Shown here: piece by piece, positions 1-33,989 of the stretch | Layout: each line of letters begins with the position of its first letter | How positions within the stretch are numbered: the stretch's first letter is position 1 | NCBI GenBank assembly: GCA_018829095.1 | Contig: JAHJUF010000240.1 | Location: 1 to 33,989, forward strand | Direction: 5' to 3' | Source of the DNA: Pseudomonadota bacterium | GTDB taxonomy: Bacteria; Desulfobacterota; Desulfobacteria; Desulfobacterales; Desulfatibacillaceae | DNA length: 33,989 nt | Translations under genes and position numbers: made by a program | Notes under the pieces: generated by a model | What the model saw: only the letters and a program-made list of their open reading frames with translations | Database searches by the model: none | What the model was told of the DNA's origin: nothing

Positions 1-293
<293 letters not shown>

Positions 294-375
294 GCGTTTC
301 TATCTCTTTCGGCCGCTAGGGTCCGGCCAAGAATGGGATTTTTCTCGCGTTTCCTGAAACGGGCTGATGATTATG

Positions 376-403
376 AATGTAAGGTCCTGTTCGAAGGAAT
401 CAA
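376..403 (-). promoter_or_regulatory. candidate sigma-70 promoter of lon
   Basis: Read on the minus strand: TTGATT, a 16-base spacer, then TACATT (4/6 matches each to the consensus hexamers), placing the start of transcription about 75 bases before the lon ATG. Between it and the gene is a perfect inverted repeat CGTTTC-CT-GAAACG (348-361), which could be an operator. Prediction from sequence only. Confidence 0.45.
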
Positions 404-504
404 GGGCCGGGCGGGCTAAAAAACCTCCCTGCCCCCGCATCCCGCCGGCCGGGCCGGAATATGAAAGAAGGGCTCATACCCCGCCCGGGCACATGCCCCG
501 TGGC

Positions 505-516
505 GGTTCATGAACC
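505..516. repeat. 12-bp perfect palindrome in the clpX-lon gap
   Basis: GGTTCATGAACC is a perfect palindrome 30 bases beyond the clpX stop and upstream of the lon promoter candidate. It could be a protein-binding site, but the flanking GC-rich inverted repeats could equally form part of a clpX terminator. No regulator is known from the sequence. Confidence 0.35.
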
Positions 517-546
517 CTCCGGCCGGACCCCGGGGCGAACCCGGAC

Positions 547-1797
<1,251 letters not shown>

Positions 1798-1985
1798 ACC
1801 TTGTCTCCCATGAGGCTGGCCGGGACAATCCGTTTGCCCGGGGCGGCGTTGGAGGAGCCGCCCGGTGCGGGGAATGATGGCATGTTCAAATATAGACCTG
1901 ATCCGTGGATTTGGCAACCCGTCCCGGGCACCGCAAAACCCCCGGAAAGGGTGATGGATTTCACACGGGAACCCCTCGGACAACC

Positions 1986-2016
1986 GTGCCCCGGTCCGCT
2001 GCCGGAACCGGGGCAC
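1986..2016 (-). terminator. hairpin between clpP and clpX
   Basis: GTGCCCCGGT and ACCGGGGCAC form a perfect 10-bp stem around an 11-base loop, 29 bases after the clpP stop. There is no run of T after it on the minus strand, so it may act as a weak terminator or as an RNA-processing or stability element between clpP and clpX rather than a strong intrinsic terminator. Confidence 0.5.
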
Positions 2017-2044
2017 CTGATTGGAACCATCAGATTGCCCGAGG

Positions 2045-2653
2045 TCAGTCGGCCGCGATCTTGTCCAGGTCTCCCCGATTTTCGATTACATGGTCAATGA
2101 TGCCGTATTCCATGGCTTCCAGGCCGGACATGAAGTAATCCCGGTCCGTGTCCTTTTCCATCTGATCCACGGTATTGCCTGTGTGCCGGGCCAGGATCTC
2201 GTTCAGCCGCTGGCGCATGCGGAGAATTTCCTGGGCCTGGATGGCGATGTCCGTGGCCTGGCCCTGGAACCCTCCCATGGGCTGATGGATGAGGATGCGG
2301 GAGTTGGGAAGGCTGTAGCGCTTGCCCTTGGTCCCGGCCGCCAGGAGCACGGCCGCCATGCTGGCCGCCTGGCCGACGCACATGGTGGCGATGTCGCTCT
2401 TGATGTACTGCATGGTGTCGTAGATGGCCATCCCCGCCGTAACGCTGCCCCCGGGGGAGTTGACGTAAATGTTGATGTCCTTGTCCGGGTCCTCGGATTC
2501 CAGGAACAGAAGCTGGGCGATCATGAGGTTGGCCACGTCATCCGTCACCGCCGTACCCAGGAAGATGATCCGGTCCTTCAACAGCCGGCTGTAAATATCG
2601 TAGGCACGCTCGCCCCGGCTGCTCTGCTCGATGACCATGGGTATCAACTGCAT
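2045..2653 (-). CDS. clpP: ATP-dependent Clp protease proteolytic subunit ClpP
   Basis: Serine peptidase that forms the two-ring, 14-subunit chamber serving ClpX and other Clp ATPases. The 202 residues match the family length. The catalytic triad is complete: Ser98 in GQAASMAA, His123 in ILIHQPMGG and Asp172 in DRDYF. The NSPGGSV oxyanion-hole motif sits at 65-71 and the hydrophobic FLG strand near 31-33. A short N-terminal propeptide-like stretch ([10 protein letters not shown]) is typical and is usually removed. The start at 2653 is the only sensible one. The gene follows tig after about 120 bases and precedes clpX, the standard arrangement, which fits the joint supply of chaperone and protease. 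Confidence 0.97.
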
Positions 2654-2772
2654 CGCGCCTCCTTGTCATGGGCGGGCCTTCCAGGCCCCCGGCATGGGGG
2701 ATTCCGCCCGCCGCCCCGGGAATGTAAGATCAAAAGGCGCCGCCGTCAAAAAGGCAGGCGCGGTTCCGGTCG

Positions 2773-4110
2773 TCAGGGAGCCTCGGCGGGCTCGGGCCCG
2801 TCCTTGTCCTCCAATTCCGGCTCCACCTCTTCCACGGTGCCCAGGCTCCTGACCTTCTTCACCGCCTCCTTCTGGAGCAGGGTGTGCTTGAGCATGTCCA
2901 GGCGATCGGGGTCCTTCTCGTAATACGTGCGGATGGAGTCCAGGGGCTGGCGCAGGGACGCGGCCATGTTGGCGATGGACTCCTCCAGGATCTCGTCGGG
3001 GAGTTCCAGCTTCTCCTGCTCGATGATCTTGTCCAGCAGGATGTAGCGCCTGACCTGCTTCAGGGCCGGCTCCGCATACCTTTCGCCCATCTGTTCCCGG
3101 CTGGTGTTGATGTCCTCGAAACTCATGTTCCGGTAGGAAAGGGTGCGCTCGGCATCCTCCACCATGGACTCGACCTCGCTTTGCACCAGCACCTCGGGCA
3201 CCTGGAAATCCACTCGGTCCAGAAGCGCCCGGTAGATCTGCTCCTCCAGTTCCTGCTCGGCACGCTTGTCGTATCCATCCTGAAGGTTCTTGCGGATGGA
3301 ATCCTTCAGGGCCGCCAGGCTGGCGTAGTCCCCCAGGTCCTTGACAAACTCGTCGTCCACCTCGGGCAGAATCTGCTCCCGGATCTCCTTTAGGGTGACG
3401 GAGAAGGTCACGTCCTTGCCGGAGAGGCCGGCGTTGGAGTAGTCCTCGGGAAAGTGGACCTCCACCTCCTTGGTCTCCCCGGCCTTCATGCCCACGAGCT
3501 TCTCGTCAAAGTCCTTCAGGATCTTGCCGCTCCCCAGCTCCAAGGTGAAATCCTCGGTGCGGGCGAGTTCCTTCAGAAGGGCGCTTTGCCCCGCTCCCTC
3601 GTAGTCGATGATGACGAAGTCACCCTCCTTGGCCGGGCGCTCTTCCTTCAGGGGGGCCAGGTGGCCCATGTTCTTGCGCAAAAGCTCGATCTGTTTGTCG
3701 ATCTCCGCGTCCGAGGCCACGTACTTGTTCTTTTTCAGGGAAAGACCCGCGATTTCCACGTCCGGGATTTCGGGGATGCACTCCACCGTGGCATCGTAGA
3801 CAAAGGGCTTGCCCCGCTCCACGGGCTGGGGGTCGATGGAGGGGCTGCCCACCATCTTGATGCCCGCGTCGGAAATGGCCTTGGGCAGGGTCTCGCTCAG
3901 GAGGGCCTGGGTTACATCCGCCTTCACGTCCTGCTTGTACATGCCTTCCAGGACCGAACGGGGGGCCTTGCCGGGCCTGAAACCCTTGACCCGCGCACTT
4001 TTCTGCAGCTCCCGGTAGGCATCGTCCAGCTTTTCCTGGACCGTTTCGGCGGGCACCTCCACGTGGATGACCTTCTTGACCGGGCTTTCGTCCTTGACCG
4101 TTGCTTGCAT
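2773..4110 (-). CDS. tig: trigger factor, ribosome-associated chaperone
   Basis: Peptidyl-prolyl isomerase chaperone that binds ribosomal protein uL23 at the exit tunnel and shields nascent chains. At 445 residues it has full length. The ribosome-binding signature GFRPGKAP is at 43-50. The FKBP-like isomerase domain covers roughly 155-245 (VIIDYEGA through VHFPEDY), and the long helical C-terminal arms follow. The C-terminus is acidic (VEEVEPELEDKDGPEPAEAP). The ATG at 4110 is preceded by GGGGAG on the minus strand at about nine bases. It heads the tig-clpP-clpX set. A terminator-like hairpin with T8 lies just upstream of its ribosome site, so transcription from the tRNA-Leu promoter probably reaches tig only partly, or tig has another promoter not seen clearly. 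Confidence 0.97.
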   Translation of the reverse strand: MQATVKDESPVKKVIHVEVPAETVQEKLDDAYRELQKSARVKGFRPGKAPRSVLEGMYKQDVKADVTQALLSETLPKAISDAGIKMVGSPSIDPQPVERGKPFVYDATVECIPEIPDVEIAGLSLKKNKYVASDAEIDKQIELLRKNMGHLAPLKEERPAKEGDFVIIDYEGAGQSALLKELARTEDFTLELGSGKILKDFDEKLVGMKAGETKEVEVHFPEDYSNAGLSGKDVTFSVTLKEIREQILPEVDDEFVKDLGDYASLAALKDSIRKNLQDGYDKRAEQELEEQIYRALLDRVDFQVPEVLVQSEVESMVEDAERTLSYRNMSFEDINTSREQMGERYAEPALKQVRRYILLDKIIEQEKLELPDEILEESIANMAASLRQPLDSIRTYYEKDPDRLDMLKHTLLQKEAVKKVRSLGTVEEVEPELEDKDGPEPAEAP

Positions 4111-4125
4111 GTCGGGTTTCTCCCC

Positions 4126-4156
4126 AAAAAAAAGATGGGCCGGCCCGTCCGCCGGC
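4126..4156 (-). terminator. terminator-like hairpin between tRNA-Leu and tig
   Basis: On the minus strand two GCCGGC arms (4156-4151 and 4144-4139) form a 6-bp stem, followed after five bases by TTTTTTTT (4133-4126). A second perfect stem, GGCCCC-GGCA-GGGGCC at 4187-4172, lies directly behind the tRNA. Together they look like the end of the tRNA transcript. The five-base spacer before the T tract is unusual, so readthrough into tig is plausible. Confidence 0.5.
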
Positions 4157-4195
4157 TACCGGATTATGGTAGGCCCCTGCCGGGGCCCTTCGTTC

Positions 4196-4282
4196 TGGTG
4201 CGAAAGGGGAGATTTGAACTCCCACTCTGTCTCCAGAACTGGATCCTAAATCCAGCGCGTCTACCAGTTCCGCCACTCTCGC
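4196..4282 (-). tRNA. tRNA-Leu, anticodon UAG
   Basis: Folds as a class II tRNA. Acceptor arms GCGAGAG and CTTTCGC pair (one G-U), followed by discriminator A and an encoded CCA. The anticodon stem CTGGA/TCCAG encloses loop TTTAGGA, giving anticodon TAG (leucine, CUA family). A long variable arm follows, then a T arm with GTTCAAATC. Length is 87 bases with CCA. It is the first gene after the promoter at 4409-4436. Confidence 0.95.
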
Positions 4283-4408
4283 ACGATGGGGGCAGGGTCC
4301 CGGGCGCCCGCTCTGCCTTGACTCGGGCCGCTTGCGCGGTGTACCAGGAACCTTGCCGATTATCCCTCCCGTGGGGTTTCCCGCCCCGGGAACAGGACAA
4401 AAGGTCTA

Positions 4409-4436
4409 ATTAGTATCAAGCTTGGCCGGGTGTCAA
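4409..4436 (-). promoter_or_regulatory. candidate sigma-70 promoter for tRNA-Leu (and perhaps tig)
   Basis: Minus strand: a perfect TTGACA, a 16-base spacer, then ACTAAT (last four bases match the consensus). The expected start site is about 120 bases before the tRNA. The region is clearly more AT-rich than its surroundings. Confidence 0.55.
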
Positions 4437-4537
4437 GGAAGTCTTGGGCCTTGGATCCTGGCAAGACCTCGGGGCGGCCCGGGAGAAGGGATGAAATCCA
4501 TGGCCCGGGAGCCTTTCCAGGGGAAAAAAAGGCAGGC

Positions 4538-5269
4538 ATGAAAAATCCTTGTGCCGCAAACCGGGAAACGGGGAACAGCCCCCTTTCCTCCAGCCGCAAA
4601 CCCCAAGCCCCGCGGCCCGGGGCGCTCCTCTTCCTGGCCATCCTGGCCGCCCTTTTCCTGGCCGCCGGGCCCGTCTGGGGCGCGGTGGTGGTCCTGGACC
4701 CGGGGCACGGGGGCCTGGATACGGGGACGGATCTGGTTGGGGGCCAGGAAAAAGACGCGGCCCTGGACCTCGCCCGGGGCCTGGAGGCCATGCTCTCCGG
4801 CCGGCACCGGGTGGTCCTCACCCGCCAGGGCGATTACACCCCCCCCCTGGCCGACCGGGCCGGAACCGCCAACCATGAGCGGGCCGACGTGTTCGTGAGC
4901 CTCCATGCCGCCCCCCGGAACAGCCCGGGCCCGGCCCGGCTTTTCGTGTGGCACTGGGACCCGGCCGGGTCCACGCCGCCCCCGGCGGCCGAGCCGGATA
5001 CCGCCCTGCCGTGGGCCGGGCTCCAGGCTCCCCACGCCGTGGAATCCCGCCGTCTGGCCAGGGAGGCCGTGAAAAGGCTTTCCGCTGCCCTGCCCTCCCT
5101 GCCGGTCCTGGCGGAAGGCCTGCCCCTGGCCGTGCTGGAAGGCGCGGCCATGCCCGCCATCCTGGTGGAGATCCCGGACCCGGGCGCCGTCCCGGGAGTC
5201 GGGGCCGCCGTGGCCAGGGCCCTGGCCCAGGCTGTGGAGGATTTCCTGGAGGGGTCGCCCGCGCCTTAG
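4538..5269 (+). CDS. N-acetylmuramoyl-L-alanine amidase family protein (Amidase_3), exported
   Basis: A zinc amidase of the AmiC/CwlD type that cleaves the amide bond between muramic acid and the stem peptide in the periplasm. After a signal peptide (hydrophobic ALLFLAILAALFLAAGPVWG, about 28-48) the mature domain begins with the zinc motif DPGHGG (His57). Glu71 (GGQEKD) and His123 (SLHA) complete the likely zinc site, and Glu211 in ILVEI is the expected catalytic base. The open frame reaches a GTG at 4430, but the ATG at 4538 has a purine-rich upstream region and puts the signal peptide close to the N-terminus. At 243 residues the domain is compact. The tail ...VEIPDPG departs from the usual VE-x-GFLSN, so substrate may differ. 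The gene stands alone, followed by tRNA-Pro. Confidence 0.85.
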   Translation: MKNPCAANRETGNSPLSSSRKPQAPRPGALLFLAILAALFLAAGPVWGAVVVLDPGHGGLDTGTDLVGGQEKDAALDLARGLEAMLSGRHRVVLTRQGDYTPPLADRAGTANHERADVFVSLHAAPRNSPGPARLFVWHWDPAGSTPPPAAEPDTALPWAGLQAPHAVESRRLAREAVKRLSAALPSLPVLAEGLPLAVLEGAAMPAILVEIPDPGAVPGVGAAVARALAQAVEDFLEGSPAP

Positions 5270-5280
5270 CACCACTCTTC

Positions 5281-5309
5281 TTGCGGAAGGCGGCCCGCCA
5301 TGCTACAAA
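5281..5309 (+). promoter_or_regulatory. candidate promoter of tRNA-Pro
   Basis: TTGCGG, a 17-base spacer, then TACAAA, placing the transcription start about five bases before the mature tRNA. The -35 is weak (3/6), but spacing and position are right, and a GC-rich discriminator follows as expected for a stringently controlled stable RNA. Confidence 0.45.
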
Positions 5310-5320
5310 CCGCTCCGCGT

Positions 5321-5399
<79 letters not shown>

Positions 5400-5462
5400 C
5401 CGTTTCTCCTTGCCCGAAAAAATCCCGCCTGGCCCCTCGCCGAAAAAAATCGCCGGAAAACC

Positions 5463-6221
5463 CTACTTCCTTTTCAGGCTTTCCAGAAGCCCGTCCACCC
5501 GTTGGTGGTTGTCTTCCGAGCCGATGTAGCTCCTGAACAGCCATTCCTGGACCTTCATGGCCCCTTCCAGTTCCATGTTTCCCAGGCTGCGGCCCAGGCG
5601 TTTGGTTTCCCGGAGGCAGGCGCGGTCGTATCCCGCCATGGTTTCCGCGATCTCCCCCACCCCGGCCAACAACTCTCCCTCGGGAAAAACGCGGCTCACA
5701 TAGCCCATGGCCTGGGCCTCGTCCGCGCCGTAGATGCGTCCGGTGAGGGCCACCTCCATGGCCCTCCCCAGGCCCACGATGCGCCACAGGGGGTCTAAGA
5801 GGGGCGTGAGGGACAGGGCGATCTCCCGCTGGCCGAACTTGGCCCGGGAGGAGGCATAGCGGATGTCGCACATGAGGGAGAGGTCAAAGCCCCCGGCGAT
5901 GGCCGGACCGCCCACGGCCGCGATGACCGGCTGGCCGCAGAAGAGGATGGCCCGGTAGGCCTCGTGAAACAGGGCTGTGAAGGCCTCGTTGCTGTCCTTT
6001 TCCAGGCTGCGGATGAAGTTCAGGTCAAACCCGGCGCAGAAGGCCTTCTCCCCGCCGGTGAGCACCACCACGTTCACGGCCTCGTCTTTGTCCAGGACCC
6101 TGAAAACATCCCGGATCTCGGCCAGGACCTCCGGGGACAAGGCGTTCTTCTTCTCCGGGCGGTGCAGCGTCACCCGGGCCACGCGGTTTTCCTTTTCCAC
6201 GATGAGGAATCGGGGATTCAT
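5463..6221 (-). CDS. enoyl-CoA hydratase/isomerase (crotonase) family protein
   Basis: A 252-residue crotonase-fold protein acting on an acyl-CoA. It has the oxyanion-hole segments FCAGFDL (61-67) and PAIAGGFDLSLMCD (106-119), plus the LTGRIYGADEA stretch (159-169). The two glutamates that act in classical enoyl-CoA hydratase (Glu144 and Glu164 in the rat enzyme) correspond to Asp113 and Glu133 here, and the usual PGxGGTQ loop is replaced by LTPLLDP. Hydration of a standard 2-enoyl-CoA is therefore not assured; an isomerase, a ring-cleaving or other crotonase reaction is possible. It stands alone, transcribed away from the YchF-like gene from its own promoter. No beta-oxidation partners are adjacent. 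Family certain, substrate unknown. Confidence 0.88.
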   Translation of the reverse strand: MNPRFLIVEKENRVARVTLHRPEKKNALSPEVLAEIRDVFRVLDKDEAVNVVVLTGGEKAFCAGFDLNFIRSLEKDSNEAFTALFHEAYRAILFCGQPVIAAVGGPAIAGGFDLSLMCDIRYASSRAKFGQREIALSLTPLLDPLWRIVGLGRAMEVALTGRIYGADEAQAMGYVSRVFPEGELLAGVGEIAETMAGYDRACLRETKRLGRSLGNMELEGAMKVQEWLFRSYIGSEDNHQRVDGLLESLKRK

Positions 6222-6319
6222 GGAGTTCTCCCGCTTTTCATGAAGGGTTTCCGGTTATCCACGAGGCTGGTAATCCTCGGATTTCCCTTGTTTTTTCAGC
6301 AAAATCCGCCCCAGGGGAA

Positions 6320-6349
6320 AATATAGCACAGGCCCTGAGACCCAGGCAA
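6320..6349 (-). promoter_or_regulatory. promoter of the crotonase gene
   Basis: Minus strand: TTGCCT, an 18-base spacer, then TATATT preceded by TGC (extended -10). The -35 abuts, without a gap, the -35 of the divergent promoter at 6350. Confidence 0.55.
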
Positions 6350-6378
6350 TTGACATCCGCCGGGCTCGCGGCTACGTT
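6350..6378 (+). promoter_or_regulatory. promoter of the YchF-like gene
   Basis: A perfect TTGACA, a 17-base spacer, then TACGTT. The predicted start is near 6385, about 40 bases before the ATG at 6424. It is back to back with the crotonase promoter. Confidence 0.55.
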
Positions 6379-6423
6379 GGCATCCTTGAAACGCCGACCC
6401 GGCACCCTATCGAGGAACCTGCC

Positions 6424-7452
6424 ATGCAGCTTGGAATCATCGGACTGCCCCAGTCCGGCAAAAGCACCCTGTTTTCAGCCCTCACGGGCAGCGTCAACGA
6501 GGTGGCCAAGAAAGGCGAAAACCGCCTGGCCACCATCGAGGTGCCTGACCTGCGGGTGGATTTTTTGAGCGCCATGTACAAGCCCGCGAAGACCACCCGG
6601 GCCAAGATCCAGTACCTTTTGCCCCACCTGCCCCCCCGGGCGGACGGGGCCCGGACGCCGGAAGGGGCCTGGACCCAGGCCCGGACCACCGACGCCTTCA
6701 TCCACGTGGTGAAGAACTTCCCCGGAGCCGAACCCCCCTCCCCGGCCAAGGATTTCGCGGCCCTGGACGAGGAACTGGTGTTCGCGGACCTGGTGGTGGT
6801 GGAAAAGCGCCTGGAGCGCCTGGCCGCCGATGCCAAGCGGGGGAAGAAGCCCGACCTCGAGGAGGAACGCCTGCTCCAGGAATGCCTGAAGCTTCTGGAC
6901 GCCGGAACCCCCCTGCGCCGGGACCCGGCCCTGGCCGCCGCGCCCCTGCTCAGGGGCTTCACCTTCCTGTCTGGCAAGCCCATGCTGGTGGTGTTCAACA
7001 ACGACGACGAGGACGATGCCCTGCCGGACGCGGGGGACCTGTGCCAAAAGGAGCGCTGCACGGTGGTCCGGGGCAAGTTGGAGGAGGAACTGACCCAGAT
7101 GAGCCCCGAGGAGGCCCGGGCCTTCCTGGAAGAGTTCGGCGTGGCGGACACGGCCATGGACCGCATGATCGCCGAGTCTTACTCCCTGTTGGGCCTCATC
7201 TCCTTCTTCACCGTGGGCGAGGACGAGGTCCGGGCCTGGACCGTGCCCGCCGCCTCACCAGCCGTTGAGGCCGCCGGAGCCATCCACACGGACCTCCAGA
7301 AGGGCTTCATCCGGGCCGAGGTCCTGGCCTACGACGACCTCGTGGCCGCAGGCTCCTTTCAGGAGGCCCGGAAAGTGGGCAAGGTGCGCCTGGAGGGCAA
7401 AACCTACGAGGTCAAGGACGGGGACATCATGCACGTGCGGTTCAACGTGTAG
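6424..7452 (+). CDS. YchF-like P-loop protein with DUF933/TGS C-terminus, degenerate GTPase core
   Basis: A 342-residue relative of the Obg-family ATPase YchF. The N-terminus has an intact P-loop GLPQSGKST (7-15), and the C-terminal third matches YchF closely: SFFTVGEDEVRAWTV, then IHTDLQKGFIRAEV and the terminal KDGDIMHVRFNV, i.e. the TGS-like domain. Between them the switch region is altered: where YchF has VDIAGL (G3), this protein reads IQYLLPHL, and the segment carrying the G3 glycine and GEGLGN is missing. The helical insert ELVFADLVVVEKRLERL is retained. It may bind a nucleotide without normal switching. YchF itself is about 363 residues, so this is probably a shortened paralogue and not the true gene. 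Transcribed singly from its own promoter; function unknown. Confidence 0.85.
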   Translation: MQLGIIGLPQSGKSTLFSALTGSVNEVAKKGENRLATIEVPDLRVDFLSAMYKPAKTTRAKIQYLLPHLPPRADGARTPEGAWTQARTTDAFIHVVKNFPGAEPPSPAKDFAALDEELVFADLVVVEKRLERLAADAKRGKKPDLEEERLLQECLKLLDAGTPLRRDPALAAAPLLRGFTFLSGKPMLVVFNNDDEDDALPDAGDLCQKERCTVVRGKLEEELTQMSPEEARAFLEEFGVADTAMDRMIAESYSLLGLISFFTVGEDEVRAWTVPAASPAVEAAGAIHTDLQKGFIRAEVLAYDDLVAAGSFQEARKVGKVRLEGKTYEVKDGDIMHVRFNV

Positions 7453-7475
7453 CAACGGGGAGCGTTATAAAAGGG

Positions 7476-7500
7476 AAAAAATCCGCAGATTACGCAGAAT
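7476..7500 (+). repeat. short intergenic repeat, copy 1
   Basis: AAAAATCCGCAGATTACGCAG closely matches AAAATCAACAGATTACGCAG at 12597-12616. Both copies lie just behind the stop codon of a plus-strand gene or operon. The text resembles a CAGATTACGCAGATTA-type dispersed repeat seen in many environmental bacterial genomes (recollection, not searched). Confidence 0.5.
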
Positions 7501-7513
7501 CTTTCTTCACGTG

Positions 7514-7535
7514 CCATCCTGGGTATCCGGGATGG
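7514..7535. terminator. hairpin between convergent genes
   Basis: CCATCCTGG and CCGGGATGG pair (one G-T) around a GTAT loop, followed by TTTCCC on the plus strand. It lies between the YchF-like gene and the convergent gene ending at 7624, a usual place for a two-way terminator. The T tract is short. Confidence 0.5.
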
Positions 7536-7623
7536 TTTCCCGCTTCTATCGCAAGGGTCAAGAGCAGGGGCCGTTAAAAAACGATGAGAGGAAAGTCACC
7601 CCTTCCGGGAGAAGGCCGCCCGC

Positions 7624-8208
7624 CTATCCGTCCCGCTCGTCCAACTCGCCCCGGCGCTTGCGCATTTCCCGAAAGAACACGGTCTTCACGTCGGCGGAAA
7701 GACGGAAGCCCAATTCCTCCTCAAAGGCCTGCTCCAGGACCTGGAGGGATGGGTTGGGGTGGGCCAGAACTTTTTTCAGGATGGCCAGCTTGGCAGGAAG
7801 AAGGGCTCTTGATCCGGCCTCGGTCTCGTCGTCCGCAGCGGTGAGCCGGACGGGTTTCGGCGAGGGTCCGGTGGGCCTCACCGGGGCGTTCACCTGCCTG
7901 GAGGCCGAGGCGGCCGGCTTGGGGGGCGGCTGGGGAGGCCGGCTGGGGACCTGGCGCGCGGGCGGCGTTTCGGCCTTGGGAGGAGGAGCCGTGGGGGCTT
8001 TCCCCTCCGGGGCCTTCCGGGGCCCGGTGTTCCCCATCCTCTTTTTCAGGTGCTTTTCGAAAACATCCACAAACTCCACCGGGGGTGGCTGGCCGAACTC
8101 CTCGGTGAAAAAAGCCTTGAACCGGGCCGCGGAGGGGTCGGGATGCGCCAGTTGGTCCTTGAGCAGGGCCAGTTTCATTTTCCAGAAAGGGTCGTTGTTT
8201 TCCGTCAT
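7624..8208 (-). CDS. hypothetical protein with two copies of a small helical domain
   Basis: A 194-residue protein I do not recognise. Residues 10-57 and 139-186 are clearly related to each other: KLALLKDQLAHPDPS aligns with KLAILKKVLAHPNPS (11 of 15 identical), and both copies continue with a phenylalanine-rich amphipathic helix and end in a basic KKR or KRR. They are joined by an 80-residue linker rich in proline, alanine and lysine. There is no signal peptide or membrane segment, so it is presumably cytoplasmic. The frame extends upstream to 8277, but the ATG at 8208 (after AGGCAAACGGG) begins directly before the first domain. The gene stands alone. The linker suggests two tethered binding heads; what they bind is unknown. 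Confidence 0.75.
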   Translation of the reverse strand: MTENNDPFWKMKLALLKDQLAHPDPSAARFKAFFTEEFGQPPPVEFVDVFEKHLKKRMGNTGPRKAPEGKAPTAPPPKAETPPARQVPSRPPQPPPKPAASASRQVNAPVRPTGPSPKPVRLTAADDETEAGSRALLPAKLAILKKVLAHPNPSLQVLEQAFEEELGFRLSADVKTVFFREMRKRRGELDERDG

Positions 8209-8511
8209 CCCGTTTGCCTGTGTCCTCACTGATAATTTCGGCCTCCCCGATGGGAAAGCGGGGAAACCATACCCCATATGCCGGCAAAGAACAATCCGGT
8301 TGTTGGGTTCGGGGACTCTCTTTTTATTACCAATGAAAACAGTATGTTGCCAGGAACGTGTCTACCCCTTGAATGGTTTGGCAAAAACGCCTGGCTCCGG
8401 TTGTTAAAAAGCTGCGGCAGATGACCGCGGAAACCAGGGGGTGGCCGGGTGGAGAATGGCGGCGCTGAAAAAAAAATCGGTTCATTCCGGTATCTTGGGA
8501 CCCTTTGGGGT
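8209..8511. other. gene-free stretch upstream of the divergent pair
   Basis: Roughly 300 bases with no convincing ORF. It must hold the promoter of the minus-strand gene starting at 8208; a weak candidate is TTGTTC-17-TATGGT on the minus strand. CCCCG/CGGGG arms (about 8247-8265) make a small hairpin in that leader. Around 8395-8435 a segment read on the minus strand (CATCTGCCGCAGCTTTTTAACAACC) loosely resembles the end of the repeat at 31649-31837, perhaps a decayed copy. Confidence 0.35.
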
Positions 8512-8540
8512 TTGACACCATCAGGGGAAGGGCTTACATT
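8512..8540 (+). promoter_or_regulatory. sigma-70 promoter of the moxR operon
   Basis: A perfect TTGACA, an ideal 17-base spacer and TACATT (4/6). The expected start is near 8547, leaving a leader of about 150 bases before the chosen MoxR start. It is the best promoter match in the window. Confidence 0.65.
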
Positions 8541-8700
8541 TGAACCCAATTGGCGGACGCTTGGCAGGCTGTTTTTCCACAGGCTACGGGCCGCCTTGCC
8601 AAAACAACAGGTCAACACCCGTGAAACCCCATTGAATCCTAACCAGGCCCCTGGCAAGACGCCCGGGCCCGTTCCCGCGCCAAAGCCCGAGAGGATGTCC

Positions 8701-9645
8701 ATGCGCCTGCAAGAACTTCGCAAGACAACCCCCCAGCCCGACTTCGAGGGCCTGATCCGGGAGATCGGCCGCGTGGTTCTGGGCAAGGAAAGGGAAATCC
8801 GCCTGGCCCTGACCTGCCTGTTCGCCGACGGACACCTCCTCATCGAGGACATGCCCGGCATCGGCAAGACCACCCTGGCCAAGGTCCTGGCCCGGTGCCT
8901 GGGCCTGGATTTTGCGCGCATCCAGTGCACCAGCGACATGCTCCCGGGAGACATCCTGGGCACCTCGGTGTTCGACCGGAACAAGGGCTCCTTCGTATTC
9001 CATCCTGGTCCGGTCTTCACCCAGGTGCTCCTGGCCGACGAGATCAACCGGGCCACCCCCAAGACCCAGAGCGCCCTCCTGGAGGCCATGGAGGAGCGCC
9101 AGGTCACCACCGAGGGGGAAACCCGCCCCCTGCCCAGCCCCTTTTTCGTCATCGCCACCCAGAACCCCTTTGAGCACTCGGGCACCTTCCCCCTGCCCGA
9201 GTCCCAGTTCGACCGGTTCCTCATCCGCATCAATCTGGGCTACCCGGGCCGGGGCGCGGAAAACCAGCTCCTGCGCCAGGGCGGGGCCCGGAACATGCTC
9301 CCCTCCGCGTCAACGAGTCTCTCCCCCCTCGAAGTCCTGGCCATCCAGGAACAGGTGAACCAAGTTCACGTTTCCGACGCCCTGTTGGAATACGTTCAGG
9401 ACCTCCTGGACTTCACCCGGAACGGAGGCCTGTTCGCGACCGGGCTATCCCCCCGGGCGGGGCTGGCCATCCTCCAGGCGGCCCGGGCCTGGGCCCTGCT
9501 TTCCGGCCGGGACCACGGCCTCCCCGAGGATGTCCAGGCCGTGCTCCCCTGGGTCACGGCCCACCGCCTGCGCCTGGCCGACACCCTGGGGGAGCCGGAC
9601 CCGGCGCGCCTGGCCTCCCTCTTTTCCCAGGTGCCGGTACCCTGA
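8701..9645 (+). CDS. MoxR-family AAA+ ATPase
   Basis: A MoxR ATPase of about 314 residues, the family's usual length. Walker A MPGIGKTT is at 51-58 and Walker B LLADEINRA includes Asp113-Glu114. Sensor 1 reads VIATQNPFEHSGTFPLPE, and an arginine-finger region follows in ESQFDRFLIRI. MoxR proteins act as chaperone-like assembly or activation ATPases, usually for a partner encoded next door with a DUF58 or VWA domain. The open frame runs back to 8449, but that stretch is low-quality and overlaps the promoter. I chose ATG 8701, six bases after GAGAGG; ATG 8695 is possible. The stop is separated by one base from the DUF58 gene, so the two are certainly cotranscribed and probably translationally coupled. 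Confidence 0.9.
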   Translation: MRLQELRKTTPQPDFEGLIREIGRVVLGKEREIRLALTCLFADGHLLIEDMPGIGKTTLAKVLARCLGLDFARIQCTSDMLPGDILGTSVFDRNKGSFVFHPGPVFTQVLLADEINRATPKTQSALLEAMEERQVTTEGETRPLPSPFFVIATQNPFEHSGTFPLPESQFDRFLIRINLGYPGRGAENQLLRQGGARNMLPSASTSLSPLEVLAIQEQVNQVHVSDALLEYVQDLLDFTRNGGLFATGLSPRAGLAILQAARAWALLSGRDHGLPEDVQAVLPWVTAHRLRLADTLGEPDPARLASLFSQVPVP

Positions 9646-9646
9646 G

Positions 9647-10600
9647 ATGGAGACCAGCGCCAACGCCACGCCCCCCGGCACCGCCGCCGGGCCCCTCCCC
9701 CGCTCCCTGAAGAACAAATCCACCTACATCATGCCCAACGCCTTTGGCCTGATGTTCACGGTCCTGCTCTCGGCGCTTTTGGCGGGTTCAGCCAACTACA
9801 ACAACAACCTGGGCTTCCTCATGGCCTTCTTCCTGGGAGGCATGGCCTTCGTATCCATCCTCCATACCCACCGGAACCTCATCGGCATCACCCTGTCCGG
9901 GGTTCAGTGCGAGCCCGTGTTCGCCGGGGAGGAGGCTGTGTTCGAGTTCCTGATGGATTCCGGGGGCCGCGAGCGCAGGGCCTTGGCCTTCAAGCTGGCC
10001 GGGGCGGACGCCGTGGTAGAGGACCTCCCGGCCAAGGGAATCGTCCGGGTCCGGACAAGGGTCCCGACCAACCAACGGGGGCTTTTCTCCCCGGGCCGCC
10101 TCACGGTTTTCACCCGGTTTCCCTTCGGCATCTTCCGGGCCTGGTCCCAGGTGGAGACCGGGGCGGAATGCGTGGTGTACCCCCGGCCCCTGGACTCCCG
10201 CATGGCCTGGGCCGCCCTTTCCCGGGGCGAGGAAAACGGGGCGGGAAAAAAGGCCCGCCAGGCTGTGGATGATTTTTCCGGCCTCCGGGCCTATGTGCCC
10301 GGGGACCCACCCCGGCACCTGTGGTGGAAAGCCTATTCCCGGGGCCTGGGGCTCCAGACCAAAACCTTTTCCGGAAGCCAGGGCGAGCCCGTGTACCTGG
10401 ATTTCAGCGCCCTGGCCGACCCGGACCCGGAAAAGAGGCTCTCCCGGCTCTGCGCCATGGTCCTGGCCGCCGAGCGGGGAACCAGACCCTACGGGCTATC
10501 CCTTCCCGGCCGGGTCATCTTGCCCTCCCGGGGCGAGGCCCACCGCCGGACCTGCCTCACGGCCCTGGCCCTTTTCGGCTCTCCGGGAAAAAACGCATGA
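9647..10600 (+). CDS. DUF58 membrane-anchored protein
   Basis: A 317-residue DUF58 protein with two N-terminal membrane segments (about 29-70, including NAFGLMFTVLLSALLAG and LGFLMAFFLGGMAFVSIL). An extracytoplasmic or cytoplasmic beta-rich region and the DUF58 motif YVPGDPPRHLWWKAYSR follow. DUF58 proteins are the regular partners of MoxR ATPases and resemble VWA adhesion domains. The ATG at 9647 lies one base after the MoxR stop; the frame extends upstream only within the moxR gene. The last codons overlap the next start (ATGA at 10597). The trio MoxR-DUF58-transglutaminase is a widespread operon whose role is only partly known (cell-envelope maintenance is the usual suggestion). Confidence 0.9.
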   Translation: METSANATPPGTAAGPLPRSLKNKSTYIMPNAFGLMFTVLLSALLAGSANYNNNLGFLMAFFLGGMAFVSILHTHRNLIGITLSGVQCEPVFAGEEAVFEFLMDSGGRERRALAFKLAGADAVVEDLPAKGIVRVRTRVPTNQRGLFSPGRLTVFTRFPFGIFRAWSQVETGAECVVYPRPLDSRMAWAALSRGEENGAGKKARQAVDDFSGLRAYVPGDPPRHLWWKAYSRGLGLQTKTFSGSQGEPVYLDFSALADPDPEKRLSRLCAMVLAAERGTRPYGLSLPGRVILPSRGEAHRRTCLTALALFGSPGKNA

Positions 10601-12561
10601 AACCCCGGAACCCCTACCTGGGAATCCTGACCCTGGCCGTGGCCGTGGCCACCCTTCCCCACCTGTTCTCCATGCCCGGCTGGGTGTCGGCCTTCTGCCT
10701 GGTCTCCTGGGGTTTTTTGTTCCTGGCCCCCCGGCGCGGATGGGCCATGCCCGGGGCCTGGGCCCGGAGGGCGCTGGCCGTGACGCTGGCCATCGCCGTG
10801 GTGTACCGGTTCCAGGGCCTGGCCAGCTACCTGGCCCCCGTGTCCCTGCTCTCGGCCATGGCCTGCCTGAAACTCATGGAGGTGCACAATCACCGGGACC
10901 GCATGGCCACGGTGTTCATGACCTTTTTCCTGGCCGTGTCCAGCCTGCTCATCTCCAAGTCCCTCCAGCTTGCCCTGTACATGGTGGGGTCCCTGGTATT
11001 CACCTCGGCGGTGCTCATCCAGATCAACCACCCCGGCGGCCGCATGAAGTCCCACCTGTCCCTGGCGGCGCGCATCCTGGTCCAGGCCCTGCCCGTGGCC
11101 CTGCTCCTGTTCCTGGCCTTTCCCCGGTTCCAGGGGGGTCTGTGGGGCCGGGCGTGGGACCAGCGCTCCACCGGGCTTTCCGACACCCTCACCATGGGGG
11201 CTTTCTCCAGCCTGGCGGAAAACAACGAGCCCGCGTTCCGGGTGGCGTTCGACACCGAGCCGCCTCCCCGGCGGGATCTGTACTGGCGGGCCCTGACCCT
11301 GTCCCGGTTCGACGGAAAAACCTGGTCCTCCCCCACGGTGGTCCCCCCCATGATCCACCCGGTGACCGGCTCCCGGCCCGTATCCTGCACCGTGGTGCTG
11401 GAGCCCCACTCCGAGCGGTGGCTCATGGCCCTGGACGTGCCGGCCCGGGCCCCCGAGGGCGCGGTGCTCCGGTCGGATTTCACCCTCACGGCCAACCGCC
11501 GGGTTCAGGAAACCTTCCGGTACCATACCACCTCTTTTCTCGCCCCCGCCCGGCTGGCCGAGAGCGCGGGACCGTTCCTCTCCCTCCAACTCCCCCCCGG
11601 CGGCAACCCCCGGGCCCGGAGGCTGGCCGCCGAATGGGCGGGCCGGGCCGCGTCCCCGGCCCAGGTGGCGGACATGGCTATAGCGTATTTCCGGAAAAAC
11701 GACTTCGTCTACACCCTGGCCCCGGGCACCCTGGGCCGGGACCCGGTGGACGCCTTCCTCTTTGAAACCCGCCAGGGGTTCTGCGAACACTTCGCCGCCT
11801 CCTTCGCCTTTCTCATGCGGGCGGCCGGGGTGCCCTGCCGGGTGGTGGTGGGTTACCAGGGGGCCCAGAAAAATCCCTTTGGCAACTACTACATCGTGCG
11901 CCAGAGCGACGCCCACGCCTGGACCGAGATCTGGCTGGCCGACCGGGGATGGGTCCGGGTGGACCCTGTGAGCGCCGTGGCGCCGGCCCGCTTGAACCGG
12001 GACGTCCGGGACCTGATGGACAAAAAGATGTTCTCCCTGATGTACCGGTGGCTGCGCATGGGGCCTTTGGCAAGACCCCTGGAGGAGTTCGGCTTTGCCT
12101 GGGACCTGGTGAACACCCGGTGGCGGGAATGGGTCATGGACTACACCCACAAGGAACAGGCCGGGCTCCTGGAGCGCCTGGGGATTTCGGCCAAGGGCTG
12201 GGCCGGGCCTGCGGCGGCCCTGGCCGGGGCCCTGGCCCTAGGGGCGGCCCTGGCCACCCTGCTCCACTTCCGGTCCAACTGGACCCAACGCCCCCGGCCG
12301 GACCGAAGCCGGGAATCCTGGGACCGGTTCTGCGCACGCATGGCCCAGGCGGGCGTTGCCCGGCGGCCGGACGAGGGGCCCGCAGACTTCGCCTGGAGGG
12401 TCTCCCAGGCCCGGCCGGGCCTGGCCGCGCCCGTGGGGGAGATCACGGACCTGTACATCGCCCTGCGCTACGCAGGAAAGGAAGACCCGGCCCTGTCCGC
12501 CCGCTTCCGGGACCGGGTCCGGACCTTTTCCGCCGCAAGGGAGGAACGGGGCGGGAGCTGA
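10597..12561 (+). CDS. membrane transglutaminase-like protein (DUF3488/TgpA type)
   Basis: A 654-residue membrane protein. The N-terminal 180 residues form about six membrane helices (DUF3488). A large extracytoplasmic part contains the transglutaminase-like core with a full Cys-His-Asp triad: Cys396 in QGFCEHFAASFAFLMRAAG, His440 in SDAHAWTE and Asp456 in VRVDPVS. A last membrane helix (about 540-562, GPAAALAGALALGAALATLL) and a C-terminal cytoplasmic DUF4129-like tail follow. It matches the architecture of Pseudomonas TgpA. The ATG overlaps the DUF58 stop by ATGA, so translation is coupled. By family knowledge it may act as an amide-processing protease or transglutaminase on envelope proteins or peptidoglycan; the substrate here is unknown. 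Confidence 0.9.
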   Translation: MKPRNPYLGILTLAVAVATLPHLFSMPGWVSAFCLVSWGFLFLAPRRGWAMPGAWARRALAVTLAIAVVYRFQGLASYLAPVSLLSAMACLKLMEVHNHRDRMATVFMTFFLAVSSLLISKSLQLALYMVGSLVFTSAVLIQINHPGGRMKSHLSLAARILVQALPVALLLFLAFPRFQGGLWGRAWDQRSTGLSDTLTMGAFSSLAENNEPAFRVAFDTEPPPRRDLYWRALTLSRFDGKTWSSPTVVPPMIHPVTGSRPVSCTVVLEPHSERWLMALDVPARAPEGAVLRSDFTLTANRRVQETFRYHTTSFLAPARLAESAGPFLSLQLPPGGNPRARRLAAEWAGRAASPAQVADMAIAYFRKNDFVYTLAPGTLGRDPVDAFLFETRQGFCEHFAASFAFLMRAAGVPCRVVVGYQGAQKNPFGNYYIVRQSDAHAWTEIWLADRGWVRVDPVSAVAPARLNRDVRDLMDKKMFSLMYRWLRMGPLARPLEEFGFAWDLVNTRWREWVMDYTHKEQAGLLERLGISAKGWAGPAAALAGALALGAALATLLHFRSNWTQRPRPDRSRESWDRFCARMAQAGVARRPDEGPADFAWRVSQARPGLAAPVGEITDLYIALRYAGKEDPALSARFRDRVRTFSAAREERGGS

Positions 12562-12596
12562 TGGCGCTGGGTTGTTGTGATGGATTTTAAAAGAAG

Positions 12597-12616
12597 AAAA
12601 TCAACAGATTACGCAG
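12597..12616 (+). repeat. short intergenic repeat, copy 2
   Basis: AAAATCAACAGATTACGCAG; see the first copy at 7476. It sits 36 bases after the stop of the transglutaminase gene. Confidence 0.5.
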
Positions 12617-12755
12617 ACTGGACAGATAGCCGGATGGCTGGTCATTTGGAGTACCGGCCCAAGCCGGTCTCCCCTTTCCCAAAGGGGGGCAGAGGGAATT
12701 TTCCCCCGGGATCCACACCGTTCCCCAAAATATGCAGGCCCTGGGAAAGGACTGG

Positions 12756-12775
12756 ATTCCGGCCTTCGCCGGAAT
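12756..12775. repeat. ATTCCGGC hairpin repeat
   Basis: An 8-bp perfect stem around CTTC, flanked by CTGG and GACGG. The string TGGATTCCGGCCTTCGCC is the core of a dispersed repeat that I recall from many proteobacterial genomes, normally intergenic. Confidence 0.6.
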
Positions 12776-12904
12776 GACGGCCGCCTATCGCAGGGCCTGG
12801 CCCACGGACATTTTCGGCGACCGCCAGTGATCATAATCAAGCTCGGCGGCCCAGGAAAAACACGACCGCCTGCATGGAGGGGCCAACTCTTCGGCAAACG
12901 GGTA

Positions 12905-14182
12905 TCAGCCGCTGACGTGCGGGCCTTTTTCCTCCCAGTAATCCGGGTGTACCACCGTTCCATCACCCCCTGGAAAGTCCCGGGAGCGGGGACGGCCTTC
13001 CTCCCGATCTCCCCGGAGGCCTGCGCGTTGGGCCAGGGAAAGATTCCGGTCATGCTCCCGGCGCAACACCTCCGGGAAAAGGGATGAGCAGGCCATGAGC
13101 CACGGGGCTGCGGCCAGCATCTCGATCCAGTTCTTGCCCCGGGCCAGGCCCGGGAAGAAGACCCGGGAAAACAGGAATCCCTCCCCCAGGCGGCCCACCG
13201 TCCGGATGCGGGAATAGGCCCGGGGGCCCAGGCGGTTCATGAGCCAGGCATTGGCCCCCAGCTTGCGGAGCCTCCGCTCATAGGCCCGGCGGACCTCCCC
13301 GGGCTTGTGGGAGAGAACGGCCCTGGCCGCAGCCCGGGCCGTGTACAGGGCCTGGAAGATGCCCTCGCCGGTGAAAGGATCTGTGTGGCCCCCGGCGTCC
13401 CCGGTAAGGAGCACGGGCACCCGTTCATCCAGGCGGCACCCTCCCCAGGGAAGGAGCCCGCCCCGCACCGGAGCCTCCCATTCCGCCCGCCCCAGACGGT
13501 CGTCCACGTAGGAGGCCAGGACCCGCCGAAGGTCGGCCCCCTTCTCGTCCCCTATGGTGAACAGGCCCGCGTTCACCGTGCGTTCTCCCGTGGGAAAAAC
13601 CCAGCCATAGCCTTGGGGCAGAACCCCGTAATCAAAGGCGGAAAAATCCAGGGGCCTTTTCCGGGCCAGGCGTTCCACCATGACGGCCCGGGCCATGCGG
13701 GGCGCGGTCCCCCCCAGGCTCCGGCGCACCCGGCTCGTGGCCCCGTCCGCCCCGATGAGATAGGGGGCGGAGAAGGTTTCCCGGTCCGTGTGGACCGTGA
13801 ACCCACGGCCGTCGTGCTCCACCCTCCGGACCTCCCGGTGGAGCACCGTCACCCCGGAGTCCCGGGCGTGCCCCATCATGGAGGCGTTGATGGCGCTCCG
13901 GTCGCTCACCACCGCCATGGGCCGGGCTGTGGAGAACCGGTTGTAGTGCCAGGGCACGGCGTTGAACTCGATGGTGTGGACCGGGCGGCCATGGACAAAA
14001 GGCATGGCCAGGGTGGAAAGGAGATGCAGGGAACGGCCCGAGAGCCCTCCGGCGCAGACTTTCTGAGAAGGGTCCGCCCTCCTCTCCAGCACGCAGACGT
14101 CGGTTCCGGCCCGGGCCAGGAGCACGGCCGAAGCCAGTCCGGCCATGCCTCCGCCAGCCACGATGCATTGATGGGTACGCAT
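12905..14182 (-). CDS. geranylgeranyl reductase family FAD-dependent oxidoreductase
   Basis: A 425-residue flavoprotein of the geranylgeranyl reductase/lycopene cyclase-like group (relatives saturate isoprenoid chains, as in quinones or lipids). It opens with a Rossmann motif VAGGGMAGLASA (8-19) and an acidic strand end VCVLERR. The catalytic-pocket motif PQGYGWVFP (about 189-197) and the second FAD motif GDAGGHTDPFTGEGI are typical. The C-terminal 40 residues are charged and unusual. RBS GGAGAAAGG directly precedes the ATG at 14182. It has no operon partner. In an anaerobe it could reduce menaquinone side chains or be a diverged oxidoreductase; the substrate cannot be told. Confidence 0.82.
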   Translation of the reverse strand: MRTHQCIVAGGGMAGLASAVLLARAGTDVCVLERRADPSQKVCAGGLSGRSLHLLSTLAMPFVHGRPVHTIEFNAVPWHYNRFSTARPMAVVSDRSAINASMMGHARDSGVTVLHREVRRVEHDGRGFTVHTDRETFSAPYLIGADGATSRVRRSLGGTAPRMARAVMVERLARKRPLDFSAFDYGVLPQGYGWVFPTGERTVNAGLFTIGDEKGADLRRVLASYVDDRLGRAEWEAPVRGGLLPWGGCRLDERVPVLLTGDAGGHTDPFTGEGIFQALYTARAAARAVLSHKPGEVRRAYERRLRKLGANAWLMNRLGPRAYSRIRTVGRLGEGFLFSRVFFPGLARGKNWIEMLAAAPWLMACSSLFPEVLRREHDRNLSLAQRAGLRGDREEGRPRSRDFPGGDGTVVHPDYWEEKGPHVSG

Positions 14183-14771
14183 GGGGCATCCTTTCTCCGC
14201 ACGACGGTCAAGCCGAAAACAGGAAGGGAAACGACCCTTACGAACTTCTCCGCGTCAAGGGATACCAGGTTGGCGAAGGTGAAGAGACGGCTCTATGGGA
14301 TGGGAAATCTATGGGACACAGGGCGTTGCGGTCCGGAGACATTCAGGGTGGACCCGAATTGATCTTCTTCATATCATACCAAAGTCTTACTTTTCAAAGG
14401 CTTTTTTTTCCAAAACCGGCAAAAACTGCAAAATTGTATCCGCAATGAAATCAACTTCCTCTTGAAAATCGGGGAGAATGGGAAGCCTGGAGATAGCCTC
14501 GAAAAATCCCCGTGTCTGGCCGTTCAACCCTTCCCATATGAACCAAATAATATCAAGTGGTTACGGCGATTGTCGCAGCTTTTTCCTGGGGGAGCTGGAT
14601 TCCCGATACCGGCATCTTGGGGTTCAGGGAAACAGGGGCTGGGAAGATAAGGGGTTGGGCAGGATTTTTCCAATAAGGGGCTGGCGCGGCCTTGGGGGCG
14701 TGGGGCTTTTGCCATGCCGGTCTTTCTCCGTGGACCGGCCGCGTTTCCTGACAGCCGGTCCACGGAGGGAT
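14183..14771. other. long gene-poor stretch with a promoter candidate and an ORF remnant
   Basis: 589 bases without a normal gene. On the minus strand TGGTATGAT (extended -10, hexamer 14373-14378) may be the promoter of the flavoprotein gene. The same strand carries an open stretch from about 14562 to a stop at 14387 with protein-like composition (GFFEAISRLPILPDF, then EEVDFIADTILQFLPVLEKK), but without an ATG and closed upstream by a stop, so it may be the decayed end of a lost gene. Most of the rest shows nothing I recognise. Confidence 0.4.
14726..14767. terminator. hairpin after the glutaminase-GXGXG gene
   Basis: CTCCGTGGACCGGC and GCCGGTCCACGGAG form a perfect 14-bp inverted repeat, only five bases beyond the stop codon at 14772. 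Stem strength and position fit a terminator of the five-gene operon, though no T tract follows on the minus strand. Confidence 0.7.
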
Positions 14772-17399
14772 TTATTCGGGAACGGTTTCCTTGGCCAGGA
14801 CCGCGAGCTTCTTGGCCTGGACCTTGCGGTACACCTCTTTGGGGGACTTCTTTACCCCGTCCACGGTGAGGAGATCCCGCTCGATGTCGATGCCGAAAAG
14901 CTCCTGGTTGGTCTGAAGATAGGGCAGGATCAGCTCCCAGTCCTGGTCCGACATCTCCACGTACTCGCCGCCGTTGAGTTGCTCGTCAATGAGCTGGCAA
15001 TGGGGGTCCCGGGCAAAGATGGCTCCGCCCGAGGCCAGGGAGAAGAGGTTGGACCCCGGGTACGGCGTTTCCAGGGGCACCACCTTGCCCGAATCGTCGA
15101 ACCGCACCCCGTTCAAGACCACGAACCCGCCGCCATTGTGGGGGTCCCCGGCCATGAAGGATTCGGCCAGAAAGTCCAGGCAGGTTCCGTTGATGACCAC
15201 CCGGGGCCGGCCCACGGCATTGATGAAGGGCCTTCCCGCGCCGTTGCCCATGATGTAGATGTCTCCGCCCTTGGCCCCGTACATGAAGGCCTGGCCCACG
15301 TCCCCATAGACCACGAGCCTGCCGCTCTTGATGATCTGGCAGAGCTGATCCTGGGCGTTGCCGTGGATGCGGATTTCCATGCCGTCTATGCCCGAGGCCA
15401 GGTAGTCCCCTGAGCTTCCGTACAGGTCCATGCGCACGCCGTCCGTGCCCGGCCCGAATCCGCAGCCGTGGAACCGCTGGCCCTTCAGGCCGTAGACAAT
15501 GAACCGCCTCCATCCGAGATGAAAGGCCTTCACCGCCAGGCGGGCGTCGCAATCATCCCCCTCGGGCTCGAAATCCCGGGCAAGGACCACCAGAATCTTC
15601 TCCTCGCCCCGGGGCGCCCGGATTTGGTCCGCCGTGGCGAGATCAATGCGGACGAACCGGCCTTTGCCGCCCCCGGTGATGGAGGGGGTGGCGTCCAGGA
15701 TGCGATCCAGGCCGGTGCGGAGGATTTCGAGCACCGCGCTGGGACGCATGCCGCCGCAGTCGAAACGGCGGTCGTTCAACTGGGTCAGGAGTTCGATGGC
15801 CCCTTCCCGGGCGTCGTCCCCTGCCCCGGCCGCTTCAACCACCGTGTTCACCGCCCACTTGAGGTTGCCCAGGTTCCAGGAGGGGACGGCGGAAACCATC
15901 TTCTCGAACAGGGGCATGATCTGACCCGGGGCAAGACTTTTCGCCAAATCCCCCTGGAGAAGAGCTTTCCCATCCGCCGGAGCCTTGGGCTCGGCGGCGT
16001 GGACGTGGTATTCCCCCTCCGGGGTGGTGATGAGGCGGCCGAACTTGTCGGAGCAGGTGAGCTTGCAGCCGGTATCCTCCCGCTGGACCGTGAAACAGAA
16101 GGCCCCGCCGTCCGTGTGGCTGCCGCCCCGGGCGTTCCAGTAGCGGTCCGCCACCAGCCGGAACCGGGGGTCCTCCTCGTTCAGGGACCGGAGGGTGGCG
16201 TCAATGGCCTGTTTCTCGGAGCCCACCAGCCCGATGGTCACATCGCCCTCCTGAAGGGCAAAAACCTGGGGCCGCAGCATGGCCGTGTCCGTGATGCCCA
16301 GCAGGCGGTAGCGCCCCTGGTCCGGCCTGCTGCCCGCGATGATGAAGAACCACGGGCCGTCCGGCGACTTGGCCACATGGAGGCGCTGGACCGCGCGGTA
16401 GATCTCCTGTCGCTCCCCGGAGAGTTGGTCGAAATCCAGCTCCGAGGTGGGAGCCAGGGCCTCGATGACGCACTCCAGAGGGTACTTGTAGACCCGGGTC
16501 AGGAGGTCGAACAACAGGGCGGAAACCTCGGTGTCCGTGAGGAACTGGGGCATGATGCCGTGCTGTTTCAGGTACTCGGAAACCCCGTGGTAGTTGGCGA
16601 AGTCGCCGTTGTGCACCAGGGCCTCGTTCATGCCGATGAACGGGTGGGCGCCGGCCGGGTGCCAGACCCGGCCCTTGGTGGGGTAGCGCTGGTGGGCGAT
16701 CCAGACCTGGGCCTTGAAATCATCCAGCCCGTAGTACTGGACCACCTGCTCGGCGAAGCCCACGATCTTGAAGATGGCGAGGTCCCGGGCGTGGGACATG
16801 ACAAAGGCCCGTTGCTTGCCCAGGGAACTGTAGAAATGCTGGTTCAGCCGGAAGCTGTTCTGGTAGATGAACTCGTCCTCCACCTCCCGTTGAGGTGCAT
16901 TGGCGAATCCCTTTTCCTGAGCGAACTTTTCCAGCGCGTCCGGTTTCACCCGCACGAAATACTGGGCGAGGTCCGGCGGTTTCACTTCCAGGCCCAGATC
17001 CCGGAAATCCTTTCCCGGAGCCAGGACCCGCTTGTGGGCCACGTCCAGGAAGGGCTCGATGCACTGGGCTTCCACCTCGCCCAGGCATTGAGGATCGATG
17101 AGGGCCACCTGGAGCAGGTAATTGTTCTTCAGGGTGTCCGCGTCCACGCCCAGCTGCTCGGGACAGAGGCAGGCAGCCGCGATGCCGCCTCCCTTGCCGT
17201 TGCCCCGGTTGTGCATCTGGATGCTGGGTTCGAAAATATGGCGGCCGCGAACGGGCACGGAGGCTGCGAAGCCCACGACCCCGCAGCCGCCTTCCTCGGC
17301 GGATTTCCGGATGGGAGCGTTCCGGATGCCCAACTCCGTGAGGAGCGCCTTCCGGGATGCCAGGATCCGTCCGATCATGGAGTTTGGTTTGCCTGTCAT
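14772..17399 (-). CDS. glutamate synthase-type fusion: class II glutaminase domain plus GXGXG domain
   Basis: An 875-residue fusion of the parts called GltB1 and GltB3 in archaeal split glutamate synthase. The N-terminal glutaminase (class II amidotransferase) has Cys39 in GGCGVVGF; in this family that cysteine must become residue 1, so a 38-residue propeptide is expected. Further amidotransferase motifs are MHNRGNGKGGG, WIAHQRYPT and ALVHNGDF. The C-terminal GXGXG beta-helix (roughly 640-770: GMEIRIHGNAQDQ, GDVGQAFMYGAKGGDIYIMG) holds the domains together in GltB and passes ammonia. The FMN part is absent and is encoded just upstream. Start chosen at ATG 17399, seven bases after AAAGGA; the frame extends further but into the neighbouring gene. 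Last gene of the operon. It should release ammonia from glutamine, but the acceptor need not be 2-oxoglutarate. Confidence 0.88.
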   Translation of the reverse strand: MTGKPNSMIGRILASRKALLTELGIRNAPIRKSAEEGGCGVVGFAASVPVRGRHIFEPSIQMHNRGNGKGGGIAAACLCPEQLGVDADTLKNNYLLQVALIDPQCLGEVEAQCIEPFLDVAHKRVLAPGKDFRDLGLEVKPPDLAQYFVRVKPDALEKFAQEKGFANAPQREVEDEFIYQNSFRLNQHFYSSLGKQRAFVMSHARDLAIFKIVGFAEQVVQYYGLDDFKAQVWIAHQRYPTKGRVWHPAGAHPFIGMNEALVHNGDFANYHGVSEYLKQHGIMPQFLTDTEVSALLFDLLTRVYKYPLECVIEALAPTSELDFDQLSGERQEIYRAVQRLHVAKSPDGPWFFIIAGSRPDQGRYRLLGITDTAMLRPQVFALQEGDVTIGLVGSEKQAIDATLRSLNEEDPRFRLVADRYWNARGGSHTDGGAFCFTVQREDTGCKLTCSDKFGRLITTPEGEYHVHAAEPKAPADGKALLQGDLAKSLAPGQIMPLFEKMVSAVPSWNLGNLKWAVNTVVEAAGAGDDAREGAIELLTQLNDRRFDCGGMRPSAVLEILRTGLDRILDATPSITGGGKGRFVRIDLATADQIRAPRGEEKILVVLARDFEPEGDDCDARLAVKAFHLGWRRFIVYGLKGQRFHGCGFGPGTDGVRMDLYGSSGDYLASGIDGMEIRIHGNAQDQLCQIIKSGRLVVYGDVGQAFMYGAKGGDIYIMGNGAGRPFINAVGRPRVVINGTCLDFLAESFMAGDPHNGGGFVVLNGVRFDDSGKVVPLETPYPGSNLFSLASGGAIFARDPHCQLIDEQLNGGEYVEMSDQDWELILPYLQTNQELFGIDIERDLLTVDGVKKSPKEVYRKVQAKKLAVLAKETVPE

Positions 17400-17449
17400 G
17401 CGATTGTCCTTTGGTATGCCCTTGCCATGGCGTTGTCCGCCCTGGCCAT

Positions 17450-20377
17450 TCACGCGGATTCTCTCACGTAGTCGCGATGAGAAAGAAGATCGCTCCGCCC
17501 CACCAGTTCCTTGACGCTCTTCATGCCGAACCTCCAGAGGATCTCCTGGAGCTGAATGGCAAAGGAATGGTACAGGTTGATGAGCCGCTGGGACGCGTAG
17601 TCCAGGCCGTAGAGAAGCTCCAACTCCGGGTCCGTGGTGGCGATGCCCCGGGGGCATCCCCGGCCGGACTCGCAGGCCCCGCACCGGATGCACTCCAGGG
17701 CGATCATGTCCGCAGTCCCGATGACTACCCCGTCCGCGCCCAGGGCGATGGCCTTGGCAATGTCCCAGGCTGTGCGGATGCCGCCCGACGCGATGAGGGT
17801 GATGTGGTCCCGCACGCCCTCGGCCTTCAGGAACTCGTGCACCTTGGGGATGGCGTACTCGATGGGCATGGCGATGTTCTTCTTGGCGATGTCCGGAGCC
17901 GCGCCCGTGCCGCCGTAAGACCCGTCGATGTGCACGATGTGAGCCCCGGCGTAAAAGCTCCCCACAGCCACCATGTCCACGTCGTTGGGAGTGGAGACCT
18001 TCACCGACACCAGGGCCTTCGGGTTCACCATCTTGATCCAGTCCACATGCTTCTTGTGGTCCTCCACCGAGTACACGGAGTGGAAGGGGAAGGGCGAGAA
18101 CAGGGAGCTGCCCACCACCGCCTCCCGCATTTTTGCCACAGTGGGCGTCACCTTGTCGCCCAGAAGATGCCCTCCCAGCCCGGGCTTGGCGCCCTGGGCG
18201 TATTTGAACTCCACGATGCGCACCTGCTGGATGGTTTCTTCCCGGACGCCGAAAAGCCCCGTGGCCACCTGGGTAATGACATGGTCTTCATAGGGTTTCA
18301 GGACGTCGGGAAAACCACCCTCCCCCGTGCAGGTGAAGGAGTTGAACGCCTTGTAGGCCATGGCCCTTCCCTCGATGGCGGACAGGGAGACCGAGCCGAA
18401 GCTCATGCCGCCTCCGTAGATGGGAAAGCCGATGGTGATATCGGGCCGTCCGTCGTCGCCCCGGCGGTTCAGGGGGATGGAAAGATCCACGTCCTTGGGC
18501 GAAAACGACGGGTCCGGCGTATTTTCCGGGAACAGGAAGTCCATGCGGTCAAATCCGCCGCCCGACTTGCCCACGCGGTATTCCAGGCCGTTTTCCGGGG
18601 GACGCCCGGTTTCCGCCTGGAGCCAGGTGGCTGTGATGAGTTCCGCCGGCCAGCGGGGGTCGCCAAAGGTCTGCCAGGAGGGATCGCCTCCCACCGAAAT
18701 GGCGGCCTGGGGGCACTCGTCCCCGCAGTAGGTCCCCAGGTCCCGGCAATGGGCGGCTCCCCGGCACAGATGGGAGCGCGGAGCCAGCATGCGGCTCCCG
18801 GCCCGGACATGGACGCCGTACTGGCAAACCTCGGCGCACTTGCCGCAGGCGATGCAGGCGGACGAGCGGGTTACCCGGTACTTGCCGAACTGGTTCCGGA
18901 ACCTGGAGGGGCAAAGGGCGGACCCGCCTTCGTCCACCGGGTAGGACCAGTCGATGGAGGAAGCCGGATAATCCTTTTCCGCCGGAGCGGCGCTCTCCTT
19001 GCGCAGGCCGAAAACCGGGGAGAAGTGGTCCTTTTCCAGGTCCTCGAAGAACATGACCCGGCCCACTTCGCCCCGAAGCCTGCGGACTTCCCGGAGGCCC
19101 ATGGCGCCCATGACCTCGATGATCTGGGAATGCCACGCGCCCAGGAGGTTGACGATGCGCCCGCGGCCGTATTCCACGGGCAGGCTGTCGGACATGGCCG
19201 GGTCCTGGAACCCGTCCACCGGAGGATCTTCCAGGCGGCTCTCCAGAGCCACCCGGAGGACCGTATCCACACCCACGCAATCCGTTCCGCAGGCCACGAT
19301 CTTGGCCACGTGCTCAGCCATGCCGATGCCGCCGGTCGTCACCAGGGAGACTTCCTCCCGGAGGCCGGCATCCACCAGGGCCATGTGGATTTCCCGCAGG
19401 AGATGGGTGACGAACACGCCTTCCCTCTCCCCATATCCCCGGCCGTTGTTTTGGGCCTGGAGGTGGATGACCTCTGCGTTGGCCCCGGCCAGGGCCACGG
19501 CCCGTCCGGCCGCGTTTTCGTCCAACGGCAGATGAATGAAGGTGATGACATCCGGAGCCTTTTCCTTGATGCAGGAAATGGCGTCCGTGGCTGTTTCCGA
19601 CCAGGGGATAAGCACGGCCGGGGCTCCGGCGATCTCGTCCAGGGACGAGGAGGCGGGGTCAAAACGGACCACCAGGTGCTTCTGGAGATCGGAAAGAAGC
19701 CCCTTGGCATCCTCGTACTCGGCCACGGCAAGGGTGCCCAGATCCCTGGCGGCCAGGACTATGGCCCGCACAGCCGGATCGCCGAGGTATCGCCTGCCCG
19801 GGCTGTCCAGGATCAGGGGCAGGGGCAACTCGATGACCGGAGGCATTTCCACAGCCAGGCCGCCCTTTTCATCGAACGAGAGATGGTTGGGCTTTTTCCC
19901 CAGTTCGACAACCGTGCTGATATACTCCCGGCCGTGGATGCCGTCCCGGGTGGGCCGCACGATCTCGGACATGTCGGTCCACATCTGGTCAAAACCCGGG
20001 CCGCAGAAGGGGCCCCGGTATCCGGCCCCGGAAACGGGAATCTTGCCCGTGAAGGACATCTTCCAGATGCGCTCGAGGAGTTCGGGGATCCAGTAATCAT
20101 CCCCCATGGCCAGGTACCGGGGGTTCACCACCCGGCCGATGATGTTCTTTTTGCAGTCCTGGACGCAGCGCATGCAGCTGACGCACTCGGTGTCGCAGGT
20201 GTCCACCACCTGGGGGGCGTCGAACCTCCGGTGGTCGTATACGCGAAAAACGCACGAATCCCGCTTCACGCACTTCAGACACCCCAGGCACCCCTCGATC
20301 TCGATGGCGGTCAGCCTCGCGATGGGTTGGAACCTGGGGGGAGCGGGGTTCGTGTGGATATGGTATTTCTTTGGCAT
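17450..20377 (-). CDS. glutamate synthase-like FMN flavoprotein with duplicated barrel and several FeS regions
   Basis: A 975-residue protein. Residues 30-77 hold ferredoxin-like cysteine clusters (CLGCLKC...C, then CDTECVSCMRCVQDC). Residues about 140-385 are a first barrel copy; residues 508-555 a second cysteine-rich block starting ACIACGKCAEVC; residues about 640-955 the canonical glutamate synthase FMN domain with CTGEGG (683-688), QGAKPGLGG (728-736) and the FeS-type cysteines Cys896, 899, 902 and 908. The first copy ends LVTTGGIGMAEHVAKIVACG, matching LIASGGIRTAWDIAKAIALG of the second, but lacks the GAKPG and CTGEGG motifs, so it is probably catalytically dead. ATG 20377 has GGTGAG upstream. 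It lies 26 bases after metF and 50 bases before the glutaminase gene. Reaction: most simply glutamate synthase; the electron donor is unclear as no GltD is present. Confidence 0.87.
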   Translation of the reverse strand: MPKKYHIHTNPAPPRFQPIARLTAIEIEGCLGCLKCVKRDSCVFRVYDHRRFDAPQVVDTCDTECVSCMRCVQDCKKNIIGRVVNPRYLAMGDDYWIPELLERIWKMSFTGKIPVSGAGYRGPFCGPGFDQMWTDMSEIVRPTRDGIHGREYISTVVELGKKPNHLSFDEKGGLAVEMPPVIELPLPLILDSPGRRYLGDPAVRAIVLAARDLGTLAVAEYEDAKGLLSDLQKHLVVRFDPASSSLDEIAGAPAVLIPWSETATDAISCIKEKAPDVITFIHLPLDENAAGRAVALAGANAEVIHLQAQNNGRGYGEREGVFVTHLLREIHMALVDAGLREEVSLVTTGGIGMAEHVAKIVACGTDCVGVDTVLRVALESRLEDPPVDGFQDPAMSDSLPVEYGRGRIVNLLGAWHSQIIEVMGAMGLREVRRLRGEVGRVMFFEDLEKDHFSPVFGLRKESAAPAEKDYPASSIDWSYPVDEGGSALCPSRFRNQFGKYRVTRSSACIACGKCAEVCQYGVHVRAGSRMLAPRSHLCRGAAHCRDLGTYCGDECPQAAISVGGDPSWQTFGDPRWPAELITATWLQAETGRPPENGLEYRVGKSGGGFDRMDFLFPENTPDPSFSPKDVDLSIPLNRRGDDGRPDITIGFPIYGGGMSFGSVSLSAIEGRAMAYKAFNSFTCTGEGGFPDVLKPYEDHVITQVATGLFGVREETIQQVRIVEFKYAQGAKPGLGGHLLGDKVTPTVAKMREAVVGSSLFSPFPFHSVYSVEDHKKHVDWIKMVNPKALVSVKVSTPNDVDMVAVGSFYAGAHIVHIDGSYGGTGAAPDIAKKNIAMPIEYAIPKVHEFLKAEGVRDHITLIASGGIRTAWDIAKAIALGADGVVIGTADMIALECIRCGACESGRGCPRGIATTDPELELLYGLDYASQRLINLYHSFAIQLQEILWRFGMKSVKELVGRSDLLSHRDYVRESA

Positions 20378-20403
20378 GACGGCTCACCCGTTCCTTGCTT
20401 GGA

Positions 20404-21348
20404 TCAATCCACCGCCGGCCGCGGCAGGAGTCCCGCATCCCGAATGAGGTCCGGGAGCAGGTGCTCGGCCTCGATGGCCTGGAGATGCACGCCCTTGATG
20501 CCGGGAATCGCCCGGACGCCCTCGATGAGCTCCAAAAATATCTGGCGGCCCTCCTTGGCGGGGTCCTTGGACTTTTCCATGCGCTGGATCATGGCATCCG
20601 GCACCACCACGCCGGGCACGCTCCGGTTCATGTACTTCAACATGCCCGCCGAGCGCGGCAAAATGATGCCGCCCAGGATGGCGGTCTTTTCCGTGAGACC
20701 CATGTCCACGGCCCGGGCCATGGCTTCGGCAAAGGCGGCCACATCGTAGATGGCCTGGGTCTGGATGAAGTCCGCGCCCGCAGCCACCTTTTTGGCCAGG
20801 CGATGCACCCGGAACTCCCGGGGGGGAGCCAACGGCGTCCAGGCGGCACCGATGAAGAAGGGAGTGGGCGCGTCGATGGAATCGCCCGAGTCCTGCACCG
20901 CCTCGTCCCGCATGCCCCGGACCACGGAAATCAGCTGGATGGAGTCGATGTCAAAGACGTTCTTGGCTCCGGGATGGCCTTTCAGCTTGCCTCCGGCCGA
21001 AGCCTTCTGGTGGTCTCCGGACAGGCAGAGAATGTTTTTCAGGCCCAGGGCCGAGGCTCCCAGGAGGTCGGACTGCATGGCAATGCGGTTCCGGTCCCGG
21101 CAAACCATCTGCATGAGGGGTTCGAGCCCCTGGTCCAGGAGGATTCTGGAGGCGGCGATGGAAGACATGCGCACCACGGCGGTCTGATTATCCGTGATAT
21201 TGTAGGCGTCGGCAACGCCTTTCAATATCTTCGCCTTTTCCACGATGACATCGGCGTTGGGTCCCCGGGGGGGGCCGATTTCCGCCGTGACGGCGAACCG
21301 GCCGGATGCCAGAACCTTTTCGAGACGAGAGCCAGCTTTCCTGTTCAT
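20404..21348 (-). CDS. metF: methylenetetrahydrofolate reductase
   Basis: A flavin-dependent enzyme interconverting methylene- and methyl-tetrahydrofolate, the last folate step of the Wood-Ljungdahl methyl branch. At 314 residues it is the single-domain bacterial form. The N-terminal TAEIGPP (21-27) carries the expected catalytic Glu23, and YNITDNQTAVVRMSS (49-63) is typical of MetF from anaerobes. LCLSGDH and GADFIQTQAIYDV follow as in the TIM-barrel family. Its ATG overlaps the metV stop (ATGA, 21345-21348), proving translational coupling. MetF proteins paired with MetV draw electrons through MetV's FeS clusters rather than from NADH alone. The direction (methyl formation or oxidation) cannot be read from the sequence. 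Confidence 0.94.
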   Translation of the reverse strand: MNRKAGSRLEKVLASGRFAVTAEIGPPRGPNADVIVEKAKILKGVADAYNITDNQTAVVRMSSIAASRILLDQGLEPLMQMVCRDRNRIAMQSDLLGASALGLKNILCLSGDHQKASAGGKLKGHPGAKNVFDIDSIQLISVVRGMRDEAVQDSGDSIDAPTPFFIGAAWTPLAPPREFRVHRLAKKVAAGADFIQTQAIYDVAAFAEAMARAVDMGLTEKTAILGGIILPRSAGMLKYMNRSVPGVVVPDAMIQRMEKSKDPAKEGRQIFLELIEGVRAIPGIKGVHLQAIEAEHLLPDLIRDAGLLPRPAVD

Positions 21349-22016
21349 GTCCGCAAATCCTCCCTGACCACACGCTTCTGGCCACCGTGACGCGAATTGG
21401 ACCAGTTCTTGGTGCCCTGGAACCGCAGGAGCTCATCCACCTTGCCCCGGGCCTGGGCGCGCTCGAAGATCTTCAGCCAGATGCAGGGGACCTCCGCGTT
21501 GACCTCGCAGGCGCCGTTCTCCCGGGTGCCGCCGCAGGGGCCGTTCATGAGGCTCTTGGCGCAACGGGCCACGGGGCAAAGCCCGAAAGTTTCGCCCAGG
21601 ACGCAGGCCCCGCAGGCCTCGCACCGCACCCCCCAGACCCCCGGTTCCTCCCGGATGGCCAGGGAGGTGGTGTTGACGCCCGGATACACAGGGGTGTCCT
21701 CAAAGATCTCGGCCAGGCACTGGATGCCGATGCCGCAGGCGAGGCTCACCACCGCGTCGACCCCGATGAGCTTGGCGGCCAGGGGCTCCACGAACTCGGG
21801 CTCGCATTGGCGCTCCAGGGTGGCGGTGACCACCTCGATGGAGTTGCCTTCCTTTTCCATGGCCATGCGGAGCAAGGGCGCGAGGGTTTCCACTTCGCGC
21901 TCACCCCCCGCAGCGCACTCGGCCACGCAGGTGGCGCAGCCCGCCACCAGGACCTTCTTGTGGCCCTTGAGCTTTTCCACGATTTCAGAAATGGGTTTCC
22001 ATTCCGCGATGATCAT
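21345..22016 (-). CDS. metV: MetV-type zinc/FeS partner of methylenetetrahydrofolate reductase
   Basis: A 223-residue MTHFR_C-domain protein (MetV). It has many cysteines in two groups: CATCVAEC at 27-34, and a dense block CEACGACVLGETFGLCPVARC running to NGPCGGTRENGACEV near 139-182. The latter is the region that in MetV binds FeS clusters and zinc; LMNGPCGG is its most recognisable string. It forms the small subunit of the MetFV heterodimer and relays electrons to the flavin in MetF. The ATG at 22016 follows the mvhD-like TAG with no base between. Together with metF it defines the operon's core. Confidence 0.88.
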   Translation of the reverse strand: MIIAEWKPISEIVEKLKGHKKVLVAGCATCVAECAAGGEREVETLAPLLRMAMEKEGNSIEVVTATLERQCEPEFVEPLAAKLIGVDAVVSLACGIGIQCLAEIFEDTPVYPGVNTTSLAIREEPGVWGVRCEACGACVLGETFGLCPVARCAKSLMNGPCGGTRENGACEVNAEVPCIWLKIFERAQARGKVDELLRFQGTKNWSNSRHGGQKRVVREDLRT

Positions 22017-22436
22017 CTATTTCCTCCTCCTCAAGGGATTGGCTCCCAAAGGTTCCACGGCCCGGCCCCGGCTGTTCCCCAGTTCGGCCAGGGCCTCGGC
22101 TGAAAGCTTTGCGCCTCGGGCCAGGGCCAGCCGTTCGGCCCCCATGCCCACGGTCTCGAGCAGGCCCCGGGCGTAGTTGATTCTCTTTTCCGCGCGCGTG
22201 TTGCCCACCATGAACCGGCAGGCGTGTTCCGGACAGGCCACCACCAGGACCCCGTCGGCCCCATCCTCCAGGACCCGCATGATGTGGGGCACCTCCACCT
22301 TGCTGGAACAGGGCAGGGCCACCATTCGAAGGACGCAATTCCTGGCCAGACCCGCCGCCCGGGCCAAGTCCGTGGCCGGGTCCACGCTCTGTCTGCAAAA
22401 AAGGATCATGATTTCCGGTTGGAAGTTTTCACTCAT
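22017..22436 (-). CDS. MvhD/HdrA-associated FeS protein (hydrogenase iron-sulfur subunit family)
   Basis: A 139-residue MvhD-family protein. In methanogens and acetogens MvhD bears a [2Fe-2S] cluster and links hydrogenase or formate dehydrogenase to the bifurcating HdrA; in Moorella an MvhD occurs with MetFV and HdrABC. Here the cysteines are C14, C34, C43, C68 and C73. The motif ACPEHACRFMVGN (67-79) corresponds to GCHPGDCHYxxGN, but the FCxWC pair at the N-terminus has lost its second cysteine (FCRQS). Cluster binding by C14/C43/C68/C73 remains possible. The frame extends to 22541 through the leader hairpin; ATG 22436, after GGGAGG, is the natural start. First gene of the operon. No HdrA gene is nearby, so its partner is unknown. 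Confidence 0.8.
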   Translation of the reverse strand: MSENFQPEIMILFCRQSVDPATDLARAAGLARNCVLRMVALPCSSKVEVPHIMRVLEDGADGVLVVACPEHACRFMVGNTRAEKRINYARGLLETVGMGAERLALARGAKLSAEALAELGNSRGRAVEPLGANPLRRRK

Positions 22437-22470
22437 TTTGCTCTTTTGCCTCCCTGGAAACTTTCTCGTC

Positions 22471-22499
22471 TTTTTGGCTCCCCGCAGCAAAGCCAAAAA
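22471..22499 (-). promoter_or_regulatory. possible antiterminator hairpin in the metF operon leader
   Basis: TTTTTGGCT and AGCCAAAAA pair perfectly (9 bp) around an 11-base loop. On the minus strand the first arm consists of the T tract of the terminator-like hairpin just upstream, so the two structures cannot be complete at the same time. Confidence 0.45.
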
Positions 22500-22539
22500 A
22501 AAAGGGGCCCCCATCTCCGCCTTGGAGATGATGAGCCCC
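22495..22539 (-). terminator. terminator-like hairpin in the leader of the metF operon (attenuator candidate)
   Basis: Minus strand: outer arms GGGGC (22539-22535) and GCCCC (22508-22504), inner arms CATCTCC/GGAGATG (perfect, 5-base loop), then nine T (22503-22495). This has all marks of an intrinsic terminator, yet it lies between the promoter candidate and the first gene. It must be bypassed for the operon to be expressed, or end a very short leader RNA. Confidence 0.7.
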
Positions 22540-22564
22540 AAACGCCATTGTTTGAGTCAGCACA

Positions 22565-22596
22565 ATTATATTAAGGACATTATCCTGTTTTGCCAA
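22565..22596 (-). promoter_or_regulatory. promoter of the mvhD-metVF-glutamate synthase operon
   Basis: Minus strand: TTGGCA (5/6), a 17-base spacer, then TAATAT, immediately overlapping a perfect TATAAT three bases further on (20-base spacer). The predicted start is near 22560, only about 20 bases before the terminator-like hairpin. Confidence 0.5.
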
Positions 22597-22823
22597 GAGG
22601 AAAAAAACGGCCAGGATGAAATTTTTTTCAATAACTTGCGAGACCTTTTGTTAAGTTGTACTGAATTCTGAATGCCGCTCATCACTCTTCCACCCCTCTC
22701 ACCGCGCATTTTCCTCGCATGGCTTGATTTGGAGCCAGAAAAATGGTTGCCTATCCACTTGCCCGGGATTTTGCAGCAAAAAGCCGTCCATCCCGCCAGA
22801 CCCCTGTTTCCGGAAGGAGAGCC

Positions 22824-23642
22824 ATGAAAATCCATCATTTGAATTGCGGAACCATCCGGCCCCGCATGGCCGGGGTCCTGAACCCCGCCATGGCCCTCAT
22901 GCCCTGCCATTGCCTGCTCCTGGAGGCTGGGGCTGACCTCGTGCTGGTGGACGCGGGCATAGGGCTCGCGGACATGGCCGAGCCCCGGCGCCTGGGCCCC
23001 ATGAGCCTGGTCCTGAACCTGAAACAGGAGCCGGAGGAAACCGCCGTGCGCCAGGTGGAACGCATGGGGTTTGCGCCCGGCGACGTGAAGCACATCCTCT
23101 GCACCCACCTGGATCTCGACCACGCGGGAGGGCTGGCTGACTTCCCCCAGGCCCGGGTCCACGTGATGGAGGCTGAGCACGAGGCCTGCGCCCATCCCGG
23201 AACTGCCCGGGAAAAAAAGCGGTACCGGCCCTGCCATTTCCAGCACGGGCCGGACTGGGTCACGCACCAGGAGCTTTCCCCGGAAAAGTGGTTCGGCCTG
23301 GACTGCATCCGGGACCTGCCCGGCCTGCCCCCGGAAATCGTCCTGATTCCCCTTCCCGGCCACACCCGGGGCCACATGGGAGTGGCTGTAAAGACCGGGG
23401 ACGCCTGGCTCCTCCACTGCGGGGACGCCTACGACCTCCGGGACGAGATGCTCGAAGGGCGCCGGAGCCCCCTCACCATCCGCCTGTTCCAGCACGTGGC
23501 CCATATGGACCACCCCGGGGCCATGGACCGGAAGGAAGCCCTGAAGGCGGTGGTCAGGGAAAGCGGCGGGACCGTGACCCTCATGGCCACCCACGAACCG
23601 GCCGAATACGAGGAACTCTCCGGCAAAAGGCTTTTCGGTTGA
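22824..23642 (+). CDS. metallo-beta-lactamase fold hydrolase
   Basis: A 272-residue MBL-fold hydrolase of the lactonase/glyoxalase-like group. Metal ligands: His95, Asp97, Asp99 and His100 in THLDLDHAGG, His180 in PGHTRGH, Asp201 in HCGDAYD and His257 in ATHEP. In the usual HxHxDH motif the second His is replaced by Asp97, so metal binding may differ. A tight GGAAGGAGA ribosome site precedes ATG 22824, which overrides the longer frame from 22743. No signal peptide is present. Flanking genes give no pathway hint; the convergent neighbour is the phospholipase D-like gene, 31 bases away. Substrate unknown. Confidence 0.85.
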   Translation: MKIHHLNCGTIRPRMAGVLNPAMALMPCHCLLLEAGADLVLVDAGIGLADMAEPRRLGPMSLVLNLKQEPEETAVRQVERMGFAPGDVKHILCTHLDLDHAGGLADFPQARVHVMEAEHEACAHPGTAREKKRYRPCHFQHGPDWVTHQELSPEKWFGLDCIRDLPGLPPEIVLIPLPGHTRGHMGVAVKTGDAWLLHCGDAYDLRDEMLEGRRSPLTIRLFQHVAHMDHPGAMDRKEALKAVVRESGGTVTLMATHEPAEYEELSGKRLFG

Positions 23643-23673
23643 GGGGGGAGGCTCTTCCGAGGCAAAAAAATCG

Positions 23674-25560
23674 TCAGAAAAGGAGTTCTATCTTCTTGGC
23701 CAGGCTGATGCGGCCCTTGTATTCCTCCCGGATGCCAGCCAGGCGCTCCAAAGTCAGCTCCCGGGCCCGCTGACCCACCAGGCGGAGAAAAGCCTCTTCC
23801 CTTTGGGCGCACAGCGTTTCATCCCCCACGAACACCAGGTTCTCGGATTCCACATAGGCGCTTCGCAGGGAAAGATTGTGGGAACCCACCGCCAAAACCC
23901 GGCCGTCGAACAGAAACTCCTTGGCATGGTAGTAGGGCTGGGGGGCGTCGGGGTCCGGCCTGGCCTTCAGCTCGAAGATCCTCACCCCCGCTTTCAGAAG
24001 CTCGTCCAGATAAGGCACCGAGGCCAGCCAGGCGGCCCCCATGGCCACCTGGGAGGTGGTTTCCAGGGAATTGGTGAAAATCCGCACGTCCACTCCCCGT
24101 TGAGCCGCATCCTTCAGGGCATCGGCCAGCACTCCCCGGGGCAGGATCACGTACTGGCTGCCGCACCATATCCGGTCCCGGCTGCAGGAAACCGCCAGGG
24201 CCAGGGCGGTCATGGTGGAGAAATCCCCCTCCCAGGGCCGGCTCCGGACAAAGGCGGCCCGGCTGTCTCCCGCAGCGCCCGTTTCCGGGCAGGCCTCGCC
24301 GGTCCTGCGCTGGTGCCCGGCCCATCCCGCAGCCTGGGAAAAACTCCCGGAAAACCCCTGGCACACCTGGGCCACCACCGGACCCTCCAGGAAGAGGTCC
24401 ACGTCCAGCCACCGTGAGAAATAGCGGTCCTCCAGATTCCTGCCCCCCACCACGGCCTGTTTCCCGTCCGCCACCAGAATCTTTTCGTGCACCGCGTAAT
24501 CCAGAAGCGGCAGCCCGGAAAGCCCCGGGCCCTCGTCCGGCGTAGCGGCCGGGGCGGTCGGGTCCGCCTGCTGCCGGGTCAGATCCGAAAGCCAGTAAGG
24601 CGGCGATTCCGCCCGGATCTCATCATCCTCCGGGGGGCCCTCGAACAGGACCAGGTGAATCCCGCCGCCCTGGCCCGCCCCTTTCCCCAAGAACTGGGCC
24701 AGGGATTCGGCCAGGCTTCCCGCCTGGGCCTTTTCCTCCATGAGCCCGTCCCACTCGGAAAGGACGTGATTCCAGGCCAGGCGGAGAGTTCCCATGGGGG
24801 AAAGGGGGATCTGACTGTCCGCGTTCAAGAGCACCTGCACAGCCACCCCCCGGTCGGCCTTGGCCACCAGGGCATCCAGGATCGCTCCGCCCGCCTCGTC
24901 CCGGACCAGGGAGTAGCTTTCCAGGGAGACCTGTTTCCGGGCCTCGCGGATGAGGGAGAGCCTGCGGTCCAGGGCTGGGCGCGGCCGGTCCAGGACCTCC
25001 ACCCGGTTGCCGGGTAGCGCCGGGACCCCGGTGAGTGATTCCAGGAGCTTCCAGAAACCCTCCGAACCCGGCCCGGGGAGGTCCGGGGGCCGGACAAAGG
25101 ACACCGAGAAGCCCAGGTCCCGGGAAGCCGAGCCGCCGGTGGTGTCTGTGGCCTTCACCGGGAGCCGGTACCCCCCTGTATCCATGAGAAAGGGGATGGG
25201 CACCCGGGCCGTGAACCGGCCCTCTCCGGTGGGCAGGGTGCCGTTGGGGTCAGGAGATAAAAGGATCTTCCCCCCCAGGGGGGTCCGGGAAAGGTCCAGC
25301 CAGGCGGCCGACACCCCGGCCGCGTCCCCCGGGGCGAACAGGAAGCAGGCGACGTCCAGGAACCCCGTGCCGTCGTTGGGTATGAGGCCAGGCCGGACCG
25401 TGAGGTCCTTGATGACCACGGCCGGGAGGGCGGCCTGGGCCGGACCGTTGCCGGGCGCTGCGGCGGCGGGAAAGGCCGCGGCGAAGAAGGCAGCCCAGAC
25501 GGCCAGCGTAATCCGAGCCCGGGAGCGTGCGGCCTGCCGGGCGGAAGGAAAGGGGTGCAT
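23674..25560 (-). CDS. exported phospholipase D-family protein
   Basis: A 628-residue protein with two HKD motifs, the hallmark of the PLD superfamily (phospholipases, cardiolipin synthases, nucleases). A signal peptide (basic MHPFPSARQAARSRARITL, then AVWAAFFAAAFPAAAA) points to export. An immunoglobulin-like N-terminal region (about 40-165) precedes the catalytic part. HKD1 is HEKILVAD with His358, Lys360 and Asp365; HKD2 is HAKEFLFD with His545, Lys547 and Asp552, each followed by the expected GGRN or GSHN. Start chosen at ATG 25560 with GGAG eight bases before; the frame runs to 25611. Between the two motifs lie about 180 residues, more than in cardiolipin synthase. It probably acts on phospholipids in the periplasm. 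Confidence 0.87.
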   Translation of the reverse strand: MHPFPSARQAARSRARITLAVWAAFFAAAFPAAAAPGNGPAQAALPAVVIKDLTVRPGLIPNDGTGFLDVACFLFAPGDAAGVSAAWLDLSRTPLGGKILLSPDPNGTLPTGEGRFTARVPIPFLMDTGGYRLPVKATDTTGGSASRDLGFSVSFVRPPDLPGPGSEGFWKLLESLTGVPALPGNRVEVLDRPRPALDRRLSLIREARKQVSLESYSLVRDEAGGAILDALVAKADRGVAVQVLLNADSQIPLSPMGTLRLAWNHVLSEWDGLMEEKAQAGSLAESLAQFLGKGAGQGGGIHLVLFEGPPEDDEIRAESPPYWLSDLTRQQADPTAPAATPDEGPGLSGLPLLDYAVHEKILVADGKQAVVGGRNLEDRYFSRWLDVDLFLEGPVVAQVCQGFSGSFSQAAGWAGHQRRTGEACPETGAAGDSRAAFVRSRPWEGDFSTMTALALAVSCSRDRIWCGSQYVILPRGVLADALKDAAQRGVDVRIFTNSLETTSQVAMGAAWLASVPYLDELLKAGVRIFELKARPDPDAPQPYYHAKEFLFDGRVLAVGSHNLSLRSAYVESENLVFVGDETLCAQREEAFLRLVGQRARELTLERLAGIREEYKGRISLAKKIELLF

Positions 25561-26221
25561 GGTTCTTCTCCGGGTGCGGAAACAACCCGATCGCCACGAA
25601 TACCTGGGCACGATGAGGATTGCATCCGCACGATACAGGAAAATTATCTGTTTTGCCCCAACGGCAAATTTAGGCCATTTACCGAATAAATCAAATGATT
25701 CATTTTAGTTATCAACATCGGCCTTCAGGATCGGTCGGGCCGGACTCCCCGCTCTTCCCCGGCTGTACCGCACCCGGCCTCCGTGCCCGCCACCGGCTTT
25801 TTCAGTCTGAAATATATTTTAATATGTTAAATCAATCTGTTATGAAGAACCATCCCATGGATTGAGCATTCATGACGATTACACAGTACCTGCTTGGTTC
25901 ATGCTGTCGCCCAAGCTGAAAATCATTGAGAGGTATATAAAATTATTACTAACTGTTTTCATTCAATAATCCAAGATCTTTCCCCAAAAAGCCTGTCTTA
26001 CAAAATCCCTACCCAAAAAGAGGTTGAATTGGGCTGCGGAACAGGGGCTTTTTCCCCTGGTGGATCACCCCGTCTCCTCTTGGTTCAGAGGCAAACCTTG
26101 TTGCGCTGGAGAAACCCTCCATCCTTTGCTGCCCCTCCTTTTCCACACGAGCCCTGCGGTTTTCCATGGGCTGTGGTATATAGGGCCGGAATTTTCAACC
26201 TGACAGGGAAGGCAACGCAAG
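25561..26221. other. 661-base AT-richer intergenic region between divergent genes
   Basis: The longest non-coding stretch in the window and clearly lower in GC than its flanks from about 25680 to 26000. TTTGCC-N5-GGCAAA (25652-25668) is a perfect inverted repeat in the probable promoter area of the phospholipase D-like gene. CAGGGG-CTTTTT-CCCCTG (26042-26059) forms a small hairpin. TGGTATATA (26176-26183) is a possible extended -10 for the transporter, 40 bases before its ATG. No gene is convincing; the 15-codon frame at 25872 (MTITQYLLGS...) is too short to claim. Confidence 0.4.
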
Positions 26222-28741
26222 ATGGCGCAAACGGGCGGCCGGGAGGAGCACAAGGCAACCCTGGGGACCTTTGCCGGGGTGTTCACCCCCAGCATCCTCA
26301 CCATCCTGGGGATCATCCTCTTCCTGCGCCTGGGCTACATCATGGGCAACGCGGGACTGTGGCGCGGCCTCCTCATCATCGCCCTGGCCAACGCCATCTC
26401 CGTGCTCACCAGCGTTTCCCTGGCCGCCGTTTCCACCAACCTGAAGGTCAAGGGCGGAGGCGACTACTACCTCATCTCCCGGACCCTGGGGGTGGAGTTC
26501 GGGGGCTCCATCGGGCTGGTTCTGTTTTGCGCCCAATCCATATCCATCGCCTTTTACTGCATCGGTTTCGGCGAAGCGGTGAGCGCCATGGCCGGGGGAT
26601 TCCCGGGCCCCAAGGTCCTGGCCGTGGCCGCTGCCTGCTTCCTTTTCGTGTTCGCATGGCTGGGGGCGGACTGGGCCTCCCGGTTCCAGTTCGTGGTCAT
26701 GGCCCTGCTGGTCCTTGCCCTGGCGTCGTTTTTCGCCGGGGCCATCCCCCGGTTCGATACGGCCCTCCTAGCCGCCAACCGGACCCCTTCCCCCGGGGCC
26801 CCGGCTTTCTGGGTCCTTTTCGCCATTTTTTTCCCTGCCGTGACAGGCTTCACCCAGGGAGTTTCCATGTCCGGAGACCTCAAGGACCCAGGGAAAAGCC
26901 TTCCCCTGGGCACCTTTCTGGCGGTGGGAATTTCCATCCTGGTCTACTTCGGCGTGGCCCTGGTCCTGGCAGGAAGCCTTCCCAACCCGGACCTGGCGGG
27001 AAACTACATGGCCATGAAGCACGTGGCCCTGGTGGGCGGCCTGGTGGACGCGGGAGTCATCGCCGCCACCCTGTCCTCGGCCATGGCCTCCTTCCTGGGG
27101 GCTCCCCGCATCCTCCAGTCCCTGGCCTCGGATCGGACCTTCCCGGTCCTCTCCTTCTTCGCCAAGGGGCACGGGGAAACCGCCAACCCCCGCCGGGCCG
27201 TGATCCTCTCCGGGGCCATCGCCCTGGCTGTCATCGCCCTGGGCAACCTGAACCTGGTGGCCCGCATGGTTTCCATGTTCTTCCTCATTTCCTACGGGCT
27301 CCTGAATTACGCCACCTATTACGAGGCCCGGGGCAAGAGCCCTTCCTTCCGGCCCCGGTTCCGGTTCTTTCACCAGCGGGCCTCCCTGGCGGGCTTCGCG
27401 GCCTGCGGCGGAGTCATGCTGGCCATCGACCCCTACGCGGCGGTCATGGCGGCCACGGTCCTCTTCGGGGTGCACCAGTACCTGTCGCGGACAGCCCGCC
27501 TCCGGCGCTGGGCGGACAGCCGGCGATCCTTCCACTTCCAGATGATACGGAACCACCTCCTGGACGCGGCGGCCGAGCCCGAGCATCCCCGGGACTGGAG
27601 GCCCCACATCCTGGCCTTTTCCAGAGACCGCAGCCGACGGGAACCCCTGATGAAATTCTCCTCCTGGCTGGAGGGGGGAAGCGGCACCCTCACCGTGGTG
27701 TGCATCCTCCAGGGGCAGGGGGCCGCCCTGCGCAAAGAGAAGAAGGATGCGGAAGCCGAGTTGGCCGGGGACCTTGCCCAATCCCAGGTGCGGGCTTTCT
27801 ACCGGGTGCTGGGCGTCCGGGACCAGGAGGACGGCTTGAACGCCCTGATCCAGTCCTACGGCGTGGGTCCTCTTTCAGCTAACACAGGGGTCCTCCACTG
27901 GTCTTCCCGGAACCCGGATACCACGCTGGAAAGCCGGAAGCGATCTTACGCCCGCACCCTGTCCACGGGCTTCCGCCTGGGGATGAACATCGTGGTGCTG
28001 AACGCGCCCGGGGAAAAATGGGAAAATACCCTGGCCTTGCCTCCGGGCCAACGGCGGGTGGATGTCTGGTGGCAGGACGATGCCACGGGCCGCCTCATGC
28101 TCCTGTTCGCCTACCTCATGACCCGAACCCCGGACTGGGAATGCGCATCCATCCGCCTCCTGGCCCCTGTGGACCCCGAATCCGGGGAGGAAAAGACCCG
28201 GGAACACCTGGAGACCCTCCTGGCCGAGGCCCGCATATCTGCCCGGACCGAGGTACTCACCGAACCCAACATGGTCAGCGTTGCCGCCTGGTCAGCCTCC
28301 GCCTCCCTGGTATTCCTGCCCTTCCGCATCCGTCAGGGCCGGATGCTCACCCTTTTCGACGAACTCGTGGAAGAAAGCCTGGAGGCCATGCCTTTGACAG
28401 CCCTGGTCCTGGCAGCGACCGACGTGGAGCTGGACGCCGAGCCGGAGGACGGAAAGGCCGCCGAGGCCGCTGCGGCCATGGACGCCCTGGAACAGGCGGA
28501 AAAGAACGCCCGGGAAATGGAGAAAAACGCAAAGGCCGCCCAAAAGGACCTGGAGGAGAAAACCCGGGTTCTGAAGGAGGCCGCCCTGGGCGAAGGGGAT
28601 GCCAACACCCGGGAAACGCTGGAGGCCGAGGCTTCCCGAGCCCGGGAAACGGCCGACGACGCGGGCAGGAGATTGGCCAAGGCCCGGGCCAAGCTGGAGC
28701 ACGCCCAGGCCGAGGAGAAAAAGGAGAAGGGGCGCCCGTGA
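26222..28741 (+). CDS. cation-chloride cotransporter-like APC permease with coiled-coil tail
   Basis: An 839-residue membrane transporter. Residues about 13-420 hold some twelve membrane helices. GTFAGVFTPSILTILGIILF at 16-35 is the CCC-family first helix, and GVSMSGDLKDPGKSLPLGT is also typical of Na-K-Cl and K-Cl cotransporters and their bacterial relatives. A soluble region (about 440-720), containing HILAFSRDRSRREPLMKF, resembles the CCC C-terminal domain. The final 100 residues are an alanine- and glutamate-rich coiled coil, which I do not know from the family. ATG 26222 follows GGGAAGG. Transport of chloride with a cation or of amino acids is likely; direction and ions unknown. Convergent with the histidine kinase gene 33 bases away. 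Confidence 0.85.
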   Translation: MAQTGGREEHKATLGTFAGVFTPSILTILGIILFLRLGYIMGNAGLWRGLLIIALANAISVLTSVSLAAVSTNLKVKGGGDYYLISRTLGVEFGGSIGLVLFCAQSISIAFYCIGFGEAVSAMAGGFPGPKVLAVAAACFLFVFAWLGADWASRFQFVVMALLVLALASFFAGAIPRFDTALLAANRTPSPGAPAFWVLFAIFFPAVTGFTQGVSMSGDLKDPGKSLPLGTFLAVGISILVYFGVALVLAGSLPNPDLAGNYMAMKHVALVGGLVDAGVIAATLSSAMASFLGAPRILQSLASDRTFPVLSFFAKGHGETANPRRAVILSGAIALAVIALGNLNLVARMVSMFFLISYGLLNYATYYEARGKSPSFRPRFRFFHQRASLAGFAACGGVMLAIDPYAAVMAATVLFGVHQYLSRTARLRRWADSRRSFHFQMIRNHLLDAAAEPEHPRDWRPHILAFSRDRSRREPLMKFSSWLEGGSGTLTVVCILQGQGAALRKEKKDAEAELAGDLAQSQVRAFYRVLGVRDQEDGLNALIQSYGVGPLSANTGVLHWSSRNPDTTLESRKRSYARTLSTGFRLGMNIVVLNAPGEKWENTLALPPGQRRVDVWWQDDATGRLMLLFAYLMTRTPDWECASIRLLAPVDPESGEEKTREHLETLLAEARISARTEVLTEPNMVSVAAWSASASLVFLPFRIRQGRMLTLFDELVEESLEAMPLTALVLAATDVELDAEPEDGKAAEAAAAMDALEQAEKNAREMEKNAKAAQKDLEEKTRVLKEAALGEGDANTRETLEAEASRARETADDAGRRLAKARAKLEHAQAEEKKEKGRP

Positions 28742-28774
28742 CAGGGACGGGGAGCGCCGGAAAAAACCCGGTAC

Positions 28775-31099
28775 TCAGCCCGGGCCGTTGGCATCGAAGC
28801 GGAGGGTGAAGGAGGTGCCTGGCCGGTTGCGGCCCGAATGCACGATGACCGTGCCGTTCAACTGGCTTTCCACCAAACCATGGATGAGGTCCATGCCCAG
28901 GGTCTTGGCCTGGCCGGGCCTCAGTTCCCCGGGCAGGCCGATGCCATTGTCCTCGATGACGATCTCCACCACCCCCTCCCCGATGAACCGGGCCCCCAGG
29001 CGGATGATGCCCGGGCCTCCATTGGGAAAGGCGTGCTTCAGGGAATTGGTGATGATCTCATTCACCACCATGCCGCAGGGCACGGCCTGATCCACGCCGA
29101 AGCTTATTCCCCCGGCATCCAGTTCAAACCCGATGCCCCTGTCCATGGCGCCGTGAGCCTCGAACAGGCTCTGAACCAGTCGGGTCCCGTAAAGCGCGAG
29201 GTCCACCCGGCCGATATTCTCGTCCCGGTAGAGGATCTCGTGGGCCAGGGCCATGGACCGGATGCGGCTCCGGGTGTTCTCGAAGGCCTTTTTCGCCTGC
29301 TCGTCGGACAGCTGGAGGCTCTGGAGGGCCAGCAGGGTGGAGATGACCTGCATGTTGTTCTTCACCCGGTGATGGACCTCCCGGAGCAGGAGCTCCTTTT
29401 CCTTCAGGGCCAGGCGGAGCTTGCGTTCCGCCTCCTTCAGGTCCGACACGTCCATGACGCATTCCAGGGCGCCCCAGGTCTTGCCGTTCTCGTCCTTGAT
29501 GGGATGGGTGTAGACCTTGAACGCTTGGCTCTCCGTGCCGTGGTCCCCGGGCTCCATGTACCGGGTGACCATGCGGTCCTCGGTGACGGCCTGGGGGACC
29601 GAACAGTAGGGACAGGGCTCGCTCCTGGCCTTCATGACCTCGTAGCACTTCTTCCCGATGGCCCACTTGCGGCCCGGAAGCCCGTACATCCACACCAGGC
29701 GCTCGGACAGGTCCACGATGTTGTGCTCCGTGTCCACCACCTTGATGCCGCCGGGAAAGGTGTTGAAAATGGCCATGACCTGCTGGAGGGTTTTGCGCAG
29801 GGCCTTTTCCGCCTGGACCTGCTTGGTGATCTCCACGCCGATGCCCCCCAGCATCCCGGGTTTGCCCTCCCGGAAGATGGGAAACTTGAACGTGCGGTAC
29901 ACCCGTTCGGCCCCGTTCTTGTCGGGCAGGGTCTCCACGATCTCCTGGATGCCCTCGGTCATGGCCCGGTCGTCCCCATCCACCCAGTTCCTGGCGGCTT
30001 CCATGCCGAAGAGCTTGTGGGGACGGCGGCCCACCCACCTCTTCCGGCCGAAGGTTTCCTGCATGTACCGGTTGACGTAGAGGAAGCAGCCGTTTTCATC
30101 CTTCATGAACATATTGCCCGGCACCAAGTCCATGAAGGTGGCGAACCTGTCCTCGCTCTCTACCAGGTGTTCCTCGGTCTTCAGCCTGGCCATGAGGGAA
30201 CCCAGGCGGGCGGCAATGGCCTCGATGGTGTTCCTCGTGCGCTCGGGGAGGTGATCCAGGGAACGGGAGGCCAGGTACAGGCAGGCCACCACCCCGCCCT
30301 CAAACTCCACGGGAATGGCTGCTGAACAGAGCAGTCCCTGAGACCGGGCCTCCTCCTCCCCGGCCAGGACGCCGAGGCCGTAGACAGGCTTCCTGGCCAG
30401 TACCATGCGGACCACCGGGGAGTCCTCCTCGAAGCGGGCGATGCTACGGACGAAACGCCGGGGGAGGCCCTTGTGGGCCACCAGTTCCAGGGACCCGTAG
30501 AGGTCGTCCATGACGTACACCCCGCCGCAGTCAACCCCATGCACCTTGCTGCTGGCGTTCAGGATGATGTTGGCGGTGTGCTTCAGACTCCGGGCGTCCA
30601 TGAGGGCGATGCCCAGATCCCGCTGGACCCGGAGGAGGTCCTCGGCCTTCTTGCCATCGGACAGGTCCCGGGTGATGGTCATGAGGCAGGACTCGCCCGT
30701 GATCTCCACGGGCCAGGCGCTGATGAGCCCGTGGACCACGTTGCCGTCCTTGGCCCGGAACCGGGCCTCCATGCCCGTGCACTGGCCGTTTTCCCGAAGC
30801 TCGTTCAAAAAGGCCTTGCGCTCCTTGGCGTCCACCCAATTGTGGAGTTCCTCCGGGGATTTGCCCACAGCTTCCTCCGGGGTGAACTGGAGGAACTTCG
30901 TGAAACCCAGGTTCACGTCCATGATGGTCCCATCGGAACTGCGGACCAGGACCAGGGCATCGGGATTTTCCTCAAAGGCCCGGGCAAAGGTTTCCCTGGA
31001 TCTCCAGAGCATACCGGCGGTCCAGTTGCGCTGGGCCAGCTCCTCGGTGAGTTCCCGGACCCGTTGTTCCAGTTCCTCGTAGGTGGGCTTTTTGTCCAT
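28775..31099 (-). CDS. soluble PAS/GAF sensor histidine kinase (HisKA_2 type)
   Basis: A 774-residue cytoplasmic kinase without membrane segments. Order: a short coiled coil (5-25), PAS1 (about 35-150), GAF (about 160-305), PAS2 (about 315-430), PAS3 (about 438-555), HisKA_2 dimerisation domain with REVHHRVKNN (His576 or His577) and an HATPase domain with N box VNEIITNSLKHAF (Asn680) and G1 EDNGIGLP. PAS3 carries CYEVMKARSEPCPYC, a cysteine trio that may bind a metal or act as a redox switch. ATG 31099 gives a typical opening, MDKKPTYEELEQRV; a TTG at 31153 is a longer alternative, and no strong ribosome site decides between them. The adjacent upstream response regulator is its likely partner. 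Confidence 0.88.
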   Translation of the reverse strand: MDKKPTYEELEQRVRELTEELAQRNWTAGMLWRSRETFARAFEENPDALVLVRSSDGTIMDVNLGFTKFLQFTPEEAVGKSPEELHNWVDAKERKAFLNELRENGQCTGMEARFRAKDGNVVHGLISAWPVEITGESCLMTITRDLSDGKKAEDLLRVQRDLGIALMDARSLKHTANIILNASSKVHGVDCGGVYVMDDLYGSLELVAHKGLPRRFVRSIARFEEDSPVVRMVLARKPVYGLGVLAGEEEARSQGLLCSAAIPVEFEGGVVACLYLASRSLDHLPERTRNTIEAIAARLGSLMARLKTEEHLVESEDRFATFMDLVPGNMFMKDENGCFLYVNRYMQETFGRKRWVGRRPHKLFGMEAARNWVDGDDRAMTEGIQEIVETLPDKNGAERVYRTFKFPIFREGKPGMLGGIGVEITKQVQAEKALRKTLQQVMAIFNTFPGGIKVVDTEHNIVDLSERLVWMYGLPGRKWAIGKKCYEVMKARSEPCPYCSVPQAVTEDRMVTRYMEPGDHGTESQAFKVYTHPIKDENGKTWGALECVMDVSDLKEAERKLRLALKEKELLLREVHHRVKNNMQVISTLLALQSLQLSDEQAKKAFENTRSRIRSMALAHEILYRDENIGRVDLALYGTRLVQSLFEAHGAMDRGIGFELDAGGISFGVDQAVPCGMVVNEIITNSLKHAFPNGGPGIIRLGARFIGEGVVEIVIEDNGIGLPGELRPGQAKTLGMDLIHGLVESQLNGTVIVHSGRNRPGTSFTLRFDANGPG

Positions 31100-31177
31100 G
31101 GTGAATATCCGGGCGGCTCGGCCGCCCATGGAGAGAAGGAAAGGAGGGATCAAGGCGCGGATGAAGGCTTCCGGCCT

Positions 31178-31633
31178 TTACAACAGGTTGGGATCGAACT
31201 CGTCGGCGATGGAGGTCTTTTTCCAGCCCTTCCGGGGCTCCTTTTCCATCTTCCCCCGCTGGAGGGCCATTTCGATGGCGATGTAGAGCTCCCTCTCGGA
31301 AAAGGGCTTCAGGAGGTAGCCGTCCGGGGTCGTGTGCTTGGCCCTCTGGATGGTTTCATCGTCCGAGTAGGCCGTGAGGAAGATGACCGGGATGTCCAGT
31401 TCCTTCCGGATTCTTTTGGCAGCCTCGATGCCGTCATATTCCCCGGGCATGACGATGTCCATAAGCACCAGGTCCGGCCGGTCCCTTCGGGCCAGGGCCA
31501 CGGCCTGCTCGCCGCTGGAGGCGTGGCCGGTCACCTCGTACCCCATGGACAAAAGCTGGGTCTGGGTGCCCTTGGCCAGGATATATTCATCCTCCGCGAT
31601 GAGGATGCGGGCCTTGTCCCGGCTCTCTTCCAT
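31178..31633 (-). CDS. single-domain response regulator
   Basis: A 151-residue CheY-like receiver with no DNA-binding output. Acidic pocket Glu14-Asp15, phosphoacceptor Asp59 (LVLMDIVMPG), Thr87 (FLTAYS) and Lys109 (LLKPF) are all present, so it should be phosphorylated. The 30-residue tail is basic and then acidic (GKMEKEPRKGWKKTSIADEFD). It is encoded just ahead of the HisKA_2 kinase on the same strand, a common pair in which the receiver works by protein contact or as a phosphate relay. The output target is unknown. Confidence 0.93.
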   Translation of the reverse strand: MEESRDKARILIAEDEYILAKGTQTQLLSMGYEVTGHASSGEQAVALARRDRPDLVLMDIVMPGEYDGIEAAKRIRKELDIPVIFLTAYSDDETIQRAKHTTPDGYLLKPFSERELYIAIEMALQRGKMEKEPRKGWKKTSIADEFDPNLL

Positions 31634-31648
31634 TCCGCTTCCCCTTTA

Positions 31649-31837
31649 CCAGGCTGTTGAAAAACAGGCGTTGAACAAGCGGCTCAATAACCATGAGCGG
31701 AAAGCCCTCCACCCGGCCTACGGCCGTACGGGCCTTATGCGAGCGGTCCATTCCCGGGGAATGAGGCGTACTCCTGTACGCCGCAGTGACGCGGGGTAAA
31801 GCGAAAAACCGCAGATCGCGTTTTGGGCAACCTGCTA
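31649..31837. repeat. dispersed intergenic repeat element touching the rpiA stop
   Basis: Non-coding element of about 189 bases with imperfect inverted ends: CAGGCTGTTGAAAAAC on the left, and CAGGTTGCCCAAAACG read from the right end on the opposite strand. Inside are perfect small hairpins, GGCGTAC-TCCT-GTACGCC and CATTCCC-G-GGGAATG. I recall similar CAGGCTGTTGAAAAAC repeats in other Desulfobacterota genomes. Its right end is the TAG stop of rpiA (31835-31837). Confidence 0.5.
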
Positions 31838-32521
31838 GGGGTTCAGGGTACGGACACCCTTTTTCCCGGCCACGATGACCTGGCTGGCGAGATTCAGGAA
31901 CAGGCCGTGCTCCACGATCCCCGCGATGCCGGAAAGCTTTATCGCCACGGCGCCAGGGTCCTCCATGGGCCCGAAATCCGCGTCCAGGATCAGGTTGTGG
32001 TGCTCGGTGCGAAAGGCCTTGGACAGGACGTTGGTGCGCACTTCCACTCGGGCCCCCAGGGAGGTGAGGAACCGCTCGGCCGCATGCTGGGCAAAGGAAA
32101 CCACCTCCACGGGCACGGGCCCCTTGCTCCCCAGGCGGGGAGAGAGGCTGTCCTCGTCCACCACCCAGATGATTTTCCTTCCGGCCTGGGAAAGGACCTT
32201 TTCCTGGAGAAAGGCGCCGGCCCTCTTGATGCCGTTTTTCTCCGGGTCCACCTCGTCGGCGGTGTCGATGACCAGATCCACGGCCTCGTGATCGTCTATG
32301 GAGGCCAGGGCGAGGCCCAGGGCCCGGGCCCGCTCGGCCATGGGCAGGTTCCCGGGGATGACCGTGACGCCGGGGAGTTCCCCCCTTTTCCTGGCCGTGG
32401 CCATGCAATCCACCACCAGCTCCACCAACTTGCCGGAACCCAGACCCACCACCATGTCTGGCTGGATCATGCGGACCGCCTTTTCAGCAGCTTCCTTGCT
32501 CGCGGACTCGGGCGCGCTCAT
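31835..32521 (-). CDS. rpiA: ribose-5-phosphate isomerase A
   Basis: Isomerase joining ribose-5-phosphate and ribulose-5-phosphate in the pentose phosphate pathway. The 228 residues match the family. Motifs: the phosphate-binding VGLGSGKLVE (25-34, usually GxGTGST), the catalytic DTADEVD (usually DGADEVD, both aspartates kept) and AGAFLQEK (usually KGGGGALLREK). The last is one residue shorter between the lysine and glutamate than in E. coli RpiA, so the gene is divergent but probably active. GGAGAGG lies six bases before ATG 32521. It is not in an operon with other pentose-phosphate genes; a methyltransferase gene lies upstream on the same strand, 137 bases away. Confidence 0.88.
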   Translation of the reverse strand: MSAPESASKEAAEKAVRMIQPDMVVGLGSGKLVELVVDCMATARKRGELPGVTVIPGNLPMAERARALGLALASIDDHEAVDLVIDTADEVDPEKNGIKRAGAFLQEKVLSQAGRKIIWVVDEDSLSPRLGSKGPVPVEVVSFAQHAAERFLTSLGARVEVRTNVLSKAFRTEHHNLILDADFGPMEDPGAVAIKLSGIAGIVEHGLFLNLASQVIVAGKKGVRTLNP

Positions 32522-32658
32522 GAGCTTGCCTCTCCTATTCTGGTACAGACGGAATATATGCGCCTGTCACATTAGCATACTGGTCCGAAAAGAAAAACGC
32601 ACACTACTGGAGATTCGGCGCTTACCAGAATCCCCCGGGAAATGCAACGCCAAGCCCG

Positions 32659-33750
32659 TCAGCCGGACGGGGAAATCACCGTATAGAAGGGCGCGGCGAA
32701 CAGGGCCCGGGAACCGGCGGCGCGGATGAAAAGATTGGCCAGCCTCTTGGCTGCGTCCTTGGCGCCCCTGCCCCCCGGGCCGTAAAGCCCCGGAGCCACC
32801 CGGGCCGGTCGTCCGGCTTCCCGGAGCACCCGGACCAGGTCCTGGGGATCCAGGAGGTTTTCCGCCCAGTTCCCTGTATGGGGGTCGCAGGTGTTGGTGG
32901 GGTGGGCCGGGGGTTCCGGCAAATCTCCGGTTTCCAGGAAGCGGGCCGCAGCCAGGCAGAGGTCCTCGCCAGCCAGGCCCCGGGTCCGCCGGGCCAGTTC
33001 CCCCAGTCCCGGGGGCTGGGGGTCAATGCCCAACCGGACAAACTCGGCGGAAAGAATCGTCTCGCGCTCCGTCAGATAGGCGGTTTTGCAATCCCTTTCC
33101 TTTTGTCCCCACCTGGCCTCCTGGCCCTCGGTCTCCACCCAGCGGTGAATGGCTGAAAGCCTACGCCGCAGGAGGGGGTTGGCCTCGTTGGCTCCGGAGG
33201 CCATGACCAGGGCCGTTTCCCGGGGGAGATCCCCCAGGCGGCGGAAGAATCCCAGGATGTCGTACACGTGCTCGATGACGTCGTAGGAGGCCACCACGTC
33301 CGGGACCAGGCCTGAGGTCTCCAGGAAGGAAAACAGGGCCTCCACGTCCCCTTCCACGTAGTGGTCAGCCGAAAGATCCAGGCTTTTGGCCAGGCTGGCG
33401 GCATCCACGCAGGACAGGCCGTAGATGTCCAGGTACACCACGGTCCGGGCCCCGGCCTCCCGGGCCAGGAGGGAGAGCATGCCGGTGCCGCCGCCATAGT
33501 CCACCACGGCCAGCTCCCCCGGGTCCTTCCCCGTGGCCGACAGGCAGGCCGAAAGGATGTGGGTGTACAGGGCCATGACCTGGGGAAGGCTGGCCAGCTT
33601 GTCCGAAAGGTAGCGCCTGGAATAATCCGAAACCGGAAGGGAAAAGGGGTCCACCCCGGCCAGTTTTCTTCCCAGCCGGGCCGCGGCCCGGCCCACGGCG
33701 TCATGGGCCGGGTCCCTGGACGGGGAGAAGGGAAGGAAAAATCCTCTCAA
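32659..33750 (-). CDS. class I SAM-dependent methyltransferase
   Basis: A 363-residue methyltransferase. The SAM-binding motif I reads VVDYGGGTGMLSLLA (about 82-96), followed by an acidic post-I residue in VVYLDIYG and a motif IV-like DVVASYDVIEHVYD. The N-terminal 60 and C-terminal 120 residues are extra and not recognised; they probably bind the acceptor. No ATG precedes the conserved part in frame before Met59, so I take TTG 33750 with a weak AGG site, which makes the N-terminus uncertain. Acceptor unknown. The neighbouring repeat element upstream (33821-33989) is 70 bases away. Confidence 0.75.
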   Translation of the reverse strand: MRGFFLPFSPSRDPAHDAVGRAAARLGRKLAGVDPFSLPVSDYSRRYLSDKLASLPQVMALYTHILSACLSATGKDPGELAVVDYGGGTGMLSLLAREAGARTVVYLDIYGLSCVDAASLAKSLDLSADHYVEGDVEALFSFLETSGLVPDVVASYDVIEHVYDILGFFRRLGDLPRETALVMASGANEANPLLRRRLSAIHRWVETEGQEARWGQKERDCKTAYLTERETILSAEFVRLGIDPQPPGLGELARRTRGLAGEDLCLAAARFLETGDLPEPPAHPTNTCDPHTGNWAENLLDPQDLVRVLREAGRPARVAPGLYGPGGRGAKDAAKRLANLFIRAAGSRALFAAPFYTVISPSG

Positions 33751-33820
33751 GGTCGCCTGCTTTCCGGGACAAAGGTGTTGCCAAACAACGCGGCGGATGG
33801 TTATGGTTTTGCGTAGGGTC

Positions 33821-33989
33821 TGTTTCCCAAAAGGATTTCTATTACGATGGGCTGCAAAATCCCAGGACTGCGTCAGCGTGGCAAAAAAGGTCCTCGCCGT
33901 GGCGCTGCCACGCCTGCGGGCCTTTTTACCCCGCTTCCTTGCCCTGGAATTTCTCGCTCCATCTCATGACGAAATCCTTTTGGGAAACA
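33821..33989. mobile_element. MITE-like element with 19-bp terminal inverted repeats
   Basis: TGTTTCCCAAAAGGATTTC at 33821-33839 is matched exactly, inverted, by the last 19 bases of the window (33971-33989). The two halves stay similar inwards: GATGGGCTGCAAAATCCC in the left half pairs with the complement of GATGGAGCGAGAAATTCC from the right, and CGTGGC-GCT-GCCACG makes the central loop. The whole 169 bases are an imperfect foldback with no ORF. This is the form of a miniature inverted-repeat transposable element or a large extragenic palindrome; a target duplication cannot be seen because the window ends here. Confidence 0.75.

Follow-up and report, generated by a model that had tools for sequence, protein, structure and literature searches.

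What could join a methyl-branch reductase, an MvhD-type electron-transfer protein and a glutamate synthase in a single run of genes? The question is raised by a cluster in a 33,989-nucleotide stretch of the genome assembly of an uncultured Desulfatibacillaceae bacterium (Desulfobacterota; this whole stretch is called the window here), which an earlier sequence-only reading had suggested could be either a new type of methylene-tetrahydrofolate (methylene-THF) reductase complex or a link between one-carbon and nitrogen metabolism. Our analysis indicates that the cluster is real and widely conserved, and that it probably encodes a glutamate synthase (GltS) with a new electron-input module.

Organization of the Cluster

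MvhD, MetV, MetF, P0004 and P0005 lie in a row on the minus strand from position 22436 to 14772 (Table 1), and the translations of the open reading frames (ORFs), with Pfam support for each protein, bear out the identities originally assigned to these five consecutive genes. Read from the sequence, the stop codon of MvhD abuts the ATG of MetV with 0 bases between them and MetV overlaps MetF in an ATGA, the same junctions that had been described, and the spacing is 26 bp between MetF and P0004 and about 50 bp between P0004 and P0005. As inferred from the alignment, the likeliest start of MvhD is the ATG at 22436 in place of the listed TTG at 22541; the start of P0005 was corrected from the listed GTG at 17693 to the ATG at 17399 or 17375. 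The complete set of glutamate synthase domains that had been claimed is present, glutaminase, FMN and GXGXG domains each being matched by Pfam, and P0004 (975 aa) gives a weak Fer4 match in addition.

Table 1. Positions of the cluster genes in the window and of a fused relative in two other loci.
Feature	Coordinates	Strand	Pfam match or domain content
MvhD-like [2Fe-2S]-type protein, cassette subfamily, 139 aa	22017..22436	-	FlpD 6e-25
MetV, 223 aa	21345..22016	-	PF12225 3e-31
MetF, 314 aa, cassette-specific paralogue	20404..21348	-	PF02219 (MTHFR) 9e-33
P0004 N-half (labelled GlnN; not glutamine synthetase)	18968..20377	-	FeS domain (8 Cys) + degenerate FMN-barrel paralogue of C-half
P0004 C-half (GluC), glutamate synthase FMN/[3Fe-4S] domain + N-terminal FeS domain	17450..18937	-	Glu_synthase 5e-100
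P0005 (GatG), class II glutaminase + GXGXG, about 870 aa	14772..17399	-	GATase_6 3e-6, GXGXG (PF01493) 3e-10
2,528-aa fusion	L203:3969-11552; L204:324-7907	-; +	

HdrA and GltD had been noted as absent beside the cluster, and indeed Pfam and profile scans detected neither HdrA, HdrB or HdrC nor GltD in the cluster or in the neighbouring window ORFs scanned, which include a metallo-beta-lactamase-fold protein, a PLD-like protein and an FAD oxidoreductase. Among the five proteins no Pfam domain of an FrhB-type subunit was found. None of GlnA, AmtB, PII, GlnD and NrpR adjoins the cluster in the neighbours scanned, and the region upstream of it holds no NrpR operator (GGAA-N6-TTCC) or sigma-54 promoter pattern above chance.

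The same genome carries an HdrA-MvhD-MetV-MetF set on another contig (C386; locus L127). Sets of this type have a further MetF-like gene, of about 290 aa and highly divergent, upstream of HdrA (L127:6143-7009, L129:12178-13041, L130:13337-14197, L137:13250-14107). A supply of GltD from elsewhere in the genome was considered and rejected, since in this assembly, which is about 87% complete, the sole match over the cut-off for the GltD-like family TIGR01316, and the only close homologue, is NfnB, encoded beside NfnA and rnf genes (L207).

P0004 and P0005 Form a Glutamate Synthase-Like Core

P0004 was found to be a fusion of two paralogous halves, which most relatives of the order encode as two individual genes. 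With hhalign, the N-half aligns to the C-half over 413 columns (probability 100, E 7.5e-71), but a stretch of about 44 columns surrounding the substrate loop (KPG) is absent from it. Each half contains an FeS domain of ferredoxin-like type in which eight Cys are nearly invariant; the 8 Cys of the N-half are kept in 139-140 of 140 rows, and the 8+4 Cys of the C-half in 140-141 of 141. Alignment of the C-half to GltS of the A. brasilense/B. subtilis type gave E values down to 2e-54, and its FeS Cys match those of 2vdc and 1ea0. The synthase loop reads KPGLGGHLLG, as opposed to KPGEGGQLPG, and the substrate or product could, judging from this motif, be a different one.

An AlphaFold2 model of P0004 (mean pLDDT 82, pTM 0.84) found glutamate synthases as its best PDB matches in Foldseek (1ofd, E 6.6e-29; 1ea0, 1.6e-26), and the whole model could be aligned to GltS over about 950 columns. 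By profile, the N-half matches the FMN barrel (E 1.8e-9) better than the central domain that lies between glutaminase and FMN domain in GltS (E 0.002), and in view of the structural alignment it may or may not correspond to that canonical central domain. We regard it as a candidate electron-entry domain. In P0005 the catalytic glutaminase Cys is invariant (119/119 GatG rows) and is preceded by a GltS-like N-terminal extension, with R, HNG and TDTE motifs visible in the sequence.

Features of MvhD, MetV and MetF in the Cassette

Four Cys are kept in all 99 rows of cassette MvhD. Only 19 of these 99 rows have the second Cys of the HdrA-type CxxC, for which the window has Ser, and the SY-ADLAG motif that follows it is lost, whereas CxxC-SY-ADLAG is kept in 7/8 rows of other MvhD, a small comparison group in which two rows are the same gene. 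Loss of the HdrA-type motif points to the synthase, rather than HdrA, as the docking partner of cassette MvhD.

The conserved Cys of MetV, a protein for which sequence comparison revealed no credible relative in the PDB, are kept alike in cassette and other MetV (nearly all 72/72). Cassette MetF retains Glu (61/63), Asp (58/63) and Gln (60/63), residues whose catalytic roles we take to be those of E. coli MetF. In the tree, window MetF falls into a 24-row cassette clade (support 100/99), and the HdrA-linked MetF of the same genome is placed in a different clade together with other HdrA-linked MetF. Distances of MetV correlate with those of the synthase to much the same degree (Mantel r 0.87, n=63) as the two synthase halves do with each other (r 0.87), and those of MetF do so with r 0.71 (n=55), values that none of 2000 permutations reached for either protein, shared host descent contributing to these correlations and being only partly corrected. 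Two Verrucomicrobiota genomes (G301, G304) have both a classical and a cassette MetF and no CdhC match, which implies that cassette MetF is not simply their enzyme of methionine or acetyl-CoA (Wood-Ljungdahl) synthesis.

Window MetF is closest to that of G053 and to a multi-phylum clade, and two members of the window's own family (G005 and G008; L036, L043) have an MvhD-core arrangement without MetVF directly upstream. This affinity and the differing arrangement suggest horizontal transfer of the cassette.

The Gene Order Is Conserved and the Upstream Module Is Exchangeable

The specific core was found in 14 of 59 genomes of the window's order, and 11 genomes other than that of the window share the gene order MvhD-MetV-MetF-N-half-C-half-GatG. 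Eight have it complete, with the halves fused as in the window in G053 and split in G022, G011, G044, G045, G054, G025 and G014, and three have it in pieces at contig ends (G058, G024, G027). That G053, a less fragmented assembly, carries the same fused cassette argues against an artefact. The linkage is more than chance, the order recurring in these 11 genomes whereas two canonical glutamate synthase loci show no MvhD, MetV or MetF within about 8-9 kb. The 80 named loci include Desulfarculaceae, Planctomycetota, Verrucomicrobiota, Fibrobacterota, Myxococcota, Spirochaetota, Dehalococcoidia and Syntrophaceae. The genes thus do not separate freely across genomes, and the expectation that the same order would recur elsewhere was confirmed in the 11 genomes and in many metagenome-assembled genomes; the expectation that HdrA would be missing there too held for most cassette copies, but not for at least six loci in which HdrA adjoins the cassette (L159, L162, L163, L172, L193, L200). 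Several of the clusters with adjacent HdrA also carry a second, canonical MvhD. In G005, the MvhD-synthase and HdrA-MvhD-MetV-MetF sets are distinct and near each other.

In an even sample of 247 genomes of Desulfobacterota (completeness of 90% or more, plus the genome of the window), the N-half and core were present in 59. Upstream of the core in 58 loci (56 from this sample, the other 2 from a family whose core is fused), automatic and therefore approximate classing gave MvhD-MetV-MetF in 22, MetV-MetF at a contig end in 3, other MetF arrangements in 3, MvhD-MetV without MetF in 6, MvhD only in 14, HdrA-MvhD-MetV-MetF-MvhD in 2 and a GlcD-type FAD/FeS dehydrogenase in 6, with 2 left unclassed by the script. 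MetVF is directly upstream in about 45% of the core loci examined, and the core is constant while the gene just upstream varies.

In one Desulfobacterota family (f58; L203 and L204), a single 2,528-aa chain joins a GlcD-type FAD/FeS dehydrogenase to both barrel halves and the glutaminase/GXGXG protein GatG. This fusion marks the upstream slot as that of an electron-input subunit, and by position MvhD-MetVF is the equivalent of the GlcD-type module. The GlcD-type module of Syntrophaceae and Dehalococcoidia (L099:6554-8401) has FAD_binding_4, FAD-oxidase_C and Fer4 domains, and among solved structures the chain closest to it is LctD, which belongs to the ferredoxin-dependent (bifurcating) lactate dehydrogenase.

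Nitrogen Context and Near-Exclusion of Canonical Glutamate Synthase

Pfam searches of the neighbours in relatives revealed glutamine synthetases I and III, an ammonium transporter (AmtB), PII, GlnD, NrpR, sigma-54 regulators and glutamate dehydrogenase, and at least one of GlnA, AmtB, PII, GlnD and NrpR was present in 33 of 58 sampled loci. Canonical GltS, scored at E < 1e-40 for the short type and E < 1e-80 for long GltB, was found in 9/59 core-bearing and 150/188 other genomes (odds ratio 0.046, Fisher p 3e-19) and, within 11 mixed families, in 4/27 core-bearing and 26/31 other genomes (p 1.8e-7); incomplete assemblies and shared, partly corrected ancestry make the exact values less certain but leave the direction unaffected. 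Mainly because canonical GltS is largely excluded, and also in view of the nitrogen-assimilation loci, the core is probably the cell's glutamate synthase.

Several core loci encode, near glutamine synthetase, a second and different protein of 520-560 aa with a partial Glu_synthase domain (L097:1860-3545; cluster C8 in L106, L126, L155, L157, L158 and L161).

A Proposed Electron Path and Its Alternatives

We propose that the products of the cluster make up a single redox complex that serves nitrogen assimilation, a glutamate synthase in which an MvhD-centred input module replaces the NADPH-oxidising GltD and MetVF is the likely donor, a reading to which we assign a probability of about 0.5. In such a complex, with glutamate as the presumed product, P0005 would free ammonia from glutamine, and the C-half of P0004 would add it to 2-oxoglutarate and, by means of FMN and FeS clusters, reduce the imine. 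The N-half, a paralogue without the substrate loop and with two FeS motifs, would accept electrons from MvhD, and their most likely source would be MetV-MetF, which would oxidise 5-methyl-THF to methylene-THF. The methylene/methyl-THF couple has an E0' of about -200 mV (PMC8760232). For the reductive amination of 2-oxoglutarate to glutamate the potential is near -0.12 V, so that methyl-THF can drive this step, whereas it is unable to reduce NAD+ unaided. A potential near -0.2 V also applies to 2-hydroxy acids, which probably serve the GlcD-type module as donors. More tentatively, MetVF oxidation of 5-methyl-THF might directly drive this reaction via MvhD, making the enzyme a methyl-THF:glutamate synthase and one of a wider family with plug-in donors (MetVF, MvhD alone or a GlcD-type dehydrogenase) of intermediate potential instead of NADPH or ferredoxin, a common theme that would fit energy-limited anaerobes. 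Several points count against the proposal. MetF is dispensable, 6/58 loci having MetV only and 14/58 MvhD only, and work on MetVF has mostly dealt with the reductive reaction. HdrA stands next to the cassette in some genomes, the window's own copy has none of the nitrogen genes beside it, and the altered KPG loop leaves room for another substrate or product.

Electrons might also flow the opposite way, a low-potential donor (reduced ferredoxin or other) feeding into the synthase through its FeS domains and part of the electrons passing via MvhD and MetV to MetF for the reduction of methylene-THF, which would be a new type of methylene-THF reductase (MTHFR) coupled to glutamate synthesis. The several FeS clusters of P0004 are consistent with this scheme, and characterised MetVF enzymes are considered to work as reductases, with reduced ferredoxin or NADH as the donor (PMC8760232). 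We nevertheless regard it as unlikely: MvhD-synthase cassettes without MetVF are common, so that MvhD serves the synthase and not MetF alone, the GlcD-type module that can fill the slot instead is a dehydrogenase and hence an electron donor, and organisms with classical MetF still keep the cassette. The synthase core being constant and MetV and MetF variable, the evidence favours a glutamate synthase with exchanged input over the methylene-THF reductase complex suggested earlier.

It is rather improbable, too, that MvhD relays electrons to the synthase from a separate, NADH-oxidising or bifurcating HdrA, with MetVF in the same hub as in Moorella. The HdrA genes adjoining some cassettes and the HdrA-MvhD-MetV-MetF set of the window's own genome would suit such a supply in trans, but most cassettes are without HdrA, several of the HdrA-adjacent clusters have their own canonical MvhD, and cassette MvhD has lost the motif that HdrA-linked MvhD keeps. 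A similarly small probability attaches to an operon that merely balances one-carbon and nitrogen metabolism by shared regulation, MetVF and the synthase being connected neither physically nor by electron transfer. Some genomes, e.g., G005, do separate the two sets; the tight junctions, the co-variation of MetV with the synthase, the cassette-specific MvhD subfamily, the dedicated MetF clades and the donor-type module fused in the same slot all argue against it. Of the two possibilities raised by the sequence-only reading, it is the link between carbon and nitrogen metabolism that emerges as the best reading.

Comparison With Known Systems

Glutamate synthase is one of the main routes by which nitrogen enters metabolism; NAD(P)H and ferredoxin are known to serve it as donors, and F420H2 has been proposed as another. 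If our proposal is true, energy-limited sulfate reducers and syntrophs would spare low-potential electrons by using a donor of about -200 mV, and nitrogen assimilation would be tied to the methyl branch of one-carbon metabolism. This conserved link is apparently undescribed so far, no description of a MetVF-linked glutamate synthase having been found among open-licence PMC papers. An earlier survey assumed HdrABC, and thus a bifurcating MTHFR, in genomes with MetF-MetV-MvhD (PMC6085437); for annotation, it should be kept in mind that many such sets sit with glutamate synthase, not with HdrABC.

Like GltB and ferredoxin-GltS (PDB 1ea0, 1ofd, 6s6s), the cluster combines a class II glutaminase, an FMN/[3Fe-4S] synthase domain and GXGXG, but it splits these domains over P0004 and P0005, and P0004 has extra ferredoxin-like FeS domains. 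Unlike GltBD, it is without GltD and has MvhD-MetVF upstream instead, the GltD-like flavoprotein of the genome, of the NfnAB/GltD family, being the NfnB on the L207 contig, outside the cluster. An exchanged GltS input subunit has a precedent in the F420-dependent, FrhB-linked glutamate synthase of methanogens and ANME (PMC9012536), whose input is an FrhB-type F420 protein, of which none was seen in this cluster. With the type IV MTHFR of Moorella (HdrCBA-MvhD-MetVF; PMC8760232) the cluster shares MvhD, MetV and MetF with their conserved Cys and active-site residues; unlike that system, it has no HdrA, HdrB or HdrC, its MvhD is without the HdrA-type motif, and a glutamate synthase stands in the place of Hdr.
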